Shown here: piece after piece, positions 1 to 64,000 of the stretch
Layout of the letters: the number at the start of each line of letters is the position of its first letter
How positions within the stretch are numbered: position 1 is the stretch's first letter
Assembly (NCBI GenBank): GCA_033819885.1
Contig: JAQYUZ010000027.1
Span: 62,001 to 126,000 of the forward strand
Reading direction: 5' to 3'
DNA length: 64,000 bases
DNA from: Microbotryomycetes sp. JL201
Lineage: Eukaryota; Basidiomycota; Microbotryomycetes
Translations under genes and position numbers: made by a program
The notes under the pieces: generated by a model
Databases searched by the model: none
The model's input: the letters and a program-made list of their open reading frames with translations, nothing else
What the model was told of the DNA's origin: nothing

Positions 1-747
1 ACGACATTAGGTCGAAACGTGCGTTCCGGCGAAGGTTGACTCGCTGCTCTGTTTGTGGCTGACCCTCCAAACCAATGATGCAGACCACCGACGTGTGCAG
101 CGACAGAACGAAATTGCAACGATGCAAGCGACGCTGACGACGTTGAGAACCAAGAAAAAGTACCTCGAGGACCAAATTCAAAGCTATCACGTCTACATTG
201 ATCAGTCGATGGCGTCTATTCAGAAAAAGAGGTTCGTGGCCGCGTTCCTGATGTACAAGGGAAACGAAATCGCTGACTGGGGGATTGTTTTGTGGTGGCT
301 TGAACAGCAAGAAGCGGATAGTGTTGCCTTGGTCGTTGCAAGGGTCACACGAACGTCAACTCGAACGACAGGGCAAACGATACAAATACGGTTCTTACAA
401 ATACACTGCACAGACATTGTACGACAAGGGAGTACTGTTGTCTATCGACCAATATAGTCCTAAACAATTTGACAAGGTCAACTTGACGATTTCGAGTGAC
501 GCGGTTGGTTGTTTCGAACTGGGAGTCGAGTTTGGTGGCAACTTGATGGTGAACCAGCAAACCAGGTTGGAGGACTTGTTGGAGAGTCAATTTGTGAGTT
601 TGCAAGCGGAAGGTGTTTTTGACTTTACCAGACTGACTGGCGCGAACGCTGTAGGCTGGGAGACAAACGCTCGAGATTGGTACCGTAGCCAAAGTCAATT
701 TGAACTTGCTCGTCGACCTCATCAATCGCAAATTCTATACCTCATGA
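1..747 (+). CDS. IQGAP-family protein, C-terminal part (5' end outside window)
   Basis: Exons 1-18, 84-231, 308-593 and 655-747 join in frame and end at TGA 745-747. The product matches the end of IQGAP proteins: a basic start (DIRSKHHRRVQRQ), a helical stretch (YLEDQIQSYHVYID), then the RasGAP C-terminal domain with KYTAQTLYDKGVLL, LTISSDAVGCFEL and the terminal VNLNLLVDLINRKFYTS, which parallels the VNVNLLIFLLNKKFY ending of animal IQGAPs. IQGAPs are scaffolds of the cytokinetic actomyosin ring. The calponin-homology, IQ and GAP-related parts must lie upstream of the window. The last intron (594-654, GTGAGT donor) restores the conserved C-terminus; reading through without splicing would lose it. 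Identification is firm; exon limits are inferred. Confidence 0.9.
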
Positions 748-873
748 TCACATCCTTCGTCTTTCAGAATCACGGCTTGTGTTTCCTTTTTTTTTTTGTA
801 CTCTTTGAGGTTTTGTTTTGTATGTTTGCACTCAATCGCATGAAAGCGCTTTGTAATACATTGTAATCAATGT

Positions 874-2486
874 TCAGACTTGTCTGATCAATTGTAAGCC
901 TTTCTCGTACAAGCCCGACACGACCATCCATCTTTGTTCTCCTGCGTCCGTTTTCGACACTCCAACGACCGCCGTCGAACTCGTACCAAACGATTTCTTG
1001 TCATGTTTGTAACCACCTTTTGAAGCAAACAACGTCGACAGTTTCCAACCTCGAGTTTTTTTCGCTCTGCCAGACGTGTAAGCCACGTCATCATCCGTCG
1101 TCTCATCGTCATCGTACTGGTCACCGTCGAGCTTTGTCATCGACACAGTCCAAGAACCTGCTTGAGGGAACCAATCTGGAGTTGAAACGTTTAAAGCTTC
1201 TAGCAACATTGGCAAGTAAGCCGGATGACCTGTCGCTATAAACGTAGGTCCCGCTCGTTTTTGTTGGTTAACAAATTGTTTCGGTGCGAGACTGAGGTTG
1301 TCTGGTAAGAAGGGTACGGCGACGTTTATTTTGTTTGACAGTGTAGAGTTGATGGGGTTGACATCGTAGACGTGTACGGTTCTGTGTGTTGAACTCGAGA
1401 CTGCAAACAACTTGTCGGAAGGAGAGTAGGCGATTCCGTTGGCGAAACCGATTCCTGTCGCGACAGTGTTTGATCGAACGTTTGTCGCCAATACTTCAAC
1501 ATCTTTGTGGGCGTCTGTAGTCGAAGCAGGTGGGTCATCAAACGTGACAAAGTCGACCCGAGACCAAGGTTTTGCAAAAATGGTTTCGTAAAAGTTGAGC
1601 AAATTGTCGATCAAGCGCGTTGACCGCTTGTTGTACTTGTGGTCGTGAGACAGGTAGAACGAGTTTGATGAGACGGGCTGGATTGCGTTTGGGGCGTTGA
1701 AAGAGGAATGTTTGATCGTCATCAGGTACCTGGCTGTCAATGGCAAGCCTGGCGTGGTCGTCGACAGTTGAAACACTTCAACGGACGAATATAATCGCTC
1801 GTGGTTGATGACAAACAATCGTGATCCGTCTTGGATGAACCTGAGGCCCAATGGGTGAAAGTCTTTGTCGATGTTGCCGCCGCGGCCGCCACTGCCTGTC
1901 GCCCACTTTGCGCCCTTGTTGTCGGTCAGGACGGCGTCCGATGGCTGTTGACTGTAGCGTGGCCAGTTGACGAGTTTGATGTTGTGTGCGTGTGGCTTGT
2001 CTGCGAGAGGAGTCAAGTACCAGAGCGAGCCTTTCGGTTGGGGGTTTTTGAACTGTCCCATGACCGTGTTCCACTCGTGCCTCGACCTGTCGCACGTGGC
2101 AATGACAATCTGACTCGTTTCCTGATCTCCAAACTCTGTCAAGTCCTCGCAGCTCGCCAATTGGCCGAAATCGTCGTCATTGTCACGTGCGAGCTCCTCC
2201 CGAGGCTCGGCCGGCGACGGTCGAACGCGCACATAGTCGATCCTGTGGCCGCCATGGCTCGCCGGTGAGTGTGATGAGCAAGATGGGAACTTTGCGAGGA
2301 TTGCAGGAAAGGTTGAGGGTGCGAACGTGTTGTGATGCAGCCATGTCAATGCGCCTGCCGAGGACTGCCACACGACGGCGGCGACAAGCTGGTATGCACC
2401 GCGTAAGCAATCTGCACGTCGACTGACTGACAACGTGCCCGTCTCACCGCCAGCAGGACGCCAATGGCGGCGGTCGAGCGTGCCAT
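874..2486 (-). CDS. Paraoxonase/arylesterase-like beta-propeller protein, membrane-anchored or secreted
   Basis: Start ATG at 2486. Exon 1 (2486-2448) encodes MARSTAAIGVLLA. A 59-nt intron (2447-2389, GTGAGA donor, CAG acceptor) joins it in frame to LVAAVVWQSSAGAL, making a hydrophobic signal or anchor. Without this splice the N-terminus is an unlikely His/Arg-rich stretch. The body has signatures of the PON/SMP-30 six-bladed propeller: SCEDLTEF, FHPLGLRFIQDG, FYLSHDHKYN (like the NDHYF segment of PONs) and GIGFANGIAYSPSDKLFAV. PON-type enzymes are calcium-dependent lactonases or arylesterases; the substrate here is unknown. A further intron between residues about 45 and 75 is possible, because that part is poorly conserved. 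The gene is convergent with the IQGAP gene. Confidence 0.75.
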
Positions 2487-2728
2487 TCGGGTGCAAGTGC
2501 ACGTGCAAGTGGGGGAAACGCACCGGTAAACAATTGCAATTAGAACGGGCGAATCCGCGCTTATGACCGATTACAACAAGGTAATCCGAATAATTTCGCG
2601 CGACTAGTTTCGTGCGTCACGGTTCACGTCGTGTCTTGACAACCGTTGACTGTGCTCGACCATCGGCGCACGTCTGCATGGTCGAGTAGCCTTTGAAATC
2701 GCTGTGCGATACACGCTTGTCGACGACA

Positions 2729-5700
2729 ATGACGAGCTCCTCGGCGACGAGCAAAACCGCCCCGAGTGGGCATGCATCGACCCCTGCGACCATGCACAAG
2801 CTGCCAGACGACGTCAAGCAGGCTATTGAGCGCTGCCGCAGCGTCGAGCACGCGTCTGATGGTGTGTGGCAGGACGCAACAGAGATCGCACTCGACTGGA
2901 TCCTCTCGCTTGAGCCGCAAGCTCGCGCAGACGCCACAAACACAAATTTGGCAGCCTCGATCAAAGGCAAGCAAGCGTACGAGCCACCTCGGTCGATCGT
3001 GCACTGGTACTGTGGCGCGCACGGCGCAGAATCGTGCTGGCTCGCCGCAGTGTGGCTCGTGCGTCTGCTCAGCTTTAAACCAGTCGATCAAGTCGCACAA
3101 TGGAGACAAAAACACGACAGGTCAGCTCGGAACTCCGAAACATGCGCCAACCTGCACAGTTGTGGCTGGCTAACACACTCGCCACTTGCAAACAGGCTGC
3201 TGCAGACGTGCGCACTGTGCGTAGAATCATTCCAGCACGCCAAAGAACAACTCGTGACAGAGTAAGCGCGCATATCGGGAGTCTGCGCTGTCAACTCCCC
3301 CCAAGGCCGCAAAGAAGAAAAACCGATGGGTTCGACGCGCCACCACTTGTTGCTAACGCTCGCATTTCACAGGTTCCTCAGTACGCTCAAGTCTGAAAAG
3401 TCTCTCCAAGCCTTTAAAGACGGTATCGAACGCATAGAATATACGGCAGTGCGTCAACACTTTGAACGCGCAGGTCTCGTCGCCCCTTCAGCCGCCGCGG
3501 ATCAAGATGCAAACTCGTCAAATCACACGGGCAGACCCCGGCTCGAGCTCGTGCCCGTTGCCGTCTTGCACAATTGTCTCGTCAACCATGATTTGTTCGA
3601 GCGGGATAATATTGCCTTGGCAGTCTCGGCAGGCCTGCCCATCGCAAACGCCATCAACTTGCCCCGATTGCCGTCATCGGGGTTGATGGCCTGGCGCGTC
3701 TGTGAAGACGATCGGCTACGTCGCTGGTGTCAGTTGCAATTGACGCAATGTGACATTGCTTCAGAACAGCATTACACGAGCGCCAAGCTCGATCGCGTCT
3801 TGCAAGCACATTTGGAAGTACTCGCCAACAGAGACAGAGGCGATTTGAATGCTCCTGCGCCTATCAACATCACTTACACGTCATCAAGACGAGCATACTG
3901 GGAAGGCTTGGCCGATTGTCTCGAGCTCTTGTCGCCGCAAGTTATCGAAAAACACCTCAAGCGAGGACCAAACGTGCGCAACGATGCCGTCGAACTCGTC
4001 AGGGCCCACCTTGGAGATAGTGGACATCATGTCTTGGCCGTCACAACTTGCTTTCGTCATTTGCTCGTCAAACTCGGACAGGCATTCTGGCGCGACGGCA
4101 AGGACGGCTACGAGGTTGTCCTACTGGACGCCGTACTCAACAACGTCGAATTTGAGAACGCGTTGGCTGACGATGCTGGTGCCGCAAGTACAGACGAGTA
4201 CCTCGATTGGCTTGACCCGTACCTCGATTCAGTCTCGAGCGACAAGCACCTTTTCTCAAGCTCGGTCACCATTATTGCCTCAGAGTTGCTCGAACGGCTT
4301 CAACATTTGCGCTTTCCCGTCAATGCGCGCATCAAAGCCATCAAGATTGCAGTCAATGTCTTGTCTGACATTTGCTTGCCTCAGGCGACTAGCTTATCGA
4401 GCACGTCAGATCTCGTTGCGTCGGCGACTCGGTTTCCACATGCTCCGGAAGCCATCAAGACGCTCGACTTGCACGCAGGTTTTCTGTGTCGAATTGCGTT
4501 TGGTCCAAATACGGATGCAGAGTGGAATGATGTGTCGCGTACCGTCAGATCGTTCTTACAACAAGTCATGGAGCAAGACAGCAAAAGGTTGCGAGACGCC
4601 GTTTACGCTCTCGGTCAGTACAGCAGCGCATTGCAAGATCTCGAGCGGCGGAAGAAAGCGGGCAAGAAGACGGCAGACGGTGCAGAACAGCAACCTGCTG
4701 CAGCCATAGACGACGTGCCTGTCGTTCCGCCGATCGTTCGAATCTCGGCCGCCATATGGGACCGAGCGTATGCGACAGTCCAGGACACAGATGTCAGAGG
4801 CATCAGCTGCTTGTTGGTTGGCGCAGCTCCGTGTGCTCATCTTGAACAATTGACGGCAAGGACTTGGTCTATCCGTGATCAAGCCCGAGCTCAGATGAAG
4901 GCCGTCAATACCGGATTTGACACGATTCGCACTCGGCTTGAACCGCTCATAGTCGGTTTGGCGGACGAGTCGCCAGACAGTCTCATCTCGCTCATGAACG
5001 ACGGCGCGTTCGAGGAATCAATCGTCATGCTTCTGTTGTCGCCGCTCGAGGGATTCCAAAGCATGGCTCAAGTCGTCGTCAAGCAAGCTTTTGATGTCGC
5101 GACCCGTCGAGAATGTTTTCGATGTTTGTTGTTTCAGTTTCCGAGAGAAACGTTTCGAGGCTTGTCGAAAGGCATTCGAGCGTTCTTGTACTCGGCTCGC
5201 ATCTTGCCAGAATCATGCGGCATGGCAAAGAGGGTTGTCAGGTGTTTATCTGACGTAATTGATGCCTTGTGCGCCTCAACAGACGGCTTGCTTCGAGACG
5301 CAACTTTCGTCATGAGAGCCTCGGAAGGTTCTAGCTTGTCTGCGACATTGTTGTCGTTGTGGAAATCAATGTGTCGAGCTCTCGCGAGCTTGTTCAAGCG
5401 AACGCCGACTTGGGCCGGCTTTTTTGAAAACGAACAAATGACGGAATGGATGCGTGACGCCATCTTGTTCGGAGTCGACCTCGTTGACCAACTCAGAACG
5501 TTTGACTTGTCGATTTCGGGTCAGACTGGTGCCTTGACCGGAGGCGCTAATTCGTCCAAATCTCCTCAAAAAGCCTCCAACGTTGCTCGACAAATGCTCG
5601 TCTTGCTTAACGAACCTTTGGAAGAGCTTACTCACTGGTTGAGGTTGAACGACCTCGACCTGTTGACGTCTTCTTTCAACTTGTTGACAACAATGTTGAG

Positions 5701-8700
5701 CAAATTCAATAGGTACAACGTTCCTTTGAAAGAGACGACTCGGCTCAAGTTGGAAAGGGTTGCTAGAACGGACAAGCCGAGAGAGCAGCGTTCGAACATT
5801 TTGAGGGACGACCAACTTATGGAGCTGACTAGAGCGCTCGACTCAAACAAGGCTGGAGCGACGGTCATTGAAGTTTCGTCGGACGAAGACGATCAATCGA
5901 ACCGTAGCACTCAACCGAAAACAAGCTCGTCTTCTTCAACTCTGACGATGCAGCAACGAATGCAAGCCTCGAAAGGGTTCCCGGTCGCTTCGATGAGCAA
6001 GACCGGCCCAGCGTCAGCGATTAAAGGCCCAAACTTTAAGGTTGCGACGATGAAGAACGTTCGACCTCGAGGCGTGCCTTGGACCAACTATTCGTCGAAG
6101 CAGAATCAACGACCCTCATCGGAATCTTCTTCGTCTTCGGATGAAGACGAAGAAAGTGATCGTAAAGTGTCTGGACTGGCCTCGCTTGCAAATGCTCAGA
6201 AACCTGCTCGTATCAAGCAAGTCGAGAAACGATCCGTCAAACTTATCGAAGTTGACAAGTATGGTCGAAGCGGTCGACCTGGAACGCTCAATGGCGCCAG
6301 CAAGTCTCGTACGGAAGCTCAGCAAGCTGCCAGGGTCGCGAGATTGAGAGGACCGGCGGATTTCACGAGGCTGCACCGGACTGTCTTGCAGTGGGACATC
6401 CGACATGATGACGAATTGCCGCCGAACTTTGCGTCCAAGGGTCTTTCGATCAAACAGATCGGTTCAAGCTTCAAGACGCCAGACGACTACTACCGCGCTT
6501 TCGAACCTTTATTGCTCGCCGAGTGTTGGGAACAGATCAGAGTGGCGAAAGCAGACGCCGACAAGGAAGGTCAAGTTCTGACTTGTCAGATCGCCGGCCG
6601 TCAATCCGTTGACGACTTTACAGACGTTTTCATGACGATCGACCATGGTCAATTGCCAGACAAGGTTTGGTTCAACGAAAGTGATTTGGTCTGGTTGCGA
6701 CAAGGTCAGAAGTCGACTATTGGCAAGGTTCAATCGTCATCTTTCAAACGAGAGTTTACGGAAGTCACGATCAGATGCCATCTTGGGTCGGACGTGACGG
6801 ACGTTGGCAGTCGTCTGGTTGGTAGGACAAAGTGGGAGATTGTCAAGCTATGCTCGTGAGTCGTCCCACGAGGCTTTGCCCCGATTCCCACTTGACTTGC
6901 GATATACAGATTGAGCACGGTTCACCGCGAGTTTGCTGCGTTACAAACAATTGGCGACCTCGATCTGTTTGACGACGTTGCCAAACCTCGCCCCCAACCG
7001 CGCATCACGGTCGACTCGAGAACTATCCGGCAGACGATGGACACTTACAATGTCAATGAACCTCAGGCTGTCGCCATCAACAATGCTCTCAGAACTCGAG
7101 GTTTCAGTTTGATTCAAGGGTCTGTCAATACGGCGTTGTACTCGCAGCTCTCGTAAGCTGATGCCCGTCCCTGCAGACCTCCCGGCACAGGTAAAACAAA
7201 GACGATCCTTGGCCTGGTCGGCGCATTTGTCGATTCACGACCTCGAGCTGCAGCGCCCATCGTGCCTGGCCGTCCGACCGATCCAGCAAGCGTAGAGCCC
7301 GTGGCCAAAGTCTTGCTTTGCGCACCTTCCAATGCCGCTGTAGATGAAGTGGCAAAACGCTTGAAGGACGGCGTCCGAACGTCGGACGGCCGACTATTTG
7401 TTCCGAAAGTTGTCCGTATTGGCGCCGATTCGGCAGTTGACATCTCCGTCAAAGACATCTTCATCGACGAGCTCGTCGCCAGAGAAATTGGAGGAGACGC
7501 GGCTGCAACGAACAACGCCGGTCACGACAGTCAATCCAAGATGCAATCTTTACGCGCAGAAGTTGACGCTCTACGGGCGTCTCGTGATGCCAAGATTGAC
7601 GAGATTGCCAAAGTTGAAAACAACGCTGCATTGCGCTCTCAGCTCGCTGGCGAACTAAAGGAAACGAAAGCGAAAATCTTCAATTTGTCTCAGCAACTGG
7701 ATCAGGAAAAGGACAAAGCTCAACAGTCGAAGCGAGCGATGGACGCCCAACAACGCAAAGTCCGCATGCAAATCTTGTCTTCGGCGGACGTCATTTGTGC
7801 GACATTGTCGGGGTCTGGTCACGATTACATGGCTCAATTGCCCTTTGATTTCGAGACGGTCATCATTGACGAGGCGGCGCAATCTGTCGAGCTCAGTTCG
7901 TTGATTCCGCTCAAGTACGGCTGCAAGCGGTGCATCATGGTCGGAGGTGGGCAGCCAGACGACTTGAGGTGCTTCTTGTTCTGATTACATTGATCTGCAC
8001 AGATCCCTTGCAGTTGCCTCCGACCGTGGTTTCGTCAGCGGCGAAAAAGGCTGGGTACGAGCGATCGTTGTTTGTTCGATTGATGGACAGCGGACGCGGC
8101 TCGCATTTGCTGAGGTGGGCTTTGAGTGCTTGTTAGCAATCATCCGAGGCTGAAGTTGCGCTTTTGTAGCATTCAATACCGTATGCATCCAAACATCTCG
8201 GCTTTTCCGTCGGCAGCGTTTTACGACTCGCGGCTCAAAGACGGACCCGACATGGCTAGGATTACAGCGCAGCCATGGCACGACAATTCTTTGTTTCCGC
8301 CGTATGCTTTCTATCACGTCGCGGATGGCAAGGAGATCAGCGGTCGCCATCACTCGTGGTCAAACCCACGAGAAGCAGCCACTGCACTGTCGCTGTACGA
8401 AAGGTTGTTGAGAGACTACCCGACAATCGACTTTGATTACCGACTCGGTATCGTCACCCCGTACAAAGGGCAAGTAGCTGAGCTTAAGCGGACGTTCAGG
8501 AGAAAGTTTGGCGACAGCATCACGTCGTTGATTTCATTCAACACTGTCGACGTGCGTCGCGTCTTAGGCCAAACTTGAGTGGTTGTTTTGACAGTCCATT
8601 CTATCCTGCAGGGCTTTCAAGGTCAGGAAAAGGACGTTATCATTCTTTCCTGCGTCCGTGGAGGATCGGCCGACAGTGGCGTCGGTTTTTTGAAAGATAC

Positions 8701-9467
8701 TCGGTGCGTATCTTTTTTCCTTCATAGATTTGTCGAGTGCTGACTTGCCATGCGCTCTTCAGCCGTATGAACGTTGCTCTGACACGCGCGCGGTCAAGCT
8801 TGTTTGTGTTGGGCGATTCGCAAAAGCTCCGACAGAACAGGTACTGGTCAAACTTGATCACCGACGCCGAAACTCGCGGTTTGCTGTTCACTGTGAGCTT
8901 TGTGTCCGTTCTCACTTTGAGGCTGCCGTCGCTTACGGAACCAAATAGGTCACTGCAAACACGTTCGCGTCTCCGTCTGCCGCGAGACCGCCCACTGTCA
9001 AGACTGCCGTGTCAAAATCCAAAGTGAAACCTATCGAGGTGGCGCCCACCTTTCTTGCGGCGTCTGAGGAGCAAGCCAAGAATGACACTCGCGGCGTCAA
9101 GCGACCGGCTCTCGACTCCACGACTTCTTCGACGTCGGATGTCAAGAAGCGCGTTGCCGAATCCATTACTTTTACTGCACCCAGTGGCAAAACTTCTACG
9201 AAACCGAACGGCATTTCGAAACCTTCTGCAGATCCAGCGCCCGAGGTCAAAATGGAGTCGCTCGAAGAAGGCGAGATTGGATTATTTGCGGTTGACCAAA
9301 AGCCAAAGAGACCGCCAGTCGCCGCTGTCGCCAGACCCAAACCGAAGCCTTCCATGTTTATGCCAACGAAAAAAGTATGTTTCTTGTTCAGCGAGTGTCT
9401 GATCCGGAGAAACTGACTACCCCTCCGTACGCGTGTGCGGTTGCAGCGACCGGGCGGCAAGCCTTGA
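2729..9467 (+). CDS. SEN1: SEN1/senataxin-type superfamily 1 RNA/DNA helicase
   Basis: Eleven exons join in frame: 2729-3120, 3196-3261, 3373-6855, 6910-7119, 7177-7946, 8003-8114, 8170-8551, 8612-8703, 8763-8892, 8949-9374 and 9447-9467, giving about 2060 residues. The first ~1000 residues are the helical Sen1 N-terminal region. A Ser/Asp-rich linker follows, then the helicase core with GPPGTGKT (Walker A), LCAPSNAAVDE, IIDEAAQSVE (motif II), GDPLQLPPT (III), IQYRMHP (IV), GFQGQEKDVIILS (V) and NVALTRARSSL (VI). Several of these motifs are split exactly by introns, which supports the splice model. The tail is basic and rich in Lys/Pro. In other fungi Sen1 ends transcription of short Pol II RNAs and resolves R-loops in the nucleus. 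The start ATG 2729 is the first in frame after the upstream stop. Confidence 0.93.
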
Positions 9468-9787
9468 CGAACGTGTCACGACCATTTTTTTTTCTTATCT
9501 TATGTTTAATCGTTATTTCAACCCGTCTTTCTCACTTGTTGTTTCGAGCAATGCAATGCACGTGCGAGGATTGCGCTTCGCTACAAAACGCGTCGCGACG
9601 CGTCCGTTTTGGCGTTTATTTCAAAAAAGGTGTGTGCTGCGTCGGGAGTCAGAGCCTTTGCGCAGTAAATGCAACGTTCAAGAGCACCGAATGCCACCCC
9701 GTTCTTGTGGGGTATCTTGTTTTGCGGCTGGTCTTTCCCCAGGTCAACAGAATTGAGCGGGTTTGACTGTTGTTGCGCTGGAACGGA
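9468..9787. other. Intergenic stretch between SEN1 and the PC-esterase-like gene
   Basis: T-rich segment near 9485-9500, probably the SEN1 3' end, followed by the presumed promoter of the gene at 9788. No gene or RNA signature seen. Confidence 0.5.
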
Positions 9788-11484
9788 ATGTACAGACATG
9801 ATGTCAAGTACGAGCTCGTTTCCGTATCTAGTCCGACAGACAGCCACGCTTCATCTCAGGACGACGTTCGACGCGATTCGGCCTCTTCTTCAAACATCGA
9901 GCACGAGCACGAGTCCCTCGCGGTCGATGACGATGATTCTGTGTGGTTTGAACGCGTTCAACAGCGTACGAGACGCGTCATACGACAGAGAAACATTGCA
10001 TCTTGCATTTCTCTAGCCTTGTCCGTCATTGTCGTATGGCAAGCTTGTCAAACGAGCAATCGTCCAAGCCGCTTCGTTTGGAACAAGATCGCTCCGTCTA
10101 TCGCAAGGCACGAACTGCCTTCGAAAAGGTTTCGTTATTTGACAACTGGAGATTGGGTTCCTCCGCCTCGACCTTGGACAGTCGATGATTGCGTTAGAGA
10201 ATGGGGCATGAGACCTCAGGGGCTCGACTCTGCCAAAGGTCGATTCAGGTCCCTGCAAGTAGCCAGTTTCAGATGGCGACCGACTGTGACGGCGGAGAAT
10301 AGCGCAGCATCGAGGCAGTGGGACGCTTATGAGTTTGTCAAAAGGGCATTCAACAGCAGGCACGGCTTTGTTTTGTTGGGCGGTGAGTGGCGCTTAACGC
10401 CCGGACATAGGGAGAAACGTAGGCTGATGGGGGTTTCTGCCAAAGACTCGGTCACTCAACAGTCTTACGAGGCGCTCGGGGGCCAAGGTGGCCTACTCCG
10501 ACTCGCATCTCCGACTCTTGAACTCAACACGACATCGTACGACTGGCTCGTGTCGCGCAAAGTCTCGGACGTTGACGGCGACTATGGACTCTTTATCAAA
10601 AACAATACACGCATGAAGAGATTTTTAATCAACCAGATGCCGCACATTCCAGTAGAAAGATTCGATCGACCTTTTGTGAGATCCATCAGGAGCGACCTCC
10701 TGCTGATGCCTGAGCAGATTGATCGACTCGCGCAAGATGCGTATGTCGACGGCAAACGTCTCCAGCCAGAGGTTGGCACGTCGGTAACGGCCTTGCCTTG
10801 GGATGAGATATTGTTTGGAGATTTGTCGTCAAACGCTCAGACGTGGTCAGGACAACAAAACTCGGTGTTTCTGATCAATACGGGCGCTCATTGGAACCCG
10901 ATTTGTACCGGTCTCATGTCGAATTTGTTGAATTTAGCTTTGGGACGCGCAGTGGCAAGTCAGGCCGAGCCTACTTGCAATACCTTTGTAGCCAGTGTTG
11001 ACTTGACGCGGTTGCAGGCGAGAGAAACGCTCGACACGCTGCTGGCCAAGCCTGACATTGATCTCATCTATCGCACGACATCAATGGCACATCCAGGCTG
11101 CGACAATGCAATCTTGCCGACGAGCGAACCTTTGCCGTTCGTCGACCACCCTGACCACCCGACTGGAAGCCAGACTGGCGACGACTGGCATTGGTCGACA
11201 TTTGGCTCGATGAATCAAATTTGGATAGACGAGATTGACAAGCTCGCGCCGAGAGGTCAACTCGAGAATGGCAACCGCGTGGCGGTGTTGGATGTAGCCG
11301 AGTTGACAAGCAAGCGCCCAGACGCCCACGCGAGCTCTAAGGACTGTTTGCATGTACGTGCTGTCGGTCTCTCCCTACCGGCTGCTGCACGCTGACAAAC
11401 TTGCGGTTTCAGTGGGCTCTTCCGAGCGTGCCCGCGACGTGGATCAAGTTGGCCAGTCAGGTCATGTTTGAGATGGACAGCTGA
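9788..11484 (+). CDS. Type II membrane protein related to PC-esterase/TBL-CAS1 acyltransferases
   Basis: Start ATG 9788. Intron 11354-11412 splits the codon run DCLH|WALPS, and the stop is 11482-11484. The product is about 545 residues: an acidic cytosolic N-terminus, one transmembrane segment near residue 80 (ISLALSVIVVWQA), then a large lumenal domain. Lumenal motifs fit the PC-esterase superfamily, whose members include plant TBL acetyltransferases and fungal Cas1-like proteins: GVSAKDSVTQQSYEAL in the place of the GDS-serine block, LINTGAHWN, and the late DCLHWALPSVPATW corresponding to the Asp-x-x-His catalytic pair. This suggests O-acylation of a cell-surface glycan in the Golgi. The GDS block is degenerate, so activity is uncertain. 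Splicing of the last intron recreates the DCLHW motif, strong support for the model. Confidence 0.65.
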
Positions 11485-13747
11485 TGGCTGCGTGCACCTT
11501 GTTGTTCTTGATTCTATTTTTCAGTCTTGTTGTACTGCTGATTCGTCCCATATTTCCCTTTTTCCCACTGGATAAGCGTATTGGCCGTCTCGAGCGCAGA
11601 GAATCGAGTGCACAAGTCCTGTCGTCACTCGGAGCGAGTCAGTTTTTGTGATCGAAACTTGTCACCGGCGATGCACTGTACCGCACCAAACAAAATGGCA
11701 TTGAAATAGGCGATTTGACAAACAAAGCTGTCGCGCGGATTCGCCTTCTGCACGCACACACACAAGTCTGTCTGTATGCTCGCCATGGCCAACGCACTCA
11801 GGGCCAGGCGATTCCCGAGAGTCTCGTTCGAGTTGTGTGATTGATTGTGAGGCCGCGTGAGCAGTCGTCCATGGCATTCCATACGGTTGTCGATCTAATC
11901 GAGTCGCCTGGTGCTCGCTCCGAGTTGGTCCAGGATTTGAAAGTTGAGTTGCACAGGATCCTGCTCAGCTTGATAGGCGAAAGAGGTGTTATTCGGTGCT
12001 TCGCCCCGACCTTGAAGTCGAGTAAACTTTATCATTGGCGCGAGCTCGGTCGCTATTGAAATGATGTTGCGCGTCAGGACGTCGCGAGCGAGTCAGGGCG
12101 GAGCAAGTCGCGAGAGGCTGAGGGCTTCTGACATGTGCTTGGCGGCAACTGGCATGATCGCGCGTGGTCCTGACTGTGTCTCTCTTTCCTTTCGTGCTTT
12201 GCTTCGCTTCTACTTGTCCCAACTTGCGTTCATGTTTGTGTTTTCTACCTCTCTTCGCTACGAGTGCCATTGAGGTTTTTGTGACTGTCTATGCAATCAT
12301 GAGAGCTGGCCTTCCTGATTGCCCCTTGTCTTACGCGGAGCCTGCTCGACTTTCAGCGATCAAGGTGAATCACGACCAGGCGGACTGCGGTGTCGAGAAA
12401 TTCAAGGCTGTGCGAGCTAGATCCCGTTGCGTGAGGACTTTCAGTCATTGTGCTCAGTCATTGTGCTCTCGAGCATGGCCCGGGGAACGAGCTTGATTGC
12501 CGCGAGTCTCTCGTCGTGGACGCGCATAGCGGTTCTTTTCACGACCAAGCGCCCGAACGATCGTGTGAGCTGGATGGACTCTCTGCATGCAAATGGATAA
12601 GAGTATTTGCTCTGCTGACTTTCGCCGAGTTCACGAGCTCGCTGGCAAACTAGGCTATGTCTGAGCGATCCGCAACATGGCCCATGGATCTGGGACCGAG
12701 ATGGGCATTTGGCGGCGCGGCGCGGGACATGACTTGTATCGGGCCAGTGCTATTCTCGTGGAAGGAGCATTCGCCCTCGTGTGTACAGAGCAAGCGTTCA
12801 GGACTTGTCTGATTAAGCGGCAGAGCCAGAGTTCCCAAGCTAGAGACGACCATTTTCTCCAAAGCTCATTTGAATTGCATCACTGTCGATTCGACATTTG
12901 TCGCCGCAGGGTATCGACAGCCGATGTAGTCTATTTCTCCGAACTTGAGGGGCGCGGTTGCTGCAGAGTCTGGCCCTGTGAGCATTTCGACGGGAACCAA
13001 AAGTGCGTCCCGTCGAAATGAAGACAAGGGGCTTCAACATTCTGGACCCGACAATACACATAAACATGCATCAAAGTTAATTACACGTTACGTTATGGTA
13101 GGGCATGAGCGAGGATTGCCGAAATACAGTTGATGCAATTGCTTGGATATCTTGTGGTCTAGCCAACCTTAGCTGACTGATGGTTTCCACGAAAACGACA
13201 GGCCGCGTCACCTCCAGAGCCAACGCGCGATGATCTTTTGGGTCGCCGGACCGCTGGCGCCGGTTGTGGGAGCCTGCCCAGAGAAAGAAGAAGAGCGCAA
13301 GCATCTGATGATCTGTGCTTAAACGAGCGCACTGTGCTGCGCGGCTCTTGAGAATGGCGCTCCTCGAAAAAGGAGAGCCAGTAGAGCCACCCAGGCGCAT
13401 GCTTTCCGAGCTTGGAATTATAGCTCAGTTGGTTTTCACGTGATTCGACACTGAGAGCAAACGTGTTTATCGACAGCGATCAGTGCTCTTACCTCGGTTC
13501 CGTGCATCTGGGGCTGGTCGACAGTTTGCCCACTCTGTCGTTCCCGAAGGCGCGCGCCTGGCCTTCCTTCTTTCTTCTCTTTCCAAGTCTCCCGGCACGG
13601 AACTCTGTCATTCACAGAGCACGTTACACTCCCGCTCGACAGCACAAGGGCGCCAATTGATCTCATAAAGCTCAATATCATCCAAACAGACGGAGACGAG
13701 TCTTCGCAGCGACTGGGCAGCAGCAGGCGTTCCAAACCGCGCTGAGA
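11485..13747. other. 2.3 kb stretch without a recognisable gene, upstream of the HSF-type gene
   Basis: Only short frames without family signatures or splice-supported extension occur here. The stretch holds one strong inverted repeat (12983-13020) and an isolated tRNA A-box-like string near 13424. It is much longer than other gaps in the window, so it may hold a long promoter/5' UTR of the downstream transcription factor or an unrecognised non-coding RNA. Confidence 0.5.
12983..13020. repeat. Perfect 13-bp inverted repeat with 12-nt loop
   Basis: The left arm CATTTCGACGGGA (12983-12995) is exactly complementary to the right arm TCCCGTCGAAATG (13008-13020), with a 12-nt spacer between. RNA from either strand would form a 13-bp stem. 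It lies in the long non-coding stretch before the HSF-type gene. Function unknown; it could be a stem of a structured RNA or a palindromic protein-binding site. Confidence 0.85.
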
Positions 13748-15836
13748 ATGGGTCCGGCTGTGCAAACTGTACGCGCGACAAAGAGCCAATTTATTGAAAA
13801 GCTTCATTCGTAAGCAAACACGCTCCTTCGAACGCATCTCGAGACACGTTCGCTGACGAGCGCGCCCCGTTGCCCCGGAACCGAAACCAACATCAGCTTG
13901 CTCGAGAATCCACTGGACGCAGACAGCCTCAGATGGTGCAGCGACACTGCATTCGAGATCAGCGCCAATGACCTCAAAGCGCGTCATGCCCTTTCTCCTC
14001 AGTGGGACTTTCGTTCGTAAGCTACCATGCTTCTCGACGGTGGCGCATTGTGCTGATTTGACCCAACGATGGATTTGCAGATTGAGCAGCTTTGTGCGCC
14101 AACTAAGCTACTACAACTTCAAGTGAGTTCCACACTTTGTTCGGCAATGACAAAGAAAAGCTCATGCATGTCGCGCGCGCAGACGCTTGAGCGACCGGCG
14201 ACGGAGCAACGAGCGCAGAGCGTCGGCGACAGGTTACATTGTATTTACGTGAGTGCGGTACCCAGACGATGTGTTGACGGACTTGGGGGATAAGCATGCG
14301 CGCGCTAGTCCTGTGGCGCACCCAGCCGCCCACAATACCCCTGCGCGATGGCTGTCCTGTAGCGCACAGACGGTAACTCCGTCATCAGGCTGCGCGCGTC
14401 CAGCCCTTGGAGAGGTTCCCTTTTTCGGGCTGAGCCGGATCCCTGGCTGGTTGCCCGGCCGGGTTTCGGTTCGAAGCTTCTCAAAGGGGATATCTTTAAT
14501 CAACTTTAAATTAAACAGCGAGCGGACCGCGTGCATGCCTCCGCATACTGTCGCTGACATATAAACAACTTTTCGAAACATTTCATGATGGGTCTGCAGG
14601 CATCCGTCTGGTTTCTTTGTGCGCGGTGATGCGTCAAACTTGGGCCGGATCGCTCGCAAGCTTCGACCGCGGCCAAACAAGGTTGGCGCAGCTGGTGGCC
14701 GCCCGTCCGCGCAGTACGAGCGCCAAGGCGATGACGAAGAGTACGGCGCAGATGGGGAGCACTACTACTCGGTGCACGACAGACGTGCCTCGACAGCCTC
14801 GTCTGGCGGTTCGACCGGATACGAGCTAGAGTCGCCCAGGCACAATGGACAACTCGAGTTGCCACCGCTACCAGCTCAGCACCGCCCGCACAACCACTTG
14901 ACGTATGAGCCAGTCGGAACGTACAGAGATGGCGCATTTGCATCTCAATCCGCATACTTCCAGTCTCCTTTCTCGCCGCAATACACCGTTGCCTCTACGT
15001 CTCTTGGCGCGTTGCCGCCACCATCGACATTACACTCTCAGCCGTTGCCTCGACACGAACAACAACCGTCGCGTGCAGTCAGCCGCTTGTCTGACGTCTC
15101 GACGTGGCGCTCGTACTCTCCTGCGACCATGTCCTGGCAAACATCGTACCATCAATTGGCTAACCGCCGCATGTCACAACCCGACTATCGCATGTCCTCA
15201 ATGCTGCCACAAACAGCTCCATCATACGGTCAAGAGGCTGAGCAAGAGGACGTCGTGGATTCCCGGCCGAGATTGCGCAAGGCGGCTTCATCGTTGAGCA
15301 TCACGACGGCAGATGCCTCTCACTCGCGGCTGTGCCCGACTCCCGCGCTGTCGCCTTACAACACGACGTACTACGCGCAACCATCATACCAGTCACGCAT
15401 GCCGATTGCCTCTGCTTCCAACATGTCATACTCTGCGCCTCGTTACTCTTCTGTCAATTCGACCACTGCGGCGATGACAGCAGAATGGCAAGCTCACGGT
15501 CGTCAAGCGTCATTGCCATCTCCGTCAGGCTCATCCAACCCCGTCACACCTCAAGACGAGATCATCAACCCTCTGGACAACCGGCGTGCCAGTTTCGTCA
15601 ACACGACGACAAATCACCTCGTTCCGAACGCTACGTCAAGATACGTTGCAGATTCGATCGAGACACCTCTGACGACGGCTTCAACTACCACAAGACCGCT
15701 GCTCCCGATTGAGGACGACTTGGAGTCGTCGTCTTCCGTGGCAGCGACGATTGTCGGCAAATCATTCAGCAGACAAAGGTTGTCACCTGTCGTTGTCAAC
15801 GATTCTTGGCAACTTCCAGTCGTACCAGGTTATTAG
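13748..15836 (+). CDS. HSF-type DNA-binding domain transcription factor
   Basis: Exons 13748-13809, 13897-14016, 14081-14122, 14183-14248 and 14600-15836 give about 508 residues. The domain starts at residue ~14: QFIEKLHSLLENPLDADSLRW, then SSFVRQLSYYNFKRLSD (recognition helix block, compare SFVRQLNMYGFHKV of heat-shock factors), a basic loop (RRRSNERRAS), and IVFTHPSGFFVRGDASNLG followed by IARK. Every one of these blocks is built across an intron, so the family match confirms the splicing. The rest is Ser/Thr/Pro/Gln/Tyr-rich low complexity, probably a regulatory region; no clear coiled-coil trimerisation repeat is visible, unlike canonical HSF1. It may be a divergent HSF-like regulator of the Sfl1/Mga1 kind. 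The fourth intron (14249-14599, 351 nt) is several times longer than its neighbours. Confidence 0.88.
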
Positions 15837-16239
15837 TCCACCGACACTCTTCTTGACCCTTCCTCAATCCTTTATGACTACTGTTTTTTTATTGACGTGT
15901 ACGGCCACTCATTGCATTCATTTTTTACCCTTCTTTTTTTGTCATGCGGTCTTGGACTTGTTAGGCATGTCTCTTTTCGGGTTGTGCATCGCTTGCTTTT
16001 GTTGCCATTCATCACCATAGTCATCAGTCCACATACCCTCTGACACTTTTTCAGATCTGGCAAACCCCCCACAACAAGGCACAGCTCACGGGCCAGCCTG
16101 AAACGAAAGGCAACAAAAGAAAAGCAGACGTAAACATGGCAACAAAAAATAGAAAAGAAAAATCGCAACCCCCCAAAAGAAAGAACGGGACCCGATGTAG
16201 GACCAAAAGAAAACTCGAACATGACCGGACCCCCTTTTT
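15837..16239. other. Convergent intergenic stretch
   Basis: T-rich then A-rich sequence between the ends of the HSF-type gene (+) and the alpha-actinin gene (-), as expected for facing 3' untranslated regions. No further gene seen. Confidence 0.6.
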
Positions 16240-19200
16240 TCATTCGGAAAAACTTTCAACGAAAGTAATGTAATCAAACGCGTCGCCATCTTGTTCCATC
16301 GGCGGTTCGACCAATTGTACTCGATCTTGTTGATGTGGATCGACGTCACCTTGTACAGGAGGAACGTACAATTCAAGTTTGTCGAGCAAAAAATTCATGG
16401 TCGTTGCTGGCAAGTCTAGCTTGCGCAAGTCGAGCTCAGTAATGTAAGGCTTCGTAGAAGGAAAAAAAAAGTCGATGGTCAGTCATTGACTGACAGCGGC
16501 GGTTAGACAAAGGTCGGAAGAGAAGCAGAGAGACTGACTTTGCCATTGGCGGCTGATCTGAAACATTGTTGAACTTTGTCACTTGTTGGTCGAGTCTCTT
16601 TCCTTGAGACCTGGGGCCATGAACCATCGATAACAGGTCAGCTCAACCTTGAACAAGACATGAAAGAGAGACAAGACATTGCGTACCATGAATTGGATAA
16701 ATTCTTCATAAGAAACCGTATCACCCACTTGAGCATGGATCTCCTCCAAGTCCTGTTTCCGCAAATATTTACCAAAAAGGTCAACGTCGCTTCTGCTGCC
16801 CTGTCGGACGCCGTGGACTCACAATCTCCAACACTCCGAGTGCGCCTAGAGCGCCAGCCAATTGGTCAACCGTCAATGAGCCCAAACCGTCCTTGTCAAA
16901 TGACCTAAAAGCAGAGTCAAACTCTTCCAAATCTCGAGGCGACACGTCCGATTTTTTGCGCGCGACCATCTGAGACCGAAACCGAGACACGCTCTGTGTC
17001 AGTCAATTGCACTCGACCCTCGAGGTGAAGAGGAACTGACTTGATTTTCAATGAAGAGCGCTCGCTCACGACATCGTTTCACGACTCGTCCGATGAGCTC
17101 TTCCAAGTCTCGCAGCTCGTGGACCGAAAACGGGTTGTATTCGACTTGACACGCTCGACAGTACTCGTCCGCGCTCTTGACATCTTGTAACATCCGGTTC
17201 AATTTTAATTGAACTTGAGCAATCTGAGCAACTCGAGTAGCTTGGACCTGGTCAAAGTCCGTCCTCAATCTCCTGACGCGTTCGGACAGACAGCAAAACA
17301 CTCACGTCGAGCGGGCCTCCAAGATCAGTCAGCTGGGCGTCAACATCCCTGACTTCGTCGTACAAATCGTTTGCTTTATGCGCATAGTGTTCTGCCGCCT
17401 TGTCGCGCAGCCTTTCGAGAAATGTCGAATCAGCTCTTGGACTTGCCATCAGAGACATCCTTGAACCGATGACCCACCGTCGAATGGCTTGCCTGACATC
17501 GTTGACATGCTTCATTTCTCGACCCAGTAAGCCTTCCCAAGCCCTCTCCACAGTCTTCCCGACAAGACTCTGCTCAGTCAGCTGGCTGACAACAGCGATG
17601 AGCGCATGACGTACATTTGTCGACAAGCTGTCTTCGGGCACGTAATCCCTCAATCCGTAAGTCTTCAGCTTTGTACGAATGTTGAGCAACAAGTCTTGAA
17701 CTGCAATCCGTTCGGCGCCCATTTCACGTTTGACTGTCGATCGGTACTCGTCAACGTCATCCAGAGTTTGTTTGAGCTGCAAGTATGATTCGACTGATAA
17801 AGGTCGCAACCATTGTTGAGATTGTCTGTCGACAAATGCCAGGAACTGCAATGATTGGTCCCCGAACTAGCGTCAATGGCGCTCCATCGGCCACACTTGT
17901 ACGTAAATCTTACTAGTTCGACCCTTCGCTCGTAGTCATGCAAAGCCAGCATCAAAGATGACACGTTGTCAACAAAGCTAGTAATCACTCGAGCGTCCGT
18001 TTCGTTTTGCGCTGTCCCGTCGACATCCGTCGTCAGCACCAACTTCAAAGTCATGCAAGCGAGACCGTTGCTATTGGACGTACCTCGAGACGAGAATGCA
18101 TGAAAGTACTGAGCTACATAGGTCATTATCGACTTTTCGTCCGGTCGTCGTCCGACTATGTCAGAAACCTCGAGCAGTTGCTGCCATTGGATAACCCAAA
18201 GTCAGCCCTGAGTTGCGAAAGACGATATTTTGTGCCCGCCTCACAGGAATGCCCAGATGTTTGTCTGCAATCTTGAAAGCTAGTTGAACGTTCGCTTCGG
18301 CGTCGCGTGCATCTTTCGACAACGCGTCCCAGTCGATCAAATCCGGTCGATGCCGATGAATCAAAGCGCAGCTGTACAGCGCCGGGAACAAAAAGTCAGA
18401 ATGCGCCTTGTAGCCGGCTCGTCTGGACAAAGCTCACAAGGCAAGGCCGTCTTGGAACGATTTTGAAAAGTTCTGAACATCAACCTCGTTATACGGTTCA
18501 GTTCGTCGTTGACACCACAGTAAGAGGCCTTCTTTGGCATGTGTGCCTTCCTCCCTGTCATTGCGAATATGTTGTGAGTTTCGCTCACGGGTTTCAGGTC
18601 TGAAAACGCACTCGATGTCTGCGATCGAAAACCTCAATACGAGCGACCAAATCATGCCCAATATCAGTTTCCTGTTGCCGTCGACGATGTCTGTTGCCAA
18701 CAAACGTCAGCAGAGACAAAGGTGTTTCGGTCGATTTGCTTCATTACCTTCAGGCCCAATGTTGGTCAAATGCACTCCCATTTCTTTGATTCTCTCGAGA
18801 GCGTGTCTTGCGTTTTCAAACTTTTGGACGCGATGATGAGGTTCGCGGTTGTACCGTCCAAGAGACTGTTCCGTCAAGACTTCCTGTTTTTCGATGCGTC
18901 ACCCAGCGTTTGTGAGTGCATTGGTCTCAATTTCCAAGGAGCGAGACCCACAACAAGCTGGATTAATCTTGTGCCGTCCTGAAAGTCCTTGCCCAGGTCT
19001 GTGACCGGCTCGTAGCGAGGCACAAGTCGAGCGTTGAGCCTGTCGCCACGCCAACGTTCCGTCCAAAGTCAGCCGACAAGTGCGTCAAGATATAACACAA
19101 AAAAAGTTGGTCTGACCATTTACAAAAGACCTTGTTCTGCATGTCTTCGTGTACGGCTCCGACTGCCGTCCTGTGTTTATACTCGTGCATTGCGCCTGTC

Positions 19201-19598
19201 GGAGTGAATGACGACGCCGTTGTAATACCCGACAAGACTGACGCCGATCGCGACAAGGGGGACGCGTATGGAGATTGAATCGCAGACGATGGCGCGTGTG
19301 TAAAGGATGACAGTTCGCGCAAGTTGAGTGAACTGAGCGAACTCGTCGGCCGGTGACTGCTCGTGCCTGCTTTGCGCTGCTGCTGCTGCAGCATTGTCAA
19401 GCCTTTGCTTTGGTCGAGCGGTTGAGCGTGCGCGCTCAAGTCTGCAAGCATGGACACGGGTCGTTTGGTTGGACTTTGACTGCGCGCGACCGGCGGCGGC
19501 GTGATTGGCGATAGTACAGTGTTGACATTCCTTGTCGACATAGACGCGGGTAGATCGTGACCGTGCCGCCACGCTGCGACTGACTCGCGGCTCGTCAT
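16240..19598 (-). CDS. Alpha-actinin (actin cross-linker)
   Basis: Multi-exon minus-strand gene from ATG 19598 to the stop at 16242-16240. The first ~150 residues are Ser/Pro-rich and not usual for the family. Then come two calponin-homology domains: NKVFCKW spliced to [90 protein letters not shown]. Spectrin-like helical repeats follow (17.0-17.9 kb), and a C-terminal EF-hand part with loop [14 protein letters not shown] near 16.9 kb and [10 protein letters not shown] near 16.7 kb. Alpha-actinin cross-links actin at the division ring and in patches; the fission-yeast counterpart is Ain1. About ten short introns are present; I did not place them all. Confidence 0.9.
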
Positions 19599-19751
19599 AT
19601 CTGTGGTAAGACAAAGGAGCCAAAAACCGAAGCGGACTGTGCGCGCCTGCGCAGCATCGACTCGGGAGGGGCCAAAGCACCACCGCGCAACGCATGCTCA
19701 ACACCAATCATCGACGCACAGTCTGTCCCTCGGTTGCAATCACACTCTACT

Positions 19752-22660
19752 CTAAAACTCTGTATACTCTGCAAGGAATCGCAAACCGCTTTCGAAATTG
19801 ACAACCTCACACTCGACCGTACCATCTAGTGCATGACCGTTGTCAGGGAACGACATCATTTCGACTCGTACATTCTTGAGCGCCTTTAATGAATGGTACC
19901 AAGCTCGACCCTGATCAGGAGGAACGCGTCGGTCGCTCAATCCGATCATCAACATCGTAGACGTCTTGACGTTCGAGACGTAAGTCAAAGGCGAAGCGTC
20001 ATACAAGTGTTTGTACAGCTCGGGCGTGACGACCGTCGTCGGGCGGTCGAAAGAGTACTCCCGATCGGTCTCTGCAATGACCCTGTCGACACGCATGGAA
20101 TCAGTCTTACGAGTGTGGCTCGACAGGCACGCGCACGAAACTGACCAGTCCGGAATGTCGGTCGATTGCAGTTCGCCCATCAGATCCGTCACTGGATTCC
20201 TCATCAAACACGCATCATACTCGTCGGGATATCTGGCCGTCAAGTGAGCCGAAATAAACCCGCCATGAGAACCTCCAGCAATCAGCTTTTTGCCACGTGT
20301 TCGACTGGCGAGAGACAATGTCGCAAGGTGTTGACCGGCAGCCAAGGTCGCTTCAACTTCAAGTCGACCAAGTTGAGGTGGCAAAACTTTGACAAAATCC
20401 TGACCGTACCCAAGAGAGCCCGGATAGTTTACAAGCGCAACCCTGTAGCCTGCAAGTGCACTTCAATAATCATGCGTCAGCTCAACCATGTCGCAAAAGA
20501 ATGAAATTCTAACTGTTGCTTACTATGCTGCGACGCCGACGGACCACTCTGTCGTCAACGTTGAATGAGGTCCACCGTGAGGCATCGTCAACAACGGTGG
20601 CAGATTCGTCCCAGTCGGGGCATGAAGGTCGATTTCGACAGGCGACACGAGAATAATTTCAGATCGACCATGATTAGGCAAAGGCAGGACGGTATAGCTG
20701 AGCTTTGACAACGCCTCCTCAACTGGAATGGCGTGGATTTCTTGTGTCAGTCTCTCAGAGTGGGAATGAAGAGCTGACACTCACTTTCAGGTGTGGCCCT
20801 GATCTGATGAACCACTTCCCATTCGACCGACACACTCTCGCGATCATTGCGAAGGTCGCCAACGACAATGATCGGCAAATACGTGCACCCGCTTCTGAGC
20901 GCAACAACTTTGTCCCAACCATCTGTGCCCATCACGACAAAGCTGTCCAATCCACGATACTGGTGAAGGAATGGCACTTCGACCTCGTCCTTGTCTCCCT
21001 TTGGCCAGGGCGCCAGACTTGTAACCTTCCCCGACTGGACATCGATCGCCAGCGGGACCTTTCGGCTACCCCAAATACTAGAGGTGAGGATGGTCGGCCC
21101 TTCCCTAAAGCAGACGAAGCATTCTTGGGGCAGTTGGTCAATGTACAGTCCCGGAAACTCGTCCAGGGAGATCGCGCGATGAACAACGTCAACAATGACT
21201 TCTGTCCGGTGTTGCCTGATGACATGCAGGCTCGTACAAGACCCGTGTGGACCGCCCGCCTCGTTCGACAAAAAGACGCCGAGAATGTCGTCTTCGACCG
21301 TGGGGAACCAAGCTCGAGGAGATCTCGCGGAACGGTCTGCAGTCGTCAAAACTTGCGTGTCGTGTACGGTCCAAGCATTTTCCACCTTTTTGTCGTCCAC
21401 GACGGTCTTTTCGACTTTGAGGCTCAGCAAATAGATTGCGGAAGGTCGGTTTTGACAATACACGATGCCAAGCTTGCGTGCATCCCCAAGACTGCCATCG
21501 CAATTCATGAGTGTCAGCGAACACACAGTGTTCCTTCGGACAGCACAAGCAAGGGCGAGACTGACCGAGAATAGCCCGTTGTCAATAGTCGAGAACAGCC
21601 AGAGTCGTCGTCTCTCGTAAAGACTGGTTGACCAAAGTCGGTCGTGGGAAACGTCTCTTGACTCGTCAATTGGTAGAGCATCATAGACGGAGTCGATGGT
21701 TGTTTCTCTGCTGGCATCATCTCATTCCCGATCTGCGACGGGGAGGGCGCATCTGTCCTGGTTATGTCCGGAGCCAGCGGCTGCTTGCCATCGCCCGTCG
21801 CCATTGCCCGTGAATCTCTCTCCAAATGGTGCGCGTCTGAAACACGTTCGGCATGGTAGGAACCGGGCAATACGAGCAAAAAGATGCAAGGGTTGCGCTT
21901 GCCCGTGAACGTCTCCCCATAATCAGGCACGTACTTGAACGACTCGGCATCGGGCAAGGAAGAGTTTCGCAAGTCTGTAGCTTTCGACTTTGACGCATCA
22001 GCGACGTAGACGATCGCTCCATCTGACTCGTGCCACGAAGCCGGTCCGAATGTTGCTACACGGCGAACGTGCCCAAGTCAGTCGATGACGCTTGCCAGTA
22101 AGGGCAGTTTGCCACTCACAGTCAAAATACCACTCGCCGTGCCTTGTTGTTACGTCCAAGTCGTGCAACAATGCGCCGGATTCGACGTCCCACACCTCGA
22201 CGATTCGTTTATTTTGGCCGCCCGGCTGTTTCGCGGGGGCATCTCTGAACACGGCTTGCAGCTTGCCGTTTGGGGAGAATGCAGTGTGTTTGATCGACGA
22301 ATCCTGCAGCGTCAAGGGTGTGATCACGATCGGTTCGTCTGGTCTTTGTGGCAAACGGAAGGTGCGTGTAGCAGTGCGCTTGGACAGTGTCGTCAATGAC
22401 CTGTTTGATGTCTCTATTACAATGTCTGCGGGGTCGAATGAGCGTACGCCGTCAGCAGCAAGCAGCGGCTTGATCACCCGACGAAGCGCACTCGTTCAGC
22501 ACAGACAGGCAGTCCTGTACTGTGAGTGTCGCCTGGACAGTATCAACTGACCTTGTGACGCGGGCACGAACGTTGCTCGCGTGACGCTGGGCACTGTCAG
22601 CAAGTGTCTGAACGCGTCCAGCGCTTCTTGCACCTGACGAGGCGCCGTCGAACCCGTCAT
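19752..22660 (-). CDS. Acylaminoacyl-peptidase (S9 prolyl-oligopeptidase family)
   Basis: Start ATG 22660 (MTGSTAPRQVQEALDAFRH), stop TAG 19754-19752; several short introns. The N-terminal half is a beta-propeller with repeats such as IKHTAFSPNGKLQAVF and VEVWDVESGALLHDL. The C-terminal alpha/beta-hydrolase carries the nucleophile motif GGSHGGFISAHL, followed by CLMRNPVTDL and STDIPDWS, which is typical of acylamino-acid-releasing enzymes, then the acid region GLSDRRVPPDQG and the histidine in DNGHALDG. The family removes N-acylated amino acids from blocked peptides in the cytosol. The order Ser-Asp-His is complete, so the enzyme is likely active. It is tandem with alpha-actinin, which starts 153 bp beyond its stop. 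Confidence 0.88.
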
Positions 22661-23155
22661 GGCACTAGCAGGGCGCGAGTCCGATAAGCGAGATGGTGAT
22701 GATGACGAGCGAGGCGATTCAGAAGGCGTTTGCGACAGTTACGACTCGACTCGGCAATGTGGGGGGCGGGGGCGACAGCCAGAGGGGCCCGAGCGTCGAC
22801 ACTCGATTGCATTGCCAGAAGCCTACAGGATCTGCCTTCCCCGCCCAATTGATCAACTCAACGCAAGACCCAGTCCTGCTGCGCCTTTTTCCTGCTTATT
22901 GCCAGTCAAAGCACGTTCACTGTCCAGAGCGCACGTGCGCTCAGGACCCTCAGAAGCGGCGAAAACCGACCACGCGGGCACCAGGCGCTAGCGCAACCAG
23001 CCGACGGAATATTATTGGTCAAGCAAGAGACGTACGCGCAGCCGATTCTCCATTTGCCCCGGCTTGGTCCGGCTTTTGAGTTGGCAAAGAGATTGCTCCG
23101 CTAGCATTTTCTCTTGGTTCTCTTTCTTTCCTCTTCAGGGATCCGCGAGTGCATC
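22661..23155. other. Divergent promoter region
   Basis: Separates the acylaminoacyl-peptidase (-) from the RNase T2 gene (+). A pyrimidine-rich run just before 23156 resembles the CT-rich leaders of the other secreted-protein genes in the window. No coding signature. Confidence 0.5.
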
Positions 23156-24165
23156 ATGTTCAGCTCAGTCGCCACCTGCGCCTTGCTCGCAGGCACCGCC
23201 ACCGCCCTTTCGATCCAGGAACCTGCCGCACCATTCACGTATCCTTCACTGAAAGCATGCCCTGCGACAGCTGCTTCCGTTCAATATTCTTGTGAAAACA
23301 AAACGGCGATCGAAAATACGTGCTGCTCGCCTACTCCTGGTGGCCTCGTCCTTGCGACTCAATTCTGGAACACGTACACAAACATGGAGAGTTCCGGGCA
23401 ATTCTTGCCTGCTCGCCATTGGGGCATCCATGGTAAGTCTGTGCTGCCGAGTGTGTGGATGGAAAGGAGCAGCATCAACGATTGCGGCCTGCAGGTCTGT
23501 GGCCCGACAACTGTGATGGCTCGTACGAATCGTACTGCGACTTGTCTCGTCAGATTGACCCAGAACCTTCACCGAATACGACGACCGGCAAACCTGATGG
23601 CACGCCCGTCCCAGCTTGGACTGGCGAGAGCGCTACCGAGATTCTTGAAAGTTTCGGTCGTCATGACCTGTTGAACTATATGAATGGCTATTGGATTGCC
23701 AGAGACCAGCCTAACGATTACTTGTGGGCTCACGAGTACGCCAAACACGCTACTTGCTTCTCGACGTTCGACAAGAAGTGTTACGAGAGTCATCAACCTT
23801 GGGAAGACGCGATTGATTACTGGCAAGCCGCCATTCGGGCAAACAAGCAATACCCCACTTGGGATATTCTTGCATCTCAAGGGATCGTGCCCTCCAACTC
23901 GACGACGTACTCGTTGCAAGACCTCGAAAACGCTTTCGTCGCTCAAGTCGGTGCCAAGCCCTTCTTTGGTTGCTCCGGACCTGAACCGAGTGGACAGAGG
24001 ACAGTGTTGAGTGAAGTCTGGGTGTATGCTCATGTGCTTGGGACACCTCAATTCGGTCAGTACAAGGCTATCGATTCTACGACAGCCTCGAGCTGTTCAA
24101 ACACGACGGGCATTCACTACTATGAGCGAACGCCATCGTCAGAGGTCTCGAAGTTCGTGTCTTAG
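23156..24165 (+). CDS. Secreted ribonuclease T2
   Basis: Start ATG 23156, one intron 23433-23493 (GTAAGT donor), stop TAG 24163-24165. About 316 residues. Signal peptide MFSSVATCALLAGTATALS. Both catalytic segments are present: CAS1 as HWGIH|GLWPDNCDG, split by the intron inside the Gly codon, and CAS2 as HEYAKHATC, giving the two active-site histidines, Glu and Lys. Many cysteines fit the four-disulfide fungal T2 fold. The enzyme cleaves single-stranded RNA with little base preference, in the secretory pathway or outside the cell, in nutrient scavenging or stress. An upstream in-frame GTG/TTG would not give a signal peptide, so ATG 23156 is preferred. Confidence 0.93.
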
Positions 24166-24309
24166 ATCAAAAGACTCTCGTAAGCAGATTGGCCAAAACA
24201 TAGAGAGGTCTGTCTAGTGCGATTGATTTAGACATTCGTCCGTCTGCATTCGCGAGGCGCGTTTTGGGATTAGAACCCCTCTTCAGTCCACCTGAGCGCG
24301 CCGCCAGTC

Positions 24310-25302
24310 ATGTTTGGCAATTATCTTGGCATTGGTCGTAGCAACAAGAATGGTGACGGCCCAAAGTATTCTCGCACGCAGCCTCGGGCGACGCCCAGCA
24401 CGCGATGTAAGTCACTTTCGCGCGCGCATGATCAGACAGCACATGGCTGACAGGTGACATGGCGTCCAAACAGGCCAAAAGTGTCAGAAGCTCGGGCACT
24501 TTACGTACGAATGCACAGGCCAAAGGTCAGTCGCCTCGCGCCCGCGCCCCGCGCACTCGCAACCGGCCAAGGCAGAACACCACCAGCTGACTGCTATGTT
24601 TACAGAGAGTACAAGGTTCGCCCAAGTACGTAGCCTCACGTGGCGATGGCATTACACGGCGAGCTCAAGCGCTGACTCGAGTTCATTGTATCACGCGACA
24701 CTTTCAATTAGCTCGCACCCAGATACTCAACAACCCAAAATTGCGAACAAAAGTGACTGGTCAGGTTCAGGCCCTACCAGCGCCGTCTACCGAACTCTTG
24801 CCAAAGTCAGTCCCAGTATGAATCACGCCACTTGGCCCATGCTGACTCTGTGGGCGGCGTGGCACCACGTCAACACAGAGAAGGTACGGCAGCTGCGATT
24901 TTGGCAGCCAACGAAGCGAAACGTCAAGCCAAAGCTGCCAAACTAGCAGAGAAGAGACGCAGGTCGAGGTCGATGAGCTCGTCGTCTGGCTCGTCCTCCT
25001 CAGGGTCAGAATCGGATTATTCTTCGAGCTCTGGGTCATCATCTGGAAGGAGCAGGTCCAGGTCGCGATCGCGGTCGCGGCCCAGAGAACGTGGAGTGAG
25101 GCGACGAGGCAGGTCCGTCAGCCGGAGCAGGTCACCGGTTCCCAAGAGCGCAAGGGGCAGGTCGCGAACGCGTAGTCGTTCGAGGTCAATGTCGCGGTCC
25201 GTATCCAGGTCGCGCTCGAGGACAAGGTCACCAAGTCGAGATAGGTCGGGACGTGGCAGGCAAGAGAAGTACGAGGGAAAGGGCAAAGGCAGGGCAGATT
25301 GA
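24310..25302 (+). CDS. ZCCHC10-like zinc-knuckle protein with RS-rich tail
   Basis: Exons 24310-24406, 24474-24525, 24606-24625, 24712-24805 and 24879-25302; the third exon is only 20 nt. The N-terminal half has one CCHC knuckle (CQKCQKLGHFTYEC) followed by YKVRPTRTQILNNPKLR, the signature that follows the knuckle in the ZCCHC10 family. After AKRQAKAAKLAEKRR the protein is almost purely Arg/Ser dipeptides and Ser runs, ending in GKGKGRAD. Such RS domains direct proteins to splicing factors and nuclear speckles, so a role in pre-mRNA processing is a reasonable inference. Product about 228 residues. Confidence 0.82.
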
Positions 25303-25413
25303 TGGGCAGTCGTACCTTTGCGCTTGCGAATTGCTTTTCCGAAAACATGATGTAATATTTCGTATAGTCTGACGCAAGCTGGGCCCCACATATTTCGTTC
25401 CGACCCCATCCGC

Positions 25414-26028
25414 CATGACAACGTGCGAAGCCATCAATCTCAAAGATGTCCCCAGTTTGCCCACAGTTTGTACGTGCATTACACGGATTGCTGCACATCT
25501 CTTATGCTCACTCGACGCTTTCTCACGTGTTCGATGACGCAGTTTGTAAGCTCTCGCCCGCGACACCATGATACTGTCTGGCGAAGACTGACTGTTCCGG
25601 ACCACCTGAAGCAAATGGTCGCAAGCTGCCTGCGACAGCGTCATTGGTGTACTGCAGTGGACAGATTCCTTCAACGCTCAAACCAGACGGCACGCAACAA
25701 TTACTCGAAGGTTCTGTAGCTGAAAAGACGGCAAGTTGTCGCAAATCCGTACATCCGAAATGCCTCTAACAAACACGTCCCTCCTCGGCTCAACCTTTAG
25801 CGCCTCGTCATCGAGAACCTCGAAAAGGTATTGAAAGCCGGAGGCTCTTCATTGCAGCAACTCGTCAAGATCAACATCTTTATCACTTCATTCGACCTTT
25901 TCAAAGAAATGAACGACGAATACGTAAAGTTGATCCCTGATCCCAAACCGGCGAGGACGTGCGTTCAAGTGGCGGGATTGCCTTTCGGTGCACAGATTGA
26001 GATCGAAGCGATCGGTTGGGCAGAGTAG
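25414..26028 (+). CDS. RidA/YjgF-YER057c-family protein
   Basis: The 3' part is clear: SLVYCSGQIP, then after an intron RLVIENLEKVLKAGGSSLQQL, KINIFITSFDLFKEMNDEY, and the substrate-site arginine in KPARTCVQVAGLPFGAQIEIEAIG; stop TAG 26026-26028. RidA proteins hydrolyse reactive enamine/imine intermediates of amino-acid catabolism. The intron 25731-25800 is GC-AG (ACG|GCAAGT): only this junction gives the conserved spacing between EKT and RLVIENL. A GTAAGC donor near 25543 pairs with an acceptor ending near 25611. The likely start is the ATG near 25414 (MTTCEAINLKDVPSLPT), but the first junction to YAHSTLS has no usable AG acceptor, so the 5' structure is unresolved. Confidence 0.72.
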
Positions 26029-26841
26029 TTCGAATTGCAATCGTCCCAAAAAGAAAATCACATTGACAGCTTGACAATTCGAAAGCCCCGTGTACGCTGA
26101 CGATTGCGTTCGACCGCCACATCTGCGTTTTCAAAAAAAACGCCGTGCATGTAAGGAAGACGCTCATCGCCAGGTCTCCTGTCTGCAAGCTCACAAGTTA
26201 GATGCTGTGTCGTTCGCAACGTGGCAACGCCTGGCAGGGTGCAAAAGCGACTGGGCCCGCCCTGCGCGAGCCGGGGAAAAGAAAGAATGCGCACACAGAG
26301 TATTCAGGCTGAAGCATAGCACTGCAAGAACTCGAGGATGACGGGATTGGGCGATCAGAGCTGGCGCAGCGAAACGCAGTTGAACCGACACCGAGGCGGG
26401 CATACCAAGGCAGGAAGGCATGGTCAATGGCGAGGGTAAAAGTCAAAGATCCCATGAAGCAAATTCAAGTCCCTGGCTGGCATGTCACCGACAAACAAAT
26501 GTACGTTACTCTTGCTCAGGCATTGGCGTTCTTCGGCGTGAAAGACAACGAGGTGATCGTGCGCACTTTGGTGACCGGCTTTTTTTGATCGGACGATTCG
26601 ATCGAGCAAGCTACGAGTGAAGCCGGTACAATCAGAGCTAGCAGGAATTTTCAAGGCTTGACCGCAACCTTTTTTAATTAGGCAGATCTGAACCGACAAA
26701 GAGCCGGAGCCGGCTTTTGCGTTCGTCTTCGTCTGCCCACGACTATCTGTTCCACGCAGTGCCGTTCATCTTTCGCTCCTCATCACAAACGCATTTCTGT
26801 GTTTCAGTATTCCGCTCTCGCCACGATCTGCGTCGCTCAAG
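26029..26841. other. Intergenic stretch of about 0.8 kb
   Basis: Between the RidA-family gene and the histidine-phosphatase gene. Holds several short unsupported frames on both strands. No RNA gene or repeat recognised. Confidence 0.5.
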
Positions 26842-28308
26842 ATGCCTCGGTCCGTGACGGTCACGATGATCAGACACGGCGAGTCGCTCGATAACCTGAC
26901 GGGTGAGTCCTATGTGTCGAGTCAACTACGTTCGCTCGTGCGTGGTCTGGATCGGACTCCCACGAGATGCACGAGTGCACATCCTCGAAATGACGACATT
27001 ATCCGTTCCGGCGAATGACACGAGATTGAGCAGCAAGAGCGCGCACGGGACACGTCTTTGGTCTGATTGGTGGGCTGACCTGGTATGCTCCGCTTTTCGT
27101 TAGCTTTGTGGGCAGGACAACGCGACGCACCAGTCAGTCGCCTACTTCTGGCCATCGTCTTCCCTACAGCAACTAACTTGCACTCCACGCGCTCAGCTCA
27201 GCAATCATGGATACAACCAATCTATTCGGCTGGGCCAACATTTCGCAGACACGCCCATCACTGGTCAGTTTCGAGGTCGGCTAACGCTCTCCGGAGCTGG
27301 GCATGCCTGACCCGTCTTTCCTTACATTACATCTCGCCATCATTCTCTGGTGCTGACTGTGACTTTGGATCAGCTATTTACACGTCCGACTTGGCACGAG
27401 CTCAGACGACTGCTCGCAACGTTGCCGCGCACAACAAATCTCAACCGCCACCACCCGTCATCGTGTCTCCTCTGCTCCGTGAACAATTCTTTGGTCTAGC
27501 TGAAGGATCACCTTGGAATTCCGGAGCATATTCATCTCACCATTTGCCATGGGAAGATCATCGACAGTTCAAGCTCGCCGAACATGCAGAATCACTGAAC
27601 CAAGTTGGAAAACGAGCCGACCTCGTTCTGAGACACTTTGTATTGCCTCATGTCGTTCAAGCCGCCAAAGAGTTTGATCAACAGCAATCTCGACATGGAC
27701 AAGACGACAACCAGTCGGGACAACATCACGTCTTGTTGGTCGCTCATGGAATTTGGTTGAGTGAGATGATGTACGCTTTCAAAAGAGCCGAGCAAGGACC
27801 TCAAGCTAGGTTTATAAAGACGGGAGGTTACCAAAACACGGGCTGGAGTCGGTTACAAGTTGAACTGTCTGAAGGATCAACCATGACGGACGATTCAAAC
27901 GGTTTACGAGGGATAGGTGAAATCGATAACGCACAACAAGACGTTCAAATCGTTCCAAACTCAACCGACGAACCTGGTCCAGCCTTCGAACCAGAACAAG
28001 ACGTCGACGGACAAGACGAAAGTGTAAAAAACCCTGTACCTACTCCAGACATGCCTCAACATATCGCTTCACTCTTACCTACCTTGCCACCTATCCCAAA
28101 TGACCGACATTTATCGTTACCACCACCTTTTCCTTTATCGTTGCCTACGCCAAGGTTGAAAATCAAAGTCGTGGCATTGCATCAAGCTCAACATTTGGAA
28201 GGCTTGAAAAGGACGAAAGGTCAAGTTAGAAGTTCAGCTTGGGATGACAAACAAACCAAATTAAAGGATTTCTTTGCTGGCGGCGGCGGGGGCGGCGGGG
28301 GAGAGTGA
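26842..28308 (+). CDS. Histidine-phosphatase (phosphoglycerate-mutase-like) family protein
   Basis: First exon near 26842: MPRSVTVTMIRHGESLDNL, with the RHGE phosphohistidine motif. The next part is LWSDWWADL, then intron 27083-27196, then LSNHGYNQSIRLGQHFADTPI, intron 27264-27373, and IYTSDLARAQTTARNVA. Later blocks include PLLREQFFGLAEG and LLVAHGIWLSEMMYAF, with the second catalytic His in VAHG. The RHGES...LSNHG...TSDLARAQTT...LLREQ...HG order is that of the branch-1 family, usually phosphatases of sugars or phosphoproteins rather than glycolytic mutases. After the domain there is a ~150-residue Pro/Gln/Asp-rich tail that ends in a run of eight glycines and GE. The first intron (starting about 26903) could not be placed in frame with standard sites. 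Confidence 0.8.
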
Positions 28309-28710
28309 TCGTACGAGTATAGGCGGATGATGCAATTCACAATATGAAACGGTTTCAGAGACGGCAATCGAGCCCAGTCTGCCTGCGTACCCGTCGAGCC
28401 GAGAATTCTCTCGAATGAAAGGCATTGCACAACGAAATAAACGAACGTACGTAAGGTGGAGAGGAAAGGGAAAGATTACTATGCACAGATGGCCAACTGA
28501 AAAAAGTGTCTGTCATGCGCGCAGACCATTGCCAGTGTCGTCACAAGGAAGGACGCAGTGATCGATCTAATCGTGAAAAAGAAGCGAAAAAGCCAAGGCA
28601 TGCGCATGGATCGAAAACGAACTGTCAAGTGAACTGTAAGGTGATGCCCTCGTCGCGTAATGAGAGGAAACAAGAGAAGAAAAAATCGAATGTAAGGGGT
28701 CTTTTCCTTA
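28309..28710. other. Convergent intergenic stretch
   Basis: Lies between the stop of the histidine-phosphatase gene (+) and the stop of the exo-glucanase gene (-). A-rich on the plus strand from about 28560. No gene seen. Confidence 0.55.
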
Positions 28711-31581
28711 TCAAATCATTCTCGGAGAGAGCGTAGGTTCGGTCGCGACAGCGCCAGGAGAACGTTTCTTGATCAACTTTCTCCTCGACTCGGCGCCTTG
28801 TCCTGATCCGCCGCATGGAGCAGTCGGAACAGGAACGTTGACTGCCGACCAAGCGTTCGGATAACTGCATCCTTCGACTTGAACGTATGCTCCTCTCGCG
28901 TCGTTAGGGTACGCCCAACCGTCTCCAACGCTCGGGACTGCAGTGTAACCAATCGGCAAGCTCGTTGGAGTTGAAGCAGACAGCGTTTGTCTCGTGCCCG
29001 TTGGCGTCAACGTTGGCAAGTTTGAAGCAGGAGTCGTACCAAGAGATGCTGGTGGCCATTGAGTGTATGATGCTTGCATGGCAGTATTGAGCATCGTGCC
29101 TGCGCCTGAGCCACCCGTCATCCAGGCGCTCAAAGGTGGAGCAGCGAACGAGTTCATGCTCGTTCCAGCGGCAGCGACCAAGCCTGGACAGATTCCAAGG
29201 GCCGAACGAGGATCGCGTGGAACCCAACCCTGTTCGAGACCGAGCTGATATGACCAAAACGGGTTCGGAACAAGTCCAGTCTCTGTCGATGTGCCAATCT
29301 TCCAAGTCCAGAAGAAAAAGTGCTGCACAGCCATTTAAACATGTCAGGCCGCTGCTCTTTTCGGAGGTTCAGATGACCACGCGCTGACCCTGAAAGCGTC
29401 CATGTGGGCCATGGCAACCTGCATCAAGCCTTGCTTGCGATCGTCGCTCCACGCCGGGTAGTTGGTCCAATCGTCACACGAGCCGAGGCCTTCGAACGGT
29501 CTCGTGCTCGTTCCTGGTGTGACGTACGTGCCTTCGTACCTCTGACCGTTGCCGACATTATTCAACCATTTGCCGCAATCGTTGACTGGCGAGATGAGGG
29601 TCAGGAAGCGGTCAAGGCCGCGATCGACACGGTGATGAGCTCACTGGCCAGACTCCACTCGGCCGCTTGAGAGAATCCGAATCTTGCCGTTGTCAAATTC
29701 ATCTTTTCGGCCCAGTACGTGCACGGCTGTCGCGAGCCTTGTCAGCCCAGGAACGTAGCACGTCAGAAGCAGACAGCTCACTTTTGAAGCCTGGTAAGCC
29801 AGACCGTCATTGTTTGGTTCCGAGAAGCACAGATACGGGTGCGTGTCCAGCGAGACGCGGTCCATGCCGGGCAAAAAGTCGAGCCAACCTCCGTTCGAGA
29901 CGTCAAATTCACTGTCTGGGATACCGTTCTGCAGAGGGAAGCCGTCGTGGAAGGCAATGAACGGTCCATTGCCTTTGCCGTAGCCAGTCACGCCGCGAAT
30001 CATTTCGTATGTCTCGAGGTAGCTGCCGTCGCTTTCAGTCGTCAGAAGCCAAGTTCATTCGATCGAATCAGAGAATGGGACAACACTCACAAGTGGCGTA
30101 GCGTGTCTATACCAATGGTCGGTCCGTAAGGCTCGTTCATCACTGAAAACATGGGTACGACGTTTCTGTACTCTGGTTGCGAGATGAACTGCGTGATTGT
30201 TCTGATAATCTCGAGCGTTCGTTGTGCATTGGCGATGCCCATCACGCCGTTTAAAAAGTTGATTGAGCCTTGCTTGGAAGAGTGATTGTAACCGTTCTGA
30301 GAACCTGGCGTAGCGTGCAAGTCCAAGTTGATGCGCAGACCGTATTTGCGGGCCCACGAGATGGCTCGCAAGAGGTATTGCCAGCCGACATTGGCCAGGA
30401 ACGGTTCTCCATCTTGAGTTTCAATGATCCAGTATGGGATCGGCACCCGAACCCAATTCAAACCGGCGCCAGCGATTTCGGCAAAGTCTTTCTCGGTCTG
30501 TAGGGCGGCAGATCAGCTCAGGTCCAACGAAACCCTTGCCGTGACAGGCAGCACTTGCAATAAAAGTCTCGTAATGGTTCGTCAACACGGTCGTCAAGTT
30601 TGAACCGAGGGCTTCGCATAGCGTCCATTCGTCAATGACGGTCGCATCATAGTTGCCCGAGCCTTGTGGGTTGAACGGCTCAAACAGTTGAGGTGCGATG
30701 AACGGCTCGATCGTCAGCCAGCTGTTTGAGCGCGATGGAAGCGTACTGTCAGCGGCGGGAGAGCAGCATTACAAGAAAGGACAGGGCGACTGACCCTCCA
30801 AGGTTGACACCTCTGATCAGGTCAGTATCATAGTTCCACTCTTCGTTGAGAGCTGGAGCCCAGGACTGGGCGCGAGCAGAGTCGTTGAACGGGACAGCGT
30901 TCCAGAACCCGCCTGTTCGCATGCGCGTGATGGTCAGTCCCGAGTCTACTCTGCTGTGAACTGGGCTGACTGACCGAACGAGTTGTTGTATACAAACGTC
31001 GAGCCGTCTGCTGCGTACACTGTCGATCCGTCGTAGCCAAACGCGGGTCTGCCGCTCGGGTTTGGAATGCTTGGCGCGGTTGAAGTGGCGGATGGTGATG
31101 CAGACCTGGATGGTGAATGGGAGGACGAAGGTGCGGCTGAGGATGAGCGGTCTTGCTGTCCAGTTAACGCCGATTGTTGCTCGTCGTCTTTTTTTTGAGT
31201 GATTGCCGTTGGGACTGCGACTGCGATGGCGATGATTGCAAGCAGTGCGACTGACAGGAGGATAAAGGCTTTCTTGCGCGTCGAGCTTTGCCGTTGCCAC
31301 CAGGAAGGCTTAGTGTTTGCACGAGTTTGAGGGGTGGCGGATGCTGCGGCTGCGGCGGTCCGTGCCCCACCGCGCGGCGGGGTCGACGAGCCATGCGACT
31401 GTCGCTCCTCGTCGTCCTTGTCGTGCGTGTATGCGTCACTGATGTACGAAGGCTGCTGCGAATGCATGCCCAGCCTTGTGACGTGCTGTGTGGGTGTCTT
31501 CAGGCGCTCGTCCGACTCGTCCGGGGCGCTCATCAAACTTTGGCGCTGCTGCTCGCCGACATGGCGCGAGTGGTACGACAT
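28711..31581 (-). CDS. Membrane-anchored glucan exo-1,3-beta-glucosidase (GH5)
   Basis: Start ATG 31581 (MSYHSRHVGEQQRQS), stop at 28713-28711; several introns. Type II layout: a ~90-residue cytosolic part, a transmembrane helix (AFILLSVALLAIIAIAVAVP), a Ser-rich stem, then the GH5 barrel. Visible blocks in order: IRGVNLGG, VRVPIPYWIIE, LRINLDLHATPGSQNG, the acid/base in FSVMNEPYGP, FLPGMDRVSLDTHPYLCF, the nucleophile in AEWSLA, GQRYEGTY, and HFFFWTWKIGT. Fungal EXG-D-type enzymes trim beta-1,3-glucan at the cell surface. Both catalytic glutamates are present. A ~120-residue Thr/Pro/Ser-rich end follows the barrel. An in-frame upstream Met is less likely because the frame there is Arg-rich and unlike the family. 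Confidence 0.88.
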
Positions 31582-32225
31582 GGGGCACACGCGCGAGTGA
31601 GCGAGCGCGTGAATGCAAAGGGAGCGAGTGCGGTGCACTCGGCAGAAAAGTAAGCGTCCGCGCCTCGAACCGCGCCAAGACATTTTCAATCTCGCAACAG
31701 ATCGCCACACGATACATCATTCTCGCAAACACGCCATCGTCAAGCACATTCAACATGATCACCCTACACCGCCAATTCGCGTTTCCCGGCACCCCATCCA
31801 CGTCAACAACCTCGACACAGATCGCGATCGCTCTGATCCGAACCGCAGCCAAGTCGGATCTGCGCCCGCCAGGGGCACACACACGCACACTAGTGCGGCA
31901 GAAAAAAAATCGGGAGCAACTGACACTCTCGCACTGACAAGGCAAGAATATACATTCGGCGCCAAAGCGGACCATTTGTGTACAGCCAAGCATGCCTTTT
32001 CGCGTCCAAGGGCTCCAGAAACCTGCGCCAATACGTTCATTCAACAGTTGTCGAAACCACCGTCAAACACTCGATCCGACTGGTCGTTCAACAACATAGT
32101 TGACCGTGCCGAAAATGCAACAAACCAAGACTTTCGCGGTGCGGATTCGAAACTCGATCAGATCGACCGATAATATGCGAACCACTGTGACAACAACAGT
32201 ATTGCTCGAACGAACCTGTCTTGCA
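31582..32225. other. Intergenic stretch of about 0.6 kb
   Basis: Presumed promoter of the exo-glucanase (to its left, minus strand) and 3' region of the glycosyltransferase-like gene (to its right). Long frames exist on both strands but none has a recognisable signature, and they mirror one another, so I do not call them. Confidence 0.45.
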
Positions 32226-33329
32226 TCATGCTTTTGTGTTGTCAAAGCTCGACTCTGTGAGCTCGACGCCAGCTCGAGGCAAACCTTGAAACCTCGGCAG
32301 GTATCCCGGAGAGACGATAATCTCTTGACCGTCAAACAAAAGAACGACCGGCAACATGAACCCACTTGCACCAGCGTACAACACTGTTGCTCCAGCCATG
32401 TCACCCATCGCTCGAACAGGGTCAGTCCGATTGTCAACAACGTGGCCTTGCATCGTCCCATTGATTCGTCGGTGCGGATAACTCTCCGCAAACACGACAA
32501 CACAATCGTCTCGAAAGCTGTAACGTTGTTTGATTTGGCTGATCGCAGCGTCCAGTTCGCCTACACTCAACGTTCGAAAATCTATAGCCGATTTGCCAAC
32601 GTCGCCGTATCTGTAATGTATAGCACCATAGCCTTCGGCGCAACCTGGCCAAGATCTGGTGATAGATACATTCAACTTGTCGCGCAGTCGATCAGCGACG
32701 CAAGCGAGTTTGTTGGTGCCGTAAATGCGGGTCTTTGGCGCGTACGTGAAAATGTCACATTCGGACGGGTCGCCGATCATTTCGGGATCACAATCAGTGT
32801 CACGTCCTTCAATAGAGATGACGTCGAGTACTTGATCGACGTTACAGGTTCGAAGACCAGAGAGCGACACGTCAGTCGAAACGTTTGCAAACAGGTTCGA
32901 GCCAACGTATCCATGCGTTGACGATTTAAACGTTCGCAAATAGTCACAACCAAGGACTTGTGCCATGAATTCCGCTCTGTGCGTCAACCTGACTTGGTCG
33001 CCGTATCCACCATCGTTCATTCCGCCTTCTTGAATGAGTACGCATTTGGCTGTCGTGTGTGGCGTCCTCGACGAGATCATGCCCCATCCTGACGCAGCGA
33101 GTAGAGATTGTAGACCAGCAGCGACAATGTCCTTGATGTAATCCAGTTTGTGAATTGTCACAACGACCACCGCGACAAGCACGCAAGCAACAGTGAGCTT
33201 GAGCGCGTTCGACGACGACAGTCTTGTCCAGCGCCGTTCAACGCCAACGTCAGGAGAGCAAGTACGCCCGGCCTCTAATGCGGATCCATCTTGAACTGTC
33301 AACGACTCGTACGCGTACGATGTCACCAT
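32226..33329 (-). CDS. Type II membrane protein with glycosyltransferase-like HYRYGD motif
   Basis: Single exon, ATG 33329, 367 residues. A short cytosolic part is followed by one transmembrane helix (LTVACVLVAVVVVTIH) near residue 50 and a lumenal domain. The lumenal part has GGYGDQVRLTHRAEFMAQVL near its start, IHYRYGDVGKSAIDFRTLS in the middle and DDCVVVFAESYP afterwards, with several N-glycosylation sequons. An H-x-R-x-G-D block followed by a strand ending in E-S/D is seen in GT-B fucosyltransferases (HVRRGD-type) and related fungal Golgi proteins. I infer a Golgi sugar transferase, but the nucleotide-sugar site cannot be confirmed by eye. The frame stays open upstream of ATG 33329, but no earlier ATG is seen. 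Confidence 0.55.
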   Translation of the reverse strand: MVTSYAYESLTVQDGSALEAGRTCSPDVGVERRWTRLSSSNALKLTVACVLVAVVVVTIHKLDYIKDIVAAGLQSLLAASGWGMISSRTPHTTAKCVLIQEGGMNDGGYGDQVRLTHRAEFMAQVLGCDYLRTFKSSTHGYVGSNLFANVSTDVSLSGLRTCNVDQVLDVISIEGRDTDCDPEMIGDPSECDIFTYAPKTRIYGTNKLACVADRLRDKLNVSITRSWPGCAEGYGAIHYRYGDVGKSAIDFRTLSVGELDAAISQIKQRYSFRDDCVVVFAESYPHRRINGTMQGHVVDNRTDPVRAMGDMAGATVLYAGASGFMLPVVLLFDGQEIIVSPGYLPRFQGLPRAGVELTESSFDNTKA

Positions 33330-34189
33330 GCGGCCATTCGCCAACGCGGCTTTGGCGTGCAGGCCCGCACCTAAATTAGTGATCGCGCGGGAGTGGCTAG
33401 AAGGGGTCAACAGCCCCCCCCCCCCCCCTGTTTTTATGATGTACAGGCTCAGGTCTGCAATGATCTAAGGCACGTCGAAAAAGAAAAAGATAGACTGGAA
33501 GAGAGTGTGGCGCAGCGTGTACGAATCAACAAGTAGCACGCGCAACAGCAAGCCGACATTGAATAGATTTCTTGGCACTCTGCTCAAAATCTTTCGGACG
33601 GAAACTTTTTCCGTCAGACTAGTCAAGGTAGAGATACAAGACTTTAAAGGAATGTCATCAGGAATCCTGTTGTCGTAAGTCTGGCGCACTGTCGCTCGCT
33701 GCAGGTCTTGCGTTCATACGCCACTGGCAGCGCTCGCGAGAACACAGTAGCCGGAACGATGTTGCGCGGCGACACTGCACCAATTTCCTTCTCGACAACA
33801 GCACTTATCGTTCAGCGCACTTTACACGTGCTGCGCCACGCACGAACAGCCGCCGCGCATAACCATGCAAAGTAACAGCTCAAGTTTCGATTAATTTCAG
33901 TCAGAGCCAGCAGACGTTACCGAAAAGCTGCACCAGAATCAGGATCGAGCGAGTCTGGAACGTGGAGAGAGCCAGCTCTCGTGTGCCTTATCCTCTCCTC
34001 GCCCTTCATCCGGTTGTCCATTCAGTCCAAAACGAAAAAAAAGCCTATACACAAAATCGGGAAACGAGACTCTTCGTAGCGACAACAATCCTTCAGAAGA
34101 CAAGCGAGTCACACCAAGCCAAACTAGGTGGGCAAAGCATGCAAAGACGAGATCGTAAAAGCGAGAACGACCAAGTTTGCAAAACCGAT
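33330..34189. other. Intergenic stretch of about 0.9 kb with a poly-C tract
   Basis: Upstream of the type II membrane protein (minus strand) and downstream of the beta-trefoil-like gene. Contains a pure C run at 33414-33428. No gene found. Confidence 0.5.
33414..33428. repeat. Poly-C/poly-G homopolymer of 15 bases
   Basis: Uninterrupted C15 on the plus strand (G15 on the minus strand), about 85 bp upstream of the ATG at 33329 of the minus-strand type II membrane protein gene, so it would lie in its promoter or 5' UTR. Tracts of this kind vary in length during replication and sequencing. Confidence 0.9.
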
Positions 34190-35539
34190 TCAAGCCTTGA
34201 TGAGCTTCCATTGTTGATTCCTTTGACCTTTCTTCCATCGGTCGAGAGTCGTGGATTTGATGCCTCGAGCTTTGTATACCTTGCCGGTCAAAGCACGCGC
34301 CTGGCACACCTCGCTCGTCAGCCTAAACCCGACAGGATCGAGACCTGGGTCACTCACGGGCATGTCGATCAGGTGATCCGTAGCAATAATATAATAGGTG
34401 CTAGAAGACACATAATCACGTGTCAGCCCGTCCTGAAAGTGATCCCCGCACGCCATAACGCCATACCCAGCTCCTGCGGTCTTGGCACGCCGAACGAGCG
34501 TGCGCTTGCTCAACGTCCTCCTCACTCTGGACCTGACATTTGCCAACATGTGTTCCGAGAGTTCGCTCAGCGGCTCATCGCTCGTCACTGTGTCTTGGTC
34601 CTGATCTTGTTCGTCCAGTTGAATTTCGCCGTCAATGTCCGCCAATGCGTTGTCGTTGCGAACATGGTCATTGTACAAGTCGTCCTTGCCATTGATATCA
34701 ACATCAGCAACGTAAAATCGCTTGCCGTTCTTGTTCTTGAACGCATTCTGCTGGTCTTGGATTTTCTTGTTGCGAGTCTTGATCGAGTCGGACTGGGCGG
34801 CCAACAAGACCGAGTTGGCGTACGAGTTTGCGGGAGCGTTGACTGTCGGTCTCGACACCGGAACGGTCAACCACCATCTGCGTTTGTCTCGTCGTCTGTC
34901 AGTGGTGCGTTTTGCTACATGAACGAAAAGCACTCGTGCAAACTGACTGCTTGGTCCTTTCCAAAGTCGTCTTTTTAGACTTTTGACCGCTCGCGCAAAC
35001 ATACGCGACTGCGCTGTCATTGTCTACGCCACCCCAAGCCGAGGACAAGCATTTGTTTTTGCTTCCAAAGTGAAACCTCGACCAAGGTACTTTGCGGTTG
35101 GCCGTGTACCGAGTGACGCCCATCTTTGCCGCTTGAGAAGCTTTCTTGACTTTGGCTGGATAAATGTGGTTGCCCTTTGGGACGCTGCACAGCCGGATCC
35201 GCCGAGTTGCCCAGAGTCAATGGTTGCCGGGGAGGTAATGGCCCATGTGCACTGACTAGTACAATTTCTGTTTCGTGGCAACGTTCTCAAACACATAGTT
35301 GCCTTCCTTGAGAAAGACCGCTGCTGCCTTTGTATGACGATACGCGTCAGTGTGTGTACATGTGTATGACGATGGGGCCTGAGCGCGGGCCGGGGCGCGT
35401 GCGTCAAACGCGGGCGGGCGCTTACCTGCAGCTGAGCTGCCTGCTTCTTGTTGTTGGTGGCCGGTTTAGTGGATTGAAGTGCGGCTACTGATGACAGTGT
35501 TGCCAAGAGCGCTGTTGCGATCGTAGCAAACGCGTGCAT
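34190..35539 (-). CDS. Secreted basic protein with beta-trefoil (ricin-B-like) features
   Basis: Start ATG 35539 gives the signal peptide MHAFATIATALLATLSSVAA, then an intron and the segment AAVFLKEGNYVFENVATKQK. Next come NRKVPWSRFHFGSKNKCLSS with AWGGVDNDSAVAYVC, a linker rich in Asp/Gln, and the end QRNQQWKLIKA. The GNYVFENV opening, CLSSAWGG...VAYVC middle and NQQWKL ending resemble fungal ricin-type lectin folds, in which Q-x-W closes each lobe. Exon joins near 34.9 and 35.25 kb are not fully resolved. It is probably an extracellular carbohydrate-binding or structural protein; the family assignment is tentative. Confidence 0.5.
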
Positions 35540-36455
35540 AGCTGACCGTTGCCGTTGGAGGAAACCAGCGCGCGCGCACACAAAAAGATGGACAGAAACG
35601 AGCGAAAGAATTCAAACGAGTGTCAGGTGCAGCGAGATGCTGCAGATCAGACGATTGTCCCGGCCAGCAGGTGGTGTGCGCGTGTGCTGTGTATGAGGAA
35701 AAGGGCAAAAAGCCGCGAACCGGACGGCGGCGGCGTTTCCTTGCGTACGCGTTCGCGCACAGACCTACGCGCGTGCAATCCGTCACTGTGAGCAGATGCA
35801 CTGTGCAGCATATTCCACCATGCTCTCGCCCGACGCTCTGTTCTGCGCCCAAGCAGATGAGCTTGTCAAGATCTGTGTTGACATTCTAAATTGTCAATCT
35901 ACGCGTCTCGACGCGTCATGCAGTCAGTCACGCCGACACGAGCACCTCGTCACAGTTGTCGTTTAAGAATGGCTGTTGAATGCCAGTCAAGTACGCGCTG
36001 TCCACCATAACACACACCTGATAGTCACGTGACTGGTCTCTGGACCTATATCGAATTGTGCATCCTGGCCCGGATACTGAAATCCGAGTGTTTTGTGGGC
36101 ATACGATTCGGTTCACGGACTCTTGAACGGCATCGACAATATAGGCACAAAGGGAGTCGATCGCAAACTCGCCACCCCGATTATTTCGATCCCGCCATTC
36201 GGTCTTGCGGCAGCAGAGCGAGGTTTCCGAGTACCTCACACAGATGCTCTCGCTTTCGAAAGTACTAGCCGCCCTCCCGCCGTGTATTCCAACTTGAAAT
36301 GTCCGTGCGAAGCGAGTCTGGGCGAGCACGAGTCCAGGCCCTCCGTGCCCAAGCCACAACTCCAAGACTCTACGCCAGTCATACATGCATCTGGGCAATC
36401 AGAGATCACAGGATGCTCTCTCTTAGCTTCCCCTACGCACTGATTGCACACGAGC
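35540..36455. other. Stretch of about 0.9 kb with at most one weak gene candidate
   Basis: Upstream of the beta-trefoil-like gene (-) and of the Ser-rich unknown (+). The only long frame is the minus-strand one at 35928-36398, listed separately as weak. No RNA gene recognised. Confidence 0.45.
35928..36398 (-). CDS. Weak candidate: small Cys-containing hypothetical protein
   Basis: Open frame of 156 codons starting ATG 36398. Its second half (LCAYIVDAVQESVNRIVC, then SGPGCTIRYRSRD and CVMVDSAYL) has a protein-like composition with spaced cysteines, but there is no signal peptide and no family I know. Overlapping frames on the plus strand have similar length, so it may be chance. If real it might be the last exon of a secreted protein whose start lies further right. 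Confidence 0.25.
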   Translation of the reverse strand: MPRCMYDWRRVLELWLGHGGPGLVLAQTRFARTFQVGIHGGRAASTFESESICVRYSETSLCCRKTEWRDRNNRGGEFAIDSLCAYIVDAVQESVNRIVCPQNTRISVSGPGCTIRYRSRDQSRDYQVCVMVDSAYLTGIQQPFLNDNCDEVLVSA

Positions 36456-37357
36456 ATGTCGCTGAAAGCACCTTCATCGCGGGCGCGGCGGCCGTCTCAA
36501 GTCTCACCGTCGTTATGGCTCATGTCGATGAGCGAATCAGCACGCAGAACCTCCGTCGACCCAGGACCGATGCCAGATGATTGTGACCCGTTCGTGGAGG
36601 CCGTCAAACAATGCCACCTGAACGCTTTCCCCGCGCCAGCTCCATCGTCGCCGCCACCGCCACCAGAACGAAAGTCGAGCATAGTCGACTCGCTCAGGTC
36701 GTGGCGACCCCGTTACAGACGCAAGTCATCTCAAGGCAAGTTGAAAAGCACTCGCTACACCTTGGCAACGGTCTCGTTTGATTGCTGATCCAGCACCGGC
36801 ATGAAACAGACTCGATCTTGACCGTTTCGACCCTGCCAGCTTATACGAGCGCGTCTCTGCCTTTGCAGCATTCGTCTCACGCCAGAAGCAAATCGGTGTC
36901 GTCCGTTGCACCACCTCCGTTTTCACCACGTGTCGCCTCTCCCTCAGTCAATGGCAAACCTCTTGCTTCGGCCTATACTCTCCGTCCACTCGCGTGCAAA
37001 TCCGAAACTAGCAATTCATACCCTTTCACCGACTCCACCAAGATGCGAAGATCTTCACAAAATTCTTTGACCTCGTCATCATCTCGAACCTCTTCATCAT
37101 CCTCCAGACCACCTTCGCCAAACCCGAAACTTGACCTCGTTGATTTTCTACTCACTTCAAAAGAAGGTCCAACGTTCGTCCCTTCCAAATCAAGGGTTTT
37201 TCCATTGGTAAAAAGGAAACGTGTACCTCTCATGAACGAATTCAACGAGGCAGAACGCAGGGGCGGCTTACCCCGGATGAAAGGGACAATCGACAACGGT
37301 CAGACTTTGTTTGATGGATCGGAAGGGGGATTGTGTTTGTTTCGAGTAGACGTATGA
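36456..37357 (+). CDS. Uncharacterised Ser/Pro-rich protein
   Basis: Start ATG 36456 (MSLKAPSSRARR). Exon 1 ends at 36735 and exon 2 runs 36810-37357, giving about 275 residues. Joining across intron 36736-36809 makes RRKSSQ|DSILTVSTLPAY in frame. This intron has a GCAAGT donor and CAG acceptor (GC-AG), with TTGCTGATC as a plausible branch site; no GT donor fits the frame. Features: DPFVEAVKQCHLNAF near residue 55, a Pro run, long Ser stretches, and a more conserved-looking end (VDFLLTSKEGPTFVPSK, VFPLVKRKRVPLMNEF). No known domain. Intrinsically disordered regulatory protein is the most I would say. Confidence 0.55.
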
Positions 37358-37819
37358 GGTATACTTTCAAGCTAGGTTTTGTGGCGGAACGACACTTGAT
37401 GGCGAGGACTTGTGTATCGTACGATGCAACCACACACTGTCGCATATAGCGCAATCAATTGAAGAAAGGAGCGTTGTCACAACAAAGCACTGCTCTAGAC
37501 TTTCGGCATCGATCCCGTCCACTCATCTTATTGGATTTGTATTTGTCGAGACGCACAGCCCTCCGTATGGCGATGGCCTAAACAAGCAAGAAGCTCTAGT
37601 GAAATTTCAAAATGTATCACAAGCAGGCAAAAGAGAACAGACGACCGGAAAACGCGTGCGCCAGAAGAAAAGAGGTTGACTGCGTCATGTTGTTGTAATC
37701 TGTCGGACCACATCGGCATTGACGTCTGACGTGGGTTGGCTGTATCTAGAATGTGAACGAGCGCAACTGATGCGCTGTTGAGTGCGTTCATTTGAGCGCT
37801 CGGACCTTGCGTATCGTCT
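37358..37819. other. Convergent intergenic stretch
   Basis: Between the Ser-rich unknown (+) and the end of the Dicer gene (-). No gene signature on either strand. Confidence 0.55.
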
Positions 37820-40800
37820 TTAGAGGCGGTCTGGCTCGTCTTGTGCCGGCACACGAGGTGGACCGTCAACTTTGCGTTTTTTTGTTTCAGGTTCACCAGC
37901 GTCGCTGCCATCAATCGAACCGCTTTCGTCGTCTTCAGACTTAAGCCCATCAGTCCGTCCTGACGCCAACGCTTCTCTCTGAGCTCGGACCCTCGCACAA
38001 TCACTGTAAAAACACACGTAGTCAGCTACCAACTGCCGTCTATCGCGTATCACGAAGGCTGACCAGTGATCTTGGAAAAAGTCTGGATCTGAAAGCACGA
38101 GAAAGCTCTTCAATCAAAAGGCTCTCCCACCTTCTTGCACCAGCAAACACTACTCACGCGAGTCCAAAAACTCGAGCGCGAGAGCACAAGCGAGTCGTTT
38201 GGCAGTTTTTGGGTTTGCAGTCGTCACGAGCGCCATGGTCTGACCGTGACCTGACAGCTCGACTCGAGTACGACAGGGCACCACTTGACCAAATTCGGAA
38301 ACTTTGGAAGGCACTTCGACCATGCTGCAAGTCACTGTGCGAGAGGGAGAGAGAGGGAGAGAGAGAAGGAGAAGCGAAAGACGGGCACAAGACGGCAGGA
38401 ACGCCAAGAATCAAGGCACGACATGGTCGGAAACACGAAACGGAAAGGTAGGGAAGGACGAGGAAAGAAAAAAACCGAGAGTTCAAGTCAAACCGAGAGA
38501 GCCTCGAATTGACAATTGAATTCAACCTCACTATCGTCACACCCGGCCTCTTTCGTCCTTTCGATAAAGTGTCGTGCAGAGTCAATCTTGAGTGATAATA
38601 GCGTGATCCATTTCGTGTACCAAGGGTCGAGAATCTTGTCGAACGGGATTTGGACCGAGCATGGGTCAAAATGCGAGTCAAGCAGGATTGCTCCAAACAA
38701 GGACTGCAGGCGTGATGCATCAGCTAGATGACTCGTCCGCGCTCTTGATCAACCAACCTCGACAATGTCGGCGACTGCCTTGGGAGCTGCACAATCGTTT
38801 TGGTATCAGCACAAATGGATCAAGCAGACGGCAGGGCACGACTCACGATCACTCATCAGCCAGTACGGACGAACTCGGCGCTTCTCTGCCTTTGCCAATG
38901 CCAATTCCTCTTCTCGCAATTGCCGACATTTCTGACGAAACACGGCAATGTTTCGCGCAAGGGACGCGTTGTCAAAGAGAAGATACTTTTCGAGCCCAAG
39001 CCTGCCCGAACGTTGTAGCGTGAGTCCAAATTTACGTCAAACTCTCAGCAGGCAATGTGACGGACTCGATTGAGATGGCCGCGAGAGCCTCGTTACCGAC
39101 CATGGCACCTTTCAAATCAGTCATCTGTCCTGGAGACAATTCGCCGAAGCGAGTCCAACAGTAACGAATGACGAGCAAGTCGAGCGACTGGACGAATATC
39201 GATTAGTGATAGTTGCAAAATCGACCACGATCAGACTGACACTATCGCCGAGCCACTCCAAACGTTGAAATGTGGCTGGTGCATTGATCTTGCTCGGATG
39301 AGTCTGTGGAACGAGAACGACTCAGCTGTCAAGCCCGGCATCACGCATTTCGGAATGGGCTGACCAAGGCTTCTTGAACAAGATGCGGATACCTGAATTT
39401 GTATCCAAGCTTGGACTCGATTGCCGACACGTCAATTTGAAATCCCGAAGGTGCTTTGATCGGCCCATGCACCTTCAAAAAGTCGTCCCAGACTTTGATG
39501 CCGTCGAGCGGTACACCGACAGCAATCGCAGCTTGAAGGCTATAGTCGTACGCCAAAGAAAGTCCACCTTTGGCCATGCCAGTCTCGTAAGCGGCTCCCA
39601 TCAGAGCTTCGACAACGTCGGCGATCGTTTTGTCCCCAATCTGGTTCTCGGTTTCGGTTGCTTGCCATTGGCAAACTCGTACTGTTGTGGCAAGTATTGC
39701 TTTGACGCGAAGGGTCGAGCCATCAAGTACGCAGGCAAATTCCTTGCGACGGCGTTCTTGAGCAAGCTTGCGTTCGAAATGTAAAAGAGGCGAGTGACGT
39801 GCAAGTCCCCCTCGTGACAGGTTTTTTCCAATTTCGAAAAGCAGTAGACTGCATTTGGAATCATCAATTTCAGATGTTGTTCAAACTCGTTCGTGCACGC
39901 CACTCACTGCTGGCTATCGTCTTGAGTGCAGCATCCCCGAGGATTTCAAGCCGCTCATAATCTTCGCCCATACACGCTGCCGGAGTGATCAAGGCTCGCC
40001 GAACGAGTATGGGATCGAAGGTGTTTGCGAACCAGTTCGTGTTGAGCTCAGATACGAGCAGATTATGCTCGAGCGCTGTCATGACACAAGGGAGCATGCT
40101 CGCAGCTACCCAGTAACATGAGCGACCTACACAATTCATCATCAACAAAGTATGAGCTTACTGCGGTGGATACTTCCAGGCACGGTGTGAATCTTGCACA
40201 GCTGAGGGATGGCGAAACGCTTGACGCCTTCTGCAGCATCGACGACAACCTTTTTCTTTTTCTTGCTTTTCCTGGCGGTTGATCGTACCTTGACAACGCT
40301 TGACAACGTAGTGTTGGCTGCGGCGTCCGTTTTCGCTTCGGATGGGCCCTCCTGATCTTTTATCGCCACTCCATCAGTACTCGTCGGTTGATTATTCACC
40401 GCTTGCTTGGCTGCCACCGCCTCATTTGTTGTTGTCGCCGCATGCAAATCGCTCATGGCAGCTGTCACCGTGTTCGCGGCTGGATCTTGTTCAGAAGTCG
40501 TCCGTAAACAGCCCACTTGACCACCAGTTCCCGACGCTTCCGACTTCGCTGGAGCCTCGTCAATGGCTTGCGATTGATCTACTGAAGCTGGCTGTGTCGG
40601 CGTTGGCTCCGCGTTGGCACTTGCAACTTGAACCATAGTCGCGCATCCCCCATTCGTTGGCGCCGAGTCGGCACCTGGAGTCTGCTTGATCACGGACGAT
40701 TCATCAATAAGGGTCATGTCGACGGACATCGAAGTTTGACCATTTGTCGCTGTCTCCTTCTCGGCCAAAGCCATCTTTTCCGAGCCGGCTTCAATGGTTT

Positions 40801-43800
40801 TTTCTTTCTCAGCGACATTGCCGTTCCTGCTGCGTTTCACACTTAGCTTGCCAGGCTTCGTCTGCTTTTGTTTTCGGAAAGCCCTGCCGCTAGCTTTCGG
40901 GTCCTTGTCGGACGCCTTCTGTCCTTCAGCGCCGGAGATTGGAGGCTTGACCGTCTTTGACGGGGCAAGCGTCATCACCGTTTTCGCGACCTGCAACGCC
41001 ATCGTTCATCAGCAAGACCTCTGAGCAAATCGCGCAATACCACAGCGACTCACTTTCATGATTTCAAAGAGGGGCTGCGTCTCGACGATTTCGCGTTTCT
41101 TGATGACCGCTCTGGCAAACATTTTATCTGCGACAGGACGGAATCAGTCTCCGCCTGCATCTGGCTCAACGGGACGGACGCACAGTATTCAAGCATGTTC
41201 TTGTGGCCGGCAACGGAATGCGTGCCTTCGATGCCTTCCATGACGGGGTTCAAGTCTGTTCGAGTAGCCACGTGATAATACTTTCCATTGTGACGACCCT
41301 CGTCGATCAAGACGGCGTCTTTAATTCCAGTCAAGTTCTGGATGTCGACTGGCTCGTCGCGATTGCCAATCGCACGCTGCATCGCGATCCAGTCCATATC
41401 GTCCATCTCGAGCGCGTACTTGCTCTCGTCCCAGTCTACAAGAGGCGCAAACAAGCAGTTCTCCGACTCGCCGTCTTTCAACTTAATCGGTCTCGACAAG
41501 GCTGACGTCCATATGCACCGAGTGTACGAGCTCAGCATCGCTCGCTGGTTTTCGTCGACCCTGATCGATCCTTCCAGCGGAACGATAGAAACGGTGGTTG
41601 GTGACGTGCCGGTGTACAGCTTGCATTCGAGGGTTGGTGGGAGTCGGGCACGTCCAAGTAACAGCAATGGTCGGTAAAGGCCTTCGTCGACCCGATGGAA
41701 ACCGTCCGGCTGACCTACGACTCGCAAGACGGCTCCGTACAGAGTTGCCGAGTCTTCAGTCCCTGCGATGCTTGAACTCCACACGTCGGCCAGCTTATGC
41801 TTGTACGAAACCTCTCGCTTGCGTGATCCAATTCGACGACCGCGTTCGTCGCGCACAATGGACTCTTTGAATGTGCGAATCGGCAAAAAGTGGTTGTCGA
41901 GAGCGTCAGCCGCCTTGAGTTCGCGAATGGCCATAATTGCAACCGCTCGTTTGGCAGCTTTGCTATTGCGTGCAACGACTGCAAATAGGAAACCCGTCAG
42001 CAAAAGCTGCCGACGTCGGGGAAACGGCTGACGGCCTGACCAGAGCCGACTTCTCGAACTTTGGCGTTCGTAGGCAGGACGACTTTGCATGCAAATCCCT
42101 CTTCAGTAGTAGCAAGTTCAAAATGAGGCTTGTTTGACGCAAACAAGTCGCTCGTCGGCAATGTCGCGCAGCTGATTTGTGATCCCAGTCAGTCAAACGC
42201 TACAGTATTGGCTCAGATCAGCACCAACTCACTATCTGTGCAAAAGGGACAGCGCAAAATGGGGCGTAATGTACGCTCTCGTCGTCTCGTCCGTCAAGGA
42301 TTCTTCTATCTCCAAATCGCCATCGTCGTCGTCTGGTTCTGCCTCGCCTCCCAGCGGTACCTCCGAGCCCGACTCTGACAGCATTTGGCCAATCTCTTTA
42401 TCGAACTGACTGATGCGCATTAACTTGCGGTGCTCTTCAAGGTTGTCTGTGCTGAACACGGTCAGTCGCGACCTTTCAGGCAGACCACCCCGTGAGCTGA
42501 CCTTCTTCGACGAACAAGAGATAGTGACTACAGGCTGCGCGAGCGCGACCTTTCGATTGCACGTACGATATGTGCGTGCTGCGAAAACGGGGTGGTCAGT
42601 GCGCCGTAGTCTGAGGAAAGCATGTGAAACTGACTCGTAGAGATCGTAACGAGCGACAAAGTTGCACGGCTGCACGAGACACCACTCAGTCCGGTGCTTC
42701 AATAGCCACGTGAGTCAGCACCAACCTGCACGTCGAGACCTTCTTCGACGACCGACGTCGCAATCAATAGATTCGTAGCGCCTTCCTTGAAAGCGTGCAA
42801 GATTGACGTCTGCCTCGCCCAAGCCATTTGTGATCCCCTACAGACCAAAAGACGTCAGCCCAAACCATCAATCGCGTCGCCAGTCAAAATGCTTACAAAA
42901 CACCGCTTGCACCGTTGCCGTGACCTGTGACGCAATCGACTTTGATCCAACTGAGCTCTTGTATGTAACCTGATAATTCCTTGATGATTTGAGCAATCAA
43001 GAGAGCGTCCATGCGCCGCTTCTACCATGCTTTGAACCGTCAAAACAGAACGGAGCGACGCGAAAGCGACAAACTTACGACAAAGACAATGCCGCAAAAG
43101 ATTGCAGCCGAAGGTGCGCAAGCGGCGAGCATCTCGATCAAGCGTTGCAGCTTTGGTGTCAGTCGGTCCAAGCTCAGAGTAGGAATGTGTCTGTCAATGC
43201 ACCTGTTTGACGTAAACAGCTGTGTCAGATGCAAGCTTCGAGTTGTTGCAGGCTGCGCCAACTCACTCCATCCAAAGAGGCCAGTCGACTAGCGAACGGA
43301 TGTTGTCGGTTTCGTCCTCGTCGGGAAATGTCGTTGACGCAATCTTTCCCTTCTCGGTTTTGCTGTGTGGCGCTTCACCCGGGGAGGTGACCATCTCAAC
43401 GTATTCTAGCTCTGGCTCGGTCGACGGGGGCGTTTGGTCACCTGAAGCGTTCATCTGTCCTGCCTGGGCAGTGACGGGCCCTTGCTCGTCATCCGGTTCA
43501 GAGACGGGTCCAGTGTTCTTGGAGGAGTCAGCTTCAGCCTCTGGCGCAGGGTTCTCGTCATTTTGTTCCTTTTTCGACGAGAAAATGTCCAGCGCGTCAT
43601 CCTTATCTTGCGATTGAACGTGTCGGTTCAGTGCGAGATCGACTGGTGCTTCCGACGAGTCGCGTGACGACGAAGACCAAGTCCGAAGCGGTTCTGCCGT
43701 TGTCGCCTCTCCCCTGCCCTTCTCCATGGCCTCTCTTTTGTCCTTCTCCTTGACCGGCACAACCTTGCTGGCCCTGTCACCTCTCTGCCTAACCTCTCCG

Positions 43801-46354
43801 CTCGCCGTCAACGTCCTCGCCGCCGCACGACCTCCACCAACGCCTCCCTCTGCCAACTCGTTCTCTCTCAAATCATTCCAAGGCATGTACCTGTCCTTGT
43901 ATCTCCTCAAAAACAAATGCCACATCAAATCGCAAGCGTCTGGTCCAAAATCTACCAAGGCCGTCTCTGCCGCTTTCAGATATTTTTGAAATGTATCTCT
44001 GGCGTCGGGCAATGTTTCGAGCTTGGCAATGGCGAGAATTTCTTCAGTGAGTTGAGTGTTTTGGTAGGCTACATGAAGCGATGAAAGCAAGTATCAGTCT
44101 GCCAAAACGACTTCATGGGTGGGCGAGAGGAGACTCACGAGGAGCTTTGTCGTAGAGAACGTGGAGGATCGTGGGACGCGCGACCATCTTGCGCAGCTCT
44201 TCGATTGTCTCTTTCGGTGCACTCAACAACCTGGCACCAGTCAACGTCTCGTAAGCGCTTGCCATGCAACAGCGACAACCGAGCGAGATGCAACGTACTT
44301 TGCGTCAAACAGCGTTTGCAAACGCCTAACTTCCTTCATGCCTTCGTTGCTGTTGACAAGAGACGCCGTCATGCCCAATACTTTCGGACGTTCCTCTGGA
44401 GGCGCCCTATTCAGGAAATGACGCAGAATCGAAGCGAACGGGCTGCGTGATCAATTAGATGGTGAGTCCTGGCAATGGTATTGCGGCCGAGCGTACGTAC
44501 TGGTTTGATTTAGCGTGGTGAGCTTCGTCAAATACGAGCAAAGAGATTTCGTCGACTCCAATGAAATCGTGCGCCAAAGAGTCGAGCAAGAGTTGCGCAG
44601 TCAGGCACAAGCAGCTGTGCCGTGCGCGCGTAGGTCAGCGCAAAAGCTGCGGCCTAGAGCATTCCAAGACGCTTACTCGAAATGCTCAAAGTTGTAACGC
44701 CACTCTTCGTCCGAGCACAAGTCAATGTTGAGCGCACCAAACACCTTGCCAACTCGTAGATTGGTGCTGCCAATCCCATCCAAAGGTCAATTTGACGATG
44801 CGGATATGCCACACGGACGAGAGTGACTCACGTGTGAGCGATGATCTTTGCCTGCTGATGTACAAGGGGCACCGAGTTTGTAATGAAAAATTGCATTCTC
44901 TTATTCTTGCCTTGCTTCATCCTCGGCACTTCGATTTGATTGTGCATCCATTCCATCAACAAGACGGCAATTAATGTCTTTCCACTGCCCGTCGGCAAGC
45001 AGGCAATGACGTTGCCCGCCTTTGCAGAATTGAGGATGGCAATTTGGTAAGATTTTGGAGTAATGCGCTCGGTCTCGTCTCTGTCGGCGTGTAAAACGTC
45101 GTCGTCGATTTCGACGAAATCATCTCTCCCGTCAATAGCTTTGCCGTCGCGACGAATTTTGAATCCGCTTATGTGTCTGATCTTTTTGGTCCGAGAGACG
45201 CCGTTGCTTGACTGCGTCGCATGTTCTTCTTGAGAAGGATTCACTTCGTCATCTTCACTGGCCGAACTCGAATCGTCGTCAAGTATTGAAAAGACTTTTG
45301 CCATGTGTTCTGACAATTTTTCGGGATCAAACACGCCCTCAAAAGTCGCCTGGCCGCCCGAGACGGGATTCAAGAGGACGGGCACGGCGGCATTGGCCAG
45401 TGTAGGCGAGAATGTGGATGCGGGATCGACTTTGTGCACGTCGACGTCGACGACAGTCCCGGCAGCGTCATTTGAAGCTCCCTCCTGAGCTTCAGTGCAT
45501 TCGAGTGCCGCTTGTTCCAGCGCCGAGCTTAACTCGATCGCGTGCGAGTCTTTCGACATCGGGAGCGGCTCTTCGTTTGCCTGTTTACCCGTATCCGGAC
45601 GCTCGTGCGCTGTCTTGAGTGTAGCGTCTGTTTCTGCAAGAACGACGGCTCGGGCACTCGTGCCCAGTGCCAGGATTGCAAACTCGTCTGCGTCAGTGGC
45701 AGAGACGTCGAGCGGCGTTGTCACAAGAGCCGCATTCATATCGTGCGTGGTCGAGTCGATGTAAGTGACAATGAGGTCTCCGTCATCGCTGACGGAACAG
45801 CAGTCGCTGCTGTCATCGTCCGAGAGCATCATCGAGACGACCATACCGGCTGCTTGTTGCTGGTCGAGTGAGTCTGCGGGGCAGTCAAAGTCGAGCGACT
45901 TGTCGGAGACTCCGTTCACTGCCGTGACTGTTGACGAAGTGCGCGAATGCGTACACGAGTCGCCGTTGTCCTCGCTGTGGCCAGGCGAGTGCGTTGAAGG
46001 AGAGGCTGCTACAACGCCGAGGCTGGATCTGACGACGTCTGCTGCCGTCGAAGCGTGGGTCAAATTCAAGTGCTGGTCTGTGACTGCGTCCTGAGCGAGC
46101 CTGCGAGGGATTGACGGCCGTGTCGCACGGTCGAACGGCTTTAGCAGCGTCGGCTGGGCCGTCGTCAAGCGTCTGAGCCTGATCTCTCGGTCACGCAGCG
46201 CAAGTGACAAGCTCAAGTGACGCTCCTCTGTCGAGTCGGTCTGACGAGGCTCAACGTGCTGAGTGTGGCGCTTGAGTGGCGGTGCTTGGGCCTGCTTGAC
46301 CCGGCCAAGAGGCTCGATTCGTTTGCTGCTCGCGTCTTCTGGTGGCTGGCCCAT
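37820..46354 (-). CDS. DCL: Dicer-like ribonuclease III (RNA interference)
   Basis: Minus-strand gene, ATG 46354 to stop 37820, many short introns. Order: a ~430-residue acidic, Ser/Thr-rich N-terminal extension; helicase with SYQIAILNSAKAGN, Walker A CLPTGSGKT (~45.0 kb) and DEAHHA (~44.53 kb); a second helicase lobe; a dimerisation/PAZ region (41.1-42.1 kb, e.g. YYHVATRTDLNP and RRIGSRKREVSYKHKLADVW); a ~250-residue Ala/Thr/Lys-rich insert (40.2-41.0 kb); RNase IIIa with EDYERLEILGDAALK and KTIADVVEALMGAAYE; RNase IIIb with FQRLEWLGDSV and APKAVADIVE then SLFGAILLD; and a dsRBD with ALVTTANPKTAKRLACALAL. The metal-binding Glu/Asp residues of both RNase III sites are present, so the enzyme should cut double-stranded RNA into small RNAs. 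No Argonaute or RdRP gene is in the window. Confidence 0.93.
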
Positions 46355-47028
46355 TCAAACGAAACGAAATGCGTCAGCCCCTAGTGCGGTATGGACGAGA
46401 AAAAAGACAAACAAGCGTCCGTGCGCTTCTCGCTCGTTCGTCCGTCCGCAGCCAAACGACCCAGGCAACCGCGCATCACGTTTCCATGGCAGCAATTTAT
46501 CGGGGAAAGCTTACATGGCAGTGTCACGAGAGGTGTCCTTGTCTCGCCTCGCCTTTGACGCGTAGTGCGTGCACAGACCGCCTGCCGGCTCAAGGTCCGT
46601 GCACCCTTCTGAGGCTTGGCCACGTCTGTCCGTTTTGCTCGCCGTTTCGGAACAATCTGAACACGGGTGTATGAACCTCACGGCGTCGATCCGTCGCAAC
46701 TGCACGAACCTAGACCATCGTTTCGAATGGGCGCAGACGATGAGCAAGTTGAGCGAGTCGGCATTTGCAACAACATACCTTTGCACCTGATCACGCCGCA
46801 CTCGTGAATGCTCACTTGTACATCACATGATTCGCTTCAATGTCCGTTTCCTTTCTTTCATCCGCTCCGAACAGTGTTTGTGGGCCACACTCTCACTCGA
46901 AAAGAGGTCCTGCATGTGACAAAGCGACAGATGCCGAGAGTATCAAGTTCGCTTTAACGAGCGCAAACATGTGCTCAGTAAACATACCGCTGAATGCACA
47001 GAATTTGCGAATCTCTGTTTCCAACCTC
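46355..47028. other. Divergent promoter between Dicer and EAF7
   Basis: 674 bp separate the two start codons. The EAF7 frame stays open upstream to 46840, so part of this may be coding if an earlier Met is used. No other feature seen. Confidence 0.5.
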
Positions 47029-48766
47029 ATGACGCCGCGCACGAGTGCCAGCTCACTCGACTGGGCCGCTCCTTTATCTGAGCCTGTCAAACAGGATGCA
47101 AAAGATGGACCTGCTGGCGACTCTGCAGAGGAAAGCATTGACGTGGACGACAACGAGGGATTCCTGTCGACGCCAGCGGGCGAGTTGGCCTTGTTCAGAG
47201 CATTGATCGAACACAGACCAGTCGGTGTCGACAAGCATTGGGAAATGTTGCAAGTTGCGATGAGCCTGAGCAAGCACGCGCAGTGGTCAGGCGGAGCAAC
47301 CGGCGCAGAGTCGGCACAGCTCGAGACGACCATGACAGACGAACAACATGACAAAACGTCGGTCCAGGACAGCACTCACAAGCGAAAGAGACAGAGAAAC
47401 AATCTGGACGATGTAGACAGCGCCGCATTGTGGGCAAAATACAGAGACTTGTACGACGGAGACACGCTCTGGAGCACATGGGAGGGCGAGGCAAGTCGTC
47501 AGACCTATCTTGTCCGATCACATTGCGCAGGTTCCTGACGCCTCAGCGATCCCTTCGTCCACAGCAACTCGACAAGATGGACACGCTCGGCCTACTGCCT
47601 CCGACGCCAGACTCTGCATCAGACGCGGCGCCGCTCGATCCGACAGAACTATGCATCAATTTTCGATTCCCGAAAAGGGAATTCACGCTCACGCCTCACT
47701 TCAAACGCATCGACAAAGACGAAAGAGTTTGGGACAAGGGTCTCGTTGGCGACTTTAGCCAAAGGATCGCAGACAGGGCAAAACGCGTAGACGGACAAGA
47801 CCCAGACAGTCCAGAGAGTCTGCCAGTGACAGAGTTTGACGTTCAAGTGCCGAGTGATTGGGAAGGATTTGACTTGGATGACGAGGACGACAAACCAAGG
47901 GCAAAGCCGTCTAGACGCGCTGCCGGCAAAGGCGACGTGGACCAATCGTCTGACCGTGACGGTGAAGGACAGGATGAGAACGACAAAGGAGGCCGGCGAC
48001 GCAAGCATGTCGGTCGCGACTCGCCAAAAGGCAGGGGAGCGAGGTCGCGTGCAGCTACAAAGGCAGTCAATGACAGAGTCAAGGAGCGGGACCGCCAAAG
48101 AAAGCAGGTCACGAGCAGTAAGGCCGGTTCGACTACCGCGACGCCGCCTTCGAAGCGCAGGCAACGGACGGAAGCCGAACTTGACGACGCGACGGCGGGA
48201 ACGGATGAGATTAGTGGCAGCGAGCTGAGCGAGCTAGAGGACGCGACAGATGAAGAGGACGATGGCAACAACAAGGATGACGACGATTCGGCGGCAGCAG
48301 AGACAGATCTAGACGACGGTGACGAGGACGACATTGACAGGTCAGATTCGGCTCTGAGTGATCACGACTCGCACGCCGGTACGCTCGTGACTCTTTGCTT
48401 TGCGATCAGGCACTGATTCATCCCATTTGATTTGATCTTTTGCTCTCAACTCACTGTCATTTCCTCAGACACGACAACAAGCCGCTCGGTCAAGCGCCGC
48501 AGGTCTGAATCGGCTCCCACGTCGGAAGCCAACTCTATTTATTCGGGCCCAGAAGGGACGGCTGCACGAAGATCCACCGGAAGGATCAGGAGACCACCTG
48601 TCAAGGAAGGTTTTGAAGTTGAGACACCCGCAAGCACGAGGGCGAGCAGGAGAAAGGTGAGCGCTTCGTGGATTTGGCGACTGGGGCGGTTGCCCGGAGA
48701 CAAGCGAGACTGTCGTTCCTGATGGCTGATTCTTCCATGATTTCCGCTTGTCGTTCACAGAGATGA
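47029..48766 (+). CDS. EAF7: EAF7/MRGBP-type subunit of the NuA4 histone acetyltransferase
   Basis: Exons 47029-47490, 47547-48378, 48469-48656 and 48761-48766 (last exon is one Arg codon plus TGA). The CT20/Eaf7 domain is at the N-terminus: LALFRALIEHRPVGVDKHWE, MLQVAMSLSKH, then ALWAKYRDLYDGDTLWSTWE, and after the intron INFRFPKREFTL. The remainder is highly charged, with acidic runs and Lys/Arg blocks. In yeast Eaf7 sits in the TINTIN module with Eaf3 and Eaf5. Intron 47491-47546 is GC-AG (GAG|GCAAGT). Start choice is uncertain: ATG 47029 is preferred, with in-frame Mets upstream as far as 46840. Confidence 0.85.
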
Positions 48767-49132
48767 AATATGAAAGCGACGTAGCGTACAGCGAGCTGTT
48801 GTACTGCACATACTGACCGTTTTCCTCAACGCGCGACCCGAGCGCCCGATCGCCTGCGCTCTCTCTGACAAACGTGCGATCCGGTCCGAAGTAACGCACG
48901 CTGAATCGGCACATCTTTCGAAGCTGGGCCTGCAATTTCATCCCGCGAGCACTTTCCGCAAGCAATTTGGGCGTCTCAAACGGTGGCTCCTGCCGAGCGG
49001 GACGCGAGTCGATCGTGTCACGCACGGAATGAGATCAGCGCCAACACAGACACTGATTCTCGATGCCCCTTCTTTTTTTTTCTCTCTCTCTTTCTCCTCG
49101 TCTTTCTAACGATCTTCATTCCAAATACCACT
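48767..49132. other. Intergenic stretch with CT-rich leader
   Basis: Contains a T/CT-rich run at about 49070-49110, 25-60 bp before the start of the cysteine-rich gene at 49133. A similar CT-rich leader precedes the related gene at 62031. Confidence 0.55.
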
Positions 49133-52100
49133 ATGCTGTGGCACTCTTGGGTTCTGCTCGGGGTTGTTGCAGTCACTCAGCTTGCGACGGTCGCCACTAG
49201 CGCGGCCGTCGTTCCAGCGCCCAAGTCCATCGCGCAAACCAAGGCTGAACGCGGGATCAAATTGTGCTTTGGCACCGTAGCATTGAGCGGCAACTCTTGC
49301 GTCAAGACTTGTCCTGTCGGAACATACTTTAATTTGAGCCTGTGTGAGTCCGTTCACGTCGCTGGCTCGCTGGGGAAAGAGGTCCAACGCGACTCTTACT
49401 GATGGACGAATTCAACAGTGGGCAACACATGCAAGGTTTCGCCAAAGTGTACCACTAGCCAATATCTCGCTGACGACGGTGAGTCACCTGCCGCATATAC
49501 GCTGCTCCAGATTGTACGTGTCTGAGATACAATCATACGGGGCATCGTAGGCCGCAAGTGTTTCGAGTGCGACGACAAATTTGACAACGCTCGGACGTGC
49601 AACAGCACGGTCATCACGAACTGCAAGCCTACATTCACGCTCAAAGACAACTCTTGCCAGTGCATCGACTTGCCGGTCCTCGCTTCAGACGGTAAGACAG
49701 CATGAGCGGCTTGACATTGATGCGAAAGAATGCTCATAGTAACCTGATGTGTAGGCAAGACATGCGTCACTTGCGACAAACGTTTCGACAATTCGGTCAC
49801 GTGCGACTCGAAAGGTCCAAGGACTTGCTTCAGCAACTTGACCGTTCGAGGTGGACAATGTCAATGCTCTGACAGCCAGTACATGTCTACCAAGTCCGGC
49901 GGTGAGTCTTCGGGAGGCTTTCAGTGATGCTCCATGGCAAGCTAACTAACCGAGACGTTTGCAGACGCTAATCCGACTTGCTTTGAATGCAACGATTTGT
50001 TCCCAAACAGCGCGACTTGCAATCAAGATCAGCTACAGACCTGTCTCCCGACCTTCCAGAAGGTTGTTGCCCAAAGACAACGTCGTTCAGCTGCCTGTGC
50101 TCGAAGGGTCAATTTGTCTCCAATGGTAAGCTTCGAAAGGCCGCGACAAGGCGATACGTGGCGTTGACACTAAAAGGATCCAGCTGCTTGCTTGTCTTGT
50201 GAAGCTGCGTACCCCTTGTCTACCGCTTGCGATGAAAAGGCACCTTCGGCTTGTCAAGGTTCGCTACAAGTCGTCGACGGCAAGTGCGGATGTCAAGAGG
50301 GCTCCTTCGTTCAAAAGAGTGGCAAGTCTGAGCGGAAGATACACATCATGACACGACAATCCTGATTATTGAATGTATACTCAGGCAACAAATACAGCTG
50401 CGCGAGTTGTTCAAAGTTCGGCGTAAACGTAAAGTCATGCACCAGTGTAGCAGTCACAGCATGCAACAACTCTTTCAGCATTTCCAGCGACAAAAGATCA
50501 TGCGTTTGCCCTTCGCCAGAGGTTGTTGGCCGCGATGGTCGATGCACAGACGTCTTGATATGTGCAGGAGGGTCACTACTCATCAGTGGTAAGTGTACTT
50601 GTCCTGCCGGATCATTCAGCAAAGACGGTGAGTAACCTCTGGCAAGATCAGTCTGTGAAACTAAACGTTACCCGGATGACAGAGCCAGTTACGTCTTGTA
50701 CTCTGTGCTCAACAGCGTTCAAGTACGCCAAGACATGCGACGCCAATGTCGTTGTCGACTGTCAAGACGGTTTCGAGAAAGCCAGCGACGGCAAATCTTG
50801 TGTTTGCTCAAGTCCGTCAACCATTCAAGGCGAAAAGTGCGTCAAACCGCTTTCCTGTTCGGGCGGATCGTACTTGTCCGATGGGAAATGCACTTGTCCA
50901 ACAGGCTCTTTCAGCAAAGACGGTGAGCAGTCTTGCCACACCATACCAAATTTGGTTGCTGACCTTTTTCTCTGACCTCGTTTCCAGATCCAGTCACATC
51001 TTGCACCAAGTGCGCCACCGCGTATCCAAATTCTGTCGACTGCGACGCCAACGGAGTCTCGATCTGCCCTCAAGGTTTCCAGAATGCGGCAGACGGCCAA
51101 TCATGTGTTTGTGTAGACGGCACCGAATTGCAAGATGGTGAATGCGTCCCTCTCACGCAAGGTGATTGTCCGTCTCGTGCTGTTCTCCTCAACGGCAAGT
51201 GCATCTGCACTGATGGAACGTTTAGTCCGACGGGTATGTGGGAACAAGGCGCACATATCGAGGCATGATGCAGGATCTGATCTTCGACCTGCATGTAGAC
51301 CCGATCACCTCTTGTCAGACTTGCTCGGACAAGTACCCGTTTTCATCGACGTGCAATCGCGACAAGGTCTTGTCTTGCCCCGACAACTTTGACAAGGCCG
51401 CCGACGAATTGTCTTGCGTGTGCAGCAAACGAAATACCTTATCAGGCGACACTTGTATCAGGGCGGCGAGCATCTGTCCACCAGACTCGAAGAGCGTTAA
51501 TGGCACGTGCCAATGCGACGACGGTTTCTTTGCAAAACCAGGCAAGTCTCGCGCCCTCTTTCTGCTCAGCAAGCTGGTCGCGCAAGAGCTGACGGAAATT
51601 ATTTCCCAGACGATGGCAACGGATTTTTCTGTGGCGCTTGCACTTACTTCTGGCCGTATGCTGCAACATGCAACAAGGACAAGCCTTTGAGTTGCAAATC
51701 TGGTTTCTTGCTCGAAGGCAACGATTGTACGTGCGCAACTCCAAGAAAGTTGGATGGAGAAAATTGCGTGGCGACGGAAGAAAAGTGTGAAGACGTCAGT
51801 CTTGGTTCGACGCTTGTAGGAGACTTTTGTCAATGTCCCGAAGGACAATTCTTTCCCGAAGGTGAGGCTGCGCGTTCCCTTGCTCCAGCGACCAACTCGA
51901 GAACTGAATTGGGTTCAATGACAGCGGGCCGTGGGTATTGTGCATACTGCTCGGGATTCAAAATGCTTGCGGCGACGTGCGACAGGACGACAGTGTTCAC
52001 GTGCCAAGACGGTTACATTGTTTCAGAAGATGCCAAGTCTTGTGTCTGCGCGGCTGGACAATTTTACGACTGGATGTGTGCGTTCCCTTGCCTCCCGTGG

Positions 52101-54156
52101 AGAACTCGCAAAGCACGGTGCTGACTTGAGAATCTGGCTTCAGCGGGTTGCACGAACTGTCAAACAAAGTTTGGCGATCACGTGAAAACTTGCGAAGCGA
52201 ATGGCAATAATGTGCTCACCTGTGACGCCGGGTTTGAACCCAGTGATAAACAAGATTCCTGCGTACCGGTTTGTAAAGCTGGCGACGTCAGGGTCGGAAA
52301 CGAATGCCTGACGCCGCCTCCGTCTTGCGACGGTGACTTGGTCGTCGTTGGCGCGTACTGCGTATGCCCGTCTGGGTCGGTTCTCAAGCAGGGATCGACG
52401 AGTTTGTGCGAGACTTGTTCGACGAGGTTTGGTTCGTTGGCAAAGACGTGCGACAGCAATGGCATTCAAACTTGCGTCGAGAACTACAAGAACGATGGTG
52501 GCACTTGCGTGTGCGATGATAATCATGTTTCAGACGGCCAAGGTGGATGCACGACGTGTGCAGAAGGATCTCTCATCATGAACGGCCAATGCCGATGCGA
52601 CAAGGGTTACGTGCCAGGCGACGCCCCAAACACTTGCAAGTCGTGCGCGCAGCTGTATCCGAATTCGGTCATGTGTGACGAGAAAGGTCCCTACGAGTGT
52701 TTGGAAGGTTACGGCGTCATCAACAACCAATGCACGCAATGTCCTGCCAACGCCATCGCTTGCAAGGGAGACTCCATCGTATGCGCCAAAGGATTCGCAT
52801 TGTCTTCCGATCAAAAGTCATGCTTGGACTGCAAGGCGGATCCGAAACATGACAGTTGTCCTATCGAATGTCCGGTCAATGCGGTCCCGAGCAAGGACGA
52901 TCCAAACAAGTGCGTGTGTGATGCCAATAGCGTAATGAACGCGAAAGGTGCGTCAGCGAGAGTGGGTGAAGCGCAGGTTCCGTCGTATTGACGAGGCAAT
53001 TGTACACAGGCGAATGTATTGCTTGCCCTCCGGATGCGTTCGCGGACAAGGGAGGATGCACGTGTTACAGACCAGATTTTGGCATGAATGACCAAGGCGC
53101 GTGCGTTTCCTGTCCAGTCATGTATCCCAACTCGGTCTACTGCAACAGCAAAGGTCCGACGCAGTGCGATTCCAATTACGGCCTCGACTCTGATCCCAAG
53201 GACGCCACTCGAACCGTTTGTCAAAAATGTCCGCTCGGGGCGACGTCTTGTTCGTATGGAAAAGTGACTTGTGACACGAGCACGTACATACCGTCTCTTG
53301 ACGGCAAGTCGTGTGTCGACTGCAAGGCGACTCCAGCCCGGCTAGAGTGCAACCCTCTAGGCTGTCCTCCGAACCAAACGAACGGACCGGATGGATCTTG
53401 CGTCGCATGCTCTCAATTATTCCCAGGATCGACCATTTGCGATCGAGCGGGTGTTCATCAATGTCTCGCGGGTTTGATCATGTCTCCTGGTCGGCAATCG
53501 TGCGCTTGTCCAAGGTCGCAGTACTTGCTGATGGATTCGGGGATGCTTACGTGCAAAGCTTGTAAAGAGACGTTCGGCGACAATGTTTACTCGTGTACAG
53601 CCGATGGAATCTCAAAGTGTATTGACACGTTCAAGCTTGGAGGAGACGGCAAGTCTTGTTCATGCGATGCGAACAATCTTCTGTTGCAGGTAGCTGGCGC
53701 GGGTGGTGAGGAATCTTGGTTTGACATGTCGGTGACTACAGAATGCGAGCTGACCCGTGGACTTTGCGGGTTTTCAGGATACGGTGCTCGTTGCATCGCT
53801 TGTCCTGGCAACATGGTGTCGAAAGGGTACAACGGAGCTCGAGTTTGCGCTTGTCCTGATGGCACGGTCAACTCTGGTCAGTCTCGAAAAGTTCATTCGA
53901 GCGAGTGTGGGCGTGCATGCTCGATGCTTTGTTGCTGTCGCCACTTTCTGTTCTCGCCTAATGACTAACGTCGTTCCGTTGATCAGGCTCGTCTTCTCAA
54001 TGTGCATCTTGCGAGACCGTGTTTCCGCGAGCCGTATCGTGCGAGATGATCGGCTCGTCCGAAGTGCCTGGTTACGGAGGGTGGCGTCCTTCACAGTGCG
54101 CGGACGGATACGCCGTCAGTGCTGATGGTGATTCGTGCCAAGTTGTCCTGTTGTGA
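49133..54156 (+). CDS. Secreted cysteine-rich multi-module repeat protein, 16 exons
   Basis: ATG 49133, stop 54154-54156. Exons: 49133-49343, 49419-49478, 49551-49691, 49755-49901, 49965-50125, 50184-50321, 50385-50627, 50683-50922, 50988-51233, 51299-51541, 51610-51861, 51925-~52071, 52144-52947, 53010-53705, 53778-53876, 53987-54156; about 1330 residues. Signal peptide (WVLLGVVAVTQLATVATSAA), then about a dozen modules with paired cysteines (CxxC), an aromatic segment with NS-x-x-C, a C-x-x-G-F strand and a C-x-C end, often closing CPxGSFSKDG. Nearly every intron is phase 1 and splits a Gly/Glu/Asp codon at the module end. Introns 50322-50384 and 51542-51609 are GC-AG. Two oddities: exon 5 is 161 nt, so its Cys-rich start and end are in different frames, and exon 12 lacks an in-frame GT donor. 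No transmembrane helix or GPI signal seen. Function unknown; cell-wall or surface role inferred. Confidence 0.78.
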
Positions 54157-54348
54157 TTGGGTGTGACTCTTGGATTTGGGTGCAAGATTGTGTAGCTCGC
54201 TCTCGGTGTGTTTCAAGGTCTGTCTCGGGCCGATTCAGAAATGAAAACACGCGCTTGTATGAAAGGATGTTTTCCTGATCGATTGATTTGGGAGGGATGT
54301 GCTGCATGTCCTGAATGTGTCTGTCCGTCAGGGATGGTGAATTCAGTC

Positions 54349-55071
54349 ATGACGACGAGCCGAGCCGAGTCGAGTCTGACGCTGCGCCAACACTCGTTGG
54401 CCTCTGTGCGCCTCATGAGTCGACATGTCGACGACGGCGGGCCAGCGTGTGAACCGATGACAGCTGAAGGACGCTCAAGCGAGTCGACGAGTCGCAAACA
54501 GCCCGCCCGGCGAGCAGCAGCGCCGTCAGAGTCGTCGTCAAGCGCCGTCGCCGCAGTCAAACTGGCCTATGACGCCGACGAAGACGACATGCACGACTCG
54601 CATACACACGGCAGTCTCAGCGATGACGATGACGACGATGACGACGACTTTCAGGTCGAGGATCTGCTGTGGGCCGCCCAGGTGAGCACAACCGAAGAGA
54701 GGCACGTGCGCACGGCCATCCGCACCGCTGCAGCACAACAAACACGGGCTAAGCCCACTCGGATCGAGCACCGCAAGCTGTGCAGTTGCTTCTCGAGTCA
54801 GACTGGCACCCGCAGCCTCTCGTCTACGCCGAAGCACGCCAAGCAAACGCAGGCGAACGACTTGCGAGTGACAGCCGAGCGAGTTGCACCAGACATTACA
54901 GGCGCACACGCTGACTCGCACTCTCAGATGGACTTGATCGGTCACAGGCACGCATCGGCTATACAAAAACTACAGCATGCAGTCGCCTTGGGCTCATCAG
55001 CCGCATGCGCCACACTCGGCAAGCAAGTCGATCCTCTTCCCTCCTCTTCTCGACTCTTGCATGCACACTGA
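54349..55071 (+). CDS. Acidic hypothetical protein
   Basis: Open frame from ATG 54349, 240 residues, single exon. Contains an Asp run (SLSDDDDDDDDDFQVEDLLW) flanked by Ser-rich sequence, and a basic, Gln/Ala-rich second half (RTAAAQQTRAKPTRIEHRK, then CSCFSSQTGTRSL). No known family. The same frame is open upstream to 54208, where it reads CMKGCFPDRLIWEGCAAC followed by PECVCPSG, resembling a cysteine module of the preceding gene. It may be a genuine small gene or an open frame in a decayed module region. Confidence 0.4.
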   Translation: MTTSRAESSLTLRQHSLASVRLMSRHVDDGGPACEPMTAEGRSSESTSRKQPARRAAAPSESSSSAVAAVKLAYDADEDDMHDSHTHGSLSDDDDDDDDDFQVEDLLWAAQVSTTEERHVRTAIRTAAAQQTRAKPTRIEHRKLCSCFSSQTGTRSLSSTPKHAKQTQANDLRVTAERVAPDITGAHADSHSQMDLIGHRHASAIQKLQHAVALGSSAACATLGKQVDPLPSSSRLLHAH

Positions 55072-55173
55072 CTCGGCTCGACTCGGGTCCTCTCGTGCAG
55101 CCTTCTGTCGCATGGTTTCAGAGCCGGAGGCGAACATGCCGCCTGCGTTTCGCCGCCAACGCGTTCGGCGACC

Positions 55174-57841
55174 ATGCCAGATCCGATCGCGCACGCACAC
55201 GCCACGACAACAACAAAACAGTCATTAGTGGCGACAGATGGTTCACTCAAAAGGCCGACACCGTTGAGAACGGCAACAATGCCACCAACGCAATCGGCAA
55301 GCACTTCGCACCAAGACTCACTCGCTGCCGCAGAACTGTTTGCGACAGGGCTCGAGATTGAACTGGGCAAACTAATCCAGGCTGATGCAAATGGCATGTT
55401 AGACGACGAGCAGCCAATGTATTCCGACGAGGAAGGCTCAGAGGGCAAATACTTTGGTCTCGAACGTGCGCTCGACCTCGTCGTCGGAGTGAGTAGACAG
55501 GTCCCGCCAGAATCAAGAGGATCGCAGGCTTACGCTAATGACACCTTTTCAGCTCACCGACAGCTTCCGTTTCGGCATCCTTGTCCCTCCGCCTGCCCAC
55601 GAGCATCAGTCAAACGGCCAGCTGTCGCTCGCCGAAGAGCTGTGGTCCAAAGGCGCCATCCTGGCCCATCAAGTCTTGGCACACCCATCCGTCACTCTCA
55701 CTCAACCCGTTTTAACGTCACTATCGTCGAGCGCCAGCTCTCCCCGACCGCGGTCCTTGTCTCGATCACTGTCTCGCTCGTACGCTCACCCATCCACAAA
55801 CTTGCCCGCGCCACAAATGTCGTCGCCTCACCCTCATCTATCGGGCGAAACGAGACTACAATTGACAATCAATGTACACTTGCTGTACCTGTTGGCTTTA
55901 CACGTTTGGCCAACCGACCAGAAGCGAGCAGAAGACTTTTGGAAAGAGCTCGTCAGACTAGGCTCGAAAGGCGTCGGTACGAAAGAAGGAGAAGAGATGG
56001 TTGAACGTGCCAAGAGGAGGATAGACAACTTGCACAGAGACGGTGGACCAGACGAAAGCTGGCACACGGCGAAAGCTAGAGGTCGTGCTCAACGAGCGGC
56101 GAGGAAACAACAGGGCGACAGAGCTCAGACGGACGAGTCGTTGTCGTTCGAAAGGTCGACAGGTGACGCGCTGCAAGAAATGAAAGAAGAGATTGAACGC
56201 GACAAACAAGAGGCTGCCCGAGAAAGAGCTCAGGCTGTGCTGGACGTCAAGGGCAAGGGGCGAGCCTATGAAGGCGACCTAGAGGACTCGACCGCCGAGC
56301 ATTCAAGATTCGGCTCGTCATCGTCTGCCGTGACGATCAAGCCTTCGTCGGGCACAGACAACGCTCGCGCGTCAACAAGTCCTACGCCGGTAGCGCCGTT
56401 GTCTCGCACTCCCCGGCCCTCCAAGTTCCATTTCGGGGCCGACGAGACAAGTCACGAGTACCCTTCGCCGCCAACGACACCACCTTCCACTTCGTCTCCT
56501 GTTTCCGCCAAAGAACCTCCAGCAGAATCACTGGCACCAAATTTGTTGCGCGAGCAGACGACTGAACCCGACTCGTATTTTTCGTCGCAAATAGACCACC
56601 AGGACGCAACCAAGACGAGTTTGACAAGACTACCCCGTAATCGAACAAGAGCCTCGTCTGTCGCTTCTTCGACAGCGTCGTGCCGAGTGCCAGTCTGGAC
56701 CATGAAACAGTTGACGAGGACAAGGAGCAGTGCGAGCGTTGCGACGTTGCCTCCCGATTTTGGCTCTTCGTCTCTGTCAACTGACCGTTCATGGACTGCC
56801 AGTTCGAGTCGAGGTGTATTGTCGCAAGCCGTCGTGGCAGACTTTGCGCCGCTGCGAGGAAAGGAGAGCTTGACTAAGACGAGGTCAAGGTCTGTTTCGT
56901 CAGCAAGTCAGCGAACACCTAGTGCTTCAGATGAACCGGGCTCGAAAAGCTGGAGCTCGACGTGGAGGGCCAAGTTCTCCACACTTCGAGACAAGCCTGC
57001 CCAATTCTTCGCGCCGAATGATCGGACAAACGTTGGCAGAGGTGACGCGTCAGATTTGTTGCGCCAAGTTCTTGTACGCGACCAGACGGCAGCCATGTAC
57101 GGAGGTATCAATTGGGACTTTGACGAGCGCGATGAATGCGAGTCTGGAATTGACGGCGAAGGCGAAGACGACGACCCTAATCGCGCCAAGTTTGATGACG
57201 ACACGTCACTACTTTTGCCCCCTGAACTCGAGACGCCCTCTGTGCAAGTCAACGGTGCAACTCAGGAGACGGGAAGGTCGAGACGACCGAGCAACTCGAC
57301 AGCGTCTGTCAACGGACTGCCCGTCACTGGCCGAAAAGCCTCGCGCAAGCATGCCCTTCGACGAGTCGGCTCGAGCTTGTCTCAACGATCATTCTTTGAT
57401 CCAACGACGTGCGAATCGAGATGGACGCCACCACCGCCTCCGCCACCGACACTGCCCAACTCTGACCCAGCAGAATCTGTCGGACTCTTGTCACCGACTT
57501 CAGCCGCAAATGCGCCTCAGTCCCACTCTGCACCCCCACTTAGTCGACCACAGAGTCGATTGACCTTGCCCGTCAATCCACGTTTACAACAACAGACGAC
57601 GGAAGCTGGCATGGACCCTCTCCTACTAGATCTCGAACGAAAATCTCGTGTCGGAGTCAAAACAGTGTGTGCAAATTGTGGCAAAAAAGGATTGAATTAT
57701 CCCAAGTCGGCAAAAGGGGAGACGTTTTGTTCGAGAGAATGCAGGGTCAAATCGAGGAAGGGGCGAAGCGGGAATCCGATGACGGAAGGTGTCGGTGGAG
57801 GGAGGCAAGAGATGGTTGTCAAAGTGGATGCAGGTGCTTGA
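55174..57841 (+). CDS. Large Ser-rich uncharacterised protein with C-terminal Cys zinc-finger motif
   Basis: Exon 1 55174-55488, intron 55489-55552 (GTGAGT/CAG), exon 2 55553-57841; about 867 residues. A shorter start at ATG 55279 is possible. The N-terminal ~220 residues look folded: AAAELFATGLEIELGKLIQ, SFRFGILVPPPAHEHQ, LWSKGAILAHQVLAH, and a helical block LQLTINVHLLYLLALHVWPT with FWKELVRLGSKGVG. The middle is disordered and Ser/Thr/Pro-rich. The end carries CANCGKKGLNYPKS and FCSRECRVKSRKG, spacing CxxC...CxxxC, consistent with a small zinc site. I do not recognise a named family. Confidence 0.7.
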
Positions 57842-58857
57842 TCAGAGTGTTGTGCATGTGAGCTTGATAGTGTACAGGCTTGAGCTATCGAGTGAAAGTG
57901 CAATAATCGGGTCCTCCAACGAGACAGAGGAGCATGCGGAGTCACTGATTGTTGGTTGCTCACAAGGGGACTTCACTGAACACTTTGTCGCGTCGCGCAC
58001 ACTGCAGCTGCTTGTGAGATTTGCTGACGAGTGTTTGGCAGGGCGGGATGAGCTAATCAGAGATTCTGTAGCTTTCAGCTGCACACCTCACACGCCGTTC
58101 CTTCTCCTTGCAGTTTGATTCTTGTCTCGCCATTGCCGAGTACATCTTGCCGCAAGAATTTGATCCCAAGTCTGAGATCGCCTGCGTTTGAACTTATTTG
58201 GCTGGTCGGGCTCTGAGCCAGGCACACATAGTTCCCGCGCGCTGATCGCATGTGTATACGTGACAGGATCGCATGAGCGGGAGGAGCCTGCTCTAAATTT
58301 GTGTGAGTCGCTGTTCCAGACCTGACGAGATGCCCTCAATTAGTTGCGTTTCGTTCCTGTCCGCCGCAACTCCGAGGTACACGTTCTTCACTATAAAGAC
58401 CGCAACCGGGAACAGTCGTCAAAGAGTCTTAATCCAGTTGATGAAACAGGTATCATGGCTGCCTTGCATCGATTTTGTGCCATGTGCCGTCGCACCGGAT
58501 CAAAGCCTCAGCCCGCCGGACAATCTTACAGGCCTACGCACGTAGAATCCCGCTCCGTTTCATTTCAAGTACGGGACCCTGTGCCTGGCGCATCATACCG
58601 CCTGTCCAAAGGCGAGAGATTCTATTAATAAACTCAGCCGCCCGAAAATCGCATGAATACCTGAACTGACACCCCTTCATAGACTCGGCAACCCCCATAG
58701 ATAGTTTGACGATCCCTCGACATTGTTCCTAGGTCGCTGACTCGTGGTATTACGATCCCGCTCCCGACCGAGCTGGTCGTCAGAAGTGCCAACTTTTCTG
58801 CTTTCGCTCTCTTGCTAACCACAATTTGATTGAAGATCCGAACTGGTTATTGGCAAC
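57842..58857. other. Intergenic stretch of about 1 kb
   Basis: Upstream of the first cysteine-rich gene of the related pair. No gene, RNA or repeat recognised; all frames are short. Confidence 0.5.
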
Positions 58858-60702
58858 ATGGGCATGCACGGATTCGCCGCCTTTGCCACGGTATTCGGGC
58901 TGATCGCAAACTCGCACGCAAGCCCAACGGGACCGCGCTCACATCTCGACATGATTGCTCGCTCAATGGCGCTCGAGAAACGCACATTCGACTTTGATTG
59001 GCTCAACAAAGCGCAGCAGAAGATCTGTTTGGCCCAACCCGCTTTGCAAGACAGTGAGGACATATATTGGACAATCTCGCGGTGGCGAGTGAAGCGCAGG
59101 CCACAGCATATTGACACAATTTACGTACAGCCATTGTTTGCGTGCCTTGCAAGATTCTCGATCGTGACGCGTCCGCTTGCACAGGCTTTCTCAACATCAA
59201 AGTGGCTGCGTGCAAGACGCTTTCGTTCTATCAGAACCGATGCTTGAAATCATGCCCTAGCGGATATTACATCAACTCGACCGGCACTAGTGAGCTCGTG
59301 TGGATACATGCGGAAGATTTGTGCCTCATCACTCATCATTTGCCCCTTGCTTTTTCCAGACGGTAAGGTGTGCACGGTGATCCCAACCTGCTCAAAGACG
59401 CAATACTTGACAGCAGACCGTAAGCCTCCCTCTGCGTTGGCACACGAACAACTAGCGCGCTGATTCCATTCTCGTGCATCATGCAGAATCTACCTGCGTT
59501 GATTGCGCGGCAACACACCCCAACGCAGACCAGTGCACCGCAGCTTCTGTCACGGCCTGCAAACCGACATTCACTCAAACCGGCATTACTTGCGCGTGCA
59601 CATCAAGTCAGCTTCTGGCCGCCGATGGTGAGCACGAGAACCTGTCGATTCTTTCGTGACAATTCGCTTAGGACTTGCGTTTGTGAAAAGGTGGCTCGTG
59701 CCAGGCGTGTCCGCCTAACGCGTCATGCAATGGCGGATCCAAGTTTACGTGCAACACAGGCTTCTGGTACAATTCTACGACGAATGCTTGCGACCCGATT
59801 GCGACTTGCGACCCGACAAGCTCGTAGCCTGCGTACAATAGCGCTACTAAGACTGAAAAGCTTCGCTAAATACATTGTGCTGAGGATCGGATCTTATGTA
59901 GCCAACACGTGCGGACCCTGCGTAGACAGCTCAGGCAATCCTTCCTTGTTCTCCGATGGCGTTTGCACCGCCTGCCCAACCAACGGGGTGTGCGACGGTG
60001 CGGCCACCTTCACATGCGCCTCGGGCTCGATCGGTCCCACAGTTTCTGGACTATGCGTGCCTCCAGAAGGCAATCGAGTGATCATCCGCGACGGCGACCT
60101 CGGTGACCAGACAAGATTTGGTCCTTCGCTTGACCCAAACTCGCCTTTGTACATTGCAACTGTCCTGGTCCAGGACAATTACGTAGTTCCAGGCTCTTTG
60201 AGCGACTATATCAGTTCCGGCTCAGCCCAGGCACCTCTCGGTGGAAATCGAAGAACTTCTGTGCGTGCAGGTCATGCCATTGAGCTGATACATCGACTGA
60301 CGGACTTGCGAATCCAGAACAACTTTAATCTTTTGCCGTTCACGGATGACATGAGCTGGGTTGATGCAAGCGGTGGACAAGTGAGCGATCAAGCCTCCGT
60401 GTGGATCACAAGTCGCTGACTATGTCTTGTCGCGCCGTAAGACGCCAGCAGGCTGCACTCCGGTTGTAGGAGGAGTTGAAACTGGTAACACAATCTACCA
60501 CGGGCGTGCAATCTTCAATGGTGCAGTCACGCTCGGTAAATGCGGCGGTTATCTGGTGAGCGAGACGCGACGGCAAATCTGCCCAACGAGCACGACTGAC
60601 GAGCTGGAGCAGGCTCAATTCGGCGGAACATTCTTTGCTCCAGGCGCGCAAGAGGTCAGCGCCAGTAGCGGCTATCAAATGTTGTGCTGGAACTTGCGTT
60701 GA
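58858..60702 (+). CDS. Secreted cysteine-rich protein with C-terminal DM9-like domain (copy 1)
   Basis: ATG 58858, stop 60700-60702. Exons: 58858-59053, 59185-59289, 59360-59419, 59487-59627, 59691-?, ?-60260, 60318-60380, 60442-60555, 60613-60702. Signal peptide (GFAAFATVFGLIANSHA), then a Kex2-like site LEKR|TFDFDWL, Cys modules (KSCPSGYY, CSKTQYLTAD, CVDCAATHPNADQC, CKPTFTQTGITCAC), a segment with LGDQTRFGPSLDPNSPLYIA, and a DM9-like end: MSWVDASGGQ|TPAGCTPVVGG, IYHGRAIF, VTLGKCGGYL, MLCWNLR. Between exons 5 and 6 the site matching copy 2's donor has lost GT and an in-frame TAG lies at 59825-59827. A substitute splice (donor at 59824, acceptor ending 59929) keeps the frame but drops two cysteines. 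The gene may be active by altered splicing or be decaying. Confidence 0.72.
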
Positions 60703-62030
60703 TGGTCGAGGCGGAGCTTTTGGCTTTTGCTTCTCCGTTCTGTAATTGACGTCAGAGATTTCTTTCTTCCGGCATGTTTTCAGGCTTTCGCTCAAAGCAC
60801 TTCAAGACGGTTCCTTGGGCTCGTTTGTAAATATGAGTTTGGGTCAACGAAGAATGAAAGAATGTATGGCCTGCGTGTCGAGCGATCTCGCTGCTCTGTC
60901 CAGATTCCGTGCGCTTGGGCCGTTTTATGTCATTAGGTCATGCCGCACTCGATTCTCACTTTACTTGAACTTGTCTCTCAATCGGACTCGCCGTCGTTCG
61001 AAGTCGAGTCAATTTCCTACAAAAAGCGAAGTACGTGATGAAAGATTTGTTGCTCGGAGTCGATCGAGCCGCGTTTCGGCGGGTTGGACTGTGCTCGGGA
61101 TACAGCAGTTTCAGAATTTTAAAGAGCATAAGAAGAATAGTGCGTGCTGGGTCGCTGAATCTTGTCCGCAAAGGCAGAGAACAAGGTCGAGAATGGTGGA
61201 GGATAGTTCTGCATTGTCTCGTTCGACACTCACAGCACTTGCCCACTTTTCGGTAATCCAAGCTAAAGCCGTATTGGTTTGGCATGCTTTTGGCAAATCT
61301 CGGGAGCGGTGCGTCATCGATTCGCTGTTGAGGAATGAATGGTCCGGATCCATGCGCCACGTCTCGTCTACCGGAGTTACCTGAATATCTCAATGCATGG
61401 GATTTGTAGCCAAGCGCCAGGTGCGGGAGGCTTCAGACTCTGAGTTCAAGATTGCTGGGTCCCCTGAGACTTTCCGGTTCAGAGGCGCGCTCGCAAACAG
61501 CAGCTGAGTCAGTCGACAGGGCTGGCGCTATACTCGCACCGTTTCATTCGCAGCCAGGAGTATAGTGGGCTGCATTCTGTGAGCTCTAATTCAACCCGAT
61601 ACACATGTCTTGAGGTTTGATTCTTGTGCCGAGTCTCTCCTTGGCAGCCATTCCCGGCGGGCCACGCGAGATCCCGCGCCCTTATTACTTGATCCGCAGC
61701 TTTAACGAACGCTTTCTGGAAGTCAGTCGATGAATCGGCTGCCAAACATCTTCTCATTTTTCTCGGCACTTGCCTGTTCCAGAGCATTCCTACCCACTTG
61801 CCGAAGTCATGTTCGATGATCAGAGAAGAACGCCGGAAGCTGACCCTTCGCTGAGCACCTTCGGGAGCTGAGCCTCTTCGAGCGTTCCTGCAATATCAAT
61901 ACTCAAGTCGCAGAGATCTCCATTCTGCCGCTTGTGCGCGCTTTCTCTCTCTCTCACACACACACTCTCTCTCTCCTTTCTTTCTTTCCTCAATTCTTTT
62001 CTTCCACTCGAGCTTTCCGCAGCTGGAATC
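60703..62030. other. Intergenic stretch of about 1.3 kb between the two related genes
   Basis: No module exon of the family is recognisable here. The last 100 bp are CT/CA-rich and probably form the leader of copy 2. Confidence 0.5.
61941..62008. repeat. CT/CA microsatellite and pyrimidine tract
   Basis: Runs of CT, then CA, then CT, merging into a pyrimidine-rich segment that ends about 20 bp before the ATG at 62031. Pyrimidine tracts just before the start are common in highly expressed fungal promoters; here it may mark the transcription start region of copy 2. Confidence 0.75.
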
Positions 62031-64000
62031 ATGATCACGCATGCTCTCATCGTCTTCGCTACCCTCAGTGGGATGATCACAGACTCACATGCAAGCCCAA
62101 CGGGGCAGCGCTCACATCTCGACGTGACTGCTCGCTCCATCGCGCTCGAAAAGCGCACATTCGACTTTGGATGGCTCAACAGAGCTCAGCAGAAGATATG
62201 TCTGGCTCAGCCCGCTTTGCAAGACTGTAGGTGCCTTTTTCACGGTTCATGCTGTTCTGGTCACCGGCTTATTCTATTCACATGCGAATAGCCATCGTTT
62301 GCGTGCCGTGCAAGACTTTCGACCGTGACGCGTCGGTTGCGCAGGCTTTCTCAATACCCAAGTGGCTGCGTGCAAGACACTTTCGCTTTACCAGAACCGT
62401 TGCTCAAAGTCGTGCCCTAAGGGCTACTACAGCAACTCGTCTGAGAAAAGTGAGTTCTTACCGATAGATGTCTTGGAACTCGACCAGGCCTGATCACCTT
62501 GCCGCATCCTTTTTCAGACGGCAGGGTATGTACGGTCACCCCGACATGTTCAAAAACACAATATTTGACCGCCGACTGTGAGACGACATGTCTACTCATG
62601 ACATGACTAGCCCGCTGACTGGCAGCTGCCGCAGAATCTGCCTGCGTCGACTGCGCGGCAACGTACGCCAACTCGGACCAGTGCACTGCAACTTCTGTCA
62701 CGGCGTGCAAACCGACATTCACTCAATCCGGCAATACTTGCGCGTGCACGTCATCTGAGCTGCTGTCTGCCAATGGTGAGCCGGAAAGCGTGTCTGCTAT
62801 CCTCTCGCCTCACTCATGATGTGTACACGAGCTCAGGTGCCACATGTCAGACGTGTCCATCGAATGCGTCATGCAATGGCGGAGCCGAGTTCACTTGCAA
62901 GACGGGCTTCTGGTTCAATTCAAAGACCACAGCATGCGACATGGTTGTGAAATGCGACGCCACTAGCTCGACTCCTGCATACAATGACGCGAGTGAGTCG
63001 GGGCGGCGCTAAAAATGGAGTTTGAAAACGCTGCCTGACCCTGAATTCTCCGACCTGCGTAGCCAATACTTGCGGATCTTGCACTGACAGCTCAGGCAAC
63101 CCTTCCTTGTTCTATGGTGGCGCCTGCATTCCTTGCCCGGCAAATGGATTGTGCGATGGCTCTGCTACGCTCAAGTGCGACTCGAACTACTTGTCCAACT
63201 CGAACACAAATGCTTGTGACCCGGTTGCGACGTGTGACTCCACCAGCTCGTCGCCGTTTTACGACAGTGCCAGTGAGTCTTCACGAGGCCCTGCTTGCGA
63301 GCTCCAGCTGACTGTTGGGAACGTGCGTAGCCAATACTTGCGGCCCATGCACTGACAGCTCAGGCAACCCTTCGTTGTTCTCTGGTGGCGCCTGCATCGC
63401 GTGCCCAACTAATGCGGAGTGTGATGGTTCCGCCGCAGTCGCATGCAACTCGGACACGATTGGTCCCACGATCTCTGGCCTTTGCGTATCACCGTATGGC
63501 AACCGAGTGGCGATCCGCAACGGCGTTCTTGGCGACCAGACCCGGTTCGGTCCGTCGCTTGATCCAGATTCGCCTTTGTACATTGCCACCCTCATCCTTG
63601 GCGGCGATCTCTATGTACCCGGCTCCTTGAGTGATTCGATCAGCTCCGGTTCGGCCGAGGCACCCTATGGCGGGGCCCGACAAACTTCCGTGCGTCGCAA
63701 ACTGGCAATCGTACCTCGACGTGATGCTAAACATTCTGCTTGAAAATCAGAACAACTTTGATCTTCTCCCGTTCACAAGCGACATGAGATGGGTCGATGC
63801 CACCCGTGGACAGGTGAGCGACTCTTGCAGTGGAGCCTGGATGCCAATAACCATTCTTGCGGCCCGTCAGACGCCAGCAGGCTGCATTCCCGTCGTTGGC
63901 GGGCAAGAAGGCTACGACGTTGTTTATCATGGCCGCAAGATCTACGACAACCGAGTCACGCTCGGAAAATGCGGCGCATACCTCGTGAGCTAGGTGTAAG
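62031..64000 (+). CDS. Secreted cysteine-rich protein with C-terminal DM9-like domain (copy 2, cut by window edge)
   Basis: ATG 62031. Exons: 62031-62226, 62345-62449, 62518-62577, 62635-62775, 62837-62992, 63063-63272, 63331-63689, 63751-63813, 63871-63984, then a donor GTGAGC at 63985 running off the edge. Exon lengths 196, 105, 60, 141, 359, 63 and 114 equal those of copy 1 where comparable. Signal peptide, LEKR Kex2-like site, Cys modules (KSCPKGYYSNSSEK, CVDCAATYANSDQC, TCQTCPSNASCNGG), LGDQTRFGPSLDPDSPLYIA, and the DM9-like part MRWVDATRGQ|TPAGCIPVVGG, VYHGRKIY, VTLGKCGAYL. It has one more Cys module (exon 6, 210 nt) than copy 1. Reading through the final donor would meet TAG 63991-63993, but copy 1 splices at the same point, so the gene should continue beyond the window. 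Confidence 0.75.

Follow-up and report, generated by a model that had tools for sequence, protein, structure and literature searches.

Three plus-strand genes at the end of the window (the 64,000-nucleotide stretch of DNA that was analyzed), here called G1, G2 and G3 (Table 1), encode cysteine-rich products whose modules are flanked by phase 1 introns. We put the chance at somewhat below even, roughly 45%, that they form a secreted, disulfide-rich modular family in which G2 and G3 are stalks with a mannose-binding tip. Such a family would have grown by duplication and recombination of exon-sized modules at phase 1 introns. A leader made up of a hydrophobic N-terminus, a first module, a 60-nt exon and a CKPTF module is common to the three genes, and two forms follow it: in G1, modules with six or ten cysteines run on in a long array; in G2 and G3, the array is short, consists of different cysteine modules and leads to a DM9 domain. 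The G2 and G3 modules would most likely serve as the stalk, freed by cleavage after the Lys-Arg that both genes share, and the DM9 tip would bind mannose-rich glycans of the producer's own mannoprotein wall or of a partner cell. In this way the protein would coat surfaces or link them. G1, with no sugar tip, might act as a structural or coat-forming partner. An earlier note on this DNA had described a three-gene locus of modular cysteine-rich proteins, and its layout and intron phases hold up, but one exon length does not apply to G3 and the DM9 tail of G2 and G3 had been overlooked. Within the window, all 69 tblastn hits to sequences of the locus lie between 49 and 64 kb.

Table 1. Coordinates of the three genes and their parts (plus strand, window numbering)
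Feature	Span	Exons	Remarks
G1, whole gene	49133-54156	16	Hydrophobic N-terminus, then array of six- and ten-cysteine modules
G1, exons 1-8		49133-49343, 49419-49478, 49551-49691, 49755-49901, 49965-50125, 50184-50321, 50385-50627, 50683-50922	60-nt exon: 49419-49478
G1, exons 9-16		50988-51233, 51299-51541, 51610-51861, 51925-52077, 52144-52947, 53010-53705, 53778-53876, 53987-54156	
G1, exon 5	49965-50125		161 nt; frame slip relative to module pattern
G2, whole gene	58858-60702		
G2, leader part	58858-59627	58858-59053, 59131-59289, 59360-59419, 59487-59627	60-nt exon: 59360-59419; 141-nt exon: 59487-59627
G2, exon 5	59691-59850		Module homologous to G3 exon 5; in-frame TAG at 59825-59827
G2, tail	59902-60702	59902-60380, 60442-60702	Cysteine module, conserved stretch without family match, DM9 match; possible additional phase 0 intron 60556-60612
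G3, whole gene	62031 to window end		
G3, leader and first MSC-like module	62031-62992	62031-62226, 62345-62449, 62518-62577, 62626-62775, 62837-62992	60-nt exon: 62518-62577; 150-nt exon: 62626-62775
G3, extra exon	63063-63272		210 nt
G3, tail	63331-64000	63331-63813, DM9 exon from 63871	Slip near 63690; DM9 exon cut by window end

The shared leader was largely as the earlier note had it. The N-termini of all three products are hydrophobic (highest 11-residue hydropathy means of 2.31, 2.29 and 2.31), the first module carries KTCP in G1 and KSCP in G2 and G3, and the 60-nt exon with its C-x-x-x-QYL segment is found in all three genes, followed by a module with CKPTF and C-x-C. The exon encoding the latter had been given as 141 nt throughout; this is correct for G1 and G2, but in G3 a length of 141 nt yields TAA at the joint, and the sole open joint found gives 150 nt. 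The leaders of G1 and G2 are homologous (29/73 identical, E 7e-16 in a single comparison), and a Lys-Arg lies at an equal position in exon 1 of G2 and G3.

We also examined the claim that the introns of the repeat region are phase 1. Reading frames were fixed by the cysteine codons, and the count excluded the tail introns, the gap between G1 exons 5 and 6, where the frame slips, and the gap that follows G2 exon 5, whose donor is lost. All 24 gaps tested permit phase 1, which is the sole option in 20 of them, the remaining four also permitting phase 0; GTRAG...YAG solutions exist at 16 gaps, and all of these are phase 1 only. With frames set in this way, phase 1 is forced, not chosen. The claim does not extend to the intron within the tail, which is phase 0 in G2 and lies at the same place in G3. 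Module duplication by way of symmetric phase 1 exons is therefore well supported by the phase test. A six-cysteine pattern, drawn up after the exons had been inspected, occurs in 13/13 tested exons; 2,000 residue shuffles averaged 0.12 and never exceeded 2/13. G1 exons 13 and 14 each hold several modules, and therefore a rule of one exon to one module does not hold throughout.

Searches with the G1 array returned no named family or solved structure. None of its modules scored above the cut-off for any Pfam family, DM9 was not found in G1, and a search of solved structures with the array gave nothing up to E 1. The EGF families of Pfam were considered for the modules and rejected, since the cEGF scores (19.5, 19.6, 19.0 and 16.2 bits) fall below the cut-off of 26.6 and the others were weaker. 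A fold search with a model of a G1 module listed 172 matches up to E 10, with none at E ≤0.001 and the best at 0.48.

Between G2 and G3, exons are 66-87% identical, compared to 44-56% for introns. The dN/dS ratio between the two genes is 0.19 at a dS of 0.90 over nine segments, and 0.16-0.18 in three tail segments, demonstrating purifying selection between them. The extra exon of G3 looks like a chimera of neighbouring exons, as its first 63 nt are identical to the next exon at 58/63 positions and its last 84 nt to G3 exon 5 at 53/84. G3 exons 5 and 6 match the Man1-Src1p C-terminal domain (MSC, PF09402) with 40.3 bits (cut-off 29.7), and none of four shuffles with the cysteines held in place did so. 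The counterparts in G2 score 9.7 and 10.4 bits, below the same cut-off. Full membership of the MSC family was ruled out for the G3 modules because the match does not cover the whole domain of 337 profile positions.

The tail of G2 matches DM9 (Pfam PF11901) with 36.5-38.0 bits (cut-off 26.2), the score being 38.0 with the putative further intron and 37.5 without it. The tail piece of G3 reaches 32.6 bits, above the same cut-off, while shorter tail pieces give 28.0 and 23.5 bits and the DM9 exons alone 17.4 and 13.3 bits, below it. Neither three shuffles nor one reversal produced a match. DM9 is the family of the oyster mannose lectin CGL1, four chains of which are the best solved relatives (E 9.7e-5 to 8e-4); with the G2 DM9 exon alone, a carbohydrate kinase ranks above CGL1. 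The earlier statement that no named family fits holds for the proteins as wholes, and an NCBIfam search with three proteins gave no match, but parts do fit: the G2 and G3 tails match DM9, and two G3 modules match a short segment of MSC. The earlier interpretation is partly supported. Viral contigs and plasmids were searched for relatives of the tail, and prokaryote genome contigs for those of the G3 module-and-tail piece, and none was confirmed; absence from collections of this make-up is uninformative about fungi.

Because DM9 is known from animal mannose-binding lectins, the G2 and G3 products may bind sugars on cell surfaces, and the surface, adhesin or host-contact role suggested in the earlier note would thereby gain mannose binding as a concrete candidate activity. 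In G2 and G3 alike, the GKCG lysine lines up with CGL1 Lys43, and according to PMC5712788 CGL1 no longer binds mannose once this residue is replaced by alanine. Asp22 is likewise essential in CGL1. It aligns with Glu here, a similar residue within a gapped stretch, and the Glu is kept in G3. In addition, the sugar sites of CGL1 are placed between two DM9 repeats in PMC4932603 and PMC5712788, and Pfam and profile comparison did not detect a second repeat in the stretch preceding DM9 in G2 or G3. Read by eye, this stretch might hold a worn first repeat, but this has no support from the Pfam and profile searches, from solved structures (CGL1 was not among the matches) or from a model, which failed with a pLDDT of 30.8. 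Both the change of Asp22 to Glu and the single detected repeat count against a mannose-binding tip.

The assembled sequence of all three genes contains lesions, which count against the stalk-plus-lectin explanation. In G2, exon 5 has an in-frame stop and no GT where the alignment puts its donor; G3 has a frame slip near 63690 and a second one in exon 2 if this exon begins at 62292, an alternative to the slip-free start at 62345. The TAG at 63991 in G3 is intronic if GTGAGC at 63985 is the donor. With an alternative acceptor at 50176, G1 would read as a single open frame of 1336 aa, the joint there being phase 0. A general sequence error is not favoured as the source of the lesions, as SEN1, another gene of the window, has no evident frame slip (one gene, read by eye), which speaks against generally poor sequence. 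The stop and lost donor of G2 and the slips of G3 could instead mean that these two genes are decaying copies, with G1 or a copy elsewhere as the working member of an extracellular structural or matrix protein family in which the lectin tail is no longer relevant. We regard this as rather unlikely. The dN/dS of 0.19 implies that decay, if real, is recent, and values of 0.17-0.18 persist in the tail segments past the G3 slip. Furthermore, the damaged G2 exon has phase 1 at both ends, and a transcript that joins 59627 to 59902 (junction codon GCC) would leave it out and stay in frame. G1, the supposed working copy, has a slip of its own in exon 5.

More doubtful still is a reading in which the proteins are likewise secreted for adhesion or as a coat but DM9 is structural, dimerising or directed at another ligand; the replaced Asp22, the undetected second repeat and the role of DM9 in natterins, given as unknown in PMC3110756, all favour this, but the lysine and its GKCG surroundings do not differ between G2 and G3 although the exon has a dS of 1.60.

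The family of stalks with a mannose-binding tip can be set beside a broader reading of its origin, which we hold only tentatively: that genuine class 1-1 exon shuffling produced this fungal extracellular family by joining one leader to either of two continuations. The leader would have been joined at a phase 1 intron to a long EGF-like array in G1 or to MSC-like modules and a DM9 tip in G2 and G3, exon exchange would have continued within the family, as in the chimeric exon of G3, and symmetric exons would allow a damaged module to be skipped with the tip retained. The shared leader with its two different continuations only hints at shuffling between unrelated genes. Class 1-1 exon shuffling was reportedly treated as restricted to animals in a 2021 review. 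With a host that is probably a fungus, the locus offers a compact way to ask whether extracellular proteins evolved through exon modules outside animals too, and it supplies a candidate mannose lectin with DM9, a domain so far studied mainly in animals. The parts are already known; what is unusual is how they are combined, together with the phase 1 anatomy. Fungal DM9 proteins are themselves on record, according to PMC5712788 (Figure 6 legend) and PMC4932603.

Finally, the locus can be compared to three known systems. With the class 1-1 extracellular modules of animals (EGF-like and furin-like) it shares disulfide-rich modules between phase 1 introns, and the folds nearest to the G1 module model were the R-spondin furin repeat and the EGF modules of factor Xa, none of them significant. 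The G3 modules share the cysteine-rich segment of the MSC domain, but the best stretch covers 55 of the 337 profile positions (23-77) and the remainder of the domain is missing. G2 and G3 share with the DM9 proteins (PF11901, DUF3421), such as CGL1 (CgDM9CP-1), both an above-cut-off DM9 score and Lys43. However, CGL1 is described in PMC5712788 as two DM9 repeats and nothing else, whereas G2 and G3 have one detected repeat behind a cysteine-rich array.

The models of the three neighbouring plus-strand genes for predicted secreted cysteine-rich modular proteins (G1, G2 and G3) were reconstructed from reading frames and splice signals, with in-frame stops, lost donors and frame slips kept as assembled. 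Fourteen of the 15 introns of G1 measure 55-75 nt and one measures 110 nt, and the inner exons have lengths divisible by 3, exon 5 (161 nt) excepted. A GC donor is required at two G1 introns (50322-50384 and 51542-51609); both open with GCAAGT and are GC-AG introns in the model. The first exons of G2 and G3 share 48 of 65 residues and carry Lys-Arg at an equivalent position, which we take to be a putative Kex2-type site. The earlier note had assigned exons of 60 and 141 nt to all three genes. The 60-nt length is correct throughout; that of 141 nt stands for G1 and G2 but not for G3, where T meets AA at the joint and the sole open joint found gives 150 nt.

Positions of the three modular genes and their neighbours in the window
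Feature	Position	Strand	Content
SEN1-type helicase gene	3266 to about 8900	+	SEN1_N and SEN1_barrel matches, helicase part
Possible Dicer-like gene	41056-42102 and 44828-46354	-	Dicer dimerisation match 23.9 bits (cut-off 23.7); DEAD match below cut-off
G1	49133-54156	+	16 exons
Open frame, 782 aa	55493-57841	+	between G1 and G2
G2	58858-60702	+	exon order of G3, minus one exon
G3	62031 to window end	+	exon order of G2, plus one extra exon

The most surprising part of the locus is its phase 1 anatomy. Frames were set by the cysteine codons flanking each gap, and all frame-open donor-acceptor pairs were enumerated for intron lengths of 45-130 nt and donor patterns that we picked. The sample comprised 24 gaps (14 of the 15 in G1, four in G2 and six in G3), and excluded the one between exons 5 and 6 of G1, the one following exon 5 of G2, and the tail introns. 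Phase 1 was possible at every gap and exclusive at 20, with phase 0 also possible at the other four, which upholds the claim that the module-bounding introns are phase 1; a GTRAG...YAG solution existed at 16 gaps, in all of them in phase 1 alone. If an intron is assumed to be phase 1 with a probability of 0.3 to 0.4, the chance of 14 of 14 G1 gaps being so is 5e-8 to 3e-6.

The exons so bounded hold recurrent cysteine modules. The pattern C-x2-C-x9-C-x7-C-x(10-12)-C-x-C is present in G1 exons 3, 4 and 6-12, with four further cysteines in exons 7-11; exons 13 and 14 contain several modules each, whereas the modules in exons 15 and 16 are incomplete. A looser version of the pattern, devised once the exons had been seen, was found in 13 of 13 exons (11 in G1, one each in G2 and G3), against a maximum of 2 of 13 and a mean of 0.12 in 2,000 shuffles. 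A Pfam scan of G1 returned no family at or above cut-off, the closest being cEGF (19.5 vs. 26.6 bits) and DUF5874 (22.0 vs. 27.1). AlphaFold2, given an alignment of seven G1 stretches, modelled a ten-cysteine module with pLDDT 76.9 and pTM 0.54, and the nearest solved structures were a furin repeat of R-spondin and EGF modules of factor Xa (E 0.48 or worse). G3 exons 5 and 6 matched the Man1-Src1p C-terminal domain (MSC, PF09402) at 40.3 bits (cut-off 29.7). Since none of four shuffles with cysteines fixed gave an MSC match, this likeness exceeds cysteine spacing; the G2 counterparts score just 9.7 and 10.4 bits. G3 as an MSC protein was rejected, as the best stretch spans profile positions 23-77 of 337.

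G2 and G3 are 66-87% identical in exons and 44-56% in introns. Over nine pooled segments, one of them the 60-nt exon with saturated synonymous sites, dS was 0.90, dN 0.17 and their ratio 0.19, with the exon 2 extension, the region around the slip in G3, the additional exon of G3 and the part of G2 exon 5 that begins at the stop left out. G2 carries a TAG at 59825-59827 and lacks GT at the site aligned with the G3 donor. Because phase 1 introns flank this damaged exon on both sides, skipping it preserves the frame (exon 4 to 59902, junction codon GCC). G3 exon 2 contains a frame slip if it starts at 62292 and none if it starts at 62345; as the extension is identical at 46 of 53 positions with one gap, it was probably coding in both genes before the slip. 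A second G3 slip lies near 63690, within the tail. G1 exon 5 slips relative to the module pattern, and an alternative acceptor at 50176 would create a phase 0 joint and keep a single frame open over 1336 aa. The extra G3 exon resembles the next exon at its start (58/63) and exon 5 at its end (53/84). Its last 120 nt are closer to G2 exon 5 (81/120) than to G3 exon 5 (74/120), so that gain in G3, loss in G2 and gene conversion would all be compatible with the data.

The host is likely a fungus, judging from short introns, the SEN1 gene and the Dicer dimerisation match. The best solved relatives of the SEN1 gene are "RNA helicase-like protein" and "Helicase SEN1", and no frame slip is evident in it by eye. 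The 782-aa open frame had no Pfam match; it ends with CANCGK...CSRECR, which by eye resembles a small zinc-binding motif. PMC8001218 poses the question of what confines exon shuffling to Metazoa, and exon borders align with domain borders in some fungi according to PMC6547436. A class 1-1 array in a fungus would make a useful counter-example to Metazoa-only exon shuffling. Duplication within one family is a weaker case than shuffling between unrelated genes, and the sole pointer to such shuffling is that a single leader has been joined to two different continuations. Among the literature matches listed (titles and abstract openings, subscription journals thinly covered), none described phase 1 exon arrays in a secreted protein of a fungus, or DM9 joined to modules rich in cysteine. 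The observation at this locus is real and partly explained.

The DM9 tail (PF11901), the C-terminal part of G2 and G3, is the most useful part of the locus, because it gives the hitherto vague surface role a form that can be tested. Against a cut-off of 26.2 bits, the C-terminal part of G2 scored 36.5 and the G3 piece 32.6; scores fell with shorter queries (28.0 and 23.5 for shorter pieces, 17.4 and 13.3 for single exons), and neither the three shuffled versions of the G2 tail nor its reversal matched DM9. Within the DM9 part, G2 and G3 have a conserved GTGAGC donor-like site. An intron starting at this site (60556-60612 in G2, 63985-64000 in G3) would have phase 0, and the G3 TAG at 63991 may lie inside it; its effect on the score of the G2 tail alone is small (38.0 bits removed, 37.5 retained). 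G2 and G3 are 73% identical over the stretch that precedes the match. Reading it by eye as a worn first repeat is possible, with support from none of the tests run. Fungal DM9 as such is already known, since DM9 proteins in Fungi appear in the Figure 6 legend of PMC5712788 and PMC4932603 includes fungi among species with natterin-family sequences. The closest solved chains to the G2 tail were four distinct sequences of CGL1, the oyster mannose lectin of the DM9 family, entered as Natterin-3 (once the putative intron is taken out, E 9.7e-5 to 8.2e-4; otherwise 0.0022 to 0.017); for the second tail exon alone, a carbohydrate kinase (0.013) ranks above CGL1 (0.08 and worse). CGL1 contacts mannose through Asp22, Lys43, Glu59 and second-repeat residues (PMC4932603), and D22A and K43A abolish binding (PMC5712788). 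In a site comparison limited to Asp22 and Lys43, the lysine is present in both the G2 and G3 tails, whereas Glu occupies the position aligned with Asp22.
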